NCBI RefSeq assembly: GCF_006829085.1
Contig: NZ_BJTC01000011.1
Span: forward strand, 62,001 to 126,000
Length of the DNA: 64,000 nucleotides
Direction of reading: 5' to 3'
Source: Chryseobacterium sp. ON_d1
GTDB taxonomy: Bacteria; Bacteroidota; Bacteroidia; Flavobacteriales; Weeksellaceae
Shown here one piece after another: positions 1 through 64,000 of the stretch. The notes below the pieces were generated by a model, which made no database searches, was not told the DNA's origin, and saw nothing but the letters and a program-made list of their open reading frames with translations. A program made the position numbers and the translations under genes. Positions within the stretch are counted from its first letter, which is position 1. Each line of letters begins with the position of its first letter.

Positions 1-153
1 GCTTCTGCAGGCGTTACTACAACTGAAAGACACCCTAAAGATGTTGAAGGTTATGCTAATAAAAACCTTAGCATTACAGATTACAGATTTACATTGCCAA
101 TCCCTTCAGATGAGATTAATGGAAATCCAATCCAACAAAACCCTGGTTATTAA
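1..153 (+). CDS. RagB/SusD family outer-membrane lipoprotein, C-terminus only
   Basis: The window opens inside a gene; the open frame from base 1 gives 50 residues and stops at 151-153. The tail reads LPIPSDEINGNPIQQNPGY, matching the usual SusD-family ending (PIPQ-E---NP---QNPGY). SusD proteins are surface lipoproteins that cap a SusC TonB-dependent channel and capture nutrients such as glycans or peptides. The upstream part and its SusC partner lie outside the window, so the substrate cannot be judged. A terminator follows directly, so this is the last gene of its operon. Confidence 0.85.
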   Translation, partial: ASAGVTTTERHPKDVEGYANKNLSITDYRFTLPIPSDEINGNPIQQNPGY

Positions 154-175
154 TATACAATAATCCTAGATACAG

Positions 176-202
176 AACCCCTGCTCCAAGCAGGGGTTTT
201 TT
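176..202 (+). terminator. Rho-independent terminator after the SusD-type gene
   Basis: Perfect 9-bp stem AACCCCTGC / GCAGGGGTT (176-184 with 190-198), 5-nt loop, then a T run. Confidence 0.9.
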
Positions 203-218
203 ATGTCCTTTTATTTCT

Positions 219-226
219 TATTTTTG
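219..226 (+). promoter_or_regulatory. Bacteroidota -7 box for the porin gene
   Basis: TATTTTTG matches TAnnTTTG and lies 17 bases before the ATG, implying a very short leader. It comes just after the previous operon's terminator. Confidence 0.5.
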
Positions 227-243
227 CTGTACAATAATGAATA

Positions 244-2184
244 ATGAAGTACATCCTTTTCATACTCTTCTCTTTAGGTTTTGTAGCCCAAGCTCAGATT
301 GTTAATAAAGCTGATAACAAGCCTCAACCCAAAAAAGAAGATACACTGGTGATAGACTCCGGGAAAAAAGACTCCCTGAAAATTTTTAAGCCTACTATTA
401 ATGATTACCAGTATCAGACTCAGTTTTCTGAAAAGAAAGTTTTTGATACCGTAATGACTTTTGACAAAACATACATCTTTTCACAGCAAAATAATAAAGA
501 TAACTTTGGGAGAGTACAGCCTGCCAATATTGGTTCGGGATTCAACCCTCTTGTATTCGAAGTAAATGCGGAGGAAAACCTTTCCTTACTGCCATCCAAT
601 AAATCTTATATGATTATTGGTGCAAATGATGTGAAATACTATGATGTAAAGACTCCTACAGCCTCATTCATTTACCATAATGCAATGAGAAACGGAGCTG
701 CTTTAAGATCTACCTATACCCAGAACATCGGGAAAAGATTCAACTTTGCCCTTGAATATATGGGGCTGCGTTCTCAAGGACTTTACAGAAATTCATTAGC
801 TGCGAATAACAATACCATATTCTCGGGACACTATATTTCAAAAAGTGGGAATTATGAAATTTTTGCTCACTATCTCCACCAGAATGTAAATAATCAGGAA
901 AGTGGTGGGATTACTGAAGACAATCTGTTTCAGAGTGGTGACAGCAATTATAGCAATAGACAGAATGCTCAGGTAAATCTGGCCTCTTCAAGCTCTCAGT
1001 TTGCTTACCGAAGATACTACCTGAGTCACCAGTTTACTCCATTCAATGCTGAAAAATTTCCTTTCAGTATCAGGCATATTATTTCTCATCAGGGAAATAA
1101 GTATTACTATAACCAGGCAACTCCTGAAACATATTGGTATAATACTCCTACAGATTTGGTAAATGGCTTTCCACTGACAACAAAAAAATATTCTGAAAAT
1201 TTCAGCAATACGGTAAGCCTGATCTTTAATAATGAAAAATTTAAACTGGATGCAGGGGTACGCTATCAGATTATTAAGTTTGGAGTAACAGATATTGCAG
1301 CTATTAATAATGGATTTCCTTTTCCGAATGAACTCAAAGAAAACAGAATCGGAGCCGTAGGAAACTTACAGGTAAAACTTTGGGATAAAATTCAGTTGAA
1401 TTCGTTCCTTGAATTTTCAAACGGGAGCCAGTTTAAGAGCTACCTTAAAACAACCAATAATCTGAAATTTGAACCTATCAAAGACTATTTTGTTAATGCT
1501 AAAGTGAACTTCCAGAGTGCATATCCGTCATTCAATTACCTGTTGAATACTTCCGTTTACAATAACTTCAATTATTATCTTGAAAATGCAAAAAACCAAT
1601 CAGTAATGGAGTTGGGAGGAAGTATCAATCTGAAATGGTTCAAGACAGAAATTTTTGCCAATTACTTCAGAATTGATAATTATACCTACTTCGACAGCAA
1701 TGGAAATCCAAAGCAGAGTGATAACTCAGTGAATATTTCTCAGATCGGAGGAGATGCAACATTCAGCTTCAACAAATTTCATCTGAATACAAGACTACAT
1801 TTCCAGAATACTCTAACCAATAAAGAATTGCTTCCTTTACCAGGTTTCATTGGTAGAGCCAATTTCTTCTATCAGACGCAGGCTTTCAAAAAAGCGGCAG
1901 AGATTCAGGCGGGAGTTAAAGTATACTATTTCTCTAAATTTGCTTCGAGGGATTATTTCCCCGTTCTTAATGAATATATTCTTCCGAGAGCAGATTCATT
2001 TTCAATTGGAGGGCAGCCCATCGCCGATATCTATATCAATATGAAAGTGAAAAAGATGTTCTTTTTCATAGAAGGCCAGCAGATAGGAACTGTTATCTCC
2101 AATAACAAAGCATACGCATTTCCACACTATCCGGTATATGATTTCAGATTAAACATCGGAATTGTGTGGTATTTGTTCAACTAA
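244..2184 (+). CDS. putative outer-membrane porin (Bacteroidota porin family)
   Basis: 646 residues with a signal peptide (about 1-17, ending VAQAQ) and a charged linker rich in K, D and P. After that come many alternating aromatic/polar strands, and the protein ends in an aromatic pair (VWYLFN) typical of outer-membrane barrels. Length and composition fit the large Bacteroidota putative porin family (Porin_10 type). The substrate is unknown. It starts its own transcript behind a TAnnTTTG box and is followed after 12 bases by bshC, so the two may be co-transcribed although their roles look unrelated. Family assignment is from recognition of the sequence style, not from a search. Confidence 0.75.
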   Translation: MKYILFILFSLGFVAQAQIVNKADNKPQPKKEDTLVIDSGKKDSLKIFKPTINDYQYQTQFSEKKVFDTVMTFDKTYIFSQQNNKDNFGRVQPANIGSGFNPLVFEVNAEENLSLLPSNKSYMIIGANDVKYYDVKTPTASFIYHNAMRNGAALRSTYTQNIGKRFNFALEYMGLRSQGLYRNSLAANNNTIFSGHYISKSGNYEIFAHYLHQNVNNQESGGITEDNLFQSGDSNYSNRQNAQVNLASSSSQFAYRRYYLSHQFTPFNAEKFPFSIRHIISHQGNKYYYNQATPETYWYNTPTDLVNGFPLTTKKYSENFSNTVSLIFNNEKFKLDAGVRYQIIKFGVTDIAAINNGFPFPNELKENRIGAVGNLQVKLWDKIQLNSFLEFSNGSQFKSYLKTTNNLKFEPIKDYFVNAKVNFQSAYPSFNYLLNTSVYNNFNYYLENAKNQSVMELGGSINLKWFKTEIFANYFRIDNYTYFDSNGNPKQSDNSVNISQIGGDATFSFNKFHLNTRLHFQNTLTNKELLPLPGFIGRANFFYQTQAFKKAAEIQAGVKVYYFSKFASRDYFPVLNEYILPRADSFSIGGQPIADIYINMKVKKMFFFIEGQQIGTVISNNKAYAFPHYPVYDFRLNIGIVWYLFN

Positions 2185-2196
2185 AAACTGTACAGG

Positions 2197-3783
2197 TTGA
2201 AAACAATTAATAAAATATCATTTAACGATATAGAAAGTATTCCTCAGCTGGTAAAAGATTTTTTACATCAGAAAATTGAGGGTTTTGAAAATAATACATT
2301 TTCCTTAGATCATTTCAGACAGCAGATTCATCTTAAAAAAGATTCATTCATCCCAGAAAAAAGAAATATTTTATCTGAGGTGCTCGAAGGCCAGCTTTCA
2401 GGTATTACACTTTCTTCAAAACAGAGGAAAAATATTGATGATCTTAAGCTGTTCAATACATTCACCATTACAACCGGACATCAGTTGAATCTGTTTTCCG
2501 GGCCGGTGTTTTTTGTGTATAAAATTCTTCAGACTATAAAAACATGTGCCTATCTGAAAGAAAATTTTCCGGATTTTAATTTTGTCCCGGTATATTGGAT
2601 GGCTTCGGAGGACCATGATTTTGTAGAGATCAATCATTTTAAAACCGAAAATAATTATTACGAAACCAATGAAAAGTCCGGTGGACCGGTAGGACGTATT
2701 GAAATCAGTGATACTTATTTTATTACTGAATTTGAAAAAGAATTCAAAGATTCTATTTTTGGAACAGAACTGGTCCTAATGATGAAGGAAGCCTATAAAC
2801 CTGGAAATACTTTGACAGAAGCGATTAAGATTCTTGTCAATCGTCTTTTTTCGGAATTCGGACTTTTGATTCTGGACGGAGACTCTAAGAAACTGAAAAA
2901 TCAGATAAAGGAGTTTTTTAAAGATGAGATTCTGCATTTCAGTTTACACGAAGCCTCCAAAGACAAAGTAGATTTTCTGACGGAAAAATATGGGAAGGTC
3001 CAGGTAAATCCCCGTGAAATTAATCTTTTCTATCTTTCTGAAACCAGAGACAGGATTGAATTCAATGGCCAGAAATATATCATCGTAGATAAAAATATTC
3101 AGTTTACAGAAGAAGAAATTCTTGCCGAACTGGAAAATCATCCTGAAAGATTCAGTCCAAATGCTTTAATGCGTCCGGTATATCAGGAAAATATACTTCC
3201 GAATCTGGCTTATATTGGAGGGAATGCCGAAATTATGTACTGGCTTGAATTGAAAGATTATTTCTCAAAGATTAATATTCCTTTTCCTATTCTGATCCCA
3301 AGAAACTCTATGCTCTTCCTGAAAGAAAAAACGCTGGGGAAAATTGAGAAACTGAATCTTAAAATAGAAGATTTCTTCAAGAATTTTACAGTACTTACCA
3401 ATCAGAAGATTTTAAAAGATAATCCTATTTTACAATTACTGGAAGAAAAAGAAGAATTGCTGGTTAGCAACTTTTCAGTATTGAAAGCTTCTGCAGAAAC
3501 TACTGAAAAATCTTTCGGAAATATGGTGAAGGCAGAAGAGGTGAGACAGTTAAAGTCATTTAAAAGAATGAAAAAACGTTTGCTTCATGCTGAAAAAATA
3601 AAACAGAATGAACTGCTGGAAAGGCTTGAAAACCTGTTTTTAGATGTTCATCCCGGCAAAACATGGCAGGAAAGAGTGTATAACTTTAGTGTATTCTTTT
3701 CAGATTATGGCTATTCATGGCTTGAAAATTGTTTGGAAGAAATGGTGGTTCAAGATTCCAAATTAATAATTGTTGCCATTTAA
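2197..3783 (+). CDS. bshC: bacillithiol biosynthesis cysteine-adding enzyme BshC
   Basis: 528 residues, the usual BshC length. The segment TTGHQLNLFSGPVFFVYK near residue 92 and PVYWMASEDHDFVEINHF near 131 are characteristic of BshC. The enzyme adds cysteine to glucosaminyl-malate in the last step of bacillithiol synthesis in the cytoplasm; bacillithiol is the main low-molecular thiol of many Bacteroidota and Firmicutes. The C-terminal third is rich in charged helices (coiled-coil region around 400-480). The start is TTG at 2197; no ATG lies close enough upstream to replace it. It follows the porin gene by 12 bases. Confidence 0.93.
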   Translation: MKTINKISFNDIESIPQLVKDFLHQKIEGFENNTFSLDHFRQQIHLKKDSFIPEKRNILSEVLEGQLSGITLSSKQRKNIDDLKLFNTFTITTGHQLNLFSGPVFFVYKILQTIKTCAYLKENFPDFNFVPVYWMASEDHDFVEINHFKTENNYYETNEKSGGPVGRIEISDTYFITEFEKEFKDSIFGTELVLMMKEAYKPGNTLTEAIKILVNRLFSEFGLLILDGDSKKLKNQIKEFFKDEILHFSLHEASKDKVDFLTEKYGKVQVNPREINLFYLSETRDRIEFNGQKYIIVDKNIQFTEEEILAELENHPERFSPNALMRPVYQENILPNLAYIGGNAEIMYWLELKDYFSKINIPFPILIPRNSMLFLKEKTLGKIEKLNLKIEDFFKNFTVLTNQKILKDNPILQLLEEKEELLVSNFSVLKASAETTEKSFGNMVKAEEVRQLKSFKRMKKRLLHAEKIKQNELLERLENLFLDVHPGKTWQERVYNFSVFFSDYGYSWLENCLEEMVVQDSKLIIVAI

Positions 3784-3794
3784 TTTTAAAGAAG

Positions 3795-3802
3795 TATTTT
3801 TG
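3795..3802 (+). promoter_or_regulatory. -7 box for the LysM gene
   Basis: TATTTTTG (TAnnTTTG) 20 bases before the ATG at 3822. Confidence 0.5.
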
Positions 3803-3821
3803 TAAATTATAATTATCGAAT

Positions 3822-5792
3822 ATGATAAAGAGGTTTTTTATTCTATCCAGTTTATGTATGGTTTTGGGAGTTTCAGCCCAGAAATCACATACGGTTGTGC
3901 AAGGTGACAATCCTTACAATATTGCCAAAAAGTATGGAATGACTGTAGATGAATTGCTGAAGCTAAACCCTAAACATAAAGATGGCAAACTGGCGATCGG
4001 AGATGTTTTAACGATAAAATCAGACAAGCCAGCGGCTCCGGCTGTTACAAAATCAGCTCCGGCAGAAAAGGTAACTTCAGCCACCGGTACATCTTCTCTG
4101 GGTAAAATTGTTTTACAGCCAAAACAAACCATCTACGGTATTACAAAACAGTACAGAATTTCTGAAACGGATTTGAGAAAACTGAATCCTGAACTGGATT
4201 CTCACATGAAAATCGGAGATGAAATCACCTTACCTCTTGCCAGCATCAAAAAATATGGGGGTACCCAACAGACTGTAACAGCAGAAAAACATGCTGAACC
4301 TCCTGTAGAAAAAGCAGTAACAACTAATACTCCTACTGTTGTTGCGAATGCAGCAGAAGGAGAATCTTATGTAATTCAGGCTAAAGATAATTATTACAGA
4401 ATTACCAAACAGTTTGGCATCAGCCAGCAGGAACTTTTTGCTTTGAATCCTGGTTTGGAAGAAAAAGGACTTAAACCTGGTGATACCATTAAAGTAAAAA
4501 CATCCAATACAAATAATACCAGCACCGACACCGCTGCTGAACCATCGAATCCAAAAGCAAAAATGGATTCCGGAAACGAAAAATCATCTGCTTCCTCCAG
4601 TGTTGTTGTGGGTGATGATTATGTTACTTATACCGTGCAGCAGGGAGATACTGTATTCTCGATTGTTAATAAATTCGGTGTATCTATAGATGAGCTTATT
4701 GCTCTTAATCCGGACCTTTCACGCGGTTTGAAAACCGGAATGGTTTTAAAAATCAAAAAGCAGGATGCTGCCTACGTAAAGAAAAATGGAGATGCATTGA
4801 GTGTTATCCTGATGCTTCCTTTTGGGTATAGTACCAACGAAACCCAGTACAGAACAATGGCGCTTGACTTTTTAACAGGAGCTAAACTTGCTATTGAAAG
4901 AAATGCCAGAGGAGGACAGAAGCTGGATATTAAAATTGTAGACTCTGGAAATGAAGCGTCATTCAAAAATTCTCTGACACAGATCAATCCTGATAATACA
5001 GATCTTATTATCGGGCCATTCTTTAAATCAAACGTAATTGATGTTCTTGATTTTACCAAAAATCAAAAAATTCCGGTTGTCGCACCATTTGCCAATACTC
5101 CGGAACTCTATAACTACAGTAACCTTATTATTGTTGAAACAAACAATCAGACTTATGCTGATAAGATTGTAGAAGAAGTAAAAGGAATTTATTCGGACCA
5201 GAAAATATATGTGGTAGCAGATGCTAAGAAAGAGAATGCCAACTACATCAAAGCAGGACTTGAAAAAGCAGTAAAAAATCCTAATATCATTATTGTTAAC
5301 TCTCCAGCGGATATTCAGTTGGATCAGAATATGATGACAGGTCAGTCTGCACCGGTTATTGCTATTTTGGCAAATGATGATAATGCAGCAGGAGATGCTT
5401 TTGCCAACAGAATCATTGCTATTTCCAAAGAAGTACAGGGGGTAAAAGCATTCAGTATGTTCTATTCTCCTACTTTTGAGAAGAAAGTAGATGAACTGAG
5501 CCAGGCAAATCTGGTATATCTGATGGATAGAAAGATTAATACAGACGGTAGTTTTGAAAAAGAAATTCTGGCAGCCTATAAGAGTAAATACTGTAAAACT
5601 CCGCCGAAATATGCAATCGTAGGTTTTGATGTAGTCAACGATATGTTAACCAGAGAAAATAAAAAGGGAGAGATCTTTAGGCAGATGAATAAAGTTCAGA
5701 CTCAGCTTGCTACCAAATTTGAGTTTGTAAAATCTAAAGCTAATGGTGCTTATGTAAATACCGGTTACAGAGTAATCAGGTTAGTACCTTAA
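3822..5792 (+). CDS. LysM-repeat protein with a periplasmic-binding-like C-terminal domain
   Basis: 656 residues. A signal peptide (about 1-19) is followed by four LysM modules at about 22-66, 93-140, 181-226 and 267-314. Each has the pattern GD-x-IAKKYG-x-x-x-DELLKLNP, and Ala/Pro/Thr-rich linkers separate them. From about 325 to the end the protein resembles a type I periplasmic-binding fold (the segment ending DLIIGPFFKSNV, then IPVVAPFANTPE), as in LpoA-like or amino-acid-binding proteins. LysM domains bind peptidoglycan, so the product is probably a periplasmic wall-associated factor. The ligand of the C-terminal domain is not evident. The gene has its own promoter box and is 70 bases ahead of fabD, which has another. 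Confidence 0.85.
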   Translation: MIKRFFILSSLCMVLGVSAQKSHTVVQGDNPYNIAKKYGMTVDELLKLNPKHKDGKLAIGDVLTIKSDKPAAPAVTKSAPAEKVTSATGTSSLGKIVLQPKQTIYGITKQYRISETDLRKLNPELDSHMKIGDEITLPLASIKKYGGTQQTVTAEKHAEPPVEKAVTTNTPTVVANAAEGESYVIQAKDNYYRITKQFGISQQELFALNPGLEEKGLKPGDTIKVKTSNTNNTSTDTAAEPSNPKAKMDSGNEKSSASSSVVVGDDYVTYTVQQGDTVFSIVNKFGVSIDELIALNPDLSRGLKTGMVLKIKKQDAAYVKKNGDALSVILMLPFGYSTNETQYRTMALDFLTGAKLAIERNARGGQKLDIKIVDSGNEASFKNSLTQINPDNTDLIIGPFFKSNVIDVLDFTKNQKIPVVAPFANTPELYNYSNLIIVETNNQTYADKIVEEVKGIYSDQKIYVVADAKKENANYIKAGLEKAVKNPNIIIVNSPADIQLDQNMMTGQSAPVIAILANDDNAAGDAFANRIIAISKEVQGVKAFSMFYSPTFEKKVDELSQANLVYLMDRKINTDGSFEKEILAAYKSKYCKTPPKYAIVGFDVVNDMLTRENKKGEIFRQMNKVQTQLATKFEFVKSKANGAYVNTGYRVIRLVP

Positions 5793-5834
5793 ATGATTTA
5801 TAGCTCTTTAAAAGAATATTGTTAACATTATAGT

Positions 5835-5842
5835 TATATTTG
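5835..5842 (+). promoter_or_regulatory. -7 box for fabD
   Basis: TATATTTG (TAnnTTTG) 20 bases before the fabD ATG. Confidence 0.55.
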
Positions 5843-5862
5843 CATAATATTTAATTCAATAC

Positions 5863-6738
5863 ATGAAAGCACTTGTATTTCCAGGGCAGGGTTCTCAGTT
5901 CGTAGGAATGGGAAAAGAATTGTATGATTCAAGAAAAGATATTAAAGATCTGATGGAATCTGCCAATGAAATTTTAGGTTTCGACATCCTTTCTATTATG
6001 TTTAACGGAACAGATGCGGATCTTAAGAAAACAGAGGTTACCCAGCCTTCAATATTTATACATTCAGTAGCAGCATTAAAAGCAGTAAATGGTCTTGGTG
6101 CTGAAATGGTAGCAGGACACTCTTTAGGAGAGTTTTCAGCTTTGGTTGCCAACGGAGTTTTATCCTTTGATGACGGCTTGAAATTGGTTTCTGAAAGAGC
6201 TAAGGCAATGCAGGAGGCTTGTGATGCGAATCCAAGTTCTATGGCTGCGATCTTAGGGTTAGATGATGCGAAAGTAGAAGAGATCTGTGCGCAGATCAGT
6301 GGAATAGTGGTTCCTGCAAACTATAACTGTCCAGGCCAGTTGGTCATCTCAGGAGAAACACCAGCTGTAGAAGAAGCTTGCGTAAAGCTGAAAGAAGCAG
6401 GAGCTAAAAGAGCTTTATTATTACCTGTAAATGGCGCTTTCCACTCACCATTGATGCAGCCTGCACAGGAGAGATTGGCTGCAGCTATCGAAAAAACGAA
6501 ATTCAGAAAAGCAACGATTCCTGTATATCAGAATATTACGACTACAGCGGTAACCAATCCTGATGAGATCAAACAAAACCTGATTGCACAGCTTACCGGT
6601 CCTGTAAAATGGACACAATCTGTTCAGAATATGATTAAAGACGGTGCTTCTAACTTTGTAGAAGTAGGGCCGGGAAAAACCCTTCAGGGATTGATCAAAA
6701 AAATTGACGGATCAGTAGAAGCTGCTTCTGCCATCTAA
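5863..6738 (+). CDS. fabD: malonyl-CoA:ACP transacylase FabD
   Basis: 291 residues, standard length. It transfers malonyl from CoA to acyl-carrier protein, supplying the elongation unit for fatty-acid synthesis in the cytoplasm. The N-terminal FPGQGSQFVGMG oxyanion-hole motif, the nucleophile elbow GHSLGE with Ser87, and the catalytic histidine in GAFHSPLM (His193) are all present, as is the C-terminal VEVGPGKTLQGL motif. The start ATG is preceded by a good TAnnTTTG box. The GHMP kinase gene starts 10 bases after its stop and is probably in the same operon. Confidence 0.97.
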   Translation: MKALVFPGQGSQFVGMGKELYDSRKDIKDLMESANEILGFDILSIMFNGTDADLKKTEVTQPSIFIHSVAALKAVNGLGAEMVAGHSLGEFSALVANGVLSFDDGLKLVSERAKAMQEACDANPSSMAAILGLDDAKVEEICAQISGIVVPANYNCPGQLVISGETPAVEEACVKLKEAGAKRALLLPVNGAFHSPLMQPAQERLAAAIEKTKFRKATIPVYQNITTTAVTNPDEIKQNLIAQLTGPVKWTQSVQNMIKDGASNFVEVGPGKTLQGLIKKIDGSVEAASAI

Positions 6739-6748
6739 TTTAAAATAT

Positions 6749-7654
6749 ATGAGTGCGATATTTTCACCGGGCAAGCTTATGCTTACTTCAGAATATTTCG
6801 CAATCGATGGAGCTCTTGTCTTAGCGGTACCTACCAGGCTCGGACAAGAGTTTTTTTTTGAAGAAACGGATGATAAAAATTCTCTGATTATCTGGGAAGC
6901 CTATCATCAGAACATATTATGGTTGAAGGCTGTCATTGATTATAAAACCTGGCAGGTTCTGGAAACCAATATTCCATCAAGCGCTGAATTTATCACTCAA
7001 ACCTTAAAGAATGTTCAGCAGCTTTCTCACATTAAATTCAAAACCGATCTTACTTATCACTTAAAAACGAATCTTCAGTTTCCTGCAGACTATGGTTTAG
7101 GGAGCAGCTCCACACTGATGACCAACCTTGCGGAATGGGCAGAGATTGATCCTTTTCATCTTAATACCATCAGCCTGGGAGGAAGCGGTTATGATATAGC
7201 TGTGGCAAAAGAAAAATCTGCTGTCCTTTTCCAGAGTAAACCTGAGATTAAATATGAAAAGGTTAATTTCAATCCTTCTTTTAAAAATGAACTGATTTTT
7301 ATTCACCTGAATCAGAAACAGGACAGCAGGGAAGGAATCCGTTTTTACAAGTCAAAGAAGAAGTCCCAGGAACTGGTCAATCAATTTTCGGAAATCACAA
7401 AGAAAATAATGTTATGCGATGAATTGGAAAATTTTTCCGAATTAATGATGATTCATGAGCGAAAAATAGCTGATTTTCTTGAAATTCTCACAGTTAAAGA
7501 GAGATTATTCCCAGATTGTCCCTCATTTGTCAAAAGTTTGGGCGCATGGGGTGGAGATTTTGTAATGAGTGCAAAATTTGGGGGCTATAAGAACTATTTT
7601 TGGGAGAAAGGTTTTCCTGCAGTTTTTGAATGGTCAGATATAATTAATTTATAA
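6749..7654 (+). CDS. GYDIA-family GHMP kinase
   Basis: 301 residues. The N-terminus FSPGKLMLTSEYFAIDGA and the glycine-rich ATP loop DYGLGSSSTLMTNLAEW mark a GHMP-superfamily small-molecule kinase. The downstream GGSGYDIAVA motif is the signature of the GYDIA subfamily found in Flavobacteriia. The superfamily includes mevalonate, phosphomevalonate and homoserine kinases. The substrate here is unproven; a role near the mevalonate pathway is a reasonable guess because Flavobacteriia make isoprenoids that way. It lies 10 bases behind fabD. Confidence 0.85.
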   Translation: MSAIFSPGKLMLTSEYFAIDGALVLAVPTRLGQEFFFEETDDKNSLIIWEAYHQNILWLKAVIDYKTWQVLETNIPSSAEFITQTLKNVQQLSHIKFKTDLTYHLKTNLQFPADYGLGSSSTLMTNLAEWAEIDPFHLNTISLGGSGYDIAVAKEKSAVLFQSKPEIKYEKVNFNPSFKNELIFIHLNQKQDSREGIRFYKSKKKSQELVNQFSEITKKIMLCDELENFSELMMIHERKIADFLEILTVKERLFPDCPSFVKSLGAWGGDFVMSAKFGGYKNYFWEKGFPAVFEWSDIINL

Positions 7655-7738
7655 TCAGTAATTTACAAAACCGTTTTTTTGTTTGCCATTCTGACTTATA
7701 TCAGTATATTTAAACCACCTTTAACAAATAATTAATAT

Positions 7739-7746
7739 TATTTTTG
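7739..7746 (+). promoter_or_regulatory. -7 box for pckA
   Basis: TATTTTTG (TAnnTTTG) 36 bases before the pckA start, in the 127-base gap after the GHMP kinase gene. Confidence 0.5.
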
Positions 7747-7781
7747 TTGAAAGCAATAAAGAAATAGAAAATATAAGTAAA

Positions 7782-9398
7782 ATGAAAAACACTAAAATCA
7801 TCCAGGATTTAGAAAAATTAGGGATTAAAGGAAACTATGAAGTAGTGTATAATCCTTCTTATGAAGAATTATATCAGGCTGAAGTTTCTCCTGAAAATCA
7901 GGGATTTGAGAAAGCTGAGCTTACAGAATCTGGCGCGGTATCAGTAAAAACAGGAATTTTCACAGGTCGTTCACCTAAAGACAGATATATTGTTCAGGAT
8001 GATGTTACAAGAGATACAATTTTCTGGGATGGTAAAGTAAATTTACCTACTACTGCGGAAATTTTCGGGTCTTGTAAAGAACTAGTGATGAATCAGCTTT
8101 CTGAAGCTAAGAAAATTTATGTTGTGGATGCTTTCTGTGGTACGAATGCAGATACAAGACTTAAAGTAAGATTTATTGTTGAAGTAGCATGGCAGGCGCA
8201 TTTCGTTACCAACATGTTCATTCGCCCTTCTCACTATGAACTTGAAAACTTCGGTGAGCCGGATTTCACCGTAATCAACGGATCAAAAACAACAAATCCT
8301 AACTGGGAGGCTCAGGGACTGAACTCTGAAAACTTCATTATGTTCAACCTTACTGAAAGGTTACAGATCATCGGAGGTACATGGTACGGAGGTGAAATGA
8401 AGAAAGGAATGTTTGCCATGATGAACTATTACCTGCCGTTAAAAGGTATGGCCTCAATGCACTGTTCTGCAAACGTAGGAGAAAAAGGTGATGTGGCTTT
8501 ATTCTTTGGCCTTTCAGGAACTGGTAAAACTACCTTATCAGCAGATCCTAAGAGGTATCTTATCGGTGATGATGAGCATGGATGGGATAATAACGGAGTA
8601 TTCAACTATGAAGGGGGATGTTATGCCAAAGTAATTGACTTATCGGAAGAAAAGGAACCGGATATTTTCAGGGCTATCAAGAGAGATGCACTTCTTGAAA
8701 ACGTTGTGGTAAACAATGGAGTAGCTGATTACACAGATGGATCAATCACAGAAAATACAAGGGTTTCTTATCCAATCTATCATATCAATAAAATTGTATT
8801 GCCTTCTAAAGCAGGTCATGCTAAGAAGATTGTTTATCTTTCAGCAGATGCATTCGGTGTACTTCCTCCGGTTTCTATCCTGAACGAAGATCAGGCTCAA
8901 TACCACTTCCTTTGCGGATATACATCAAAATTAGCCGGAACAGAAAGAGGAATTACGGAGCCGGAACCTTCTTTCTCACCTGCATTTGGTGAAGCATTCC
9001 TTACACTGCACCCAACAATGTATTCTAAAACACTGATTGGTAAAATGCAGGAACATGGTGCTAAAGCCTATCTGGTGAACACTGGTTGGAATGGTACCGG
9101 GAAAAGAATTTCTCTAAAAGATACGAGAGCAATCATCGATGCAATCATTGACGGTTCTATTGAAAACGCTCCTAAAACTCAGGTTCCGATCATGAACCTG
9201 GAAATTCCTACTGAATTACCTAATGTTTCTATGGGGATCTTAGATCCAAGAGATACATATGAAAATGCTTCAGAATGGGAAGAAAAAGCAAAAGATCTTG
9301 CTTCAAGATACATCAAAAATTTTGAGCAGTACTGTGATACTGAAGAAGGTAAGAAGTTAGTTGCTTCGGGGCCTCAGTTACAGGAACAGACTATCTAA
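7782..9398 (+). CDS. pckA: phosphoenolpyruvate carboxykinase (ATP)
   Basis: 538 residues, the normal size of the ATP-dependent enzyme. It interconverts oxaloacetate and phosphoenolpyruvate with ATP, the entry step of gluconeogenesis. Visible signatures are [10 protein letters not shown] (about 62-71), the kinase-1a P-loop [10 protein letters not shown] (about 243-252), the kinase-2/metal motif IGDDEHGWD (261-269), and the later [10 protein letters not shown]. The upstream region holds a TAnnTTTG box, and a hairpin terminator follows, so it appears monocistronic. Confidence 0.97.
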
Positions 9399-9419
9399 TA
9401 GTTATCAATAAGCATAAAA

Positions 9420-9447
9420 AGCCTCATCACTGATGGGGCTTTCTTTT
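9420..9447 (+). terminator. terminator after pckA
   Basis: Stem AGCCTCAT (9420-9427) with ATGGGGCT (9433-9440), one G-T pair, then a T-rich tail. It also lies just after the stop of the converging minus-strand gene at 9449 and could serve both directions. Confidence 0.8.
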
Positions 9448-9448
9448 A

Positions 9449-9886
9449 TTAATATTTTTTACAGTTCTTAATCAACTCATTCTGTTCATCCAGTTTTAGG
9501 ACTGTTGATTTGATTGATGCTTCAGTTAGATGTTTTATGATCATAAAATGTTTTGAAGAAAAATAGGATTCTTCATTCAATATTTTATCCAGATATTTTG
9601 GAGTGGTAAATGTCAGCCAGTATTTTTCTTTATTGGAAAGTTCAATAGTGACTTCTATCGCATCAGATTCGGTATTCTCTATTTCATCATCAATATGGAT
9701 GGATACAATTTTCGGCTCTTTCTCCAAGCTGAAATAAAACTTAGGATACCATCTGAGTTTTCCTTCATCATTACAGATTTTTATATTTCTCGGATTTGTT
9801 TCCTCAATAACATAAGATTTTCTCTTTGTTAATTGATTGGAGTAGTTTCCAATAGCATTACAGTAAATTTGATCCTTTATCTTCAT
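9449..9886 (-). CDS. hypothetical protein, 145 aa
   Basis: Not recognised. The 145-residue product has no signal peptide, membrane segment or Cys cluster, so it is probably cytosolic. It is acidic in the middle (HIDDEIENTESDAIEV), contains aromatic patches such as LRWYPKFYF (about 44-52) and KYWLTF, and ends Lys-rich. The style resembles small Bacteroidota proteins found singly or as immunity partners, but nothing nearby looks like a toxin. It converges with pckA and lies 68 bases downstream of aroQ on the same strand, so it may be read through from aroQ. Confidence 0.6.
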   Translation of the reverse strand: MKIKDQIYCNAIGNYSNQLTKRKSYVIEETNPRNIKICNDEGKLRWYPKFYFSLEKEPKIVSIHIDDEIENTESDAIEVTIELSNKEKYWLTFTTPKYLDKILNEESYFSSKHFMIIKHLTEASIKSTVLKLDEQNELIKNCKKY

Positions 9887-9954
9887 TAATTATTTTATAA
9901 CCATAAACATCTGTGAGAGCCTGTGCAATCCAGGAGCAAATAAAAAAATGTAAA

Positions 9955-10362
9955 TTATTTTAAACTTAGTAAAGCTAATCGATATCCAGCCATCCCAAAG
10001 CCGGATAAAACAGCATCACTATTTGCCGCTGTTACAGATTTCTGCCTGAACTCTTCTCTTTTGTAGATATTGCTGATGTGAACCTCAACCTTGGGTTTTC
10101 TGATATTTTTTAAACAGTCTGCAATCGCATACGAATAATGAGTATAAGCCCCAGGATTGATCACAACTGCATCAAAGTCATCTTCCTGAAGTCTGTTGAT
10201 AAGCTCTCCTTCAATATTTGACTGGTAATATTTTAATTCATAAGAGGTAAACTCGGATCTTAAAACTTCCAAATAGCTTTCCATGGAGACGTTACCATAG
10301 ATTTCCGGTTCTCTTGTGCCTAACAGATTGAGGTTAGGGCCATTGATGATCAAAACTTTCAT
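9955..10362 (-). CDS. aroQ: type II 3-dehydroquinate dehydratase
   Basis: 135 residues, slightly short for the family (usually 140-150). It converts 3-dehydroquinate to 3-dehydroshikimate in the shikimate pathway. The N-terminal INGPNLNLLGTREPEIYG carries the catalytic arginine and tyrosine; NPGAYTHYSYAI, VEVHISN and REEFRQKS are the other active-site blocks. It diverges from the SusC operon, and the 420-base gap between them carries a small operator-like palindrome closer to aroQ. Confidence 0.97.
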   Translation of the reverse strand: MKVLIINGPNLNLLGTREPEIYGNVSMESYLEVLRSEFTSYELKYYQSNIEGELINRLQEDDFDAVVINPGAYTHYSYAIADCLKNIRKPKVEVHISNIYKREEFRQKSVTAANSDAVLSGFGMAGYRLALLSLK

Positions 10363-10444
10363 ACTATAAAATTAAAAACTTTTTTCCATTAAGTCTCAAA
10401 AAAAACTCTAGGGAATCTGCTTTTTTTTAATTGAATTATTGATA

Positions 10445-10458
10445 ATGATATTTATCAT
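10445..10458. promoter_or_regulatory. inverted repeat ATGATA-TT-TATCAT
   Basis: A perfect 6-2-6 palindrome inside the stretch GATAATGATATTTATCATG, which partly resembles a Fur-type box (about 13 of 19 positions of the E. coli consensus). It is 83 bases upstream of aroQ and 130 bases upstream of the SusC riboswitch promoter. Function unknown. Confidence 0.3.
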
Positions 10459-10553
10459 GTTTAAGAAAATGATAATGTGCTTAACTCGTTAATGTCATGG
10501 AGTTTATTCAAAAATTAAGTTAATTTCTGAAAATTTATCATGAAAAATAAATA

Positions 10554-10591
10554 AGTCTACTTGTTTTGTAGACTAAAAGTTTTTAGCTTTG
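10554..10591 (+). promoter_or_regulatory. promoter with overlapping inverted repeat ahead of the SAM riboswitch
   Basis: AGTCTAC (10554-10560) and GTAGACT (10568-10574) form a perfect 7-bp inverted repeat separated by 7 bases. A TTG at 10561-10563 inside it, 20 nt before TAGCTTTG (10584-10591), gives a TTG-N20-TAnnTTTG promoter. A protein bound to the repeat would sit on the -33 element. Confidence 0.55.
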
Positions 10592-10608
10592 CAGACATAT
10601 TTCGATCG

Positions 10609-10706
10609 GCTTATAAAGAAAGATGGAGGGAACTGACCCTGTGAAATCTTAACAACCTACCTGTGGAGGCAAGGTGTTACATTCAGCCTTTTAAGGGAAA
10701 ATAAGC
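10609..10706 (+). promoter_or_regulatory. SAM-I (S-box) riboswitch aptamer
   Basis: The outer stem P1 is GCTTAT (10609-10614) with ATAAGC (10701-10706). Between them are the conserved S-box blocks AAAGATGGAGGG (near 10619), ACTGACCCTGTGAAA, TTAACAACC, and AAGGTGTTACATTC (near 10671). The order and spacing match the SAM-I class, which senses S-adenosylmethionine and usually shuts expression off when SAM is abundant. A TAnnTTTG promoter lies 18 bases upstream and a strong hairpin lies 24 bases downstream. The genes controlled are the SusC/SusD pair. Confidence 0.9.
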
Positions 10707-10729
10707 ATTTGGTTTTCGTATTTATCGAT

Positions 10730-10765
10730 GCCCTTTGCTGAATATTCGGCAAAGGGCTAAATTTT
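10730..10765 (+). terminator. hairpin forming the probable expression platform of the SAM riboswitch
   Basis: GCCCTTTGCTGAAT (10730-10743) is followed directly by ATTCGGCAAAGGGC (10744-10757); the arms pair over almost all 14 bases with one G-T pair. The tail is TAAATTTTAAT, a weak T run, so it may act as a terminator or as an RNA structure just ahead of the start codon. It ends 33 bases before the ATG. Confidence 0.65.
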
Positions 10766-10789
10766 AATATATGATAAATAAAATTGATT

Positions 10790-13723
10790 ATGATTAATAA
10801 AAATTCATTTAATTCTAAAGTGTGGATCCCTCCGGTTGCTGCATTTTTTCTTGGAATTGCCAGCGTACAGGCACAGAATTCCAGGCTGAAACAAGATAGT
10901 CTTCATGAAAAAGAAATTGATGAAGTAGTGGTGGTAGCCTACGGAAAAGCAAAAAGAAACAGCTATACCGGTTCTGTGGCTACGATTTCCAGCGATAAGA
11001 TCAATAACAGACCTGTAACCAATATTACCAAAGCATTAGAAGGGCAGGTTGCAGGAATTCAGACGACAAGTGCATCGGGCCAGCCAGGAGCCGTTTCTAC
11101 CATACGGATCAGAGGAATTGGCTCGATAAGCGCTTCCAGTGATCCTTTATATGTAGTGGATGGGATTCCTTTTGACGGTAACCTGAATTCTATCAGCCCA
11201 AGCGATATAGAATCTATCAGTGTGCTGAAAGATGCTACAGCAAGTGCTTTGTATGGTTCAAGAGGAGCAAACGGGATTATCATTATTACTACAAAATCTG
11301 GTAAAAAAGGAGAATCAAAAGTTAATTTTAACATCAGTCAGGGATTCTCCGGAAGAGCAGTAAAAGATTATCAACAGGTCAGTACGGATCAGTATTTCCA
11401 ATTATACTGGGAGGCATTGAGAAACGGATATCAGTCTGGTAAAGTGAATGCTCAGCAAGCTGCTCAGATGGCTACTGACAATCTTGTTTCAACACTTGGT
11501 ATCAATCCTTATGGAACGGCCTATCCAAAACCGGTAGGAACAGATGGAAAGCTATTGCCCGGCGCTTCACCACTCTGGAATGATGACTGGAGAGATATTT
11601 TACAGAGAGTGGCATCAAGAAATCAGGTAGATCTCGATATCAGCGGGGGAAGTGAGAAAAGTAACTACTTCTTTTCCCTTGGTTATCTGGATGACAAAGG
11701 GATGGCTATTGAATCTGGTTTTAAAAGGTATAATACCCGATTAAAGGTCAATTCTGAAGTTAAAAAATGGTTGAATGTTGGGGTAAACTTAAGCTATACT
11801 AACAGTATTCAGCAGGCGCCGACTTCCTCGGATTCAAAGGCCAGTAATATCATCAATGCGGCAAGATTCATTCCTTCATTCTATCCTTATTATGAAAGAA
11901 ATGCAGATGGAACTTATGTTTTGGGCGCAGATGGAAATCCGGTTTATGATTTTGGAAAATACAGGCCTACCAATGCTCTTCAGAATCAGAATGCCGCTGC
12001 GACCCTGCCATTAGATAAAAACGAAAATAAAGAAGATAACTTCTCAGGAAAAGGATTCATGGAATTTACTTTCCTGCCGGAACTCAAATTCAAAACGAGT
12101 TTTTCTGTTGATCTGGTGAATTATAACGGACATTATTATTCAAATCCACTGCTTGGACAAGGGGCTGAAATTGGGGGTTCGGTGACGAAAACGAATACCA
12201 GAACGCTTTCGTATACAACCAGTAATATTCTGACGTATGATAAAAAGTTTGGAAAACATCACATTAATGCATTAGCAGGACATGAATTCTATAAGTACGA
12301 TTATCAGACGATTTCCGGGACCAGAAGCCAATTTTCTCTGCCATACTATTATGAGCCGGACGCTGCTTCTCTGCTGGGAAGTTTCAGTGGAAACAGCAAT
12401 AAATTAAGCCTGTTGAGTTTCCTGGGAAAAGTTGAATATGATTATAACAATACCTATTTCCTATCTGCATCAGGAAGGGCAGACAGCTCTTCAAGATTTG
12501 CGAAAGATAACAGATGGGGGAGATTCTGGTCAGTAGGAGTTTCATGGAAAATATCCAATGAAGAATTTGTTAAGAGCTTGAACGTCTTCAATCAGTTGAC
12601 ATTACGTGCCAGCTATGGAGGTCAGGGAAATGACAAATTGCTTAGACCTAACGGACAGCCGCTTTACTATGCATATCAGGAATTATATCGATTTATCAGC
12701 CTTGGCGGAGAGCCGGGCACAACGCTGGAAAAGACATTTACCAATAATGTGAAATGGGAAACCAATCTTAATTTAAATGTTGGATTGGAGTTCGCGATTC
12801 TGAATAACAGAATTAAAGGAAATATCGAATACTTCAAAAGAAAAAGCCAGGATCTTCTGTTCAATATGCCAGTGGCGCCATCGCTGGGAATCAGTGATTA
12901 TCCTGCGAATATCGGAACAATTCAGAATACAGGGTTTGAATTTTCATTATTTACAACGCCAGTTAAAAATGATGATTTCCAGTGGAATGTAGATGTGAAT
13001 CTGAGTACTTTAAATAATAAAGTGACCAAGTTACCCGGAGGTTCTTTGGTTGTAGGAACTAAGTTGCTGACAGTAGGAGGCTCAGTATATGATTTCTTTA
13101 TTCCGGAATGGGTAGGAGTAGATCCGAGCAATGGAAAGCCTTTGTGGAAAACAGTTACTACCGATGCTAACGGGAATTCAGTGGAAGGAACTACTTCAGA
13201 ATATTCTAAAGCAACAAAACTGCTCCAAGGCTCTGCATTGCCTAAACTGACAGGGGGAATCAGTACCAGTATTACTTATAAGAATTTTGATTTTTCAGGA
13301 TTACTGACATTCAAAATCGGCGGAAAAGTTTTAGATACCGATTATACCTCCATCATGCATAACGGAAGTTCGGGAGGACGAGCATGGAGTTCCGAAATAC
13401 TGAACAGGTGGACGCCTGATAATCCTTACACAGATGTTCCTGCATTAAGTACAACAACGAATAACTGGACATCAACCTCTTCAAGATTCCTGTATTCCGG
13501 CACTTACGCAAGACTGAAAAATGTCAGTTTAGGATACACACTTCCTGAAGATTATTTTGAGAAAATTGGACTTAAAAAATTCAGAATTTATATCCAGGCA
13601 GAAAATCTTCTGACCTTCTATAAACATAAAGGAATGGATCCTGAACAGGCTTTGGATGGAACAACTTATTACAGATATCCTGCTATGAGAACGATCACTT
13701 TTGGTCTTCAGGCAACGCTTTAA
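10790..13723 (+). CDS. SusC/RagA-type TonB-linked outer-membrane receptor
   Basis: About 977 residues from the ATG at 10790; an in-frame TTG six bases earlier is less likely. A signal peptide (ending SVQAQ) is followed almost directly by the TonB-box region EIDEVVVVAYGKAKRN. Then come the plug (GQVAGIQTTSASGQPG, LYVVDGIPFDGN, SVLKDATASALYGSRGANG) and a long barrel ending in FGLQATL. It lacks the N-terminal carboxypeptidase-regulatory-like domain that many SusC proteins carry. With the SusD partner 17 bases downstream it should import a nutrient through the outer membrane. The SAM-I riboswitch points to a substrate tied to methionine or sulfur metabolism; that link is inference. Confidence 0.92.
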   Translation: MINKNSFNSKVWIPPVAAFFLGIASVQAQNSRLKQDSLHEKEIDEVVVVAYGKAKRNSYTGSVATISSDKINNRPVTNITKALEGQVAGIQTTSASGQPGAVSTIRIRGIGSISASSDPLYVVDGIPFDGNLNSISPSDIESISVLKDATASALYGSRGANGIIIITTKSGKKGESKVNFNISQGFSGRAVKDYQQVSTDQYFQLYWEALRNGYQSGKVNAQQAAQMATDNLVSTLGINPYGTAYPKPVGTDGKLLPGASPLWNDDWRDILQRVASRNQVDLDISGGSEKSNYFFSLGYLDDKGMAIESGFKRYNTRLKVNSEVKKWLNVGVNLSYTNSIQQAPTSSDSKASNIINAARFIPSFYPYYERNADGTYVLGADGNPVYDFGKYRPTNALQNQNAAATLPLDKNENKEDNFSGKGFMEFTFLPELKFKTSFSVDLVNYNGHYYSNPLLGQGAEIGGSVTKTNTRTLSYTTSNILTYDKKFGKHHINALAGHEFYKYDYQTISGTRSQFSLPYYYEPDAASLLGSFSGNSNKLSLLSFLGKVEYDYNNTYFLSASGRADSSSRFAKDNRWGRFWSVGVSWKISNEEFVKSLNVFNQLTLRASYGGQGNDKLLRPNGQPLYYAYQELYRFISLGGEPGTTLEKTFTNNVKWETNLNLNVGLEFAILNNRIKGNIEYFKRKSQDLLFNMPVAPSLGISDYPANIGTIQNTGFEFSLFTTPVKNDDFQWNVDVNLSTLNNKVTKLPGGSLVVGTKLLTVGGSVYDFFIPEWVGVDPSNGKPLWKTVTTDANGNSVEGTTSEYSKATKLLQGSALPKLTGGISTSITYKNFDFSGLLTFKIGGKVLDTDYTSIMHNGSSGGRAWSSEILNRWTPDNPYTDVPALSTTTNNWTSTSSRFLYSGTYARLKNVSLGYTLPEDYFEKIGLKKFRIYIQAENLLTFYKHKGMDPEQALDGTTYYRYPAMRTITFGLQATL

Positions 13724-13740
13724 CCTTTTAAAATTGAAAA

Positions 13741-15234
13741 ATGAAAAAATTAAAATACTTATCGTTTGTGCTCATTGGATTTTTGTCGCTGACAAGCTGT
13801 GAAAATGACCTGGACACAGCTCCGACTGATCAGGCCAACAGCGTGGAGGTTTTCAAAACCGCTGAAAGTGCTGAAACAGTAGTGAACGGTACCTGGGCAA
13901 AATTTAATAATGATGGGACAACGTATGCCAATATTGGGTATTCCACAGTGTTAAGAGCCAGCGATGCGATGGGAAGTGATGTGGCGGTATTGACGAATAA
14001 ATACGGTTTTGCTTCTACTTATGCTTTTACAGAAATGGTGAATAATACAGCAAGCCGGCCGTTATTTATCTGGTCTCTGTTGTATTCCACTATCAATAAT
14101 ATGAATAATGTCATTACAAGAATTGATGGTACAGAAGGCAGCCAGGAGAAAAAAGATCAGGTAAAAGGACAGGCAAAGGCATTACGCGCCTTCTGTTATC
14201 TGAATCTGGCGAGCTTTTATCAGTTTAGTTACCTGAAAGACAAGTCAGCATTAACGGCTCCCATTTATACGGAGCCTTCAACAACCAGTACGGTAGGGAA
14301 GAAAAGAGCAAGTCTGGAAGAAATCTATACTTTGATTAAAAGTGATCTTACCGATGCTGATAACCTGTTGAAAAATTATACAAGAAATAATAAAGATAAG
14401 ATCAACCGTTCTGTAGTGAACGGACTTTTAGCAAGAACTTACCTGAATACGGGCGAGTGGAGTAAAGCTTCAGCATCAGCAAAAATTGCAAGGGAAGGTT
14501 TCCCGCTGATGGCTCCGGAAAAATATAAAGATGGCTTTAATGACATCAACAATGCAGAATGGATCTGGGGACATGCGCAGACTCAGGAACAGTCTGATGA
14601 AAGTTATGCCTTCCATTATCTGGATGTTTCTTCCTCAGGGAGCTATTATTACAGCTTTATGGCGGACCCTTATTTTAAGGACCTTTTTGATACCAATGAT
14701 ATCAGATACCAGTTATTTTCATGGGACGGGCAGAAAGGTAGGGAAGGATTGCTGAGATATGCCAAGTTTAAATTCAAACCCACCCTTATTGCAGATATTG
14801 TGTATATGAGAGCTGCTGAAATGTACCTGATCGAAGCGGAAGCAGAAGCAAGAAGCGGAAATGTATCTCAGGCAGTAGCCGTATTGAACCAATTGAAATC
14901 AGCAAGAAATGCCAATATTTATAATGGCTCGTTATCACAAAATGCTGTGGTAGATGCAGTGTTGATCGAGAGAAGAAAAGAATTGTTTGGAGAAGGCTTC
15001 TCCCTTTCAGATATTATCAGAACGCAGGGAACAGTAGTAAGAAAGCCGTTTGTAGATGCCGATGGCAAACCGATAAAAGTTCAGGTCACTACACCAGACG
15101 GAACGGTAAAAACAGTAGATGGAAGAGGGCATTCTGTTCTTGATTTCCCGGATAAATCTGCTTTCACCCCAAACAGTACTTATTATTTATTCAGTATTCC
15201 GCAGAGAGAGTTTGAGAATAACCCGAATTTATAA
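13741..15234 (+). CDS. RagB/SusD family nutrient-binding lipoprotein
   Basis: 497 residues. The N-terminus MKKLKYLSFVLIGFLSLTSC is a lipoprotein signal with lipid-attachment Cys20, and ENDLD follows as an acidic surface-export-like stretch. TPR-like helical segments are typical of SusD: FCYLNLASFYQFSY (about 150), SVVNGLLARTYLNTGEWSKA (about 225) and YMRAAEMYLIEAEAEARSG (about 358). The C-terminus YYLFSIPQREFENNPNL matches the family tail. It forms a unit with the SusC gene 17 bases upstream and therefore shares SAM-riboswitch control. The ligand is unknown. Confidence 0.93.
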   Translation: MKKLKYLSFVLIGFLSLTSCENDLDTAPTDQANSVEVFKTAESAETVVNGTWAKFNNDGTTYANIGYSTVLRASDAMGSDVAVLTNKYGFASTYAFTEMVNNTASRPLFIWSLLYSTINNMNNVITRIDGTEGSQEKKDQVKGQAKALRAFCYLNLASFYQFSYLKDKSALTAPIYTEPSTTSTVGKKRASLEEIYTLIKSDLTDADNLLKNYTRNNKDKINRSVVNGLLARTYLNTGEWSKASASAKIAREGFPLMAPEKYKDGFNDINNAEWIWGHAQTQEQSDESYAFHYLDVSSSGSYYYSFMADPYFKDLFDTNDIRYQLFSWDGQKGREGLLRYAKFKFKPTLIADIVYMRAAEMYLIEAEAEARSGNVSQAVAVLNQLKSARNANIYNGSLSQNAVVDAVLIERRKELFGEGFSLSDIIRTQGTVVRKPFVDADGKPIKVQVTTPDGTVKTVDGRGHSVLDFPDKSAFTPNSTYYLFSIPQREFENNPNL

Positions 15235-15265
15235 GGTATAGTCCATAATTAGATTGATTTTTTTT

Positions 15266-15292
15266 AGCCACTGCTTTTGCGGTGGTTTTTTT
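15266..15292 (+). terminator. terminator of the SusCD operon
   Basis: Stem AGCCACTGC (15266-15274) with GCGGTGGTT (15279-15287), TTTT loop, then a T run. Confidence 0.85.
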
Positions 15293-15298
15293 AATTAA

Positions 15299-15331
15299 AA
15301 AACCGTTGCTAAAAGAGCAACGGTTTTATTT
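15299..15331. terminator. second, bidirectional hairpin terminator
   Basis: AAAACCGTTGCT (15299-15310) pairs perfectly with AGCAACGGTTTT (15316-15327). A/T tails on both sides let it end the minus-strand gene at 15350 as well as the SusCD transcript. Confidence 0.8.
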
Positions 15332-15349
15332 TAAATTATTTTTTACTAT

Positions 15350-15682
15350 TTAAGGATTACTTATATTCTGAGCTTCTGTAATAATCATACTTTTCCCTAG
15401 AAATCTTATAAGAGATGCAATTTTATATAAATCATAATCTATTATCTCTCGTTTTCCATCTAAAAAATTTTGCAAAAATTCCCAATCCTCAATTAAACTT
15501 CCCATTGTTAATTCTTTGGGATCCTTATATGGATCATATAATTCTTCATCAGTAATATTCCAATACAAGTCATTATTAAAAGTAAAAGAGGTTGAATCAT
15601 TTAATTTTTCTAACTTATTAAGCAAAGCCTCAATAAGTTTTTTAATGTCTGCTTTTTTTAATTCGGGTTTATTATTTTCCAT
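15350..15682 (-). CDS. hypothetical protein, 110 aa
   Basis: Not recognised. The 110-residue acidic product has no signal peptide. It begins with a Lys/Glu-rich helix (KKADIKKLIEALLNKLEKL), then FTFNNDLYWNITDEELYDPYKDP, then a helical C-terminus (YDLYKIASLIRFLGKSMII). It is very AT-rich compared with the flanking housekeeping genes. Small acidic soluble proteins of this kind are often immunity-like orphans in Bacteroidota, but there is no adjacent toxin gene. It ends against a bidirectional terminator. Confidence 0.6.
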   Translation of the reverse strand: MENNKPELKKADIKKLIEALLNKLEKLNDSTSFTFNNDLYWNITDEELYDPYKDPKELTMGSLIEDWEFLQNFLDGKREIIDYDLYKIASLIRFLGKSMIITEAQNISNP

Positions 15683-15792
15683 TGGATTATTAAATAATTG
15701 GTTAATCTCCCGCTTTTCGAAGGCCCCGACTTTGAAACATTACAAAGATATTGTTTTTAAATGTTCCGGATTTTGGGAAGATTACATAAGTA

Positions 15793-16167
15793 TTATTTGT
15801 AATAAAATGTATAAACTTTATTTGGAAAGCTAATGTATACCGTGTCTGAAATTGGTTTTCCATCAATTTTTTTGAGATAGATCTTCTCATGAGAAGAGGG
15901 AGGAATCTCTCCAAAAGTAGAAGATCGAATACTTGTAGCAGTTATATCTTTACCTTTAAAAGAAATATATATAGAATAGTGGTTTTGTATATTGTAAAGA
16001 GTACTTAGACCTACTTCTACATAACTAACTTTACCATTTGCATCTATAATTTCATAATGCTTCTTATCTTTTTTTAAATTGTCAATTGATTGATAACTTT
16101 CAAAATTGGTGGATACACAGCTTGTAATTGTGCATAATGTAAAGAAAAAAAATATATATTTAATCAT
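15793..16167 (-). CDS. small hypothetical lipoprotein, 124 aa
   Basis: Not recognised by family. The open frame extends upstream to 16227, but the ATG at 16167 gives a proper lipoprotein signal: MIKYIFFFFTLCTITSC, with lipid Cys17, so that start is chosen. The mature part is about 107 residues and probably beta-rich (KVSYVEVGLSTLYNIQNHYSIYISFKG), ending SDTVYISFPNKVYTFYYK. It lies 110 bases upstream of the other small orphan on the same strand; both are AT-rich and may be a recent insertion. Function unknown. Confidence 0.6.
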   Translation of the reverse strand: MIKYIFFFFTLCTITSCVSTNFESYQSIDNLKKDKKHYEIIDANGKVSYVEVGLSTLYNIQNHYSIYISFKGKDITATSIRSSTFGEIPPSSHEKIYLKKIDGKPISDTVYISFPNKVYTFYYK

Positions 16168-16303
16168 GATTATAATTTCTATATCATTAGAGTATTTGTT
16201 ATCAATTTTGAATTCTGCACTATACAAATTAATAAATAATGAAAACTTGTAATTCGGTTTTTGAACTTTGAAATGAATTATCCTGCAATTTACAAAAAAT
16301 CTC

Positions 16304-16311
16304 TACCTTTG
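16304..16311 (+). promoter_or_regulatory. -7 box for the small Cys-rich gene
   Basis: TACCTTTG (TAnnTTTG) 5 bases before the ATG at 16317, so the leader would be nearly absent. Confidence 0.45.
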
Positions 16312-16316
16312 TAACA

Positions 16317-16640
16317 ATGAATCTCTTAAGATGGATACTGGCAATTTACTTTATGGCGTTATCACTAATGCCATGTGCTGACGTGTCTCATCCGCAGAAT
16401 TCCGGGAACAAAATAGTTTCCCTGAGTGTTCAGGAAAATCATTCAAAAGAAAAAGGAGACATATGTTCTCCGCTTTGTGCATGCAGCTGCTGTCAGATCA
16501 CAGTTTCAGCATTTAAAATGGATCCATTACTGGAGATTCCTGAGCAGATTCCTGCTTACTTTTCAAAGAAGATCTTATTTCACAAAAACGACTTTGCTTA
16601 CCAGGTTTATGACCCTATCTGGCAGCCTCCTAAAATTTAA
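16317..16640 (+). CDS. small exported Cys-rich protein (DUF6660-like) next to a metal efflux pump
   Basis: 107 residues. An N-terminal hydrophobic signal or anchor (about 1-20, ending SLMPC) is followed by a short mature region containing the dense cysteine block CSPLCACSCC (Cys50, 54, 56, 58, 59). It resembles the small DUF6660-type proteins seen next to CusA/CzcA pumps in Bacteroidota. A periplasmic metal-binding or metal-sensing role is inferred from the cysteines and the neighbours. It is separated from the pump gene by 148 bases that hold a distinct operator and promoter, so the two may be independently expressed. Confidence 0.65.
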   Translation: MNLLRWILAIYFMALSLMPCADVSHPQNSGNKIVSLSVQENHSKEKGDICSPLCACSCCQITVSAFKMDPLLEIPEQIPAYFSKKILFHKNDFAYQVYDPIWQPPKI

Positions 16641-16696
16641 TTTTTATTGACTTTTAGAAAGCCTATGCTTTCTGATTTTAAACTGTGCTTGAAACT

Positions 16697-16733
16697 TTGC
16701 AATACCATTGCAGGGGTTTTCAGGATATTTTTG
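16697..16733 (+). promoter_or_regulatory. metal-regulator operator plus promoter of the RND pump operon
   Basis: TTGCAATACCATTGCA (16697-16712) is an inverted repeat TGCAAT-n3-ATTGCA. Its inner TTG is 15 nt upstream of TATTTTTG (16726-16733). The same motif with the same spacing occurs at 24737 before the P-type ATPase gene. The flank AACTGT-n-CTTGAAA is also shared. The spacing suggests a repressor blocking the promoter; the Fur-family protein at 24326 is the obvious candidate. Confidence 0.7.
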
Positions 16734-16788
16734 CTGCAGCATTATACGCTGTATGCATTCATCTTTCAATAAAAATTAAATACAAATC

Positions 16789-19700
16789 GTGTTAGATAAA
16801 ATCATAAAATTCAGTATCAAAAACAAGATTGTCATTGGCTTAATGACTCTGGTGCTGATCATCTGGGGTACCTGGAGTGCCACCAGATTACCGATAGATG
16901 CTGTACCGGATATTACCAATAACCAGGTGCAGATTATTACTGTATGTCCTACATTGGCAGGGCAGGAAGTGGAACAGCTGGTTACCTTTCCTATTGAACA
17001 GAGCATTGCTAATGTTCCTGACATTCAGGAAACAAGAAGTATTTCAAGATTCGGTCTCTCTGTGATTACAGTCGTGTTCAAAGAAAATGTAGATGTGTAC
17101 TTTGCCAGACAGCTCATCAATGAACAGCTGAAAAATGCGGTGGAAGAAATCCCTAAAGGAGTAGGAACTCCTGAACTTGCTCCCGTGAGTACAGGTCTGG
17201 GAGAAGTCTATCAGTATATTCTTCACCCTAAAAAAGGAAGTGAAAAGAAATACAATGCCAAAGAACTCCGTACCATGCAGGACTGGATTGTCCGAAGACA
17301 GCTGAACGGAACGCCGGGAGTGGCGGAAATCAACAGTTTCGGAGGTGAATTAAAACAGTATGAAGTGGCTATTGATCCCAATCGTCTGAAAGCAATGGGA
17401 ACCAGCATCACTGAAATATTTACAGCGCTTGAAAAAAACAATCAGAATACAGGAGGAGCTTATATTGATAAAAAGCCCAACGCTTATTTTATCCGTGGAA
17501 TTGGTCTGGTAACGTCGCTTGAGGATATCAAAAACATTGCTGTTAAAAACGAAACAGGAAGCGTTCCGATCTTCATAAAAGATGTTGCCGATGTCCGTTT
17601 AGGCAGTGCTGTTCGTTACGGAGCATTAACGTATGACGGAAAAGTGGATGCGGTAGGTGGAGTTGTAATGATGCTTAAGGGAGCCAACAGTAATGAAGTA
17701 GTCAGCAATATCAAAGCAAAAATCCCAACCATTCAGAAATCTCTTCCTAATGATGTCGTTATAGAACCATTTCTGGACAGGACAGACCTTGTAGACAGGG
17801 CGATCAATACCGTAGAGAAAAACCTTATCGAAGGAGCCCTGATCGTTATTTTCGTTCTTGTTATTTTCTTAGGAAATCTGAGAGCAGGACTTATTGTAGC
17901 CTCTGCCATTCCGCTTTCCTTATTGTTTGCTTTGGGAATGATGAATGTTTTTGGGGTAAGTGCCAATCTGATGAGCCTTGGAGCTATAGACTTCGGACTG
18001 ATTGTAGATGGTGCGGTTATCATTGTGGAAGCCACATTACATCATTTAGGTGTAAGAAAATCTGTCCGTGCTTTGACACAGTCTGAAATGGATGAAGAAG
18101 TTTTCCTTTCTGCATCAAAGATCAGAAGCAGTGCCGCCTTCGGAGAAATCATCATCCTTATTGTCTACATCCCGATTCTTACCTTGGCTGGTGTAGAAGG
18201 AAAAATGTTTACCCCTATGGCCAAAACAGTAGGATTTGCCATTCTTGGTGCATTGATTTTATCGCTGACCTACATCCCAATGATGAGCGCCCTGTTTTTA
18301 TCTAAGAAAATATCCCACAAAGAAACTTTCTCTGATAAAATGATGAACCGCCTTCAAAAGATATATCAGCCGTTATTGCAGAAAGCAATCAAAGTAAAAT
18401 ATGTGATTGTTTCCGCAACAGCTGTAGTCTTTCTTATCTCTGTTTTTATCTTTAAAAATATGGGTGGGGAGTTTATCCCACAGCTGCAGGAAGGAGATTT
18501 TGCTTTCCACTGTATTTTACCGCAGGGAAGCTCACTGAGCCAAAGTATAGAAACCTCCATGCAGGCCTCGAGGATTATCAAGCGGTTTGATGAGGTGAAA
18601 ATGGTAGTTGGGAAAACCGGTTCCGCTGAAGTTCCTACTGACCCAATGCCACCTGAAGCTACAGATATGATCGTTGTATTGAAACCACAAAGCGAATGGA
18701 AAACCAAGAAATCCTATAACGAACTGGCCGATGAGATCAGTGAAAAGCTGGAAACAATCCCTGGAGTATTCTTTGAGAAGAACCAGCCTATTCAGATGCG
18801 TTTCAATGAGCTGATGACCGGGATCAGACAGGATGTTGCCGTAAAGATTTTTGGAGAAAACCTAGACTCTCTTGCCATATATGCAGATAAAGTTGGGAAA
18901 ATTATTCAGACCGTAGATGGGGCTACAGCGCCTCAGATTGAGAGAGTAAGTGGTCTTCCGCAAATCAATGTAGAGTATGACAGAACAAGAATTGCGAATT
19001 ACGGATTGAATATCGAAGATGTCAATAATGCGGTAAGTACAGCCTTTGCCGGAAAAGCTGCCGGGCAGGTTTTTGAAAATGAAAGGCGTTTTGATCTGGT
19101 GGTCCGTCTGGACAGCCTTCACAGAACAGACATTTCAGATGTGAATAACCTGATGATTACATCCGCCAGCGGAGCTCAGATTCCCTTGTCGCAGGTAGCT
19201 AATATCAGTTATAAATTGGGACCGGCACAGATCAGCCGTGAACAGGGAAAACGTAGAATTGTGATTGGCTTCAACGTAAAAGATCGTGATGTGGAAAGTG
19301 TGGTGAAAGATATTCAGGCAAAACTTGATAAAGTGAAACTTCCTTCCGGATACTATTTTACCTATGGAGGACAGTTTGAAAATCTGCAGGAGGCAAGCAA
19401 GCGTTTAATGATCGCTGTTCCGGTATCATTGCTTCTTATTTTTATGCTGCTGTATTTCACATTCCGCTCATTTAAACAGGCAACATTGATCTTTACTGCG
19501 ATTCCTATGAGTGCTATTGGAGGGGTGTTTGCGCTTTTAGTAAGAGATATGCCGTTCAGTATCAGTGCCGGAATAGGATTTATTGCTCTTTTTGGAGTGG
19601 CCGTATTGAACGGGATTGTTTTGATAGGAACCTTTAACCAACTGGAAAAAGATGGTGAAACGGATATCCTGAAAAGAGTGTTCGAAGGGACAAAAACCAG

Positions 19701-21150
19701 ATTAAGACCCGTATTGATGACCGCTACAGTGGCTTCATTAGGCTTTTTGCCAATGGCTATTTCCACCGGAGCAGGGGCAGAAGTACAGAAACCTTTGGCG
19801 ACAGTAGTGATTGGAGGTCTGGTAACAGCAACATTCCTTACGCTATTTGTTTTGCCAATGCTGTATATCATTTTTAACACAAAGATTTTGAAAAAGAAAA
19901 ATAATAGTACCGGAATGTATACTGCAGTTCTTGTTGCAGGATTCATGATGCTGGGGCAGACTTTTAAAGCACAGTCCAGACCGATCTCTGTGGAACAGGC
20001 GGTAGAGCAGGCTGTGAATAATAATTTAACCCTGCAGTCAAAAGATTTAAGCATTAAATCCGCCGAAGCATTAAGGCCCACGGCAAAAGAGATTCCGAAA
20101 TTAAGCTTTGAAGCTCAGCTTGGACAGTATAATAGCCCAAAGTTTGACCAGTCGTTTGCCATCTCACAAAGTATTCCTTTTCCGACACTTTTTAAAGCGA
20201 GAAAAGACTTAATCAATGAGAATATTAAAAGCAAACAGATTGATAGGGAGATTACAGCCAATGAGCTGATAAAACAGGTGCGTACCTACTATTATCAGAT
20301 TGAATACCTTCAGTATAACAAGGCCCAGCTGACCAGTCTGGATCAATATTATGAGGAATTCATCAGAATTGCAACCGTAAGATTCAAAGCAGGTGATATT
20401 AAGAAGATAGAAATAAGTACTGCGGAAACCCAGAAAGGAGAAATTGATCTGCTGCTAAGACAAAATGAAGTCTTTCTGAACAATGCTTATAAGAATTTAA
20501 AAACCCTTATGAACACTTCAGAAGATATTGAAGTCCCATTTAATAAAGACTATATTCCTCTGAAAGCAGAAAGTGTGCTCGACAGTACTGTAGTAGCCAA
20601 TAATCCCACGGTAAAAGCTTTTTATCAGGAAATGGAAATTGCTGAGAAAAATAAAAAAGTTGAAAAATCCCTTGGACTTCCCGATTTCAGTTTAGGATAT
20701 ACCAACCAGTCTTTGATAGGTCTTCATACCATCAACGGACAGGAAAATTTTTATAATTCGGGAAAACGTTTTCAGTCAGCAACAGTAGGAGTAGCCATTC
20801 CATTAACATTTGGAGCTACAAAAGCAAGAATTCAGGCACTGGAATATGAAAAACAGATCGCTGAAACCAATGCTAAAATGCAGCAAAAACAGCTTTCTGC
20901 TCAGTTGGAAAATGCGTTCAGCCAATATCAGCAGGACTTACAGCAGTATGAATATTACACAAATCAGGCACTGCCGAATGCTGAAAAAATTGTAAAAGCA
21001 GCTCAACTAGGATATAAAACAGGGGAAATTTCCTATGTAGAATATCTTTTTGCCTTGCAGACTGCTACAAATATTCAATTAAAATACCTGGAATCTATCC
21101 AGCAGGTGAATCAATCTGTCGTTACTATTAATTCAATCATCAATAAATAA
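16789..21150 (+). CDS. CzcA-type heavy-metal RND efflux pump fused to a TolC-type outer-membrane domain
   Basis: 1453 residues, far longer than a normal RND pump (about 1040). Residues 1 to about 1040 are a heavy-metal RND transporter: TM1 follows KFSIKNKIVIGL, and the TM4 motif AIDFGLIVDGAVIIVE carries the DFG-DGA-VE pattern of CzcA-like divalent-cation (Zn, Co, Cd, Ni) pumps rather than Cu/Ag pumps. Residues 1043 to 1061 (MYTAVLVAGFMMLGQTFKAQ) look like a former signal peptide. They lead into a TolC-like outer-membrane factor domain with long coiled-coil helices to the end. Start is GTG at 16789. The adaptor gene follows after one base. Pump and channel made as one chain is a known arrangement in Bacteroidota. 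Confidence 0.9.
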   Translation: MLDKIIKFSIKNKIVIGLMTLVLIIWGTWSATRLPIDAVPDITNNQVQIITVCPTLAGQEVEQLVTFPIEQSIANVPDIQETRSISRFGLSVITVVFKENVDVYFARQLINEQLKNAVEEIPKGVGTPELAPVSTGLGEVYQYILHPKKGSEKKYNAKELRTMQDWIVRRQLNGTPGVAEINSFGGELKQYEVAIDPNRLKAMGTSITEIFTALEKNNQNTGGAYIDKKPNAYFIRGIGLVTSLEDIKNIAVKNETGSVPIFIKDVADVRLGSAVRYGALTYDGKVDAVGGVVMMLKGANSNEVVSNIKAKIPTIQKSLPNDVVIEPFLDRTDLVDRAINTVEKNLIEGALIVIFVLVIFLGNLRAGLIVASAIPLSLLFALGMMNVFGVSANLMSLGAIDFGLIVDGAVIIVEATLHHLGVRKSVRALTQSEMDEEVFLSASKIRSSAAFGEIIILIVYIPILTLAGVEGKMFTPMAKTVGFAILGALILSLTYIPMMSALFLSKKISHKETFSDKMMNRLQKIYQPLLQKAIKVKYVIVSATAVVFLISVFIFKNMGGEFIPQLQEGDFAFHCILPQGSSLSQSIETSMQASRIIKRFDEVKMVVGKTGSAEVPTDPMPPEATDMIVVLKPQSEWKTKKSYNELADEISEKLETIPGVFFEKNQPIQMRFNELMTGIRQDVAVKIFGENLDSLAIYADKVGKIIQTVDGATAPQIERVSGLPQINVEYDRTRIANYGLNIEDVNNAVSTAFAGKAAGQVFENERRFDLVVRLDSLHRTDISDVNNLMITSASGAQIPLSQVANISYKLGPAQISREQGKRRIVIGFNVKDRDVESVVKDIQAKLDKVKLPSGYYFTYGGQFENLQEASKRLMIAVPVSLLLIFMLLYFTFRSFKQATLIFTAIPMSAIGGVFALLVRDMPFSISAGIGFIALFGVAVLNGIVLIGTFNQLEKDGETDILKRVFEGTKTRLRPVLMTATVASLGFLPMAISTGAGAEVQKPLATVVIGGLVTATFLTLFVLPMLYIIFNTKILKKKNNSTGMYTAVLVAGFMMLGQTFKAQSRPISVEQAVEQAVNNNLTLQSKDLSIKSAEALRPTAKEIPKLSFEAQLGQYNSPKFDQSFAISQSIPFPTLFKARKDLINENIKSKQIDREITANELIKQVRTYYYQIEYLQYNKAQLTSLDQYYEEFIRIATVRFKAGDIKKIEISTAETQKGEIDLLLRQNEVFLNNAYKNLKTLMNTSEDIEVPFNKDYIPLKAESVLDSTVVANNPTVKAFYQEMEIAEKNKKVEKSLGLPDFSLGYTNQSLIGLHTINGQENFYNSGKRFQSATVGVAIPLTFGATKARIQALEYEKQIAETNAKMQQKQLSAQLENAFSQYQQDLQQYEYYTNQALPNAEKIVKAAQLGYKTGEISYVEYLFALQTATNIQLKYLESIQQVNQSVVTINSIINK

Positions 21151-21151
21151 C

Positions 21152-22381
21152 ATGAAACTAAAACACAATATCATATACCTTACAGTCACGGCCCTTTCTA
21201 TCATAAGCTGCGGAAAACAGGAAAAGGTAACGGAAAATGCTGATGTTAAAACTGAACAGTCAGGAAAAGGCCATGACGAGGATCCTCAAACTATAGCTTC
21301 TCTTACAGAAGATCAGATGAAATCTGTAGGAGTAGCTTTGGGAAAAGTAGAAATGAAAGAACTGACATCAACGATAAAAGCCAACGGTTTGCTGAGTGTT
21401 CCCAACAGCAATAAAGCGACCATTACTTCCCTGTATGGAGGAATCATCAAAACCATCAATATTCAGGTAGGAAGTATTGTGAAAAAAGGACAGGTGATCG
21501 CCACCATTGCCAATCCGGAATATATCCAGCTTCAGGAAGATTATCTGACTACCAACAGCAGAATTACCTATGCGGAACAGGAATACAGAAGACAGAGAGA
21601 GCTTTTTGATAATGATGCGGGAGCAAAGAAAAACCTTCAGAGTGCCGATGCTGAACTGAAAACATTAAGAACAAAAAGAGCATCCCTTTTAAAACAGCTT
21701 CAGATGATGGGAATAAGCCCGGGAAAAGTCAGTAATGGAAATATGAAATCCGGTTTGGTCATCACTTCACCTATCAGCGGAACAATCAGCAGTATTACAG
21801 CCCAGATCGGAAGCTATGTAGACATATCTTCTCCTGTGGCTACGGTAATTGATAACGGGTCCATCCATTTAGATCTTCAGGTATTTGAAAAAGATCTTCC
21901 TAAAATGAGAGTAGGGCAGATTGTTCATTTTAAATTAACCAACAATCCGGAAACCGAATATGATGCAAGAATTTACAGCATAGGATCTTCTTTTGAAAAC
22001 GAAAGTAAAACCATCTCTATGCATTGTGAAGTGATAGGGAACAAATCTGGGCTGATTGACGGAATGAACATTACCGGAATTGTTAGCCTGGATAAAAGCA
22101 CAACACCGGCAGTACCTACAGAAGCCATTGTAGAAGCAGACGGTAAATATTACGTATTCATTCAGACTGATAAAAAAGCTGAAGAAGAACACGATGAACA
22201 AGGAAAACCGCATCCGAAAACCTTAAACTTCGAGAAAATAGAAGTGATAAAAGGAACATCAGATATGGGATATACTGCGATAACGCCAGTAGGAAATATT
22301 CCGGACAGGGCGAAGATTGTCGTGAAAGGAGCCTTTTTTGTGAATGCAAAACTGGTGAATTCAGGGGAACACGAGCATTAA
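21152..22381 (+). CDS. RND efflux periplasmic adaptor (CusB/CzcB-like lipoprotein)
   Basis: 409 residues. The lipoprotein signal ends LSIISC (Cys20). The lipoyl/hairpin/beta-barrel layout of membrane-fusion proteins is visible: VGSIVKKGQVIATIANPEY (about 109), a coiled-coil hairpin with YRRQRELFDNDAGAKKNLQSA, then VITSPISGTISSITAQIGSYV. A His/Glu-rich stretch EEEHDEQGKPH near 348 may bind metal. It joins the inner-membrane pump to the outer-membrane channel. It begins one base after the fused pump gene, so translational coupling is likely. Confidence 0.92.
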   Translation: MKLKHNIIYLTVTALSIISCGKQEKVTENADVKTEQSGKGHDEDPQTIASLTEDQMKSVGVALGKVEMKELTSTIKANGLLSVPNSNKATITSLYGGIIKTINIQVGSIVKKGQVIATIANPEYIQLQEDYLTTNSRITYAEQEYRRQRELFDNDAGAKKNLQSADAELKTLRTKRASLLKQLQMMGISPGKVSNGNMKSGLVITSPISGTISSITAQIGSYVDISSPVATVIDNGSIHLDLQVFEKDLPKMRVGQIVHFKLTNNPETEYDARIYSIGSSFENESKTISMHCEVIGNKSGLIDGMNITGIVSLDKSTTPAVPTEAIVEADGKYYVFIQTDKKAEEEHDEQGKPHPKTLNFEKIEVIKGTSDMGYTAITPVGNIPDRAKIVVKGAFFVNAKLVNSGEHEH

Positions 22382-22513
22382 TGAAAGTAGCCGGGACCTG
22401 TAAAATGTCGATTTTTATCCTTAAATTAGAGCTGTTTATAGAGTTTTTATTGATGAAAGCGGCAGAAAAAAAGTAAAGAATATCTCACCGAATTTTTAAT
22501 AAATGACCTGATT

Positions 22514-23395
22514 ATGTTATTAAACAAAAAAATATCAGTCTGGTATTTCATCCGTGAAATAAAAACTCAAATTCTTTTGATCGGAATGTTTGCCATAGCC
22601 ATTGGCCTTCTGGATGAGCTGCCATGGTTTCGAAAGATATCATTGCCTTTGAATATTCCTGCATTGCTTGGAACAGCGGTATCACTGCTATTGGCATTCC
22701 GTACTTCCCAGTCTTACGAAAGATGGTGGGAAGCCAGGACTGTCTGGGGCGCAATCGTAAATGATTCCCGGACTTTTGTAAGGCTTATCATTCAGTTTAT
22801 GCCATCAGGAGAAGGCAAAATAATAAAAGATTTTGCAGAAAGGCAGATCATCTGGACGTATGCACTTGGAGAATCTTTGAGAAAGTTACCTTTTTCTGAA
22901 AAAGTTCAGCATTATCTGGATCAACATCAGATCAAAGCAGCAAATATTCCCAACGCAATTCTGGACGGGCATTCCAGACAGCTGAAAGAAATTGCAGCTG
23001 CCAAAGGACTGACAGATTTCCAGCAGATGCAGTTGAACGACATCATTACAAGGCTTTGTGATAGTATGGGAAAATGCGAAAGACTGAAGAATACCGTTTT
23101 CCCACGGTCTTACAGTGTTTTAGTTCATATACTGATCTATGTTTTTGCGGCCATCCTTCCGTTTGGGCTTGATGATTCGCAGCTGTTGGTAGAAATTGCC
23201 ATTACTTTCCTGGTTCCGGTGACATTCATTGCCATTGAAAAAACATCTATCATTATGCAGGATCCTTTTGAAAATGGACCTGTAGATACACCGATGACTT
23301 CACTGGCACAGACCATAGAGATCAATATCAGACAGATGACGGGTGAGCAGAATGTTCCCCCTAAGAAAGAAAATACATCCTATTACGAAATGTAA
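22514..23395 (+). CDS. bestrophin-family membrane channel protein
   Basis: 293 residues with about four hydrophobic segments (near 16-35, 52-68, 198-215, 222-245). The segment LLAFRTSQSYERWWEARTVWG (about 59-79) is the hallmark of bacterial bestrophins, which form pentameric ion channels in the inner membrane. The ion is usually a cation in bacterial members. It starts 132 bases after the adaptor gene, and 16 bases separate it from the CDF gene, so it belongs to the metal-homeostasis run. Its contribution to metal handling is unknown. Confidence 0.88.
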   Translation: MLLNKKISVWYFIREIKTQILLIGMFAIAIGLLDELPWFRKISLPLNIPALLGTAVSLLLAFRTSQSYERWWEARTVWGAIVNDSRTFVRLIIQFMPSGEGKIIKDFAERQIIWTYALGESLRKLPFSEKVQHYLDQHQIKAANIPNAILDGHSRQLKEIAAAKGLTDFQQMQLNDIITRLCDSMGKCERLKNTVFPRSYSVLVHILIYVFAAILPFGLDDSQLLVEIAITFLVPVTFIAIEKTSIIMQDPFENGPVDTPMTSLAQTIEINIRQMTGEQNVPPKKENTSYYEM

Positions 23396-23411
23396 ATAAA
23401 CCATACATCCT

Positions 23412-24308
23412 ATGGAAAACACACCAACACAAACAGTTTCTGCAGGAAGCAGACATAAAAAGAGCCTCCTGATTGTACTCTGCCTCAGCGGAACTTATCT
23501 TATCGCTGAGGTAATAGGGGGTATCCTGACCAACAGTCTTGCATTATTAGCCGATGCAGCCCATATGCTGACAGATGTTGTAGGATTGTTATTGGCATTT
23601 ATTGCCATCAAAATTGGAGAAAGAAAAGCAGATCCTTCCAGAACATACGGTTATTACAGAACAGAAATATTGGCAGCCGTGATTAATGCGGTGGTTTTAC
23701 TGGGCATCTCGATCTATGTTTTGTTTGAAGCCTATCAGCGGTTTCAGAATCCGCCGGAAGTACAGAGCAAATCAATGCTGATTGTCGCAGGAATAGGGTT
23801 GATCGTCAATATTGTCGGAATGATGATCCTGAGAAAAGACTCAGAAGGAAGTTTGAATATGAAAGGCGCCTATTTTGAAGTTCTTTCGGATATGCTTACT
23901 TCAATAGGCGTAATGATTGCAGGAGTGATTATGCTCACAACAGGCTGGTACTATGCCGATCCGCTGATTTCAGCTGCCATCGGACTGTTGATCTTTCCAA
24001 GAACATGGAGACTCCTGAAAGAAGCCATTAATGTTCTGCTGGAAGGAACCCCTAAAGATGTAGATATTCATGCACTTCGCCAATCATTGGAGAAAACTCC
24101 CGGCGTGAAAAATGTTCATGATCTGCATGTCTGGTCACTGACATCCAGTGTCAATGCAATGAGTGCTCATGTGGTAAAAGAAGCGGGATCTTCTCAAAAC
24201 CAATTATTAAAAACATTGACAGATACTACTGTGAATAAATTTAAGATCAGTCACACCACTTTTCAGATAGAAGAGGAAGGTTATGAAGAAAATGAAGTCC
24301 ATCTGTAA
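23412..24308 (+). CDS. cation diffusion facilitator (CzcD/ZitB-like) metal exporter
   Basis: 298 residues with six predicted membrane helices. Metal-site motifs are LLADAAHMLTDVVGL (TM2, HxxxD, about 46-60) and YFEVLSDMLTSIGVM (TM5 region, with Asp in place of His). A cytoplasmic C-terminal domain with VHDLHVWSLTS is typical of CDF proteins. These exchange cytosolic Zn or Cd for protons. It lies between the bestrophin and the Fur-like regulator with 16- and 17-base gaps, indicating one transcript. Confidence 0.93.
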   Translation: MENTPTQTVSAGSRHKKSLLIVLCLSGTYLIAEVIGGILTNSLALLADAAHMLTDVVGLLLAFIAIKIGERKADPSRTYGYYRTEILAAVINAVVLLGISIYVLFEAYQRFQNPPEVQSKSMLIVAGIGLIVNIVGMMILRKDSEGSLNMKGAYFEVLSDMLTSIGVMIAGVIMLTTGWYYADPLISAAIGLLIFPRTWRLLKEAINVLLEGTPKDVDIHALRQSLEKTPGVKNVHDLHVWSLTSSVNAMSAHVVKEAGSSQNQLLKTLTDTTVNKFKISHTTFQIEEEGYEENEVHL

Positions 24309-24325
24309 AATTTTAAAAGCGTACA

Positions 24326-24745
24326 ATGAAAAAAGACATAGAACACAAACTCATTGATAAAAATACCAAGCCCACCAGTATGAGGATTTTGGTATATGAT
24401 TTCTTAAGCTCCCAGGATGCGGCTTTATCTCTTTCTGAAATAGAAAATCATTTTGAAAATGCTGACAGGATTACCATCTACAGAACATTGAAAACCTTTG
24501 AAGAAAAGGGTATTGTTCACAGCATTCAGGAAAACACAACCACGAAATACAAATTATGCGAAGACGATTGTGATGAAAAAACACATAAAGACTGGCACCT
24601 GCATTTCTACTGTAAAATATGCAAACAGACCACCTGTAAGGAAGATATTTCTTTTCCTGAAAATATCCAGACCAATTTCAGGATTGATGAAATTAGACTC
24701 TTTGCCAAAGGTATCTGCGAAAACTGTCTTGAAAGTTTGCAATAG
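24326..24745 (+). CDS. Fur-family metal-responsive transcriptional regulator
   Basis: 139 residues, the usual size. The N-terminal winged helix includes ALSLSEIENHFENADRITIYRTLKTFEEKGIV; the recognition-helix block DRITIYRTLKTFEEKGI is classic Fur-family. The C-terminal half has a metal-binding run HLHFYCKICKQTTC and a closing CENC, two Cys pairs as in Zur/Fur structural zinc sites. Because it sits among Zn/Cd-type exporters, a role as sensor of excess divalent metal or as a Zur-like protein is plausible. The 3' end of the gene overlaps the operator for the downstream ATPase gene. Confidence 0.9.
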   Translation: MKKDIEHKLIDKNTKPTSMRILVYDFLSSQDAALSLSEIENHFENADRITIYRTLKTFEEKGIVHSIQENTTTKYKLCEDDCDEKTHKDWHLHFYCKICKQTTCKEDISFPENIQTNFRIDEIRLFAKGICENCLESLQ

Positions 24746-24773
24746 CATTGCATCAGTCTCATCTTTACATTTG
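24737..24773 (+). promoter_or_regulatory. metal-regulator operator plus promoter of the P-type ATPase gene
   Basis: TTGCAATAGCATTGCA (24737-24752) overlaps the stop codon of the Fur-type gene. TACATTTG (24766-24773) is the -7 box; the inner TTG to -7 spacing is 15 nt, exactly as at 16697. The upstream flank AACTGT-CTTGAAA is also shared although it is coding here. Confidence 0.7.
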
Positions 24774-24789
24774 TATAAAAATATCAGTT

Positions 24790-26772
24790 ATGGAAAAATG
24801 CTGTAGTACAACCCCGGAAAAACCAGATACAAAAGGACACCAACATCATCATGCAGAAGAAGACGGACATGACCATGACGGGCATGATCACTCTCATGAC
24901 TCCGGAGATCAAACGGTCTTTCAGATGTTTCTGCCAGCTATTATCTCTTTTGTAATTTTATTATTGGGAATTGCCTTTGACAACTATATAAAACCCGCAT
25001 GGTTTACAGGCTGGATACGTCTGGTCTGGTATCTGGCGGCTTACATTCCTGTAGGATTTCCAGTATTGAAAGATGCTTATAAAAGTATCATCAAGGGAGA
25101 CGTGTTTTCAGAATTCTTTCTGATGAGTATTGCAACCATTGGTGCTTTCGCCATCGGAGAATATCCTGAAGGAGTAGCAGTAATGCTTTTTTATGCGGTA
25201 GGAGAGGTATTCCAGTCAATGGCGGTTACCAGAGCGAAAGGAAATATAAAAGCATTATTGGATCAGCGTCCTGATGAGGTAACGGTTATGGAAAATAATC
25301 AGCCAAAGACCATGAAGGCCAAAGAAGCTAAAATTGGAGACGTCATACAGCTGAAACCCGGTGAAAAACTGGCGCTGGATGGGGAGTTGCTTTCAGATTC
25401 TGCTTCATTCAACACCGCAGCTTTAACAGGAGAAAGTAAACCTGATACCAAAAATAAAGGAGAGGTGGTTCTTGCCGGGATGATCAATATGAACAGTATT
25501 GCTCTGGTAAAAGTAAATACCGCTTATGAAGACAGTAAGCTGAGTAAAATTCTCGAATTGGTTCAGAATGCCACCGCTCAGAAAGCACCGACAGAATTGT
25601 TCATTAGAAAATTTGCAAAAGTATACACACCTATCGTGGTATTTCTTGCCATAGGAATCTGTTTGCTTCCCTATTTTTTTGTGAATGATTATCAGTTCAG
25701 AGACTGGCTGTACAGAGCATTGATATTCCTTGTGATTTCTTGCCCTTGTGCCCTTGTGATCTCAATTCCGTTAGGATATTTCGGAGGAATTGGGGCAGCA
25801 AGTAGAAACGGAATTCTGTTCAAAGGAAGTAATTTTCTGGACAGTATTGCAGAGATCCAGAATGTAGTGATGGATAAAACAGGAACCATGACAGAAGGTG
25901 TATTCAAAGTTCAGGAAGTAAGCATAAGCCCTGAATTTAACAAAGAGGAAGTCCTTCAGCTCGTTAATGCTCTTGAAAGTAAAAGTACCCACCCCGTAGC
26001 TACAGCGATCCACAATTATGTGGGAGATATCAATCATTCCATTCTTTTAGAAAATGTAGAAGAAATTGCCGGTCATGGGCTGAAAGCCGCGGTTAATGGA
26101 AAAGAGCTTCTGGTAGGAAACTTTAAGTTGATGGATAAATTCAGCATCACTTATGATCTTAACCATGCCAATATTGTCTATACAGTCATTGCGGTAGCTT
26201 ATGATAAAAAATTTGCAGGATATATCACGATTGCAGACAGTATAAAAGAAGATGCCAAAGAAACCGTAGACAAACTGCATAAAATGAATGTTAAGGCTAC
26301 AATGCTGAGCGGTGATAAAAGTACCGTTGTGAAATATGTGGCAGATCAGTTGGGAATAGACAATGCATTCGGGGATCTTTTGCCTGAGGATAAAGTAAAC
26401 AAGGTTAAAGAAATTAAAGCCGGAAACCAGACCGTTGCTTTCGTAGGAGATGGAGTAAATGATGCTCCGGTAGTTGCTTTAAGTGATGTGGGAATCGCAA
26501 TGGGAGGATTGGGAAGTGATGCCACTATTGAAACAGCAGACGTCGTGATACAGGATGATAAACCAAGTAAGATTCCAATGGCGATCAACATCGGTAAACA
26601 AACGAAAAAGATCGTTTGGCAGAATATTGTCCTTGCCTTCGCTGTAAAAGCTGTTGTTCTTATCCTCGGGGCCGGAGGGCTCGCAACGATGTGGGAAGCT
26701 GTATTTGCTGATGTAGGAGTAGCATTGCTTGCTATTTTAAATGCGGTGAGGATTCAGAGAATGAAATTTTAG
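24790..26772 (+). CDS. Zn/Cd-type heavy-metal translocating P-type ATPase
   Basis: 660 residues from the ATG at 24790; the frame is open to a TTG at 24748, but that lies upstream of the -7 box. The N-terminus has a Cys pair (MEKCC) and a histidine-rich tail (HQHHH, then HDHDGHDHSHD, residues 18-36) instead of a classical HMA domain. Core motifs are TGES (about 213), the CPC metal site ISCPCAL (Cys318 and Cys320), the phosphorylation site DKTGT (Asp362), the HP motif STHPVA, and GDGVNDAPV. The His-rich tail and context favour zinc or cadmium export. It has its own operator and promoter and is followed by a terminator. Confidence 0.93.
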   Translation: MEKCCSTTPEKPDTKGHQHHHAEEDGHDHDGHDHSHDSGDQTVFQMFLPAIISFVILLLGIAFDNYIKPAWFTGWIRLVWYLAAYIPVGFPVLKDAYKSIIKGDVFSEFFLMSIATIGAFAIGEYPEGVAVMLFYAVGEVFQSMAVTRAKGNIKALLDQRPDEVTVMENNQPKTMKAKEAKIGDVIQLKPGEKLALDGELLSDSASFNTAALTGESKPDTKNKGEVVLAGMINMNSIALVKVNTAYEDSKLSKILELVQNATAQKAPTELFIRKFAKVYTPIVVFLAIGICLLPYFFVNDYQFRDWLYRALIFLVISCPCALVISIPLGYFGGIGAASRNGILFKGSNFLDSIAEIQNVVMDKTGTMTEGVFKVQEVSISPEFNKEEVLQLVNALESKSTHPVATAIHNYVGDINHSILLENVEEIAGHGLKAAVNGKELLVGNFKLMDKFSITYDLNHANIVYTVIAVAYDKKFAGYITIADSIKEDAKETVDKLHKMNVKATMLSGDKSTVVKYVADQLGIDNAFGDLLPEDKVNKVKEIKAGNQTVAFVGDGVNDAPVVALSDVGIAMGGLGSDATIETADVVIQDDKPSKIPMAINIGKQTKKIVWQNIVLAFAVKAVVLILGAGGLATMWEAVFADVGVALLAILNAVRIQRMKF

Positions 26773-26811
26773 GAAGCAAATAATAAACACAACTCAATTA
26801 TATTCAATAAA

Positions 26812-26842
26812 AGCTCTGCTGAATTTCAGTGGGGCTTTTGTT
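26812..26842 (+). terminator. terminator after the P-type ATPase gene
   Basis: AGCTCTGCTGA (26812-26822) pairs with TCAGTGGGGCT (26826-26836) with a few G-T pairs, followed by a T run. Confidence 0.75.
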
Positions 26843-27254
26843 TTAAATTATACATCATGCAGCCATTCTGTATAAATCCGTATTATGCTGCTGAGACTCC
26901 TACGGAGTGACAAAGGGATTGTTTTTACTTTCTATATTAGATATGTTAAATTTTATCTGAGATAAAATCTTGGTGCCTTAAAACAGTAAGTATTTAAAAA
27001 AAACTTTCGTCTTTGCGATTTCCAACAATAAAAGACATGTAATAAAAAAGCTCTGCCAAAAACATCAGCAAAGCTTTTATCAACAAGATTAAATTTGATA
27101 TAAAGAACTAAATTTTGTTTAGATCTCAAGTTTCATTCAAAGTTCGGGATAAAATGAGCCTGGAAACAGGCACAGTTTTGTGATTTTTATAGGTAACAGT
27201 AGATAACCATAATGACATTCATCATAAATCTATTATAAAACAGTTTTGAAGTAG
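26843..27254. other. gene-free stretch with degenerate dispersed-repeat fragments
   Basis: About 410 bases with no supportable gene. It contains a short palindrome ACTCCTACGGAGT (near 26895) followed by GACAAAG, a type of element often scattered in Bacteroidota genomes. A CTTTGCG half-site near 27009 is like one in the element at 42224. No promoter or RNA is evident until the -7 box at 27255. Confidence 0.4.
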
Positions 27255-27262
27255 TATATTTG
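27255..27262 (+). promoter_or_regulatory. -7 box for the copper/redox cluster
   Basis: TATATTTG (TAnnTTTG) 17 bases before the TTG start at 27280. Confidence 0.5.
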
Positions 27263-27279
27263 TAACACAGAATAAATCG

Positions 27280-27642
27280 TTGAGGTTAATACTTTCCATA
27301 TTCATCATTTTTACCGTCGCATTACGTCCTGTTTTGCCACTGGTAAACTATGTGGTGAACTATGATTATATTGTGAAAAACCTTTGTGAAAACAGAAATG
27401 TACCACAATCAACCTGTAAGGGAAAATGTTATGTGGAAAAAGAGCTGGCAAAAACAGAAAAACAGTCCAATAGCCCTCAAACCATAAAGATCGCAGGATT
27501 AGATGTTTTTATTTCTTATGATATCCTTTCATTTCCCTCTCAGTTAAACGCAGAATTACTTACTGAAATTCCAGATTCCAGTTATTTTAATTCTCATTCC
27601 TCAGAATACTTTTCAAGGATATTCCATCCTCCATTGGCTTAA
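27280..27642 (+). CDS. small membrane-anchored CxGKC-motif protein (copy 1)
   Basis: 120 residues, TTG start. One N-terminal hydrophobic segment (about 1-25) precedes NYDYIVKNLC and CKGKCYVEKELAKTE; the cysteines are at 36, 46 and 50. The rest is polar and ends FSRIFHPPLA. It is a paralogue of the gene at 29642: the block NYDYIVK-LC-N---P---C-GKCY--KELAKT aligns without gaps at identical residue numbers. No named family is recalled. The Cys motif and the SCO, YHS and MbnP neighbours suggest a role in periplasmic metal or thiol chemistry. Confidence 0.7.
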   Translation: MRLILSIFIIFTVALRPVLPLVNYVVNYDYIVKNLCENRNVPQSTCKGKCYVEKELAKTEKQSNSPQTIKIAGLDVFISYDILSFPSQLNAELLTEIPDSSYFNSHSSEYFSRIFHPPLA

Positions 27643-27843
27643 TTTTATTATCAACTATATTTTTAGCCGAATGATGAAAGTTCTTGCAGCTTTTGTCAAC
27701 AGGCCCCTAAAGATACACTTTGCAATTCATCCTTGTGAGAAGTGAGGAAGGTACTGTTTTCAAAAGAAAATACTGTGCTTTTTTAGACTTCTGTATTGTA
27801 TCATAACATCATTTAACATTATTAATTTCAATTTAACATTAAA

Positions 27844-28119
27844 ATGAAATCTCTTATTATTTTGACTGCTGTGCTGTCAATATCATTACTGGCGTGTGCT
27901 AAAGAAACACCTCAGGTAAAGCATGCAAGCCATATGGACTCTTCCGGAAAGAAAATAGAAAATGTACAGGTAGTGAATGAAGAAGACCCTGTCTGCCACA
28001 TGAAAACTTCCGGATCTATTAAAGATACCATGGTATATAAAAATAAAACGTATGGTTTTTGCAGTGTGTACTGCAAAGATGAATTTAAAAAAAGCCCTGA
28101 GAAATATGCCCAAAAATAA
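27844..28119 (+). CDS. YHS-domain lipoprotein
   Basis: 91 residues. The lipoprotein signal is MKSLIILTAVLSISLLAC (Cys18). A short linker leads to a YHS-type module: DPVCHMKTS, then VYKNKTYGFCSVYCKDEFKKSPEKY, with three cysteines in the usual positions. YHS domains are found in metal-handling proteins and can bind copper. The SCO gene start lies inside its 3' end (14-base overlap), so the two are translationally linked. Confidence 0.85.
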   Translation: MKSLIILTAVLSISLLACAKETPQVKHASHMDSSGKKIENVQVVNEEDPVCHMKTSGSIKDTMVYKNKTYGFCSVYCKDEFKKSPEKYAQK

Positions 28120-28783
28120 GAAGACTAATAATAAAAGTAAAGTAATCATACCAATTGCGGTATTTGCATTGCTTTTTCTGGGAATCGGCGTAGGAATGGG
28201 ATATTTTAAAAAAAATCTTTATACCGTAATGAAAGTTCCCGATTTTGAACTGACGGATCAGAACAATAAAAAAATCACCAATAAAGATATGCTGGGAAAA
28301 GTATATCTCGTTGAGTTTTTCTTCAGCAAATGTCCTACGATATGTCCCGTGATGAATACCAATATGAAGGCAATCCAGAACCAGATTAATGATCCGGACT
28401 TCGGTATTATCTCCATCAGCATTGATCCGGAAAACGATACTCCATCAGCATTGAAAGAACATGCTCAAAGAATAGGTGCAAAATCTCCCAATTGGCATTT
28501 TCTGACAGGAGACCGTACATACATAGGAGATCTTGCTGATAAATTTAATATCTACGTAGGAGACAAAGAAGATGAAGGGGAAAGTCTGAATCATAGCGGA
28601 ATGATTGCCCTGGTAGATCAGGATGGAAATATCCGATGCAGATACAACAAAGAAAATATGCCTATTCTTTATTATTCAGGATTGAATTACGGAGATCCGG
28701 AAGGTAAAACACCTATGCTGACAGGGAAATACCATCCTGACAGAGAAATTCTGATCGAGGATATTAAGAAATTATTGAAATAG
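28106..28783 (+). CDS. SCO1/SenC-family copper chaperone or thioredoxin-like protein
   Basis: 225 residues from the ATG at 28106 (MPKNKK); the longer open frame runs back through the YHS gene. One membrane anchor (about 12-31) is followed by the thioredoxin-like SCO fold. The copper-binding CPTIC motif (in FFFSKCPTICPVM) and the partner histidine in SLNHSGMIALVD are present. SCO proteins deliver copper to the CuA site of cytochrome oxidase or act in thiol redox. Its overlap with the YHS lipoprotein gene suggests a joint function. Confidence 0.9.
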   Translation: MPKNKKTNNKSKVIIPIAVFALLFLGIGVGMGYFKKNLYTVMKVPDFELTDQNNKKITNKDMLGKVYLVEFFFSKCPTICPVMNTNMKAIQNQINDPDFGIISISIDPENDTPSALKEHAQRIGAKSPNWHFLTGDRTYIGDLADKFNIYVGDKEDEGESLNHSGMIALVDQDGNIRCRYNKENMPILYYSGLNYGDPEGKTPMLTGKYHPDREILIEDIKKLLK

Positions 28784-28785
28784 AG

Positions 28786-28935
28786 AAGAGGAAAGCTGGA
28801 TATTTGAAGCCGGAAGTTATTCCAGACGATGCATCTCTGGCGATTTTGAGAAGGCTGTAAAGGTAAATAGAAGTTGAAGGAGTTATGTTACCACATTCAT
28901 TACTTCCAGCCTCCATCTCCCATCTTAATAAAAAA
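28786..28935. repeat. dispersed element with purine-rich left end and pyrimidine-rich right end
   Basis: The gap after the SCO gene begins with GAGGAAAGCTGG and GCCGGAAGTTATTCC and ends with TTACTTCCAGCCTCC and CATCTCCC, so the two ends are roughly complementary. A related stretch occurs at 59244-59415. There is no open frame. It may be a mobile or folded repeat unit. Confidence 0.35.
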
Positions 28936-28962
28936 CATTGTTCAACCATAAACAAAAACGTT

Positions 28963-29637
28963 ATGAAGATTATGAAAATAGCTGCTTTAAGTGCAGTTTT
29001 CGCAGCCCAGTTTGCACTGGCTCAGTTTAAGCAGACACCTCTGCCATATGCCTACAATGCTTTGGAAGGGAATATTGATGCCCAGACCATGGAAATTCAT
29101 TATTCAAAACATGCTGCAGCCTATGTAGCTAACCTGAATAAAGCGATTGCAGGAACTCCACAGGAAAAAGAAACCCTGTTTCAGATTCTTTCCAATGTTT
29201 CAAAACTGCCGGCAGCCGTGAGAAATAATGCAGGAGGTCATTACAACCACGAATTGTTCTGGACGGTTCTTACGCCTCAGAAAAATACACAGCCTTCAGC
29301 AAAGTTGGCAAAAGCCATTACTGAAACTTTCGGAAGTATGGATGCTTTTAAAGAAAAGATGTCTAAGGCAGGAGCAGACCGCTTCGGATCAGGATGGGCG
29401 TGGCTTTCTGTAGATAAAAACGGAAAATTGTTCGTTTCTTCAACTCCTAATCAGGACAATCCTTTAATGGATGTTGTGGAAGAGAAGGGAACTCCTATTT
29501 TCGGAATTGATGTCTGGGAACATGCTTATTATTTAAAATATCAGAATAAAAGAGCAGATTATCTTAGTGCTATCTGGAATGTTACCAACTGGAAGGAGAT
29601 CAGCAGAAGATATGACGAAGCTTTAAGCAAGAAATAA
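28963..29637 (+). CDS. exported Fe/Mn superoxide dismutase
   Basis: About 224 residues from the ATG at 28963. The first about 21 residues ([21 protein letters not shown]) form a Sec signal peptide, unusual for this normally cytosolic family. The mature chain has the SOD core: [10 protein letters not shown], metal ligand His in [23 protein letters not shown], and the distal [19 protein letters not shown] pair (Asp and His ligands). It removes superoxide, here presumably in the periplasm. It lies inside the copper/redox cluster, 4 bases ahead of the second CxGKC gene. Confidence 0.92.
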
Positions 29638-29641
29638 TCTG

Positions 29642-30010
29642 ATGAAATTATTTTACAGCATACTTTTTACTTTTTATATGGTACTGAGACCTTTGGTGCC
29701 ATTGATGGAGTATGCTGTAAATTATGATTATATTGTAAAAGTTCTCTGTATCAATAAAGACAGGCCGGAGATTCACTGTAACGGAAAATGTTACCTGAGT
29801 AAAGAACTCGCCAAGACCAGTGATCCGGAATCTTCACCCTTTCAGAAACTCAAAAACTCAGGACAGAAAATTCTCGATACTTATATTCTGCCCGAAATTA
29901 CAGAGATCATTACTGCTGAAAAAAGGATGTTTCTCAATTTCAGTTTTACCTACGAAACAGCTTATTCTTTTCTGTTTCTTACCCACATTTTCAAACCGCC
30001 GCTTTTTTAA
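29642..30010 (+). CDS. small membrane-anchored CxGKC-motif protein (copy 2)
   Basis: 122 residues, ATG start 4 bases after the SOD stop. Its layout matches the paralogue at 27280: an N-terminal hydrophobic anchor, NYDYIVKVLC (Cys36), then HCNGKCYLSKELAKTSD (Cys46 and Cys50), a polar middle, and the closing THIFKPPLF. The ends (FHPPLA and FKPPLF) also match. No known function. Two copies flanking the YHS, SCO and SOD genes suggest a shared task with those proteins. Confidence 0.7.
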   Translation: MKLFYSILFTFYMVLRPLVPLMEYAVNYDYIVKVLCINKDRPEIHCNGKCYLSKELAKTSDPESSPFQKLKNSGQKILDTYILPEITEIITAEKRMFLNFSFTYETAYSFLFLTHIFKPPLF

Positions 30011-30030
30011 GTTAAAACTATCAATATTCA

Positions 30031-30158
30031 ACCACAAAAGTCACAAAAGCTTACATCAATTAAGAATCAAAGATTTTTAAAAGCTTAAGTGTTCTTATTG
30101 TACATAAAGCTTATCACTTAATAAACTTAAGTGGAAAAACTTTTGTGTCTTTTGTGGT
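30031..30158. repeat. 128-bp MITE-like element with 19-bp inverted termini
   Basis: ACCACAAAAGTCACAAAAG (30031-30049) and the reverse complement at 30140-30158 match at 18 of 19 positions. Between them is about 90 bases of AT-rich sequence with two CTTAAGTG repeats and no open frame. The form is that of a small non-autonomous transposable or REP-type element. Confidence 0.55.
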
Positions 30159-30212
30159 AAAAAAAGAATGTTTTTGCATTCAAAAATTATAATTCAACTT
30201 AAAAAATCAACA

Positions 30213-31043
30213 ATGAAAATTTCTCAATTTTTATCACTATTCTTTATTGCCTTTACTGTATTCTCTTTTGTAGCCTGCGAAAGCAGCAGAGACGATGATA
30301 ATCCACAGGATACCACCCCCGGAAAGCTTCAGATCAAATTTGAAAACGGGTTCAATAATGTTGGAGATATTGTTCTGAATCAGACGGTTCAGACTTCTTC
30401 TAATGGTCAGAAACATAATTTCTCTGCTTTGAAATACGTCATCAGTAATATCGCACTGATAGACGAGAACGGGAACGAGTTTAAATACAATGAAAATAAC
30501 CCTGATAAAGGTGCTTTTATCGTTGATCAGGCAGATGCGGTAGCAGGAATTATCTATCTTAACCTGGATGGGGTTCCGAAAAATAATTATAAAAAAATAA
30601 GATTCGGATTGGGAATCAGCCAGAAAGCCTACTTATTAGGGCAGGACGGACAGGCTGAATTCTGGACTAAGGCCAAGCAGAAAGGAATGTCATGGTCATG
30701 GGCTGCCGGCTATGTTTTTGTAAAGCTGGAAGGGAAATATGGCGCAGATGCTCCGTCTCAGGAATTCATGAACCACACTGGAAATATGGGTAATACTGCA
30801 GCCAACAATACACCAGATCTTTATCGGGAAATCACATTGAGTCTTCCAACAACGGCCAGGGTAACAGGACAAATCCGTCCTTCTGTTCATATTCTGGCAG
30901 ACCTGAACCAGTTTCTGAGCGGAGAAAAAGCACTTACTCTTACCACATCCAATGATATGCTGATGGGGTCCAGCCAGCATCTGGCAGATGTTACCAATAA
31001 CCTTACAAAGATGTTTAAAGTAGACCATGTTCACAATGATTAA
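30213..31043 (+). CDS. MbnP-family copper-associated lipoprotein
   Basis: 276 residues from the ATG at 30213. The lipoprotein signal ends FSFVAC (Cys22) and is followed by an acidic linker. The rest fits the MbnP family: LQIKFENGFNNVGDIVLN, FSALKYVISNIALID, and the Trp-rich MSWSWAAGYVFVKLEG (Trp161 and Trp163). In studied MbnP/MbnH pairs the di-haem partner converts an MbnP tryptophan to kynurenine and the protein binds copper. The partner gene overlaps its 3' end by 8 bases, so the pair is surely co-translated. Confidence 0.85.
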   Translation: MKISQFLSLFFIAFTVFSFVACESSRDDDNPQDTTPGKLQIKFENGFNNVGDIVLNQTVQTSSNGQKHNFSALKYVISNIALIDENGNEFKYNENNPDKGAFIVDQADAVAGIIYLNLDGVPKNNYKKIRFGLGISQKAYLLGQDGQAEFWTKAKQKGMSWSWAAGYVFVKLEGKYGADAPSQEFMNHTGNMGNTAANNTPDLYREITLSLPTTARVTGQIRPSVHILADLNQFLSGEKALTLTTSNDMLMGSSQHLADVTNNLTKMFKVDHVHND

Positions 31044-32085
31044 TTTTTTTATCAAAACGATACTCGTTCTGCTTGTATTGGTATTAAGTTTCGTTTCATG
31101 CTCTGATGAGGTTATTCAGCCACTTGAGAAGGATGAAGCCTATAACCTCCGGTTTCCGTCTTATTTTCCGGAAATGACTTTCGATCAATCAATGAATCCC
31201 GTGACAAAAAACGGAGTGGAACTGGGACGAAAATTATTCTATGAAGGCAGGCTTTCCAGAAATAATACCATTTCATGCGGTTTCTGTCATATACAGGAAA
31301 ATGCCTTTACCCATCACGGCCATACCGTAAGCCATGGTGTGGACGACAGAATCGGAATAAGGAATGCGCCACCCATTCAGAATATGGCTTTTTTGAAAAG
31401 ATATATGTGGGACGGGGTGATTCACAACCTGAATGAACAGCCAATCAGCCCGATTACAGATGTCAATGAAATGGACAGTTCCATACCGGAGGCTATTTCA
31501 AAAATAAAAGATGACCAGAAGTATAAAAAACTGTTCAGGGAAGCTTATGGTGATGAAACGATTACCGGAGAAAGAATCCTAAAGGCATTGTCACAGTTTA
31601 TGGCTTCCCTGATCTCAGCAGATTCAAAATATGACAGATTCAGACAGGGAAAAGAGCAGCTGACTTCGGCAGAATCTCAGGGAATGGCTTTGTTTGGACA
31701 GAAATGTGCTTCCTGTCATAGTGGAGAACTGTTTACTGATGAAAGTTTCAGAAATACAGGAATGTATTACAATACGGAATTTAAAGATGCCGGACGCTAC
31801 AGAGTTACTCTTAACCAGGGAGACTGGATGAAATTTCGGGTTCCTAGCTTAAGAAATGTAGAATATACAGCACCTTATATGCATGACGGAAGATTTTACA
31901 CCTTGGAGGCAGTACTTAATTTCTATTCGGACCAGGTGGAAGATAATCCGAATCTTGATCTGCAGCTGAAGCAGAACGGTCATACAGGAATTGCGATGAA
32001 CGGTCAGGAAAAACAATCGATCATTGCATTCCTGAAAACACTATCGGATAAAAGTTTTATATCCAATCCAAAATTTGCAGAATAA
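31036..32085 (+). CDS. MbnH-like di-haem cytochrome c peroxidase family lipoprotein
   Basis: 349 residues from the ATG at 31036; an in-frame ATG at 31027 is possible. The lipoprotein signal ends VLSFVSC (Cys22). Two c-type haem motifs are seen, CGFCH (81-85) and CASCH (224-228), as in the bacterial di-haem peroxidase/MbnH/MauG group. RVPSLRNVEYTAPYMHDGRF near the C-terminus supplies distal ligands. Pairing with MbnP supports an MbnH role (tryptophan oxidation of its partner) over plain hydrogen-peroxide removal, but the sequence alone cannot decide. Confidence 0.88.
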   Translation: MINFFIKTILVLLVLVLSFVSCSDEVIQPLEKDEAYNLRFPSYFPEMTFDQSMNPVTKNGVELGRKLFYEGRLSRNNTISCGFCHIQENAFTHHGHTVSHGVDDRIGIRNAPPIQNMAFLKRYMWDGVIHNLNEQPISPITDVNEMDSSIPEAISKIKDDQKYKKLFREAYGDETITGERILKALSQFMASLISADSKYDRFRQGKEQLTSAESQGMALFGQKCASCHSGELFTDESFRNTGMYYNTEFKDAGRYRVTLNQGDWMKFRVPSLRNVEYTAPYMHDGRFYTLEAVLNFYSDQVEDNPNLDLQLKQNGHTGIAMNGQEKQSIIAFLKTLSDKSFISNPKFAE

Positions 32086-32097
32086 TTTATAGAAAAC

Positions 32098-33045
32098 ATG
32101 AAGAAGATTATAGTAATCATAAGTTTGATCCTGTTGAGTCAGTATCAGGCGAAGACCATTAGAGACAGTGCATACATTGCCCCGGAAACCTTTGGCAGAT
32201 TCAATTTTGATGATGATTGTGATGCCTGTGGCTGTGCGGCAGGAAACGGATCTTCCGGCTTTGAATCTCTGCTGAATCCACAGTTTGTTGGAATCAAATA
32301 CTTTGCCCAGCATTACAAAGCCAAAGAAAACTTATTTGTAAAAGATCTTACGCAGGATCAGTATTTCAATACCCTGCAGCTTTGGGGAAAGATTCCGGTG
32401 ACGAAAAAACTGAGTGTTTATGCAAGCCTGCCCTTCCATTTTCATGAGAAGAAAACGATGCAGGGAGATATCAAAATAAATGGGATAGGAGACCTGAACC
32501 TGATGGGAATTTATCAGCTGATGAGTTCTAAAGATAATTTCCATCATCTGAGCGGAGGCTTGGGCGTGAAAATTCCTCTGGGAAAGTTTGATGAAAAAGG
32601 AGCATCCGGAGTTAACCCAAGTTTTCAGCTGGGAACAGGAAGCTGGGATTATCAGGCCGCTTTGAATTATAAATTTCAGAAAAATAAAGTGGCAGTATTG
32701 GTCAATACGGATTATACCGTCAAAACAGAGAATAAGAAAAACTACCGATTTGGAAATCAGTGGAACTACGCTGCAACGGGCTTTTATCAGGTCGCAGGAA
32801 ATGAAAAATCTATTTTTTCTGTAAAAACAGGAGTTCAGGGAGAAGTGTATGCTCAGAACAAACAGTTTGACGAAGCATTGCCCAATACTGCGGGAAGTGC
32901 TTTGTATGGGAAATTAGGATTTGAAGCTTCTTATAAAAAGCTGAGTCTGGGAAGTGAAATGATGCTTCCCATGTACACCCATCTTGCAGGAGGAGATATT
33001 GAAGCAAAATCAAGATTCAGTATTTTCCTGAATATTGGAATTTAA
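32098..33045 (+). CDS. outer-membrane beta-barrel protein with a CDACGC cluster
   Basis: 315 residues. A signal peptide (about 1-18) is followed by an acidic patch and a cysteine cluster, DDDCDACGCAAGNG (Cys41, 44 and 46). The remainder reads as amphipathic beta strands ending RFSIFLNIGI, resembling transporter-type barrels. The gene is 12 bases behind the MbnH-like gene and is the last of the cluster. The N-terminal Cys/Asp patch facing the periplasm or surface could bind a soft metal; that is inference. No named family is certain. Confidence 0.7.
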   Translation: MKKIIVIISLILLSQYQAKTIRDSAYIAPETFGRFNFDDDCDACGCAAGNGSSGFESLLNPQFVGIKYFAQHYKAKENLFVKDLTQDQYFNTLQLWGKIPVTKKLSVYASLPFHFHEKKTMQGDIKINGIGDLNLMGIYQLMSSKDNFHHLSGGLGVKIPLGKFDEKGASGVNPSFQLGTGSWDYQAALNYKFQKNKVAVLVNTDYTVKTENKKNYRFGNQWNYAATGFYQVAGNEKSIFSVKTGVQGEVYAQNKQFDEALPNTAGSALYGKLGFEASYKKLSLGSEMMLPMYTHLAGGDIEAKSRFSIFLNIGI

Positions 33046-33070
33046 AGTGTACCCTCAATAAAATCATGTT

Positions 33071-33097
33071 AAAGCTCCTCCGGGAGCTTTAATTGTT
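33071..33097 (+). terminator. terminator after the copper/redox cluster
   Basis: AAAGCTCC (33071-33078) pairs perfectly with GGAGCTTT (33083-33090) around TCCG; the T run is weak. Confidence 0.6.
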
Positions 33098-33115
33098 TAT
33101 CAATCATGATTTTAG

Positions 33116-33145
33116 TTGGGTATTAGGAATAATTATTTATCTTTG
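33116..33145 (+). promoter_or_regulatory. promoter of the B12 uptake operon
   Basis: TTG at 33116-33118 and TATCTTTG at 33138-33145 are 19 nt apart, a textbook Bacteroidota promoter. Transcription would start near 33152, at the head of the riboswitch. Confidence 0.75.
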
Positions 33146-33151
33146 CCGGAA

Positions 33152-33312
33152 TTTGGTGAGCCGTAAAAAGCTCTTAAAAGGGAATCCGGTGAAAATCCGG
33201 AACAGACCCGCTGCTGTAAGCTCCACACCAAAGTTTTTGAAAAATATATCCACTGTTTTTTTAATGGGAAGGATTTCAAAAATGGAGTAAGTCAGAAGAC
33301 CTGCCAGACAAT
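33152..33312 (+). promoter_or_regulatory. cobalamin riboswitch
   Basis: Conserved blocks occur in order: AAAAGGGAATCCGGTGAAAA (33175-33194), the B12-box-like run ACAGACCCGCTGCTGTAAGC (near 33202), and the closing AGTCAGAAGACCTGCCA (33290-33306). These are diagnostic for the adenosylcobalamin family of riboswitches, which usually repress uptake genes when B12 is plentiful. It precedes a BtuB-like receptor gene. About 120 bases separate the aptamer from the chosen start codon, room for an expression platform. Confidence 0.95.
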
Positions 33313-33431
33313 AATCGTTTGACGCTTTCGTGGAATAAAGCTTAGGACATCAATGATTCTGTGCAGTGACAGCTGTGCTTTGTCGTTGTATTCTTATATC
33401 CATTAGCGTCTTCATGATACTAAATGAGCTA

Positions 33432-35465
33432 ATGGCGGCAAAATTAACTACTTCTGCAATTCATAAAGCTGTTTTCACAATATTGGTGATCACATCTCAA
33501 CTTTTGTCTTCTCAAGCCAGGAAAAAAGACAGTCTTCAGGAAGAGACCATTAAAGGAATCAATCTTTATAAAAAGAATTTTAAAGAAATCATTCCGGCAC
33601 AAACCATGCAGGGGGAAGTGCTTGAGAGACTGAACAGTCATTCTGTAGCTGATGCACTCCGGTATTTTTCAGGAGTTCAGATCAAGGATTATGGTGGGAT
33701 AGGAGGTTTGAAAACCATTAATATCCGAAGTATGGGAAGCCAGCATGTGGGAGTTTTCTATGATGGAATTCAATTGGGGAATGCGCAAAACGGACTGGTG
33801 GATCTTGGAAGATATTCATTGGATGATCTGGAAGAAATATCATTATATAATGGACAGAAAAGTGAAATTTTTCAGCCAGCAAAAGATTTCGGATCCTCAG
33901 GATCCATCTATTTACAGCCAAAAACTCCTGTATTTAAAGGAACGAGAAAGACCAATCTCGTGATAAGGACAAAAAGTGCTTCCATTGATCTCTTTAATCC
34001 GTCATTCCGGTTGGAGCAGAAAATTTCAGACAGGATTTCTGCCAGTTTCAGCGGAGAATTTATGCAGAGTGACGGGATTTACAGATTTAGGTATGCAAAG
34101 AAATATCCTGACGGCCAGCAGGCGTATGATACTATTGCAAAGAGACAGGATTCAGATATTAAAGCAAAACGCTTTGAAACCTCTTTCAACGGAGCTTTAA
34201 ATAACGGAAGCTGGAATATCAGGGGATATGGTTATATTTCGGACCGTGGGATGCCGGCTCCTATTGTCAATGGTCGTTTTGGAGGAAGAGGGGCAAGACT
34301 TTACGATGAAAATTATTTTGTGCAAGCCAACCTGAGAAAAAAACTGTTCCCGAAATTTGAAACACAGCTGAAAGCAAAATTCGCTTACGATTATACCCAT
34401 TTTATGGATACAGTTCGTTCGCAGTCTATTATTCATACCGATAATACCTATATCCAAAGAGAACTTTACCTTTCCTCATCGAATATCTATTCAATTACAC
34501 CCAATTGGGATGTCAGTCTGAGTGGAGATTTCCAGTATAATAATCTCGATGCTAATCTGGATAACTTCTCTTATCCTACACGTTACACCACATTGGTAGC
34601 ATTGGCGACAACGTATCAGTGGAACAGGCTCAAAATCCTGGGAAGTCTTTTAGGAACTTTTACGTTTGAAGAAGTAAGAAAAAACAAAAGACCGGGAGAT
34701 GCCAGAGAGTGGACACCTGCCGTTTTTATGAGCTATCAGCCTGAAAAAATTCCTGAGCTTACCCTAAGGGCATTCTATAAAAGAATTTTCAGGCTTCCAA
34801 CCTTTAATGATCTGTATTATACCAATATCGGAAACACTTACCTGAAACCGGAGTTTACCAACCAGTATGACCTCGGATTTACCTATCAGAAGAATTATAA
34901 CAACCGTTTCTTTAAAACCTTTTATGCTAAAGCAGACGGCTACTACAACAAAGTACAGGATAAAATTGTAGCCGCTCCTAACGGAAGCATGTTCCGATGG
35001 CTGATGATGAACCTTGGAATGGTGGAAATCATAGGAGCTGATGTCAATGTACAGACCGAACTTCAGCTGGGAAAAGTAACCTTTAGACCTTTACTTTCCT
35101 ACACTTACCAAAGCGCAAGAGATATGAGTGATCCGGAAGATACCTTTTATCGCAATCAGATTCCTTATACACCATGGCACAGCGGATCTTTCAGCCTTAT
35201 GGCAGATTACAAAGACTGGAGCTTCAATTACAGTGCGATGTACGTAGGAGAAAGATATGATGTGAATCAGGACAATATTCAGTACAATTATGTGCAGCCC
35301 TGGTATACTCACGATCTGTCAGTTCAGAAAAAATTCAACTGGGCGAATCATCAATTTAAAGTAAGCCTTGAGATGAATAATATTTTCAATCAATACTATG
35401 ATGTTGTTATCAATTACCCTATGCCCGGAAGAAACTTTAAACTTATTCTAAACTTCACTTTATGA
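33432..35465 (+). CDS. BtuB-like TonB-dependent vitamin B12 receptor
   Basis: About 677 residues from the ATG at 33432, which gives a signal peptide ending QLLSSQA; the frame is open back to a GTG at 33366 near the riboswitch. The plug domain is visible: DALRYFSGVQIKDYGGIGGLKTINIRSMGSQHVGVFYDG (about 70-110 of the mature frame). A barrel follows, ending in GRNFKLILNFTL. The cobalamin riboswitch and the following propeller lipoprotein identify the substrate as B12 or a related corrinoid. The next gene overlaps the stop codon (ATGA). Confidence 0.9.
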   Translation: MAAKLTTSAIHKAVFTILVITSQLLSSQARKKDSLQEETIKGINLYKKNFKEIIPAQTMQGEVLERLNSHSVADALRYFSGVQIKDYGGIGGLKTINIRSMGSQHVGVFYDGIQLGNAQNGLVDLGRYSLDDLEEISLYNGQKSEIFQPAKDFGSSGSIYLQPKTPVFKGTRKTNLVIRTKSASIDLFNPSFRLEQKISDRISASFSGEFMQSDGIYRFRYAKKYPDGQQAYDTIAKRQDSDIKAKRFETSFNGALNNGSWNIRGYGYISDRGMPAPIVNGRFGGRGARLYDENYFVQANLRKKLFPKFETQLKAKFAYDYTHFMDTVRSQSIIHTDNTYIQRELYLSSSNIYSITPNWDVSLSGDFQYNNLDANLDNFSYPTRYTTLVALATTYQWNRLKILGSLLGTFTFEEVRKNKRPGDAREWTPAVFMSYQPEKIPELTLRAFYKRIFRLPTFNDLYYTNIGNTYLKPEFTNQYDLGFTYQKNYNNRFFKTFYAKADGYYNKVQDKIVAAPNGSMFRWLMMNLGMVEIIGADVNVQTELQLGKVTFRPLLSYTYQSARDMSDPEDTFYRNQIPYTPWHSGSFSLMADYKDWSFNYSAMYVGERYDVNQDNIQYNYVQPWYTHDLSVQKKFNWANHQFKVSLEMNNIFNQYYDVVINYPMPGRNFKLILNFTL

Positions 35466-36595
35466 GAAAAATAAACTTTTACTTTTTATTTCTGGTATTA
35501 GCTTTTCTTACCTCATGCCGTACAGATGATATCATCGTCCGCCAGGAAGTGGTAGAAGGACTTCCTTCAGAAAATACTGCAATAAAGGGGTTTTATATGC
35601 TCAATGAAGGGAATATGGGAAGTAATAAATGTACCCTGGATTTTTTTGATTATACCAAAGGAACCTATTACAGAAATATCTACGCAGAAATCAATCCCAA
35701 TGTGGTAAAAGAGCTTGGAGATGTAGGAAACGATATTAAAATCTACGGAAGCAAACTCTATATTGTTGTGAATGTTTCCAACAAAATTGAAGTTCTGGAT
35801 GCCAAAACGGCTAAACGTATTACGTCTATTCCCTTGCAGAACTGCAGATATCTTGCCTTCAAAAATGGAAAAGCTTATGCCAGCAGCTATGCCGGCCCTG
35901 TAGCGATTAACCCGAAAGCACCGAAAGGAAAAGTGGTGGAAATTGATACTACTTCTCTTTCCATCCAGCGCGAAGTGGTGGTAGGATACCAGCCCGAAGA
36001 ACTGGAAATTGTAGGGAATACATTATTTGTAGCCAATTCCGGAGGATACAAAGCTCCCGATTATGACAATACGGTTTCCGTAATCGATCTGAACACTTTT
36101 ACAGAACTCAAAAAAATAAATGTTGCCATTAACCTTCATCACATTAAAAAAGACAATTATGGCGATCTGTATGTAAGCTCCAGAGGAGATTATTATAATG
36201 TTCCTTCCAATCTTTATATAGTGGATGCAGCAACAGGAACTGTCAAGAAAAACTTTCATCTCTCAGTCAGTGAAATGACAATTGTTAATGATAAACTCTA
36301 TTTCTATGGCAATGAATTCAATTACAATACCCACAGCTATAAAAAATCATTCGGAATCATTGACGTGAAAACAGAAGAAATAATCGCCAACAGAATTTTT
36401 GACAAAGAGTATGAAGATGCCATTAAAACGCCTTACGGAATTGCAGTAAACCCTATCACAGAAGATATCTATATGACAGACGCAAGAAATTATGTTTCGA
36501 TGGGATTTGTGTACTGTTTTGATAAAAACGGACATTTTAAATGGAAAACGGAAGGTGGAAATATCCCTGCCCACTTTGCTTTTTTATATAAATAA
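35462..36595 (+). CDS. BtuG-like surface beta-propeller lipoprotein
   Basis: 377 residues. The lipoprotein signal ends LAFLTSC (Cys19). The mature chain has repeated propeller blades of the YncE type: YMLNEGNMGSNKCTLDFFDY (about 43), KIEVLDAKTAKRI, ISV-type VSVIDLNTF, and DIYMTDARNY. In Bacteroides, BtuG is a propeller lipoprotein that hands B12 to BtuB. Gene order, ATGA overlap with the receptor gene and riboswitch control all fit that role. Orthology is inferred from architecture and context. Confidence 0.82.
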   Translation: MRKINFYFLFLVLAFLTSCRTDDIIVRQEVVEGLPSENTAIKGFYMLNEGNMGSNKCTLDFFDYTKGTYYRNIYAEINPNVVKELGDVGNDIKIYGSKLYIVVNVSNKIEVLDAKTAKRITSIPLQNCRYLAFKNGKAYASSYAGPVAINPKAPKGKVVEIDTTSLSIQREVVVGYQPEELEIVGNTLFVANSGGYKAPDYDNTVSVIDLNTFTELKKINVAINLHHIKKDNYGDLYVSSRGDYYNVPSNLYIVDAATGTVKKNFHLSVSEMTIVNDKLYFYGNEFNYNTHSYKKSFGIIDVKTEEIIANRIFDKEYEDAIKTPYGIAVNPITEDIYMTDARNYVSMGFVYCFDKNGHFKWKTEGGNIPAHFAFLYK

Positions 36596-36609
36596 CCAAA
36601 TGTTAAGAA

Positions 36610-37803
36610 ATGAACAGAAATAGCTTTACTTATTTAAAAATCGGATTTTTATCATGTTTCCTTACAGGAGTAGTAGCCTGTAAGCACGATGATGAAGACG
36701 AATTTACATTTAACGGTCTTGATGATTCTTATTCCATAGAGCGTTTTAAAGTGTTGAGTATTCCGACCCACGCATCAGGATCGGTTACATGGAGTATCAA
36801 TGATTCTATTATTTCTCAAAACTCAGAACTCGAATTTATCAGTCCGAAGGCAGATGCTTATCCTTTGACTTTAAAGATTAACAGTAAAGGAAATGAGCAG
36901 GTTTATCATTCTAAAATAATCGTTACCAAAGAAAAAATACCATATAGTAAATATATTGCCAAAGTATTGGAATTTCGTCCTGCTGTAGGACAGTTTATGA
37001 ATGAGATCCCGGAATACTTACCCGGAAATACAGCAGCAAATATGCTTCAGAAAGCAAATGAATCTTTGGTAGGAGGTAATTCTACCATGATCAGCCTGGG
37101 CGGATATGGCGGATATGTAGTTTTCGGTTTTGATCATACGATTCCCAATTTGAATGGAAGAGATTTTAAGGTGCTTGGCAATGCTTTTTTTGGGAATGAT
37201 GCCAGTGAACCTCGCTCAGGATCTTGTGAGCCGGGAATTATTATGGTAGCCTACGACAGGAATAAAAATGGAAAACCGGATAACGATGAATGGTACGAAA
37301 TTGCAGGCAGTGAATACTTTAAAAATACAACAGTAAAAGACTACAGCATCACTTACTATAAGCCTGATGAGAATAAAATACCCATACCCGGAACGGAATT
37401 CTGGCAGACAGATATACAATATATCAAATGGAATGACAATCTGGGAAACCAGGGATTTAAAACGAAAAATACGTTTCACGTACAAAGCTATTATCCTTTA
37501 TGGTTTACAGAATCTTCTTACAGTTTTTCAGGAACCAGGCTTGCTAATAATTTCTTTGATCAGAGCGGAGACGGATCCTATTGGGTAGGAAGATCATATG
37601 AGTTTGGATATGCAGATAATGCGCCGAATAATGATGATGCTTCCAATATTGATATTTCATGGGCAGTAGACAGAAGCGGAAAATACGTAAAACTTCCGGG
37701 AGTTGATTTTATGAAAATATATACAGGGGTCAATCAGGAAGCCGGCTGGCTGGGAGAGGTTTCTACAGAAGTGGCAGGAGCCTACGATTTACACTTCAAA
37801 TAA
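36610..37803 (+). CDS. surface lipoprotein of the B12 uptake locus, function unassigned
   Basis: 397 residues. The lipoprotein signal ends LTGVVAC (Cys24) and is followed by an acidic run HDDEDEF, typical of surface-exported lipoproteins. Residues about 40-115 look like an Ig/PKD-type domain (GSVTWSINDSIISQNSELEF). The larger C-terminal part (about 120-397) has GGNSTMISLGGYGGYVVFGFDHTI and DGSYWVGRSYEFGYADN. It is 14 bases behind the BtuG-like gene. I do not recognise a named family; by context it is a candidate corrinoid-binding or -processing surface protein, comparable in place but not obviously in sequence to BtuH. Confidence 0.75.
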   Translation: MNRNSFTYLKIGFLSCFLTGVVACKHDDEDEFTFNGLDDSYSIERFKVLSIPTHASGSVTWSINDSIISQNSELEFISPKADAYPLTLKINSKGNEQVYHSKIIVTKEKIPYSKYIAKVLEFRPAVGQFMNEIPEYLPGNTAANMLQKANESLVGGNSTMISLGGYGGYVVFGFDHTIPNLNGRDFKVLGNAFFGNDASEPRSGSCEPGIIMVAYDRNKNGKPDNDEWYEIAGSEYFKNTTVKDYSITYYKPDENKIPIPGTEFWQTDIQYIKWNDNLGNQGFKTKNTFHVQSYYPLWFTESSYSFSGTRLANNFFDQSGDGSYWVGRSYEFGYADNAPNNDDASNIDISWAVDRSGKYVKLPGVDFMKIYTGVNQEAGWLGEVSTEVAGAYDLHFK

Positions 37804-37835
37804 GTCAATAATACAATCTATTTAAATTAATAAAA

Positions 37836-40094
37836 ATGAAAAAGTTTTATCTTTTTATGATGCTTTTTCTGTTCGCATGCGTATCGAATGCACAGATAAA
37901 AGTTCAGGGTGTACCCCGAAATGACATTTCAGGGACCAGTAAACTTAATACCACCACGATCAGTTTTTCTGATATTCAGTATTGGGTAGGATCAGGAACC
38001 AACCAGGCTGCTTTTGTAGTACAGTGGAATGACAGTAAAAATCCTGATACCATGGTCTGGGGGTATAAGTGGGATGGAAATGCTACAGGGGAGGATATGC
38101 TGAAAGCTATTGCTAAAGCAGACCACAGACTGTATACACTGCTATATCAGGGAACGCAGTTTGGATCTGCAGTCGGAGGGATAGGTTTTGATCTTAACGG
38201 CCAGGGTACCAATGCTCTGATCAAAAGTGGAAATACCACGTATCCATTATATCCGGTGAATGGTTTTGTCAATACGACAGCTTACGATTTTGACAGCTAT
38301 ACTATTGTAGACGCAGCTAATGATCACTGGCAGTCCGGATGGACGGTTAACGGATACTGGGCTTATTGGGTAAAGAACCCGACGGATGCGGATTTCGGAT
38401 ATTCCAGTGTTGGAGCCTCTTCACGGACTTTGGTAAATGGTTCATGGGATGTCTGGAATTTTAATGTAGGATTTAATGATACTCCAATTTCCTCTACCAT
38501 GACTCCGGTTTCTCCGTATGTAGCCTCTAATAACTTTGCCAATGGCTATTTCATGGTGAACGAAGAATGGTTTGGTCATACCAATGGTTCTGTAAATTTT
38601 ATTGATAATAACGGTCAGATCAATTATCGTGTGTACAGTAATGTAAATAATAATCAGGCTTTCGGTGCGACTACACAATATGGAACGATCTACGGGGATA
38701 AATTTTACTTTGTGTCAAAGCAGGCTGCTGACGGTGGAGATACTCAATATACTCCGGGAGGAAGGCTGGTTGTTGCCAATGCACAAACTATGCAGAAACT
38801 TGCCGGTTTTAATAACATCGGAGGAGGTGACGGAAGATCATTTGTAGGGGTAAACGAACATAAAGGGTATATAGGAACTTCTACAGGGATTGTTCTGTTT
38901 AATATCGACAATTTGCAGGTAGGTTCTCTGATTACCGGAACCGGAGGTAACGGACAGATTGGAAATATGATCCGTACTTCACAATATGTTTTTGCAGTGA
39001 AACAAGGTGCAGGAATTTTAGTCATTGATCCGAATACAGATACGATAGTGAGTACTATTGCAGGTGGGTTTTATTCAGTGGTTCAGGCTAAAGACGGAAG
39101 TGTATGGGGAGTTCAGGATCAGAAACTGATCAGCATCAACCCTGTCACTTTTGCGACACAGGTTTATAATATCCCTACTACTAAATATATTGGTGACTGG
39201 GGAGCATGGAACGCCGGCAGATTTACAGCAAGCAACAAAGAAAATGCATTATATTGGATCAATTCCATCAGCAGCTGGAGTTCAGGAACACAGATTGTGA
39301 GATTTGATGTTACCACCAAGACATTTAACGAAAATTTTGCTGCAATTCCCGGTCAGACAGGACAGTTTAAACAAATTCCTTACGGTGCAGCTCTTCGTGT
39401 CAACCCAATTACCGGAGAATTGGTTCTCAATACAACAGAAAGCGGCTACGGAGCACATTATCAGAAAAACTGGATTCATACCTATGATATGACCGGGGCT
39501 CTTATCAATACCAAAACATTGAATGACTACTATTGGTTTCCTGCACTGACGGTGTTTACCAATAATTCAGTTCCTGCTGTAAGTAATATTTTACCTTCAC
39601 AGGTTACAGTAGGAAATACAACTTCGATCGATCTGAAATCAGTAATTTCTGATGCAGACAACATGACAGTATCCGTTGTAAAATCTATAAAATCAAACAG
39701 CAGTCCTACGGTTGTCTCTGCTGTTATTAATAATAATGATGAGCTTGTTTTGACGCCGCTTGCTTCAGGAACTTCTGATATTGTGATCCGCTTTAACTCA
39801 AACGGTAAGTTAGTGGAGAAAACGCTTGCGGTAACCAGTACAACATCAACTTTAGCTACTGCTGAGGTGAAGAAGCTTGAATTCAGTATTTATCCGAATC
39901 CGGTTACTGATATCCTTACTCTTAAAACACAGGAGAAAATCCAGAATGTTTCTATTTACGATACTTCAGGAAGAGTAATCAACACACAGTTGAATAATGG
40001 ACAAATTAATGTAAGTACGCTTCCGAAAGGGATTTATATTTTGAAAGCTGTGACAGATAAAGCAGTATATCAGCAAAAACTGATTAAAAACTAA
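37836..40094 (+). CDS. DUF5074-like secreted protein with T9SS type A sorting domain
   Basis: 752 residues. Signal peptide (about 1-19, ending VSNAQ). Residues about 20-220 form a tryptophan-rich domain (DIQYWVGSGTNQAAFVVQWN, MVWGYKWDGNATGEDMLKAI). Residues about 225-570 are propeller-like, with YFMVNEEWFGHTNGSVNFID resembling the DUF5074/YncE family and the neighbour at 35462. The end is a type IX secretion signal (FSIYPNPVTDILTLK to YQQKLIKN). It is the last gene of the riboswitch-controlled operon, so a secreted or surface corrinoid-capture role is likely. Confidence 0.82.
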   Translation: MKKFYLFMMLFLFACVSNAQIKVQGVPRNDISGTSKLNTTTISFSDIQYWVGSGTNQAAFVVQWNDSKNPDTMVWGYKWDGNATGEDMLKAIAKADHRLYTLLYQGTQFGSAVGGIGFDLNGQGTNALIKSGNTTYPLYPVNGFVNTTAYDFDSYTIVDAANDHWQSGWTVNGYWAYWVKNPTDADFGYSSVGASSRTLVNGSWDVWNFNVGFNDTPISSTMTPVSPYVASNNFANGYFMVNEEWFGHTNGSVNFIDNNGQINYRVYSNVNNNQAFGATTQYGTIYGDKFYFVSKQAADGGDTQYTPGGRLVVANAQTMQKLAGFNNIGGGDGRSFVGVNEHKGYIGTSTGIVLFNIDNLQVGSLITGTGGNGQIGNMIRTSQYVFAVKQGAGILVIDPNTDTIVSTIAGGFYSVVQAKDGSVWGVQDQKLISINPVTFATQVYNIPTTKYIGDWGAWNAGRFTASNKENALYWINSISSWSSGTQIVRFDVTTKTFNENFAAIPGQTGQFKQIPYGAALRVNPITGELVLNTTESGYGAHYQKNWIHTYDMTGALINTKTLNDYYWFPALTVFTNNSVPAVSNILPSQVTVGNTTSIDLKSVISDADNMTVSVVKSIKSNSSPTVVSAVINNNDELVLTPLASGTSDIVIRFNSNGKLVEKTLAVTSTTSTLATAEVKKLEFSIYPNPVTDILTLKTQEKIQNVSIYDTSGRVINTQLNNGQINVSTLPKGIYILKAVTDKAVYQQKLIKN

Positions 40095-40126
40095 TACTAT
40101 CGCAGATAGTTAATCTTGTTAGTCTG

Positions 40127-40156
40127 ACCCTGGCCGTAATTGGCCAGGGTTTTTTA
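40127..40156 (+). terminator. terminator of the B12 uptake operon
   Basis: ACCCTGGCC (40127-40135) pairs perfectly with GGCCAGGGT (40142-40150), then a T run. Confidence 0.9.
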
Positions 40157-40203
40157 TTGGACTTGGAAAATACTGCAGATATGATAACAGTTTGGTATAT
40201 AAA

Positions 40204-40231
40204 ACCCGGCAAGCCTTTAGGCTTGCCGGGT
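40204..40231 (-). terminator. terminator of the minus-strand T9SS gene
   Basis: ACCCGGCAAGCC (40204-40215) and GGCTTGCCGGGT (40220-40231) are perfect 12-bp arms; the minus-strand side continues into a T run. Confidence 0.85.
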
Positions 40232-40253
40232 CTGATTTATAATGCATCTTGTT

Positions 40254-41042
40254 TTACTTGATGATCACCTTTTTAGAATATGTTTTTCCTTCTTTTGTGG
40301 TAATGTTCAAGATGTATACTCCTTGTGGCTGTTTGGATTCAAATGTATTTGAGGTCAGCTTGGAACGGAATACTTCTTTTCCTGAAGTATTGGTGAGTGT
40401 TACCTCTGAACCTTCTGCTGAAACATTTTTGTCAAGAGTAAACTGTCCGTTTTGACTGTGAGCCATGAAATTGATGAATGGATCTTTGTACTGATAAGCG
40501 TAGTATACTCTAAGCTCACCACCAATATTCAATAACCCTGAGTTAACATTAATCTTAATACGGTCAAAAGGAATATTCATTGTCAGTTCAATTTCTCCTT
40601 TGCTTGGGTCGCCGGCTCCAATGTTGATCAGTTTTGTGGCAAGACTTGTGTAATCGTTGTTGGAAACATCTCCATTAAATGTTTCAATAGAAACACCGCC
40701 CAATACCTGAGCAGACAGAGGAGTTCCGTTTGAACCAATGGCAAGAACAAGCTTGTTGGTATTGTTTGCGATATTGGTAGTAGGGAAGATCAATGTCTGC
40801 TCTGTTCTCGCCAGAAGCCCTACTGAAACTTGTAAAGTAGAGTAGTCATTCTCATTGCTCCCTACAGCATTCTGTGGATTCAACACACCACAACCAAGAC
40901 ATACTCCAAGTACCTGATTGGTCTGACTGCTTGCATAGGTTTTTACAATCTGTGCATAAGATACTGCACTTGTTAAAAATAGGAATGATGCCAGCATTGC
41001 AGCTTTCACAGTGCGGCGGCCAAGTAATAAATAAGTTTTCAT
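40254..41042 (-). CDS. secreted protein with T9SS type A sorting domain (paralogue A)
   Basis: 262 residues with a signal peptide (about 1-31, ending AVSYAQ). The mature N-terminal domain contains GVCLGCGVLNPQNAVGSNENDYST, a CLGC pair followed by an Asn/Asp-rich segment. The C-terminal about 75 residues are a T9SS type A sorting domain (VTLTNTSGKEVFRSKL to TYSKKVIIK). It is clearly homologous to the gene at 41264, and the last about 80 residues are nearly identical. Likely a surface or secreted adhesin-like protein; function unknown. Own terminator downstream. Confidence 0.8.
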   Translation of the reverse strand: MKTYLLLGRRTVKAAMLASFLFLTSAVSYAQIVKTYASSQTNQVLGVCLGCGVLNPQNAVGSNENDYSTLQVSVGLLARTEQTLIFPTTNIANNTNKLVLAIGSNGTPLSAQVLGGVSIETFNGDVSNNDYTSLATKLINIGAGDPSKGEIELTMNIPFDRIKINVNSGLLNIGGELRVYYAYQYKDPFINFMAHSQNGQFTLDKNVSAEGSEVTLTNTSGKEVFRSKLTSNTFESKQPQGVYILNITTKEGKTYSKKVIIK

Positions 41043-41214
41043 ATGTAGAAAAATTTTGGGTTTTAGCTTTTTTGTAAATTTATAAATAAAATGATTATGT
41101 TGTTTATTTTATTTCATATTTATGTGATTTGTTAATAATTTGTTGATATTAGTAATTATGGATTTGTTTTATTTAAATTTTTTTTAAAAATATTTCTATA
41201 AATACCAATACGAA

Positions 41215-41241
41215 AAACTACGGCAGGCTATAAGCCCGCCG
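41215..41241 (-). terminator. terminator of the upstream T9SS gene
   Basis: On the minus strand CGGCGGGCT (41241-41233) pairs with AGCCTGCCG (41229-41221), one G-T pair, followed by TAGTTTTT. Confidence 0.75.
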
Positions 41242-41263
41242 CATTTTTTTGTTTCCTGCCAAA

Positions 41264-42037
41264 TTATTTGATTATAATTTTTTTGGAATATGTTTTTCCT
41301 TCTTTAGTCTGTATGTTCATTATATAAACACCTTCAGACTGTCTTGACTCAAATGTATTTGATTTCAGTGCAGAGCGGAATACTTCCTTTCCTGAAGTAT
41401 TGAACAAAGTGATCTCGGATCCCTCTAAAGAGACGTTTCCGCTAAGAGTAGTCTGTCCGTTCTGACTGTGCGCCATAATATTGATTAAAGGATCCTGGTA
41501 AGCATAATAAATTCTGAACCCTCCACCAAGGCTCAGGACACCGCCGGTTAAGCCTATTCTTACTCCATCATAAGGTTTTGTCGGTTTAAATTCAACCGTA
41601 CCTCTGTTGGGAGTTGCTCCCAGTTTAAGCAGGCTTACATCTATTGTTCTGCGGTCTTCATTTGAAGTGCCGCCGTTCATCGTCTCAAGGGTTACCCCGC
41701 TCAGTAATTGCACAGATAAAGGAATATTGTCTGTTCCGATTCCTACTACCAATCTTGTATCTGACCTGAGATCAGGAAAGGTCAAAGTCTGCTGAATACC
41801 ACCTAAAAGAGCAGTACCCAATACCATTGTTGAATAATCATCTTCGTTGTCTCCGATAGCATTCAAAGGATTGTCTACACGACATCCGAGACATGCCACT
41901 CCAAATACGCCTGAATTTTGTGCATGGGCGTAAATTCTGTTCTGAGCCAAAGACATTGTACCGGTTGAAAAGAAAAATAAAGCCATCAAACCGGCTTTAA
42001 AGGAGAATTTGTTTCTCAAAAGTAGATTGAATTTCAT
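41264..42037 (-). CDS. secreted protein with T9SS type A sorting domain (paralogue B)
   Basis: 257 residues from the ATG at 42037 (MKFNLLL); an upstream in-frame start at 42070 is less likely because it spoils the signal peptide. The signal ends TMSLAQ. The mature domain has GVACLGCRVDNPLNAIGDNEDDYST, then LTLETMNGG-like repeats, then the sorting domain ITLFNTSGKEVFRSALKSN to TYSKKIIIK. It is a tandem duplicate of the gene at 40254. Each copy has its own terminator, so they may be regulated separately. Confidence 0.8.
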   Translation of the reverse strand: MKFNLLLRNKFSFKAGLMALFFFSTGTMSLAQNRIYAHAQNSGVFGVACLGCRVDNPLNAIGDNEDDYSTMVLGTALLGGIQQTLTFPDLRSDTRLVVGIGTDNIPLSVQLLSGVTLETMNGGTSNEDRRTIDVSLLKLGATPNRGTVEFKPTKPYDGVRIGLTGGVLSLGGGFRIYYAYQDPLINIMAHSQNGQTTLSGNVSLEGSEITLFNTSGKEVFRSALKSNTFESRQSEGVYIMNIQTKEGKTYSKKIIIK

Positions 42038-42223
42038 GTTATATATTTTAAAATGAATAGTTTTATTCAAATGTAAGGATTAATGGAAGAAATAGGAAAT
42101 AATATTTCCAATATCAGTGATATTTTTAATGAAATTTAATACAGCTTTCTCGTTGAAAATGAAAATAGCATTATCGTTTTGATTAATGGAATTATAATTG
42201 AGAAGGTTATTAGGGGGCAGTCT

Positions 42224-42488
42224 CAAAAGCTGGGGGAATATTGTATTTATGGAATTTAAACTAACGCAAAGTTTTTAGCCTCTTATCCCATATTTTCAAG
42301 GGGGCAAAGGATGGAATGAATTTCATTGATTCTTTCTAAGCAAATACATATCCACTAAGCTTCTTAAGCGACAAAGTCGTACTTCTTAGCTTTCTAGAAT
42401 AAAACATTTGAATCATTTTTCTTTGCGATTAAAAAATGACCTGTCGGTTCAATAAAAGTATAGATTTTGTACTAGCCCCCAACTTTTG
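42224..42488. repeat. 265-bp MITE-like element with nested inverted repeats
   Basis: CAAAAGCTGGGGG (42224-42236) is the inverse of CCCCCAACTTTTG (42476-42488), matching at 12 of 13 positions. A second pair, CGCAAAG (42265-42271) and CTTTGCG (42421-42427), is nested inside. There is no open frame. The gap from 42038 to 42557 otherwise holds only the tRNA terminator at 42531. Confidence 0.5.
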
Positions 42489-42530
42489 CGCTTGATTCAA
42501 GAATCACCAAAAAGAATAGTAAGAAACGAA

Positions 42531-42556
42531 AAAAGGACTTTCGAAAAAGTCCTTTT
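42531..42556 (-). terminator. terminator of the tRNA-Glu array
   Basis: AAAAGGACTT (42531-42540) with AAGTCCTTTT (42547-42556), loop TCGAAA. It ends the minus-strand tRNA transcript. Confidence 0.85.
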
Positions 42557-42557
42557 G

Positions 42558-42629
42558 TAGCCCGTAGGGGAATCGAACCCCTCTTACCAGAATGAAAATC
42601 TGAGGTCCTAACCGATAGACGAACGGGCC
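42558..42629 (-). tRNA. tRNA-Glu (UUC), copy 1
   Basis: 72 nt, cloverleaf with acceptor GGCCCGU / ACGGGCU, anticodon loop UUUUCAU (anticodon UUC) and T-arm GGGGTTCGATTCCCC. CCA is not encoded. Identical to copies 2 and 3. Confidence 0.97.
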
Positions 42630-42692
42630 CTCTATCTTCCATTGCCAAGGCAATGTGTTAGCTTTTGTTTTGATAAGTATCAACTCTTATTG

Positions 42693-42764
42693 TAGCCCGT
42701 AGGGGAATCGAACCCCTCTTACCAGAATGAAAATCTGAGGTCCTAACCGATAGACGAACGGGCC
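42693..42764 (-). tRNA. tRNA-Glu (UUC), copy 2
   Basis: Identical in sequence to the copies at 42558 and 42841; anticodon UUC. Confidence 0.97.
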
Positions 42765-42800
42765 GGTTAGTTATATTTATAGCTTTAATACGCTCTTTAA

Positions 42801-42828
42801 AAAAACACTGATGTTATACAGTGTTTTT
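42801..42828 (-). terminator. hairpin between tRNA-Glu copies 3 and 2
   Basis: AAAAACACTG (42801-42810) with CAGTGTTTTT (42819-42828) and a T run on the minus strand. It would end the rpsT-tRNA transcript after one tRNA. Confidence 0.7.
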
Positions 42829-42840
42829 TTAAGATGTAAG

Positions 42841-42912
42841 TAGCCCGTAGGGGAATCGAACCCCTCTTACCAGAATGAAAATCTGAGGTCCTAACCGATA
42901 GACGAACGGGCC
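42841..42912 (-). tRNA. tRNA-Glu (UUC), copy 3
   Basis: Identical to copies 1 and 2. It begins 10 bases after the rpsT stop and is probably cut from the rpsT transcript. Confidence 0.97.
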
Positions 42913-42922
42913 GGCTATATTA

Positions 42923-43177
42923 TTACGCTAATTTATTAACGTGCTTTGTTAATTTGCTTTTTAAGTTAGCCGCTTTGTTTTTGTGGATAATGTTTTTCTT
43001 AGCTAATTTATCCAATAAAGCGATAACTTTTGGCAATTGTTCTGTAGCAGCAGCTTTGTTCTCTTCATTTCTTAAAGCTTTTAAAGCTGTTCTAGCAGTC
43101 TTGTGATAATATCTGTTACGAAGTCTTCTAGTTTCGTTTTGTCTGATTCTCTTTAGTGCTGATTTATGATTTGCCAT
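42923..43177 (-). CDS. rpsT: 30S ribosomal protein S20
   Basis: 84 residues from the ATG at 43177 ([21 protein letters not shown]); the extra seven residues of the longer frame do not belong to the family. It is strongly basic and helical, as expected for S20, which binds 16S rRNA early in 30S assembly. One tRNA-Glu gene follows after 10 bases on the same strand, then a hairpin terminator, so the mRNA probably also yields a tRNA. Confidence 0.97.
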
Positions 43178-43243
43178 ATCGTTTAAATGTGAGTGCAAAA
43201 CTATAAACTTTTTTTTAAACTACCAAATTATTTTTTAAAAAAA

Positions 43244-43564
43244 TTAATTTTCTTCTGAGAGGTACTTTCTAAGTTTATTTATTGCCTGTTCTATTTTTAA
43301 ATTTTCCTGTTCTTTTTCTAATTTTTTGATCGTATTTCCCAGCATGATCAGTGCGTTGTTCCATTCTCCAGTGGTATTGGTGAAAGTAAGTCCGTCAATT
43401 GTTACTTCAAAAGCAACCCTTTCTCCAGTCCTGTAAAGTCTGAAACTGATTTTATCATCTCTGCCTGTAATCCCGTCTTCATTGATTTGTAAATCATAAC
43501 TTTTTGGGTTAGAGTGGATTTTCTTAAAAAGCAATTTCGCTTCTTGTATTTTTAAATCCGGCAT
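43244..43564 (-). CDS. hypothetical protein, 106 aa
   Basis: Not recognised. The 106-residue soluble product has an N-terminal beta-rich part (SYDLQINEDGITGRDDKISFRLYRTGERVAFEVTIDGLTF) and a C-terminal charged helix (GNTIKKLEKEQENLKIEQAINKLRKYLSEEN) suited to a coiled coil. It lies 66 bases upstream of rpsT on the same strand. No catalytic or metal motif is visible. Confidence 0.6.
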   Translation of the reverse strand: MPDLKIQEAKLLFKKIHSNPKSYDLQINEDGITGRDDKISFRLYRTGERVAFEVTIDGLTFTNTTGEWNNALIMLGNTIKKLEKEQENLKIEQAINKLRKYLSEEN

Positions 43565-43630
43565 GATATAAAATTTGATAGTCTGCAGCCAGCTACAAAC
43601 ATGATTTATAAATAATTTTTTTTCACCTGT

Positions 43631-43648
43631 GTCACCATATGGTGTGAC
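43631..43648. promoter_or_regulatory. palindrome around CACCATATGGTG
   Basis: CACCATATGGTG (43633-43644) is a perfect 12-base palindrome, extended by GT and TGAC flanks. It lies 67 bases upstream of the hypothetical gene in a 353-base gap that otherwise holds no gene. It could be an operator. Confidence 0.3.
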
Positions 43649-43880
43649 CCATTATGGTTAAAAATTTTTTGCAAATATAATGCTTTTGTCAGATATAATG
43701 TAAACAGAATCTCTTTTTAAAATAAAAGCAATTGTCTTTTTTATCGAATATGATTCTTCTTCAGTATATTATAATGATATGTTATGCATTGTTTATATGT
43801 ATTTGCCACTAATCGGGAAAAAATTCTTTTTCAAGATCAAAAGTAAATATAATCTAATCAATTAGCTGTTGAAGCAATTA

Positions 43881-43912
43881 AAAAACCTTTAACAAATCTG
43901 TTAAAGGTTTTT
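43881..43912 (-). terminator. terminator of the fourth tRNA-Glu gene
   Basis: AAAAACCTTTAACA (43881-43894) with TGTTAAAGGTTTTT (43899-43912), perfect arms, AATC loop. Confidence 0.9.
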
Positions 43913-43917
43913 AACTG

Positions 43918-43989
43918 TAGCCTATAGGGGAATCGAACCCCTGTTGCAAGAATGAAAATCTTGAGTCCTGACCACTAGACGAATAGGCC
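43918..43989 (-). tRNA. tRNA-Glu (UUC), variant sequence
   Basis: 72 nt; acceptor GGCCUAU / AUAGGCU, anticodon stem CAAGA / UCUUG around loop UUUUCAU (UUC), T-arm GGGGTTCGATTCCCC. Same anticodon as the three-copy array, but acceptor, D and anticodon stems differ. Confidence 0.96.
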
Positions 43990-44047
43990 AAATTTTGAGG
44001 TTGCAAAAGTAAAAATTAACTTTTAAACTTCAAAATTTATTTAGAAA

Positions 44048-45334
44048 TTATTTATATACTTTTTGTATCACTGTATTTTTGATGCCTTTAGCTTCAAGTT
44101 CCTTTTGAAGTTTTACAGCATCTTCCAGTGTGTATACTTTTCCATAGGTATAATAGAATACACCGCTGTCTTTTTCTCTTTCCACATCTTTCAGGTTCTG
44201 AAGAATATAAGAATTGCCATTCAGTTTATCACCGGAATAGACTTCTATTGTATAATACCCCATGCTGATTCTCTGGTTAGGCATGAATCCTACGGCAAAA
44301 GCATTTCTAAATCCTGCGTCCTTGGCCGTTTTAAGATTAATATCCTTTACAGAGGCCATATTTGTTACAGCATAGTAATATTTATATTGTCCGTTTTCTT
44401 TAAGAGTCAGGATATAATTCAATCCTTTAAGAGCAGGGTCGTTCTCATTATACTTTGTAGGTGAGCTCATCAGTAAAATTCTGAAATCATTTTTCAGAGG
44501 AACCTCTGCCGGTTTTTCAGGTTCAGGTTTTCTAACCGCAACAGAACCTCCTGATTTTCTGTCAATCGCTTTCTTATAATCGATAATTGCATTATAAATA
44601 CTTTCTGCAATTTCAGTCTGCCCTTTGTCGGATGCTATATAATGGCTTTCCTCAGGATGATTGATAAAACCTGTTTCAATCAGTACAGAAGGCATGGCAT
44701 TCATACGGAGAACGTGAAGGTTTTTCTGAAATACTCCTCTGGAAGACCTTTTATCTTTATTGACAAAATTATCTTCAACCAATCCTCCTAAAAGAAGGCT
44801 GGATTCAAGATATTTACTCTGCTGAAGTTTCAAAGCAATTAAAGATTCCGGTGAATCCGGGTTGTAAGATCCAAAGGTCTGCTTATCTTTTTCGTCCAGA
44901 AAGATCACATCATTTTCTCTTTTGGCTACCTCAAGGTTTTCATTATTCTGGTTAGGTCCCTGTACATAAGTTTCGGTACCATACGCTGTAGGTCTTTGTG
45001 AAGAATTACAGTGAATGGAAACAAAAAGGTCTGCCTTGCTTCTGTTGGCAAGATTCGTTCTGTCGGATAGAGATGGATATTCATCGATTTTACGGGTATA
45101 TATTACTTTGAAATCCCTGTTTTTTTCTAACATCGCACCTATCTTTAAGGTAATAGCAAGGGTAATGTCTTTTTCTGCGACTCTTCCGATGTCTGCGTAG
45201 GTCCTGTTGGCCCCGTGATCACTTCCTCCGTGTCCGGCATCTAAAACGATAGTGAACTTCTTCTGAGAGAAAATAAAGTTACTGGCAAGGATAAGGAGAA
45301 ATGATAAAATTATTTTAAAATTTTGTTTGTGCAT
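44048..45334 (-). CDS. N-acetylmuramoyl-L-alanine amidase (Amidase_3) with C-terminal SPOR-like region
   Basis: 428 residues. Signal peptide about 1-23 (ending NFIFSQ). The amidase domain spans about 25-255, with zinc-ligand motifs LDAGHGGSDHGA (His35), DLFVSIHCNSS (His) and the catalytic Glu in SVLIETGFINH. A Lys/Pro/Glu linker follows (PEPEKPAEVPLK), then about 130 residues with repeated strands (FAVGFMPNQRISMGYYTIEVYSG, YYTYGKVYTLEDAVKLQKELEAKG) resembling SPOR-type septal peptidoglycan binding. It cleaves peptidoglycan amide bonds, probably at division. It diverges from lptD. Confidence 0.92.
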   Translation of the reverse strand: MHKQNFKIILSFLLILASNFIFSQKKFTIVLDAGHGGSDHGANRTYADIGRVAEKDITLAITLKIGAMLEKNRDFKVIYTRKIDEYPSLSDRTNLANRSKADLFVSIHCNSSQRPTAYGTETYVQGPNQNNENLEVAKRENDVIFLDEKDKQTFGSYNPDSPESLIALKLQQSKYLESSLLLGGLVEDNFVNKDKRSSRGVFQKNLHVLRMNAMPSVLIETGFINHPEESHYIASDKGQTEIAESIYNAIIDYKKAIDRKSGGSVAVRKPEPEKPAEVPLKNDFRILLMSSPTKYNENDPALKGLNYILTLKENGQYKYYYAVTNMASVKDINLKTAKDAGFRNAFAVGFMPNQRISMGYYTIEVYSGDKLNGNSYILQNLKDVEREKDSGVFYYTYGKVYTLEDAVKLQKELEAKGIKNTVIQKVYK

Positions 45335-45387
45335 CTTACAGTTATAAAAATTATATTAATTTTGGGCCTTAATTATATAGTATAAAA

Positions 45388-47973
45388 TTGGCCAAAACCG
45401 TCTTCAAAAATATATTACAAATTTTAATTATCCTAATTTTTAACAATTTTTTAGCACAGAAAACTCCTGAAAAATTGCCTAAAAATGCGGTTAATGATAC
45501 TATTTCCAAAAAGGATACCATAGTTGTAAAAAAAGAATCTTTAAATGATGTTCTTCGAACAAAGGCAGACGATCAGAGAAGAGATGTTCCGAAAAAAATG
45601 ACATTCCTGAATAAAAACGCACAGGTGAAATATCAGGATATGCAGATTGATGCAGATTATATCTCAATAGATGATAATAAAAATCTTATCTATGCCAGAG
45701 GAAAACAGGATTCTTTAGGGAAAATAATTGAGCCCGTAATCACGACCCAGGCCGGAAAAAAATACGAGACCAACGAATTCAGCTATAATACAAAGACGAA
45801 ACAGGCTATTGCTTTCAATGCCCGTACAGAAGAAAGCGAAGGGGTAATTATAGCCCAGAAGACCAAAAAATATAATGATTCGGTATTCGCAATGAGAAAA
45901 GCGGATTATACAACGGATGATTATTTCATTAAGAAAAAAGATACGGCTGCGGATTATTTTATGAGAGCTTATAATATTAAGCTGATTAAAACCAAAACAA
46001 AATCCCAGATCGTTACAGGTCCTATCCAGATGTTTATCGAGCAGGTGCCTACCCCTCTGTATCTTCCGTTTGCCATTTTACCGTTTTCCGATAAAAGAGC
46101 TGCCGGAATTCTGATCCCGAGTTTCGGGGAAAGAGAAGATGTGGGTTTCTTTCTGAACGGGATAGGATATTACCAGCCTATTGGAGAACACTTTGATCTT
46201 AAGGTTTTAGCGGATATTTATACAAAAGGAAGCTGGAACTTGCGCCCTCAGGTAAACTATCAGAAAAAATACCGGTACTCAGGTAACTTTACTGCAGATA
46301 TCGGTACTATGGTAAGAGGAATCAAAGGTTTGGACGATTATACCAAGAACAGTACCTATAGAATCAACTGGACTCACTCCCAGGATTCCAAGGCCAATCC
46401 TTTTCTTACGTTCAGTGCTTCTGTGGATATTGTAAGTACAAAGTTTTATAACAACCCACTTAACAATAACTACATTTTCAACCAAAATGTACTGAATACC
46501 CAACAGAATTCTACGGTAACCCTTACCAAAAGATTCCTGAAGCTTCCGATGACCATTACCGGAACGGCCTCTTATTCCCAGAACTTTGCAACAGGACTGG
46601 CAGATCTGCGTCTTCCGCAGATGAACGTAGCAATCAATCAGTTTTATCTGTTTAAATCAAGAACAGGCATCAGACAGGGGCTTCTTGAAAATATTACAGT
46701 GAACACAGGCTTCAATCTTACCAATTTTGTAAATACTCAGGAAAATGAGCTGTTTAAAAAAGAAATGTGGGATAAGATGCAGACTGGTCTTAAAAATAAT
46801 ATCGCATTGGCAACCAACACAACAGTAGCCAAATACTTTACATTCAGCTTAAGTGCCAATATTGATAATGCCCTCACTACAAAAACACTGAACAGATATT
46901 ATGATCCTGTAAAAAATGTAACAGTTGATGAGATTAAGAAAAACTTCAGCGGATACTCTACCTTCTCTACTTCTGCCAGCCTTCAGACTACATTGTACGG
47001 GATGCTGAAATTCAAAAAAGGATCCGCAGTGGAGGCCGTAAGACATATGATGACACCAAGCGTTAGCTTCACATATTCTCCGGATTTTTCAAGTCCTAAT
47101 TTCGGATATTACAGGAACTATTATAATGCTACCGGAGCTTTAACCCCTTATTCGATTTTTGAAAAAGGGATTATTGGAAGTCCTTCCAGTGGGATGCAGG
47201 GGGCATTAGGTTTCAACATTGGGAACAATATTGAAATGAAAATAAAGTCTAAGAGTGATTCTACAGGAGTGAAAAAGATTAAAATCTTTGAATCTTTAAA
47301 CCTTGCCGGAAGCTATAACTTTGCTGCTAAAGATCACCCTTGGTCTGTATTCTCCATCAACGGACAGTCGTCTTTCTTCAATAATAAGCTTACCGTAAAT
47401 ACCAGTCTTGCGCTGGAGCCTTATAAAATTGATTTTTCATCAGGCCAGGACAACGGAATAAGAACAGAACAGTTCGGTCACTTCAGTGTTCAGGGATTCA
47501 ATGTTCAGTTATCATATCCTTTAAGCAGCGAGATTTTTGGGGAGAAAACAGATTATGCTAAAAAATATTCATCAAAAGGAGAGGTTCGAAATGAAAATTA
47601 TTATTTTGATGATGATCATTATGCTCATTTTGATCAGGCCTGGACTTTAAATATCAGCGCTAACTATGCTTACTCCAAAGGACTGAGCAGATTTGCCAAT
47701 AAAATTGCATCTATCGGACTAGATGGCAGCATCAAGCTTACTCCTTACTGGAATATCAACGGAAGTACCCATTATGATATGGTGACTAAAGAATTGGCAT
47801 ATACAAGGATCGGTTTTTCGAGAGATCAGCGAAGCTTTACAATCAACTTCAACTGGGTGCCTTTCGGTCAATATAAGGTGTATGACTTCTTTATTGGCAT
47901 CAAAGCCAATATCTTAAGTGATGCCTTAAAGTACAAAGACAGAAGCTTTACCCAGCCTAATGCGCCTTTCTAA
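45388..47973 (+). CDS. lptD: LPS-assembly outer-membrane protein LptD-like
   Basis: 861 residues; TTG start at 45388, no suitable ATG nearby. Signal peptide (about 1-23). The N-terminal OstA-type jellyroll includes AQVKYQDMQIDADYISIDDNKNLIYARG, and the barrel lies after about residue 210 (FAILPFSDKRAAGILIPSFGEREDVGFFLNG is a conserved LptD block). It inserts lipopolysaccharide into the outer leaflet. Head-to-head with the amidase gene, 53 bases apart. Confidence 0.88.
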   Translation: MAKTVFKNILQILIILIFNNFLAQKTPEKLPKNAVNDTISKKDTIVVKKESLNDVLRTKADDQRRDVPKKMTFLNKNAQVKYQDMQIDADYISIDDNKNLIYARGKQDSLGKIIEPVITTQAGKKYETNEFSYNTKTKQAIAFNARTEESEGVIIAQKTKKYNDSVFAMRKADYTTDDYFIKKKDTAADYFMRAYNIKLIKTKTKSQIVTGPIQMFIEQVPTPLYLPFAILPFSDKRAAGILIPSFGEREDVGFFLNGIGYYQPIGEHFDLKVLADIYTKGSWNLRPQVNYQKKYRYSGNFTADIGTMVRGIKGLDDYTKNSTYRINWTHSQDSKANPFLTFSASVDIVSTKFYNNPLNNNYIFNQNVLNTQQNSTVTLTKRFLKLPMTITGTASYSQNFATGLADLRLPQMNVAINQFYLFKSRTGIRQGLLENITVNTGFNLTNFVNTQENELFKKEMWDKMQTGLKNNIALATNTTVAKYFTFSLSANIDNALTTKTLNRYYDPVKNVTVDEIKKNFSGYSTFSTSASLQTTLYGMLKFKKGSAVEAVRHMMTPSVSFTYSPDFSSPNFGYYRNYYNATGALTPYSIFEKGIIGSPSSGMQGALGFNIGNNIEMKIKSKSDSTGVKKIKIFESLNLAGSYNFAAKDHPWSVFSINGQSSFFNNKLTVNTSLALEPYKIDFSSGQDNGIRTEQFGHFSVQGFNVQLSYPLSSEIFGEKTDYAKKYSSKGEVRNENYYFDDDHYAHFDQAWTLNISANYAYSKGLSRFANKIASIGLDGSIKLTPYWNINGSTHYDMVTKELAYTRIGFSRDQRSFTINFNWVPFGQYKVYDFFIGIKANILSDALKYKDRSFTQPNAPF

Positions 47974-48003
47974 TATCAGATTGGCATTTGTAAATATAAA
48001 TTT

Positions 48004-48011
48004 TATATTTG
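48004..48011 (+). promoter_or_regulatory. -7 box for ridA
   Basis: TATATTTG, with TTG at 47981-47983 20 nt upstream. The leader to the ATG at 48115 is about 95 bases. Confidence 0.6.
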
Positions 48012-48114
48012 CAACCAAAATAAATTCTAATGAGATCACTGCAAGACAGATTTTTTATAAAGAATAGAGTGGGCAGTGACAGTATATGAGCTTAAAAAAA
48101 TTAAATATCCACAT

Positions 48115-48495
48115 ATGAAACAAATAATCAACACCGTGAATGCACCTGCAGCTATCGGACCTTATTCACAAGCTAATATGGCCAATGGGGTTTTATACAT
48201 CTCCGGACAGATTCCTGTAGATCCTGCAACGGGTAAATTGGTAGAGGGAATTGAGAAAGAAACGCATCAGGTAATGAAAAACCTTGAGGCGATCCTTACA
48301 GAGGCCGGAATGACTTTTAAAAATGTTGTAAAAGCTACCATCTTCCTTAAGAATATGGATGATTTTGCGGTAATGAATGATATCTATGCATCTTACTTAG
48401 ATTCAGAAAGCTATCCTGCCCGTGAAACAGTACAGGTTTCATGTTTGCCTAAAAATGTGGATATTGAAATTTCTATGATCGCACATCAGGATTAA
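48115..48495 (+). CDS. ridA: RidA-family enamine/imine deaminase
   Basis: 126 residues from the ATG at 48115 (MKQIINTVNAPAAIGPYSQA); 13 upstream in-frame residues are not family-like. It has the classic signature GPYSQA, NGVLYISGQIPVDPATGK, and ARETVQVSCLPKNVDIEISMIA with the catalytic arginine. RidA hydrolyses reactive 2-aminoacrylate and related enamines. The next gene overlaps its stop by one base (TAATG), so the two are coupled. Confidence 0.95.
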   Translation: MKQIINTVNAPAAIGPYSQANMANGVLYISGQIPVDPATGKLVEGIEKETHQVMKNLEAILTEAGMTFKNVVKATIFLKNMDDFAVMNDIYASYLDSESYPARETVQVSCLPKNVDIEISMIAHQD

Positions 48496-48947
48496 TGAAC
48501 TTTATAAGAAATACAGTTGCGGTTCTGATAGGTCTTGGTATTGCAGGACTTATTATCACTCTTGGTATAAGGGCTTTTCCGCAATGGGTAACTTTTGAGG
48601 CTTTCGCTCCGTTTGAGCATTGGCAGAGATTTCTTTTCAGCATGAAAGATGATAAGGCATTTTTTGGCTTCCTTTTATTCATTTCCGGACTGGGAACTAC
48701 TATTGGAGGAGTCGCTACAGCCATTATTGTCAAATATGCTAAAGTGGCTTATGCTATTCTGATAGGGTTTATCATGCTCTTTATTGCTATGCTGGATGTT
48801 ATTATTTTTCCTTATCATCCTACATTTTATAAAATTTCTATTTTCCTTACCTTTTTCCCTTTTTCCTGGATTGGCGGTAAGATTGTAGAAGTGATCTATG
48901 AACGGAATAAGAAAAAGAGGATTGCTGAAAAAATGAATAATAAATAA
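48495..48947 (+). CDS. hypothetical membrane protein, 150 aa
   Basis: 150 residues with four predicted membrane helices (about 7-26, 55-73, 80-100, 110-130) and a basic tail ERNKKKRIAEKMNNK, so the C-terminus is probably cytoplasmic. No catalytic motif or named family recognised. It is translationally coupled to ridA by a TAATG overlap and followed by a terminator. Confidence 0.7.
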   Translation: MNFIRNTVAVLIGLGIAGLIITLGIRAFPQWVTFEAFAPFEHWQRFLFSMKDDKAFFGFLLFISGLGTTIGGVATAIIVKYAKVAYAILIGFIMLFIAMLDVIIFPYHPTFYKISIFLTFFPFSWIGGKIVEVIYERNKKKRIAEKMNNK

Positions 48948-48950
48948 AAA

Positions 48951-48979
48951 AACGCTGCAGGTTTTTGCAGCGTTTTTTT
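48951..48979 (+). terminator. terminator after the ridA operon
   Basis: AACGCTGCA (48951-48959) with TGCAGCGTT (48966-48974), then a T run. Confidence 0.9.
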
Positions 48980-49011
48980 GTTGATATGAAAAACTAATTT
49001 TGTTTTCTTAA

Positions 49012-50544
49012 TTAAGGCATTTTGAATCCTCTCTGGTAATTTCTTCCGTAGTCGTCCATGTATTTTATTTGAGCGGTTCCGGAGAACTTAGTCAGTAAGT
49101 TTTCTACGTCTTTCTGTGAGTTGACAGGTTTTCCATTGATCTCTGTAATGATATAACCGTCTACAATTCCTGCTTTGGCCATCTCACTTCCTTCTATAAC
49201 GTTTTTAGCAACAACTCCGCTATTTAAGCCGTAATAAGCTTTTGTTCTGTCATCAATGCTTTGGAATTCTGCTCCGATTTTTTCCGTCACGCTAAGATCT
49301 GCTTTTGTTCTTGTGGAAGTCCCGCCTTTTTGGTCTCTAAGCGTTACGTTCGTTGTTCCTTCTTTACCATTTCTCAGATAAGTTACCTGTACTTTATCAC
49401 CCGGACGTTTGCTTCCGATAGACATAGAAAGATCTGCAAAATCAGTAATGTCATAGGTATCTACTTTGGTAATAATATCACCTTTTTTCAGGCCTGCATC
49501 TTCAGCACCACTGTTTTCACCAAATCCTGTAATATAAATTCCGGACCCTACTTTTAGGTTCGTTTTATATTGCTGATTGTAGGAGCTTACCAATTGATCA
49601 TTTGAAAGATCCAGAGACTGTACTCCTAAGAATCCTCGCTGTACAATTCCGAATTTCTTGATATCCTCAACAATTTTTCTGGCAAGGTTGGACGGAACTG
49701 CAAATCCATATCCCTGATAGTATCCTGTAGTAGACTGAATTGCCGAGTTGATCCCGATAAGTTCACCATTGGTGTTCACCAATGCACCACCTGAGTTACC
49801 CGGGTTGATCGCAGCATCCGTCTGGATGAAGCTTTCAATAGGATTAGCGGCTTTTCCCTGGCTTCCAAGGATTCCAATACCTCTTCCTTTTGCAGAAACA
49901 ATACCTGCTGTAACTGTAGAATTTAACCCAAGTGGGTTTCCTACTGCAAGAACCCATTGTCCTACTTCAATATTGTCAGAATTTGCAAAATTTAAATAAG
50001 GAAGTCCTTTCTCTTCAATCTTTAATAAAGAAATGTCTGTATTAGGGTCTGTTCCAACCAAAGTAGCAATGTAAGACTTCTTGTTGCTTAATACGACTTC
50101 TAGCTTATTAGCGCCTGCTACTACGTGGTTATTAGAGATAATATATCCGTCCGGAGAGATGATGACACCAGAACCCATTCCAGATGGCATGTTATCAGGA
50201 GCCTGTTGCTGCTTCTGTCTCTGCTGGCCTCTTCCTCCACCGAAAGGATCTCCAAAGAAAAAGTCGAACAGGTCTTGCTCTGAAGCTCTGCTTGAAGTTC
50301 TGCTTTGGTAATTTTTAATGGTAACTACAGCTGGAACGGTTGTTTTAGCTGCTTTTACAAAATCATCACCTACTGCTCCCGTATTCATTCCTGCGAATGA
50401 GGTGTTTGGTGCTGATGTTGTAAAATAAGATTGATCTCCATTGTTGGAGTTGTGTCCGAAATATTGTAGAGCTCCAACGGTAGTAGCTCCGGAAATGACT
50501 CCAACTACTGCAAATGGTAATAGTTTTTTTAAAGTACTCTTCAT
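49012..50544 (-). CDS. Do/HtrA-family periplasmic serine endopeptidase
   Basis: 510 residues. N-terminal anchor or signal (about 8-26). The trypsin-like protease domain has the catalytic triad His140 (ISNNHVV), Asp170 (NTDISLL) and Ser251 (NPGNSGGAL). Two PDZ-type regions follow: about 300-390 (GVQSLDLSNDQL, GAEDAGLKKGDIITKVD) and about 415-505 (MAKAGIVDGYIITEINGKPV). A Gln/Gly-rich insert (GGGRGQQRQKQQQ, about 102-114) lies in the LA loop. It degrades or refolds damaged envelope proteins. Monocistronic, with its promoter box at 50597. Confidence 0.95.
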   Translation of the reverse strand: MKSTLKKLLPFAVVGVISGATTVGALQYFGHNSNNGDQSYFTTSAPNTSFAGMNTGAVGDDFVKAAKTTVPAVVTIKNYQSRTSSRASEQDLFDFFFGDPFGGGRGQQRQKQQQAPDNMPSGMGSGVIISPDGYIISNNHVVAGANKLEVVLSNKKSYIATLVGTDPNTDISLLKIEEKGLPYLNFANSDNIEVGQWVLAVGNPLGLNSTVTAGIVSAKGRGIGILGSQGKAANPIESFIQTDAAINPGNSGGALVNTNGELIGINSAIQSTTGYYQGYGFAVPSNLARKIVEDIKKFGIVQRGFLGVQSLDLSNDQLVSSYNQQYKTNLKVGSGIYITGFGENSGAEDAGLKKGDIITKVDTYDITDFADLSMSIGSKRPGDKVQVTYLRNGKEGTTNVTLRDQKGGTSTRTKADLSVTEKIGAEFQSIDDRTKAYYGLNSGVVAKNVIEGSEMAKAGIVDGYIITEINGKPVNSQKDVENLLTKFSGTAQIKYMDDYGRNYQRGFKMP

Positions 50545-50596
50545 TGTATATCTTTCTTGTTTATTAATTAATTTCTTTTTTATGTTTTTGAGTAAA

Positions 50597-50604
50597 CAAA
50601 TTTA
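50597..50604 (-). promoter_or_regulatory. -7 box for the HtrA gene
   Basis: On the minus strand TAAATTTG, 52 bases before the HtrA ATG. The 341-base gap from 50545 to 50885 holds only this and the divergent box at 50844. Confidence 0.5.
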
Positions 50605-50843
50605 ATGTTAAATAAGTAAGCAATTAGTATGCTATGTTTCAATTTTAACTAAAATTTAACGGCTATTATATCATTTTGTGTCTTAAATCATAATTGTTAA
50701 TGTCACAGTTAACAAAACTTAAAAAAAAATTAAGGAAAATATGTCAGACTTTCACAAGATAGGACATCATATAATATTCATGCTGATCATTCATTTCTTA
50801 TTGCATTGATTGGTGTCATAAATATACTTAATTCAAAAATGAT

Positions 50844-50851
50844 TATCTTTG
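50844..50851 (+). promoter_or_regulatory. -7 box for trhO
   Basis: TATCTTTG (TAnnTTTG) 35 bases before the trhO ATG. Confidence 0.55.
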
Positions 50852-50885
50852 CAAAAATTTTATTCTCACTTAAAACGTTTATAGC

Positions 50886-52247
50886 ATGCAACTGTATAAC
50901 ACCTTAAGCGCAGAAGAAAGAGCTAAACTTATTGATGAAGCCGGTAAAGACCGCCTTACTTTGTCTTTCTATGCGTATGCCAAAATTGAAGATCCCAAAA
51001 AATTTCGCGACGAATTATTTATAGCCTGGAATGCACTGGATGCTCTTGGCCGTATTTATGTTGCTACTGAAGGAATCAATGCTCAGATGAGTGTTCCTGC
51101 AGACCAGTTTGAGGCTTTTCGTAATACGCTGGAAGTTTATGACTTTATGAAAGGAATCCGTTTGAATGTAGCGGTAGATCAGGACAATTATTCTTTCTTA
51201 AAACTAACCATTAAGGTCAGAAACAAAATTGTTGCTGACGGTCTTAATGATGAAACGTTTGATGTTACCAATAAAGGGATTCACCTAAAAGCCCAGGAGT
51301 TCAATAATCTTCTTGAAGATCCGAATACCATTGTAGTGGATTTCAGAAATCATTACGAAAGTGAAGTAGGACATTTCGAAGGAGCGATTACTCCGGATGT
51401 GGAAAACTTCAGAGAAAGTTTACCGATTATCAATGAGCAGTTACAGGACTTTAAGGAAGATAAAAACCTATTGATGTATTGCACCGGTGGAATCCGATGT
51501 GAAAAAGCAAGTGCTTACTTCAAACATCAGGGTTTTAAAAATGTATACCAGCTGGAAGGAGGAATCATTGAATATACACGCCAGATTAAAGAAGAAGGAA
51601 TAAAAAGTAAGTTCATTGGTAAAAACTTTGTATTTGACCACCGTTTAGGGGAGAGGATTACAGACGATATTATTGCACAGTGCCACCAGTGCGGTAAGCC
51701 TTGTGATAACCATACGAATTGTGCCAATGACGCTTGTCATTTATTATTCATCCAATGTGACGAATGTAAAGCTGCAATGGAAAACTGCTGTTCTGCAGAA
51801 TGTCTGGATACCATACATCTGCCCTGGGACGAACAGGTGAAACTAAGAAAAGGCCTGCAGGTCGGAAATAAAGTCTTCAGAAAAGGAAAATCAGATGCCT
51901 TGAAATTTAAAAAGTCTGGTGATTTACCTGACCAACCTCTGGCAAAAGCTGAAACAAAGAATATCCGCCAGAAGATTGCTGTGAAAAAAGAGCTGATTGG
52001 AAAGGCTGAACATTACTACTCAAAATCAAAAATTGCACAGTTCTTAATTGAGAATAAAGATCTGTCTGTAGGAGATAAAATATTGATTTCAGGTCCGACA
52101 ACAGGAGAGCAGGAAGTTACCATTACTCAAATCTATGCTAATGGTGGTCCTTGTGAAACCGCGAAGCCTGGAGATCAAATCACTTTCGAGCTTCCTTTCA
52201 GAGTTCGTTTGTCTGATAAGCTGTATAGAATTTTGGATAACGCATAA
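50886..52247 (+). CDS. trhO: tRNA uridine(34) hydroxylase TrhO with C-terminal U32-type barrel
   Basis: 453 residues against about 330-350 for E. coli TrhO. Residues 1-340 fit the family: an N-terminal acylphosphatase-like domain with GRIYVATEGINAQMS, a rhodanese domain with catalytic Cys199 in LMYCTGGIRCEKA, and a Cys-rich zinc region (CHQCGKPCDNHTNCANDACH to CCSAEC, 266-306). TrhO hydroxylates U34 of tRNAs on the way to 5-methoxy- or 5-carboxymethoxyuridine. Residues about 372-453 add a small beta domain (VGDKILISGPTTGEQEVTI, ending FRVRLSDKLYRIL) that looks like the C-terminal domain of U32 peptidase-family proteins, the family of the alternative U34 hydroxylase TrhP. Confidence 0.92.
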   Translation: MQLYNTLSAEERAKLIDEAGKDRLTLSFYAYAKIEDPKKFRDELFIAWNALDALGRIYVATEGINAQMSVPADQFEAFRNTLEVYDFMKGIRLNVAVDQDNYSFLKLTIKVRNKIVADGLNDETFDVTNKGIHLKAQEFNNLLEDPNTIVVDFRNHYESEVGHFEGAITPDVENFRESLPIINEQLQDFKEDKNLLMYCTGGIRCEKASAYFKHQGFKNVYQLEGGIIEYTRQIKEEGIKSKFIGKNFVFDHRLGERITDDIIAQCHQCGKPCDNHTNCANDACHLLFIQCDECKAAMENCCSAECLDTIHLPWDEQVKLRKGLQVGNKVFRKGKSDALKFKKSGDLPDQPLAKAETKNIRQKIAVKKELIGKAEHYYSKSKIAQFLIENKDLSVGDKILISGPTTGEQEVTITQIYANGGPCETAKPGDQITFELPFRVRLSDKLYRILDNA

Positions 52248-52294
52248 TCCAAAACCTCTCGGGTAAAAATTATGTCAGTTAAAACAACTTGATA

Positions 52295-52873
52295 ATGATG
52301 CTGAAAGCTGAGCTTAGAAAAAAATATACCCAAAAAAGAAAAGCCTTGTCTGATGATGAGGCTTTCTTGTTATCACAGAAGATTTTTGAAAATTTTATTC
52401 AGTATTTCAATCCGAAAGAAGGGGAAAAAGTACATATTTTCATCCCTATTTCGGCAAGAAAGGAAATTGATACCCAAATCTTCATTCAATATTTTTTAGC
52501 ACAGAATATCCGGGTTTATGTACCTAAGATTGTTGCTGATCAACTGATTAATATTGAGATCTTTAAAGACACTGTTTTTGAAACTAACAGCTGGGGAATT
52601 TCAGAACCGGTTTCCAATGAAGATTCCGTTGAAAATGACTTTCATTATGTCATTACCCCATTGCTGTATTGTGACAGGAAAGGAAATCGGGTAGGATACG
52701 GGAAAGGATTTTATGATGGTTTGTTTCAAAGTATATCTCCGGACACCAAAAAAATCGGAGTCAATTATTTTGACCCCGATGAATATGTGGATGATGTCTG
52801 GGAGAATGATATTCCCCTTGACTATTTGGTCACTCCTACAGAAGTGCTGTCTTTCTTAAGCGGTTTGGAATAA
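52295..52873 (+). CDS. 5-formyltetrahydrofolate cyclo-ligase
   Basis: 192 residues from the ATG at 52295; a second ATG at 52298 is equally possible. It converts 5-formyl-THF to 5,10-methenyl-THF with ATP. Family motifs: an N-terminal basic KAELRKKYTQKRKAL, PISARKEIDTQIFIQYF, and the ATP-binding CDRKGNRVGYGKGFYDGLF (about 127-145). Its 3' end overlaps the converging minus-strand lipoprotein gene by 52 bases, so the two mRNAs are complementary at their ends. Confidence 0.94.
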   Translation: MMLKAELRKKYTQKRKALSDDEAFLLSQKIFENFIQYFNPKEGEKVHIFIPISARKEIDTQIFIQYFLAQNIRVYVPKIVADQLINIEIFKDTVFETNSWGISEPVSNEDSVENDFHYVITPLLYCDRKGNRVGYGKGFYDGLFQSISPDTKKIGVNYFDPDEYVDDVWENDIPLDYLVTPTEVLSFLSGLE

Positions 52874-53403
52874 AAATCCAGAAAATAAAATTTAAATTCT
52901 TTTTTAAGTTTTGAAGTTGACAGCAAAATGTATTGTGCATTCTTTTCAAAGCTTCCGAGAGACTTGTTTTTATTGTCAAAATACTCAACATTGAACTTGG
53001 CGTAATCCAAAGTATCCTTTTTGTAAAATTCTTTATAAACATTCAGGTTACTTACTTTTGCCGTCTTTACTTTCATGCTGTCCAGCTCTTTCAGCAGTTT
53101 TTTGAATGTCAACGAATCCGGTTTGTGGAAATAGCTTTCCATTTGTGAGTAAATGACAGTATCTATTTCCGTATTTCGATTTCCGGTCAGATAAAGAGTT
53201 GACAGGTCAAGAAGTTCCTGAACTTTCTGTTTGGTGATGGAGTTAATGGCCTGCATGCTATCCATCTGTACAGCAGGATAGCTTTTTTCATTGTTGCTGT
53301 TTCGTAGTTTATCGAGGTCGCTTACCTCTGAAGTTTTATTGTTACAGGCAATAAATAAAGTCAGAAGCACGGTGAAAATTAAAAAATTATTTATTCTTTT
53401 CAT
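52822..53403 (-). CDS. hypothetical lipoprotein, 193 aa
   Basis: 193 residues from the ATG at 53403 (MKRINNFLIF); upstream in-frame ATG at 53436 lacks a signal. Lipoprotein signal ends TLFIAC (Cys19). The mature chain is polar and helical, with YPAVQMDSMQAINSITKQKVQELLDLSTLY, then a Lys-rich end. Unknown family. Its start overlaps the 3' end of the regulator-like gene at 53387 by 17 bases, suggesting coupled expression. It converges onto and overlaps the cyclo-ligase gene. Confidence 0.65.
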   Translation of the reverse strand: MKRINNFLIFTVLLTLFIACNNKTSEVSDLDKLRNSNNEKSYPAVQMDSMQAINSITKQKVQELLDLSTLYLTGNRNTEIDTVIYSQMESYFHKPDSLTFKKLLKELDSMKVKTAKVSNLNVYKEFYKKDTLDYAKFNVEYFDNKNKSLGSFEKNAQYILLSTSKLKKEFKFYFLDFYSKPLKKDSTSVGVTK

Positions 53404-54568
53404 CTGTGGTAGCAATTTTAAATTTAATGGATACAATCTTACCTTTGATATCCTTTTTCATTTCTATTACATTCAGGTTTTTCAGAGAGGTTGTCGGAGT
53501 GGTTACCAGCGTAATGTATTTCTGTTTATCCAGCCTTTCTATTCCATAGGTATCATTGTCATATACCTGATAGATAACCGCATTGCTGCTGATAAGGTTT
53601 TCCAGCTGATTTCTTTTTTGCTTTATAAGAGCCACCTGTTCATCAGGATTTCCTCCTTTGATGTCTTTTATTGAGAAATAATAGACCGCCATCTTATAAT
53701 CGTCCGGTTTCAGCTCTATTTTTTCCTCCTCGGGGGCGTTTTCAAGATTTCTGTTTACTTCAAGCGGCTCATAAAAAGGAGCGCTGATGCGCATTTTCAG
53801 ATTTTTATCTTTGGTAGAATAGTAAAAACACTCTCCTGGTTTTATTTTATACATTAATGGAGATTCATTTTCTTTGACCACCATTATTTCTAAGGTATTG
53901 ATTACAGAAACTCCTCTGTCTTTATCGATGAAACAATATTTATATGTTTTTGAAAAAAGTACATCTTTGAATCCTAAAAGACCTGTGATGGCAATAAGAA
54001 CTGAAGTGACAAGTGCCCAGGCGTTCTTTTTGAAAAAGTTTTTCTTAGGTGCAACGGATGAAATTGTTATTTCATTGGTAGTTGGTGTTTTTTGTGTAAT
54101 GTATTGATTATCAGTATTTGATTTTTGTAAATCGGAAATTTCTGCAGTGTGTGCGTCGGTTTTTTTAGGCTGAAATTCCTCTTTTGGAAGTTCAAGAGCA
54201 GCAGATACTGTTTTTTCCAGTTCCTTGATTTCTTCTTCCTCAAGGTTTTCATTTTCCAGTAATAATTCTCCGGCAAAAAGATGCTGTTTCTTGAAATCAT
54301 ACCATGAGCCGTACCCCGCATAAATACTCAATAAATTGAGCATGTCTATTCTTGGTAATTTAGTGACCGGTGAAGTTTTGAAATAGGTATAAAATGACTT
54401 TTCACTGATGTTGCCTTTCGCTTTTTTGCGAAGGTCTTCCTGGAAATATATGATATCAATACCCTTCCACTTGGAAATATCATCCTGTGAAGGGGTGTGT
54501 TCTTTTAAGTATTGACCCTGGACATCCTTTTTTAGCTGTTCAAAGTGAAGTAGATCTAAGTCTGTCAA
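53387..54568 (-). CDS. single-pass membrane protein with N-terminal regulator-like domain
   Basis: 393 residues. The N-terminal about 100 residues (ISEKSFYTYFKT, LPRIDMLNLLSIYAGYGSWYDFKKQH) resemble a helical module often seen at the start of Bacteroidota regulators and membrane sensors. A charged low-complexity linker follows (about 105-175), then one membrane helix (about 186-203, NAWALVTSVLIAITGLLGF). The periplasmic C-terminal domain is about 190 residues of beta-type sequence with MYKIKPGECFYYSTKDKN. It is operonic with the following lipoprotein gene. No enzyme motif is seen; a sensor or anti-sigma-like role is possible but unproven. Confidence 0.6.
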   Translation of the reverse strand: MTDLDLLHFEQLKKDVQGQYLKEHTPSQDDISKWKGIDIIYFQEDLRKKAKGNISEKSFYTYFKTSPVTKLPRIDMLNLLSIYAGYGSWYDFKKQHLFAGELLLENENLEEEEIKELEKTVSAALELPKEEFQPKKTDAHTAEISDLQKSNTDNQYITQKTPTTNEITISSVAPKKNFFKKNAWALVTSVLIAITGLLGFKDVLFSKTYKYCFIDKDRGVSVINTLEIMVVKENESPLMYKIKPGECFYYSTKDKNLKMRISAPFYEPLEVNRNLENAPEEEKIELKPDDYKMAVYYFSIKDIKGGNPDEQVALIKQKRNQLENLISSNAVIYQVYDNDTYGIERLDKQKYITLVTTPTTSLKNLNVIEMKKDIKGKIVSIKFKIATTDEKNK

Positions 54569-54674
54569 TTTTTTTTAAAATAATTAAATTGTTGATTATC
54601 AGCTATGTTTTTTTGTAAAACTATTTTACAAAGGTATTACAATTATTTTTCATAGACAAATTTTCTAACTGCTC

Positions 54675-54682
54675 TACCTTTG
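54675..54682 (+). promoter_or_regulatory. -7 box for the Ala-rich lipoprotein gene
   Basis: TACCTTTG (TAnnTTTG), about 70 bases before the ATG at 54752. Confidence 0.55.
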
Positions 54683-54751
54683 TCTTGTTCAAATAACAGA
54701 ACAGAAGAAAATTTTATAAAACAATATTAACAAAATTAAATTTAATTTATT

Positions 54752-55093
54752 ATGAAAAAGTCATTATTCGTAGCTGCTATCGCTGCAATCTCTCTAGTTG
54801 CTTGTAAAAAAACTGAAGCTACTTCTACTGAAGGAGCAACTGATTCTGCTGCTGCTAACGTAGCTGATTCTGCTGCTGTAGTTTCTGATTCTGCTGCTAA
54901 AGTTGTTGATTCTGCTGCAACTACTGCTGTAGAAGCTACTAAAGATGCTGCTGCTGCTACAACTGCTGCTGGTGCTGAAGTTGCTAAAGATGCTGCTAAA
55001 GGAGCTGGAGAAGCTGCTAAAGGAGCTGCTGATGCTGCTAAAGGTGCTGCTGACGCTGCTAAAGATGCTGCAAAAGACGCTGCTAAGAAATAA
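54752..55093 (+). CDS. extreme alanine-rich small lipoprotein
   Basis: 113 residues. Signal MKKSLFVAAIAAISLVAC with lipid Cys18. The mature 95 residues are built from Ala, Asp, Lys, Ser, Thr, Val and Glu in short repeats: DSAA units (about 31-55), then KDAA/KGAADAA units (about 63-112). They predict a long amphipathic helix or disordered LEA-like chain. Nearly all alanine codons are GCT, a mark of very high expression. A strong promoter box and a strong terminator frame it. It may be an abundant outer-membrane spacer comparable in role to Lpp, but no homology is claimed. Confidence 0.75.
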   Translation: MKKSLFVAAIAAISLVACKKTEATSTEGATDSAAANVADSAAVVSDSAAKVVDSAATTAVEATKDAAAATTAAGAEVAKDAAKGAGEAAKGAADAAKGAADAAKDAAKDAAKK

Positions 55094-55119
55094 TTCTAGC
55101 ATACGCTTAACAATAAAAG

Positions 55120-55150
55120 AACCGTTTCACCCAGTGAAACGGTTTTTTTA
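55120..55150 (+). terminator. terminator of the Ala-rich lipoprotein gene
   Basis: AACCGTTTCAC (55120-55130) with GTGAAACGGTT (55134-55144), perfect arms, then a T run. Confidence 0.92.
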
Positions 55151-55204
55151 TGTTTTGTCATTGTGAGTCTAAGGCGAAGCAATTTATACAATTACACCAA
55201 CTGT

Positions 55205-55972
55205 TTATCCTTTTTTCTGTTTCAAAGATTCATAGCAGGTAATCGCTACTGCATTACTCAGATTTAAAGAATCAATACTTCCTGCCATAGGAATCAAAGT
55301 GTTTTTTCCTTTCCCAATCCAGAAATCACTTAATCCGGAATGTTCTGTACCGAATAATACGGCAGAACGTTGTCTGAAGTCTCTTTTGTAAAGATCTTCG
55401 GCACTTTCATCCATAAGCGTTGTGTAAATATTGAAACTGTTTTTTTGAAGGAATTCAAATGTCTCTTCATTTTCAGCCTGGTATACTTCCATCCCGAAAA
55501 GGCAGCCTACACTGGATCTGATCACATTAGGATTATAGAAGTCGGTTTTTCCGTCAGCGACAATTAACGCATCAATTCCAAAAGCTTCACAGCTTCTTAA
55601 AATGGCTCCAAGATTTCCTGGTTTTTCGACCCCTTCCACAATAATCACCGTAGAATTTTCTTTAGGGTTAAATGAAGAAAGTGGAGTGTCTTTTGTCTGG
55701 TAGATCCCGATAATACCTTCTGAACTTCCTCTGTAAGCAATTTTTTCATATACTTTCTCGCTTACATAATGGATTTTTCCACCGGGAAGGCTCCCTTTAA
55801 AGATATTTTCGCAGATAAAAAACTCCAGAGGCTCAAAATTATACTGCATTGCCCTTTCATTTTCCTGCTGGCCCTCTACTACAAAAACTTTTGATTTTTT
55901 ACGAAACCTGTTGTCAGTAAGGAGCTTAGTGACATTTTTTATTTTATCGTTTTGAAAACTTTCTATCAACAT
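55205..55972 (-). CDS. TrmH/SpoU-family RNA 2'-O-methyltransferase
   Basis: 255 residues. An N-terminal substrate-binding domain (KKSKVFVVEGQQENERAM) is followed by the SPOUT knot with its three motifs: IIVEGVEKPGNLGAILRSCE (about 110-129), VLFGTEHSGLS (about 208-218), and IPMAGSIDSLNLSNAVAITCYE (about 228-249). It methylates ribose in tRNA or rRNA using SAM; the exact target cannot be read from sequence. The CPBP gene is 20 bases upstream on the same strand. Confidence 0.93.
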   Translation of the reverse strand: MLIESFQNDKIKNVTKLLTDNRFRKKSKVFVVEGQQENERAMQYNFEPLEFFICENIFKGSLPGGKIHYVSEKVYEKIAYRGSSEGIIGIYQTKDTPLSSFNPKENSTVIIVEGVEKPGNLGAILRSCEAFGIDALIVADGKTDFYNPNVIRSSVGCLFGMEVYQAENEETFEFLQKNSFNIYTTLMDESAEDLYKRDFRQRSAVLFGTEHSGLSDFWIGKGKNTLIPMAGSIDSLNLSNAVAITCYESLKQKKG

Positions 55973-55992
55973 TCCGCAAAATTATGCAAAAT

Positions 55993-56784
55993 TTATGATT
56001 GAATTTCTCTGGTTTTGATAAAAAGGCTTTTCCAGGTGACCTCAAACGGGATTTTATTTTTTCTTTTAAACCAGATGATAACTGCAATCAGGACTACAAT
56101 TGATATCAGTTTATACAGATTTCCATAGAGATTTCCTGAAACATTTTCCGATACATTAAAGATTTCCCAGTACAGATTCATAAAGAAATGAAGAAATATG
56201 GCGGTCCATAAGTTGAATTCCGACTCAAAATAGGCCCATGCGAAGAATATTGATCCTAAGAACGTAATGGTAAATATCTCAATAAGCTCTTTTATATTTT
56301 GACTTTGGTATAAATGCACCTGCGCAAATAGCAGTGAACCGAATAAGGCAGATGATAAAAAACCAAGTCGGGTAAAGCGATATAATGCTCCAATAAGAAA
56401 AGCTCTAAAAATGATCTCTTCAAAAAATGCTGATGAAAAGGTATTGATAAACAAGGTTTCCAAATTTATTTTACTGACTGCTTTAAAATGAATCATATAT
56501 CCGATAAGCATAGGAAGCGTTCCGATAACCGCAAAAGAAAATCCTTTGATAACAGGCCTGTTTAATGAAAGCAGATCTGAAATATTTCTTTTGGGTAACA
56601 AAATTTTTAATGTAGCCATCAGTGGAATTAAAGTTACTGAATAAGCTATTATATGGGCAATGGCTTTGCTATGAAACCAATTTTTTGAAAACGTCTGAAT
56701 GTTTTTAAAAAAGAAAAAATCGAAGAAATAATAGATTGTAAAACCTAGAATAAAGATGAAAAAGAAGCGGATGTTTTTACTCAT
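55993..56784 (-). CDS. CPBP-family intramembrane metalloprotease
   Basis: 263 residues with about seven hydrophobic segments. The CPBP/Abi signature SAFFEEIIFRAFLIG gives the EExxxR motif (Glu122, Glu123, Arg127); a later FAWAYFESEFNLW region and HFFMNLYWE supply the other conserved histidine/asparagine. Such proteins are CAAX-prenyl-protease-like or bacteriocin self-immunity proteases. It lies between the LytTR regulator and the methyltransferase genes on one strand. Confidence 0.85.
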   Translation of the reverse strand: MSKNIRFFFIFILGFTIYYFFDFFFFKNIQTFSKNWFHSKAIAHIIAYSVTLIPLMATLKILLPKRNISDLLSLNRPVIKGFSFAVIGTLPMLIGYMIHFKAVSKINLETLFINTFSSAFFEEIIFRAFLIGALYRFTRLGFLSSALFGSLLFAQVHLYQSQNIKELIEIFTITFLGSIFFAWAYFESEFNLWTAIFLHFFMNLYWEIFNVSENVSGNLYGNLYKLISIVVLIAVIIWFKRKNKIPFEVTWKSLFIKTREIQS

Positions 56785-56875
56785 GTCTGTTAAATTTTGA
56801 GCAAAAATGTGGCTTTAAATCTATGCTTTCATTTTAATGTGATGAATAACAAAGAAGAGTGACGAATGACAAAAA

Positions 56876-57715
56876 TTATGGATTCTGCTGTTGTAATTGA
56901 GGAATAATTGAAGGAATAAAACTTCTGGAAACCGGAATTTCAAAGTCAATTTCCGGAAGAATTAATTTGTAACCCTGAGCATTTCCTTTGAGATTTTTTA
57001 CTCTTCTAAGATTGACAATATAGGAACGGTGGCATTTTTTGACAGAATCAGTTTCGATTTGTTGTAAAGCATTAGAAAAGCTTATTCTGATCAATGTTTT
57101 TTTTAAGCTGTTATTCTCCAAAAAGTAAAACGTACAGTAGTTTTCCATGGACTGAGCGCAAAGAAAATCTTTTTCATTGATCCTAAGCTCTGTATTCTGG
57201 GCTGATATTTTTAACAGATTCTGTTGTTGTTCAGGAGATGGAACGGGAAGATGTTGAGAAATAGTGTGTGCTTTCTTTTCGTTAATATTCTTTAAATAGA
57301 TGTACCGGGATAAAATATAGATGATTGAAATTGGTATTCCAACGGCAAGGGAATATAGGAACATATAAAAATAATTGCCCAGGTCAAGTTCTACGTGGCT
57401 TAAGAATAATGAATTGTAAAAGTAGGATAGAACTGAACCAAAAAATAAGATGAAAATTATTTTTAAAAGCTCTGCACCAATATTCCAGTGGGTAAAACGG
57501 AAAGTTATAAGATTGGCCATTAAAAATACTGTTCCAAAGATTACGCAATAGGGAAAAAGTAGTAAGAATTTGTAAGGGTGTTGAAAGTTTTCCGTGCCAA
57601 AAGGCTGAAAAATAATCAGAAACGAATACACAGAAACTCCTGCTCCCAGCGAAGAAACTAAAATTTCTTTGAAAGATTCGGATTTGGGGTAAGGATATGA
57701 TGCAAAAGAAAACAT
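56876..57715 (-). CDS. membrane-anchored LytTR DNA-binding regulator
   Basis: 279 residues. Four hydrophobic segments (about 15-33, 45-66, 80-100, 112-135) form an N-terminal membrane domain; a LytTR domain lies at about 180-275 (MENYCTFYFLENN, LIRISFSNALQQIE, KCHRSYIVNLRRVKNLKGNAQG). There is no receiver or kinase domain, so it is a one-component membrane-bound transcription factor. It lies 12 bases downstream of rmuC on the same strand. Target genes are unknown. Confidence 0.85.
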   Translation of the reverse strand: MFSFASYPYPKSESFKEILVSSLGAGVSVYSFLIIFQPFGTENFQHPYKFLLLFPYCVIFGTVFLMANLITFRFTHWNIGAELLKIIFILFFGSVLSYFYNSLFLSHVELDLGNYFYMFLYSLAVGIPISIIYILSRYIYLKNINEKKAHTISQHLPVPSPEQQQNLLKISAQNTELRINEKDFLCAQSMENYCTFYFLENNSLKKTLIRISFSNALQQIETDSVKKCHRSYIVNLRRVKNLKGNAQGYKLILPEIDFEIPVSRSFIPSIIPQLQQQNP

Positions 57716-57727
57716 ACAAACCGGGAT

Positions 57728-59233
57728 TTAGCTTTCTGATGGTTCAATAAGATTACTATTGTCAATGAGACTTTGCGGCAGATCTTTTTTATTTTTAATT
57801 CCTAATGATTTCAGTTTTTGGGTCTGGACCACAAGGTTGTCATTTCCGGTGTAGAGCTGTTTATAAGCATCATTATAAACATTTTTAGCCTGATCCAGAT
57901 TTCGCCCTACTTTTTCCAGATTTTCTACAAAGCCTACGAATTTGTCATAAAGCCTGGCGCCGCGTTCAGCAATTTCTATGGAGTTTCGGTTTTGATATTC
58001 ACGTTTCCACAGATCGGCAATCAGCTTCAGGGAAGTGATCAGATTGCTTGGATTAAGAAGCAGGATTCTTCTTTCATAAGCATAATTCCAAAGATTCTGA
58101 TCTGCCTGCATTGCTGCGATATAAGCCGGCTCACTAGGAATGAACATCATCACGAAATCCAGTGATTTTCCATAATCATCATATGCTTTCTGACTTAGCT
58201 GGTTAATATGGTTCTTGATAGATCCAAGGTGCTGGTTCAGTTTGATAGCATATATATCAGCGTCAGTTTCATCTACCAATTCTGTGAAAGCCGTAAGAGA
58301 AACTTTAGAGTCAATAATCACGTTTCTTTCATCAGGATATTTGACCACGGCATCAGGACGCATTTTCTTCCCGGAGAATTCTGAGAATAAAGCTTTATTG
58401 TCTTCATCACGTAATTCATGTTCCAGGAAATATTCTCTTCCTTTTACCAGTCCGGATTTTTCCAGAATACTTTCCAGAATCATCTCCCCCCAGTTTCCCT
58501 GGGTTTTACTTTCTCCTTTCAGAGCCCGGGTAAGTTTTTTAGCATCTTCAGAAATCTGCTGGTTCAGTTCTGCCAGCTCTTTCACTTTTTCTGCAAGAGA
58601 GAAACGTTCTTTATTTTCCTTTTCATAGGCTTCATTGACTTTGTTTTTTAAGTCAGCAATTTTCTCCTGAAAAGGCTCAAGGATATTTTTTAAGTTATTT
58701 TGATTTAAAGTAGTAAACTTTTCAGTTTTCTCTTCTAAAATTTTATTGGCAAGGTTCTCAAACTGGAGTTTAGAATCTTCCTGGATCTTGATAATTTCTT
58801 CTTTCTGAGTGTCGAGAGACTGTTGCAGACCTTCATTTTTGGCAGAAAGTTCAGAGTTTTTAGCAAAAAGGGTCTGCTTTTCCAGGATATGGTTTTCTAT
58901 CTGAGAAGTCTGTCTCTGATTGATTTGTTTTAATTCCTGAAACTGAATATTTAAAGCAGAATATTCGGCGGAGACTTTAGAAAATTCATTTTTCAGATCA
59001 TCCAGTAAATCCTGCTGCAAGATATTGGTCTCTTTCTCTTTGCTAATATTCTGAAGAAGTTCCTGAATTTTCAGGTTTGAATTTTCAAGATCAGACTGGG
59101 TTTTAATCGATAAGCTATTCAGCGTATCATAAGAACTTCTTGAAACCATAGATGATTTCAACACAAAATACAATATTACTGCGCCTAGTATACCACCGGC
59201 AATTAACCCAATAATTAAATATATCATCTCCAT
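57728..59233 (-). CDS. rmuC: RmuC-family DNA recombination protein
   Basis: 501 residues. One N-terminal membrane helix (about 4-25) is followed by a long coiled coil (about 45-240, with repeated Q, K, E and L heptads). The RmuC nuclease-like core lies at about 240-450: GNWGEMILESILEKSGL, KMRPDAVVKYPDERNVIIDSKVSL, and MFIPSEPAYIAAMQADQNLW. RmuC limits rearrangement and inverted-repeat recombination; its biochemical activity is still poorly defined. Likely co-transcribed with the LytTR gene 12 bases downstream. Confidence 0.93.
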   Translation of the reverse strand: MEMIYLIIGLIAGGILGAVILYFVLKSSMVSRSSYDTLNSLSIKTQSDLENSNLKIQELLQNISKEKETNILQQDLLDDLKNEFSKVSAEYSALNIQFQELKQINQRQTSQIENHILEKQTLFAKNSELSAKNEGLQQSLDTQKEEIIKIQEDSKLQFENLANKILEEKTEKFTTLNQNNLKNILEPFQEKIADLKNKVNEAYEKENKERFSLAEKVKELAELNQQISEDAKKLTRALKGESKTQGNWGEMILESILEKSGLVKGREYFLEHELRDEDNKALFSEFSGKKMRPDAVVKYPDERNVIIDSKVSLTAFTELVDETDADIYAIKLNQHLGSIKNHINQLSQKAYDDYGKSLDFVMMFIPSEPAYIAAMQADQNLWNYAYERRILLLNPSNLITSLKLIADLWKREYQNRNSIEIAERGARLYDKFVGFVENLEKVGRNLDQAKNVYNDAYKQLYTGNDNLVVQTQKLKSLGIKNKKDLPQSLIDNSNLIEPSES

Positions 59234-59243
59234 CTTCCAAAAT

Positions 59244-59415
59244 TATGAAAAAAGGCTGGAAGCTGGAAGAAGGATGTTGGAAGTTACTTCTGTGCAGGTA
59301 AGAACTGACTGTTTTTTTAAGTAATGTCAATGTTTTTTTAAAGGTGTATAAAATGAAGAACAATTGTTTTATATAAGACTCCATTATCTCCCTCTTCCAT
59401 CCTCCGGCCTCCTTT
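59244..59415. repeat. second copy of the purine/pyrimidine-ended dispersed element
   Basis: Begins AAAAAAGGCTGGAAGCTGG, continues GGATGTTGGAAGTTACTTC, and ends CTCCCTCTTCCATCCTCC and GGCCTCC. The two ends are roughly complementary, as in the stretch at 28786. No gene; it fills the gap between rmuC and the response regulator gene. Confidence 0.35.
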
Positions 59416-59457
59416 CTTAATTAGAATACCTATATTTATAGGAAATTTCAGAAACTT

Positions 59458-60132
59458 ATGAATATTTTGTTGGTAGAAGATGATCAAAGAATCAGCAATT
59501 TTCTGATAAAAGGCCTTTCAGAGGCCGGTTACAATATGACCCTTGCAGATTCAGGAGAAAAGGCACGCGAACTTCTTCACAGCTATGATTTTGATATTAT
59601 ATTAATGGATATCATGCTTCCAGGTTTGGATGGGATGCAGCTTACACAAGTGATAAGGTTTAAAGGAAATTATACTCCAATTCTCGTATTAAGTGCTTTG
59701 AACAGCCCGGATGATAAAATCAAAATGCTGGACATGGGCGCTGATGATTATCTGTCAAAACCATTTCATTTTGAAGAATTGATTTCAAGAATCAAAGCGC
59801 TAACCAGGAGAAATAAACTGAGCTACCAGAAAGAAGATCAGTGTTTATCATGTGGAAATATTACTATTGATACAGATCTTCATAAAGTGACACAGAATGA
59901 TAAGGAAATAGAATTCTCGCCTACAGAATACAAGCTTTTTACTTTCCTGATGGAGAATAAAAATAAGGTGCTGAGCAGAACCCAGATTTTACATAAAGTA
60001 TGGGGAATTGATTTTGATAATACGACGAATGTAGTGGATGTCTATATTTCCTATGTGCGTAATAAAATTGATGAAACAGAGCAGAAAATTATTCATACCG
60101 TAAAAGGAACAGGATACTTGATTAAAGACTGA
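59458..60132 (+). CDS. OmpR-family response regulator
   Basis: 224 residues. The receiver domain (1-120) has the acidic pocket EDD (8-10), phospho-acceptor Asp51 (LMDIMLPGLDG) and Lys101 (YLSKPF). The winged-helix DNA-binding domain (about 125-224) contains FSPTEYKLFTFLMENKNKVLSR and VDVYISYVRNKID. It is 2 bases ahead of its histidine kinase gene. The TCTAAT array upstream of the TolC gene downstream is the most obvious target. Confidence 0.95.
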   Translation: MNILLVEDDQRISNFLIKGLSEAGYNMTLADSGEKARELLHSYDFDIILMDIMLPGLDGMQLTQVIRFKGNYTPILVLSALNSPDDKIKMLDMGADDYLSKPFHFEELISRIKALTRRNKLSYQKEDQCLSCGNITIDTDLHKVTQNDKEIEFSPTEYKLFTFLMENKNKVLSRTQILHKVWGIDFDNTTNVVDVYISYVRNKIDETEQKIIHTVKGTGYLIKD

Positions 60133-60134
60133 AA

Positions 60135-61496
60135 ATGACTCTCAGAAACAGGTTTACCCTTATTTCAAGCCTTTCATTTGGCATTGTCTCTATCATCACA
60201 TCTGCGGTGATATTCTTTGCCTATTATGACAGTACCAAGATTTTTTATTTTGAAAAACTGAGAAATACGGCCCTTATTTCTGCTATTTATTATCTGGAAA
60301 AAGATGAGCTTCCTAAAGATCGGCATGCCCAGATCAAAAAAGAATACAATCATCTGATTCAGAACAACAGGGTTGCGGTTTACAATCAGAATAACAAGGT
60401 AACTTTTGGACATAATCTGAATGATAAGAATATAAAACTTTCTCATTTGAAGGCTGTAAGAAATAATAAAGGTCTGCAGTTTATGTCTGATAACCAATTC
60501 TATTATGGTATTTTTTATCCGGACAATCAGGGTGACTTTGTCGTTTTTGTAAAGTCCCCGAATGATTCTTTTCAGTCGCAGATCCTGAGACTGGCAATCA
60601 TTATGCTTTCTGTGCTGATAGTGGGACTCTTAGTGATCTATTTCCTGAGCAGATATCTTTCGAAGGTCGTTTATAAGCCTATTTCGAATGTAGTGGAACG
60701 CATTAATAAAGTGGATTATAATAATATTTCTACCGCAATTACTTCTACCAATACCAATGATGAAGTCGAAGAGCTTATTAAATCTTATAATAAACTGCTG
60801 GGAAGAATTTCTGAAAATGTACTCTTACAGCAGAACTTTATCAATTATGTTTCTCATGAATTTAAAACTCCCTTAGCAGCTATCTCTGGAAATCTTGAAG
60901 TTTTCGCCCAAAAGGACCGGACTCCTGAAGAATACAGAGAGGTGGCAAAAGAGTCATTGGAAAATGTATATGAGATTGAAAATATTCTTAACAATCTTTT
61001 GCTGATGTCCGGAATGACAAAACTTGAATCTTCTCATCAACCAATGAGAGTGGATGAGCTGATCTGGAAAATCTATGAAAAACTGGAACCCAAAGCAAAA
61101 GAAAACAATTCATCCATTAAAATAGAGCTTAAGGTAACAAAACCCGCTTTGCTGGAATTTCCGGGAAATGAGACCCTGTTGTATCTGGCATTGTATAATA
61201 TTGTAGAAAATGCCATCAAATATTCTTTTGATAAACCTGTCGTGATTACATTATCAGAAAAAGACAGCCAGCTGCATATCCGGGTAAAAGATGAAGGAAG
61301 AGGAATTCCTTCTGAAGATCTTGCCAAAATATCTGAAACTTTTTACAGAGGAAAAAATGTAGATACGGTGAAAGGCAGTGGAATTGGCCTTTCTCTTTCA
61401 AAAAACATCTTTGATCACCATAATATTCAGATGGAAATTGATTCTATTGTCAATGTTGGAACAAGCGTTCTTCTTAAATTTCCTGTTCATTTTTGA
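60135..61496 (+). CDS. sensor histidine kinase
   Basis: 453 residues. Two membrane helices (about 9-30 and 150-172) flank a periplasmic sensor region of about 120 residues. A HAMP domain (about 173-228) is followed by the phospho-acceptor His241 in NYVSHEFKTPLAAISG, the N-box VENAIKYS, G1 DEGRGIP, and G2 GSGIGLSLSKN. It is the partner of the response regulator 2 bases upstream. Its stimulus is unknown; metal or envelope stress is likely because an RND-type efflux operon follows. Confidence 0.94.
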   Translation: MTLRNRFTLISSLSFGIVSIITSAVIFFAYYDSTKIFYFEKLRNTALISAIYYLEKDELPKDRHAQIKKEYNHLIQNNRVAVYNQNNKVTFGHNLNDKNIKLSHLKAVRNNKGLQFMSDNQFYYGIFYPDNQGDFVVFVKSPNDSFQSQILRLAIIMLSVLIVGLLVIYFLSRYLSKVVYKPISNVVERINKVDYNNISTAITSTNTNDEVEELIKSYNKLLGRISENVLLQQNFINYVSHEFKTPLAAISGNLEVFAQKDRTPEEYREVAKESLENVYEIENILNNLLLMSGMTKLESSHQPMRVDELIWKIYEKLEPKAKENNSSIKIELKVTKPALLEFPGNETLLYLALYNIVENAIKYSFDKPVVITLSEKDSQLHIRVKDEGRGIPSEDLAKISETFYRGKNVDTVKGSGIGLSLSKNIFDHHNIQMEIDSIVNVGTSVLLKFPVHF

Positions 61497-61543
61497 TTGT
61501 GCTATTCGAGAAAATGTTCATGTTTTTCATGTTTTAAAAAAGT

Positions 61544-61622
61544 TCTAATCAAACTCTAATGTTGAACTAACCGAATTTTAATTTTGTTTAAAATTCCGTC
61601 TAATCTTAGACAAATAGCTTTG
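61544..61622 (+). promoter_or_regulatory. 11-bp phased TCTAAT array and promoter of the efflux operon
   Basis: TCTAAT-like hexamers start at 61544 (TCTAAT), 61555 (TCTAAT), 61566 (ACTAAC), 61577 (TTTAAT) and 61599 (TCTAAT), all on the same helical phase (multiples of 11 bp). The last lies in a perfect GTCTAA-TC-TTAGAC palindrome (61598-61611) directly before the -7 box TAGCTTTG (61615-61622). Head-to-tail repeats one turn apart are typical for OmpR-family regulators. Confidence 0.65.
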
Positions 61623-61642
61623 TGGTCTTAAAATAAGAGACC

Positions 61643-62917
61643 TTGAAGAAGCTATTTTTTACCCTATTTTATATTCATTGTTTCAGTTTCTTTTCAGCGC
61701 AGATTTCAGATACCATGAAGATCAGCAGAAAAGAGGCTGAAACGCTTTTTTTGACTAAAAACCTGGATCTGATTGCACAAAAGCTTGACATTTCACAAGC
61801 TGAAGCAAGAGCTGTTCAGGCTAAATACTGGCCCAATCCCAAATTAAGTATCAGCGAAGTTAATCTTTGGAGGACCTATGATATTGAAGAACAACCCGCA
61901 TTGATTGGAAACTGGGGGAAAAACAGCCAGATTTCTGCTGAGATAGAACAGGTGATTCAGACTGCGGGTAAAAGACGGAAAAATATTGAACTGCAGAAAA
62001 TAGAAGTGGAAGGAGAGAAGTATGAGCTGCAGGAAGTCTTACGGGAGCTTAAGAAAACACTGAGAAATACCATTACCGAAATTCTTTACAACCAGGAACA
62101 GCAGAAGATCTATCAGGGACAGATTGCTTCCATTGAAAAATTAACGAAATCATACAATAACCAACTAAGCCTTGGAAACATCAGTAAAGCTGAATATGTC
62201 CGTCTGAAAGCACAGGAAATTGAATTCAAAAAGAAACTGATTTCATTAAAACAGGAAATTGAGGACCAGCAGGTTGAGCTTAAAGCCTTATTGATGCTGC
62301 CGTCACAGTCTTATCTGATTATTTCTGATCCATTCATCATGCCTGAAAAACAACTTTCAGAGCTGGAAGTGACCCAATGGATGGAAAAAGCTAAAGAAAA
62401 CCGTCCTGATATTCTGATCGCAAAGAATAATGAAAAGCACGCTGCCAAAAACCTGGAAATTCAAAATGCCATGAAAACTCCGGATGTTGCCCTTTCTATA
62501 GGATACGACCGGGGAGGAAATATCATGAAAGACTTTATAGGATTAGGAATTTCTATGGATCTGCCCATTTTCGACCGAAATAAAGGAAATATCCAGGAAG
62601 CCAAACTGGAGATTGAGAAAAGCAAATTGGAGACCCGTAAAAATATGCTGAAATCAGAGAATGAAATTATCTCTGTTTTCAGGAACTATATCCGGACGCA
62701 GAAAGTTTCAGAAGAGATCGATGAAAATTACGAGTCTACACTGGACGGTTTGCTGGTAAGCCATGAGAAAAACTTCAGACTAAGAAATATCAGCATGCTG
62801 GAGTATATGGATTTTCTGGATACTTACATAGGAAACAAAATGATCATACTGGATACTAAAAAAGAACTTAATCAATACTACGAAAACCTGCAGTATGCTG
62901 TAGGACAAGACTTATAA
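61643..62917 (+). CDS. TolC-family outer-membrane efflux channel
   Basis: 424 residues, TTG start at 61643. Signal peptide about 1-20 (ending FFSAQ). The chain has two repeats of the TolC/CusC helical hairpin type (KAEYVRLKAQEIEFKKKLISLKQEIEDQQ; IQEAKLEIEKSKLETRKNMLKSENEI) and NPKLSISEVNLWR. It spans the outer membrane and periplasm as exit channel for an RND pump. The adaptor gene starts 3 bases after its stop. Expression is probably controlled by the two-component system just upstream. Confidence 0.92.
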   Translation: MKKLFFTLFYIHCFSFFSAQISDTMKISRKEAETLFLTKNLDLIAQKLDISQAEARAVQAKYWPNPKLSISEVNLWRTYDIEEQPALIGNWGKNSQISAEIEQVIQTAGKRRKNIELQKIEVEGEKYELQEVLRELKKTLRNTITEILYNQEQQKIYQGQIASIEKLTKSYNNQLSLGNISKAEYVRLKAQEIEFKKKLISLKQEIEDQQVELKALLMLPSQSYLIISDPFIMPEKQLSELEVTQWMEKAKENRPDILIAKNNEKHAAKNLEIQNAMKTPDVALSIGYDRGGNIMKDFIGLGISMDLPIFDRNKGNIQEAKLEIEKSKLETRKNMLKSENEIISVFRNYIRTQKVSEEIDENYESTLDGLLVSHEKNFRLRNISMLEYMDFLDTYIGNKMIILDTKKELNQYYENLQYAVGQDL

Positions 62918-62920
62918 GAT

Positions 62921-64000
62921 ATGAACAAGAATACTACTCAATACATTGCTGCCATCTACCTGTCTGCCTTAGTAATCTTTACAGGTTGTACCGGAGAAAA
63001 AGAAAATAAAGAAGCTGAAAAAGGCTATTGCATCAGCAAAGAGCTTAAGAAAGATATTAAACTGGCTAAAGCAGAAATGCTTCCCATAGAAGAAAGTATT
63101 ACGCTCACCGGAGAAGTGGAAAGTAATTCGGACAAAACAGTTCCTTTTGTAAGTCTCGTGGACGGAGTGGTGATTGATACTTATTTCTCCCTTGGAGATT
63201 ATGTGAAAAAGGGGCAGACACTGGCGAGCGTAAAGAGTACCGCTGTAAACGAAATGCAGGATGATACGCAGACTCTTCAGGCTCAGCTGGCGGTTGCGAA
63301 AAGAAAGCTGTCTTCTGTAGAAGCGATGTATAAAGATGATATTGCCTCTCAGAAAGATTTACAGGAAGCACGTTCTGAAGTCGCCATATTGCAATCTAAT
63401 ATTTCCAAAACGCAGAAAAATATGCAGCTGTACTCAGCAGGAGGAAATACCATTCAGATAAAAGCTCCGGCAGACGGATATGTTATTTCAAAGAATATTT
63501 CCAAAGGAATGCCTGTTACCGCTGGGGGAGAGCAGCTGTTTACCATTTCCAATCTGGACAAAGTCTGGGTAATGGCGAATGTATACGCTACCAATATGAG
63601 GCATGTTTATGTAGATCAGCCTGTAGTGGTAAAAACACTGGCTTATCCGGATGACAGTTTCTCTGGTAAAATCAACAATATTTCCCAGGTCTTTAATGAA
63701 AATGAAAGAGTGCTTAAAGCCAAAATCATTATGGATAATAACGGAATGAAGCTGAGACCCGGAATGTCTGCAGATGTTGTACTGCCAATTAATTCACAGA
63801 ATAAAAGCGCATTGGCTATTCCTGCAAAGGCTTTGATCTTCGATAACAATCAAAGCTATGTAGTCGTGTATAAAAAAGACTGTGAGCTTGAAATCAGACC
63901 TGTCACTGAAATTGCTTCCAACAGCCGGTATATTTATATAGAAGGAAATTTAAAGCCAGGTGAAAATATCATCGCTTCCAATGGGCTGCTGATCTATGAA
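62921..64000 (+). CDS. RND efflux periplasmic adaptor (HlyD/CusB type), 3' end outside window
   Basis: 360 codons are open to the window edge with no stop. The lipoprotein signal ends VIFTGC (Cys23). The adaptor layout is clear: LTGEVESNSDKTVPFVSLVDGVVIDTYFSLGDYVKKGQTL, a coiled-coil hairpin (QTLQAQLAVAKRKLSSVEAMYKDDIASQKDLQEARSE), then IKAPADGYVISKNISKGMPV and the beta-barrel part. An early cysteine segment EKGYCISKELKK is present. The RND pump gene should follow just outside the window. Distinct from the adaptor at 21152. Confidence 0.93.
   Translation, partial: MNKNTTQYIAAIYLSALVIFTGCTGEKENKEAEKGYCISKELKKDIKLAKAEMLPIEESITLTGEVESNSDKTVPFVSLVDGVVIDTYFSLGDYVKKGQTLASVKSTAVNEMQDDTQTLQAQLAVAKRKLSSVEAMYKDDIASQKDLQEARSEVAILQSNISKTQKNMQLYSAGGNTIQIKAPADGYVISKNISKGMPVTAGGEQLFTISNLDKVWVMANVYATNMRHVYVDQPVVVKTLAYPDDSFSGKINNISQVFNENERVLKAKIIMDNNGMKLRPGMSADVVLPINSQNKSALAIPAKALIFDNNQSYVVVYKKDCELEIRPVTEIASNSRYIYIEGNLKPGENIIASNGLLIYE

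Follow-up and report, generated by a model that had tools for sequence, protein, structure and literature searches.

The region analysed here is a 64-kb stretch of the Chryseobacterium sp. ON_d1 genome (hereafter the window), which carries genes for a response regulator and a sensor histidine kinase, followed on the same strand by the first genes of an efflux operon (Table 1). The 59458 product contains both a receiver domain (PF00072 Response_reg, 98.9 bits; cut-off 30.2) and a C-terminal winged-helix domain (PF00486 Trans_reg_C, 90.3 bits; cut-off 26.2), i.e. the domain architecture of the OmpR/PhoB family, and its helix region reads TNVVDVYISYVRNKID. Regulator and kinase are both nearest to heavy-metal subfamilies at scores that remain under the respective cut-offs: the best NCBIfam match of the regulator is TIGR01387 (CusR/CzcR/CopR; 217.7 bits, cut-off 279.2) and that of the kinase is TIGR01386 (CusS/CzcS/CopS; 151.3 bits, cut-off 292.55), and neither protein was assigned to these subfamilies. 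Downstream of the adaptor gene, beyond the window, lies the gene of an RND pump of 1028 aa, which exceeds the cut-off of TIGR00914 (884 versus 701.45 bits) and is therefore a heavy-metal pump of the CusA/CzcA type. CusA/CzcA pumps presumably carry D, D and E in the proton-relay helix, where the pump linked to the window (L013, 5037-8123) reads DFGLLLEGTLVIVE; its middle acidic residue appears to be E.

The intergenic stretch ahead of the regulator gene (59240-59420) is rich in CTTCCAGC- and GCTGGAAG-like repeats, which in relatives (flanks of L065 and L071-L076) are found just upstream of the hexamer array described below. They look like an extragenic repeat family.

Table 1. Genes and sequence elements around the hexamer array (positions within the window)
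Feature	Coordinates	Strand	Remarks
OmpR/PhoB-family response regulator	59458..60132	+	Candidate binder of the array; ORF, domain matches
Sensor histidine kinase	60135..61496	+	HisKA, HATPase_c; presumed partner of the regulator
Box 1, TCTAAT	61544..61549	+	Conservation among orthologues starts here
Box 2, TCTAAT	61555..61560	+	Invariant in the 62 orthologues read
Box 3, ACTAAC	61566..61571	+	Core TAA invariant
Box 4, TTTAAT	61577..61582	+	Core TAA invariant
Box 5, TTAAAA	61588..61593	+	Degenerate penultimate position; about where a -33 element would be
Dyad GTCTAATCTTAGAC	61598..61611	.	Overlaps box 6; ends 3 bases before the -7 box
Box 6, TCTAAT	61599..61604	+	Starts 16 nt before the -7 box
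-7 element TAGCTTTG	61615..61622	+	Bacteroidota TAnnTTTG type, by sequence
Inverted repeat GGTCT-N9-AGACC	61624..61642	+	Spans the expected transcription start, ends at the start codon
TolC-type outer-membrane channel	61643..62917	+	TTG start; OEP, 133.6 bits
Periplasmic adaptor, CusB/HlyD type	62921..64000	+	HlyD_D23; runs past the window

The kinase and TolC genes are separated by 146 bp, from the kinase stop (61496) to the TTG start (61643), and reading of this sequence revealed an exact 11-bp grid of hexamers at 61544-61604. With respect to TCTAAT, boxes 1, 2 and 6 are exact, box 4 is one letter off, box 3 two letters, and box 5 is weak. A sequence-only reading of this DNA had placed the hexamers on one helical face, beginning 48 bases past the kinase gene. 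The grid is real and has six positions, the fifth being degenerate, and the distance from the last base of the stop codon to the array is 47 bases. As the DNA helix makes one turn per approximately 10.5 bp, an 11-bp step drifts a little, and the notion of a single helical face is therefore approximate over six boxes.

In a consensus-free test of the 146-bp region, six hexamers taken at step 11 showed an agreement of 30/36, compared with 20-24 at steps 8-10 and 12-15. None of 2000 dinucleotide shuffles reached 30, the shuffle maximum being 28. When scored as six copies of TCTAAT, the array obtained 30 and the best of the shuffles 25. It was also the top-scoring site on both strands of the whole window, in which no independent site came near its score: the best value on the minus strand was 23, and the remaining plus-strand scores listed are registers of the array itself. 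The TCTAAT word is rarer in the window than expected (25 found versus 65 expected).

The TolC protein is encoded in 63 of the 148 genomes of the genus, own included (E <= 1e-60), and is absent at that threshold from 85; named relatives of the protein come from 47 Chryseobacterium loci and one Epilithonimonas locus, at no more than 95% identity, a set from which its own record may have been left out. We read the promoters of 62 of the 63 matches, leaving out G062 (a fragment with internal stops), and anchored their alignment on TAnnTTTG, which occurs no more than 40 bases from the start codon in all 62. For the sequence-only reading, orthologous promoters without the 11-bp phasing would have spoken against its model; every one of the 62 promoters, own included, keeps both the 11-bp register and its spacing from the -7 box. 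The TAA cores are invariant in boxes 1-4 and 6 and variable in box 5. Each position of TCTAA in box 1 carries 2.0 bits and the last position 1.54 bits, and the 18 columns located 2 to 19 bases upstream hold 0.8 bits or less, which makes box 1 the start of the conserved block. A seventh in-phase box (TTTAAA at 61533) was rejected because conservation stops at 61544. The spacer letters between boxes 1-3 (CAAAC, GTTG) are largely conserved among the 62 orthologues too. The C-terminus of the kinase was found upstream in 60 of the 62 promoters, the other two being at contig edges, and in the 60 loci with both ends seen the gap between the two genes ranges from 82 to 993 bp without disturbing the block.

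The Bacteroidota -7 box TAnnTTTG spans positions -12 to -5 according to the available part of the source (PMC9723704); transcription would therefore be expected to start near 61627, box 6 then covering approximately -28 to -23. A match to a standard sigma-70 promoter (TAGACA/TAAAAT, 61607-61634) found in a scan was rejected, the conserved element being TAGCTTTG. The sequence-only reading had also incorporated a palindrome touching the -7 box into the design. The dyad GTCTAATCTTAGAC exists and stops 3 bases short of that box; all six of its pairs are complete in only 24 of the 62 orthologues, and its right half has low information in most columns of the alignment. We therefore rejected it as an essential part of the promoter, and it looks incidental. 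The boxes themselves are direct repeats and do not form the inverted-repeat core of CusR/AgrR-type palindromic boxes.

Two further observations concern the region between the -7 box and the TolC gene. The arms of the inverted repeat at 61624-61642 read GGTCT/AGACC in 33 of the 62 orthologues, AGCCT/AGGCT in 4 and AGTCT/AGACT in 2 (raw counts), so that the arm letters co-vary in some relatives, and the loop is mostly 7-9; this element may be an RNA hairpin or a DNA site. The TTG start codon (61643-61645) is present in 61/62 orthologues, which is unusually stable for a weak start codon.

The ON_d1 genome encodes 12 OmpR-family (Trans_reg_C) regulators, and about 10 kb around each of them was scanned for arrays. 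Arrays scoring 21 or more were found near five of the 12, in four cases adjacent and in one case (C5b) a gene away; on the same scale the best background in the window, outside the array, was 10.9. Apart from the window, the array of C4a follows the kinase gene and precedes genes for a 164-aa protein and a membrane protein, which we take to be DUF1275-like, and that of C5a lies between the kinase gene and another TolC-type gene, with CAATTTTG as the -7 box. At C20 the array is located between the regulator gene and a divergent porin-like gene (under the family cut-off). The C5b array, about 1.3 kb and one gene from its kinase, stands before an MgtC-like gene (under the cut-off) and a gene for a magnesium P-type ATPase (over the cut-off). 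A sixth array, C1:264729 (L011, 5730-5808), has six boxes, the last of them starting 16 nt before TAGTTTTG, and is not accompanied by a regulator gene. The -7 box is 16 nt away at the window, C4a, C5a and C1, and 28 nt away, counted by hand, at C5b and C20.

None of the other seven regulators has an array at the threshold of 21. The best of them, C17a, has a GTTAAT-type triple scoring 17.4 with no TAnnTTTG behind it, and the remaining six score below 13. The five array-associated regulators share the signature TNxx(D/E)VY(I/V)x(Y/F)(L/V)RxK(I/L)D in the region that we presume, from PhoB, to be the recognition helix; TN and the aromatic residue after VYIx are absent from all seven other regulators. 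In a small tree the five do not resolve as a clade.

At C17 (L127, 2940-2980; G000:C17:74940), three GTTAAT-type words with an 11-bp step precede another kinase-regulator pair, the helix of which differs (GRSLDVFISRLR). This is possibly a second pairing of a word with a helix. Downstream of the C1 array, the first ORF of 120 aa or longer starts after about 360 nt. A search of the 97 other genomes of the genus did not find the DNA of this array, which therefore brings no phylogenetic support.

We also searched the whole genome with patterns. A two-box pattern with a variable gap to the -7 box gave 47 matches versus 40 control matches, and two boxes are thus insufficient to reveal the geometry. 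With four boxes in the exact geometry and up to 3 mismatches allowed, there were 11 matches versus 2 in the control, four of the 11 having no more than 2 mismatches.

Homologues of the kinase are encoded in 48 of 120 genomes of the family (E <= 1e-40) and in 55 of 198 genomes of the class (E <= 1e-45), own included in both counts. We scored 54 loci, a subset of the rows of the kinase search that omits L131-L135 (own genome and genus relatives) and includes the genus members L137 and L138. A four-box array with step 11 scored at least 15 in 28 of these 54 loci outside the own genome (17/25 family loci and 11/29 class loci) and at least 20 in 20 of them. At steps 7-10 and 12-16, 0-3 loci scored at least 15 and 0-1 at least 20; among shuffled loci, 10/540 reached 15 and 0/540 reached 20. 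Thus, step 11 stands out both in the window and across the 54 loci, in keeping with the direct repeats of 10-11 bp, centre to centre, that characterize OmpR/PhoB operators.

Measured from the first base of the last box, the best -7 match is 16 nt away in 23 of the 28 arrays, 27 nt in two, and 15, 29 and 31 nt in one each. The 23 arrays with the 16-nt distance span 12 genera; with ten of them in genus g21, they cannot all be counted as independent cases. Box number varies (four, five or six), the extra boxes being added at the distal end. At L164, a locus of 61% G+C with the gene order RR-HK-array-TolC-MFP-RND, the words TCTAAT, TCTAAT, TCTAAT and CCTAAT follow one another at 11 bp and the last box is located 16 nt before TACTCTTG.

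Nineteen arrays, all in the 16-nt register, were picked by hand for closer reading; the own genome contributed four of these, C5b and C20 not among them. In 18 of the 19, no TTG starts within the 30-18 nt before the TA of the -7 box, a raw count for the picked arrays. The penultimate box has T as its third letter in 9/19, compared with 19/19 for boxes 3, 4 and 6. On the sequence side, these promoters correspond to the PhoB-like kind, in which the operator takes over from the upstream sigma element and keeps a constant spacing to the downstream one.

In the six g17 genomes a homologous kinase is present and no array lies within 1.5 kb of it. In each of them, a geometry-exact search located an array on the same strand, about 6.2 kb upstream, at the TolC promoter, in the order array-TolC-MFP-RND-RR-HK. 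This rearranged order indicates that the array belongs to the pump promoter and not to the kinase end. At L274 11441 (G224:C12:31084, minus strand), a second array is found about 2.8 kb from the pump array and 16 nt from a near-consensus -7 box, TAATTTCG.

In the remaining 26 of the 54 loci the score stays under 15. When all 18 array-negative class genomes were searched with the geometry pattern at no more than 2 mismatches, matches occurred in 7 of them (13 versus 7 control matches); within genus g39 the pattern was found in 1/6 genomes. In G307, one of the 18, it lies 92 bp behind a second kinase homologue. The low-scoring loci and the sparse pattern matches suggest that the promoter grammar is common and not universal. 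The helix does not separate relatives with and without an array, because the homologues retrieved by the kinase search carry a nearly identical helix.

Based on these observations, we suggest that the array is, with high probability, an operator for the adjacent OmpR/PhoB-type regulator, which would bind it as tandem dimers, stand in for the -33 element and activate the operon of the CusA/CzcA-type pump. The neighbouring kinase, probably in response to a metal ion, would activate regulator molecules by phosphorylation, and these would bind head to tail, one molecule per 11-bp unit, giving three dimers on six boxes and two on four. Sigma normally meets the -33 element where the regulator would stand. 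The promoter-proximal boxes would take the place of this missing element, so that RNA polymerase with the main sigma factor would be recruited to TAnnTTTG and the TolC-adaptor-CusA/CzcA efflux operon would be switched on. The mostly fixed register, the missing -33 element and the growth of the array at its distal end fit activation by tandem dimers. Direct repeats at 11 bp are a known binding mode of ArcA, which belongs to the same family (PMC3798270, available part), and PhoB sites overlap the -35 element (PMC3348028, available part).

The regulator-operator model of the sequence-only reading therefore seems right in substance: the phasing held, and arrays recur near five of the 12 regulators of the genome and beside homologous kinases of other genera and families. 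Apart from the palindrome, it is the proposed autogenous control that is not indicated at the window, where no array lies upstream of the regulator-kinase genes (best score 3.1). On the other hand, the g17 operon contains the regulator genes, so control there would be autogenous. That reading did not see that the promoter design recurs, with a preference for the 16-nt register, and that the array is one instance of it.

The most serious alternative is that the array does not mainly serve its neighbour but a family of five paralogues with the same helix, whose promoters form one cross-talking network and whose specificity lies elsewhere, i.e. in kinase pairing, expression level or spacers. We regard this as possible, though rather unlikely. 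It would agree with the helix signature common to the five array-associated regulators, whose arrays are nearly one word, and with the C1 array, which lacks a neighbouring regulator gene and would thus need to be served in trans. However, the conserved spacer letters between boxes 1-3 suggest regulator-specific contacts, and four of the five arrays are directly beside their regulator pair, the fifth being one gene away.

Repression would require that the bound regulator blocks polymerase until a signal releases it. The boxes come within 10 bases of the -7 element, which is close enough for a bound protein to interfere, but a repressor needs a self-sufficient promoter, whereas the lack of a TTG in the -33 zone of 18 of the 19 picked arrays is as expected for activator-dependent promoters. 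Moreover, repressor sites have no need of an exact distance to the -7 box, yet this distance is kept in 23 of the 28 arrays. Repression is accordingly improbable here.

It is likewise very unlikely that the array binds a regulator encoded elsewhere and that its adjacency to this regulator-kinase pair is a coincidence. Binding by the adjacent regulator is, admittedly, a deduction, and the C1 array demonstrates that arrays can sit away from regulator genes. Nevertheless, the neighbourhood of array and kinase recurs in 28 of the 54 loci of other genomes, and in 6/6 g17 genomes the array and the regulator pair share one operon. Least probable of all is a structural element, in which phased TAA or A/T steps bend DNA or bind the alpha subunit of polymerase (an UP element) without any regulator, as the period near one helical turn and the A+T-rich units might suggest, since the word is kept at the 61% G+C locus L164, strong arrays in the own genome track one regulator class (5/5 versus 0/7 at the threshold of 21, the best of the seven being 17.4) and TCTAAT is rarer than expected in the window.

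If the array is indeed an operator for the adjacent regulator, then, across distant Bacteroidota, a simple and exactly spaced pattern links kinase-regulator pairs to the genes that they probably control (metal efflux, magnesium transport, a porin-like gene). This would explain how the array promoters function without a -33 element, and they would constitute a clean test bed for studies of box number versus fixed register. A broader proposal, which we put forward tentatively and to which we give somewhat less than an even chance, is that much of Bacteroidia uses one promoter grammar for a group of two-component regulators: 4-6 TYTAAT words in 11-bp steps, a series that ends 16 nt upstream of TAnnTTTG and replaces the -33 element. 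The word would be near-identical for all of them, specificity would reside in the spacers and in kinase pairing, and the number of steps, growing distally, would set the threshold or the steepness of the response. With such a shared grammar, sequence would suffice to read the regulon of any regulator in the group.

Among the literature matches listed (titles and abstract openings, with subscription papers mostly outside), there is no description of the array or of such an OmpR-family operator in Bacteroidota. An 11-bp direct repeat of F. johnsoniae that came into consideration is, according to the available part of a coevolution study (PMC10197871), located inside a tolC coding sequence and is unrelated to the array.

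The array would work like operators of the Pho-box/ArcA kind; in its word, its promoter type and its registered arrangement it is a variant not found in print among the matches listed. WalR-type sites are also direct repeats with an 11-bp period, and the words of WalR and PhoP differ from the present one. The Pho box usually consists of two repeats, versus four to six in the present arrays. PhoB binds tandem direct repeats too, its own overlapping the -35 element, and contacts to the sigma and alpha subunits have been modelled (available part of PMC3348028). In a comparison by eye, the polymerase-contact residues W184 and G185 of PhoB appear to match the W-G of KVWG in the window regulator. 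The E. coli promoter is of the -35/-10 type and its word is another one, whereas the present promoters have the Bacteroidota TAnnTTTG.

In the systems of CusR, CopR and AgrR, a regulator-kinase pair likewise lies beside a heavy-metal RND pump, and AgrR resembles the regulator proposed here in its hexamer half-sites, Type II activation having been proposed at most of the AgrR promoters investigated (PMC7380067, available part). However, the AgrR core is an inverted repeat, ATKACA-N4-TGTMAT, with optional direct repeats (PMC7380067, available part), whereas there are only direct repeats here, and the window regulator and kinase score under the NCBIfam cut-offs for those subfamilies. M. tuberculosis PhoP recognizes direct repeats with an 11-bp period as well, made of a 7-bp motif and a 4-bp spacer (PMC4832192, available part). 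Sites of the WalR/PhoP type are described as dimer sites, in contrast to the arrays of four to six boxes. E. coli ArcA binds tandem direct repeats, predominantly 11 bp centre to centre, and of the 158 sites in which an ArcA box is present, 92 contain three to five repeats instead of two (PMC3798270, available part). The word is different, and the number and spacing of the ArcA repeats are variable, whereas here the array mostly stands at one fixed distance from the core promoter; ArcA is a global regulator, whereas the present array is close to one specific regulator pair and to its probable target.
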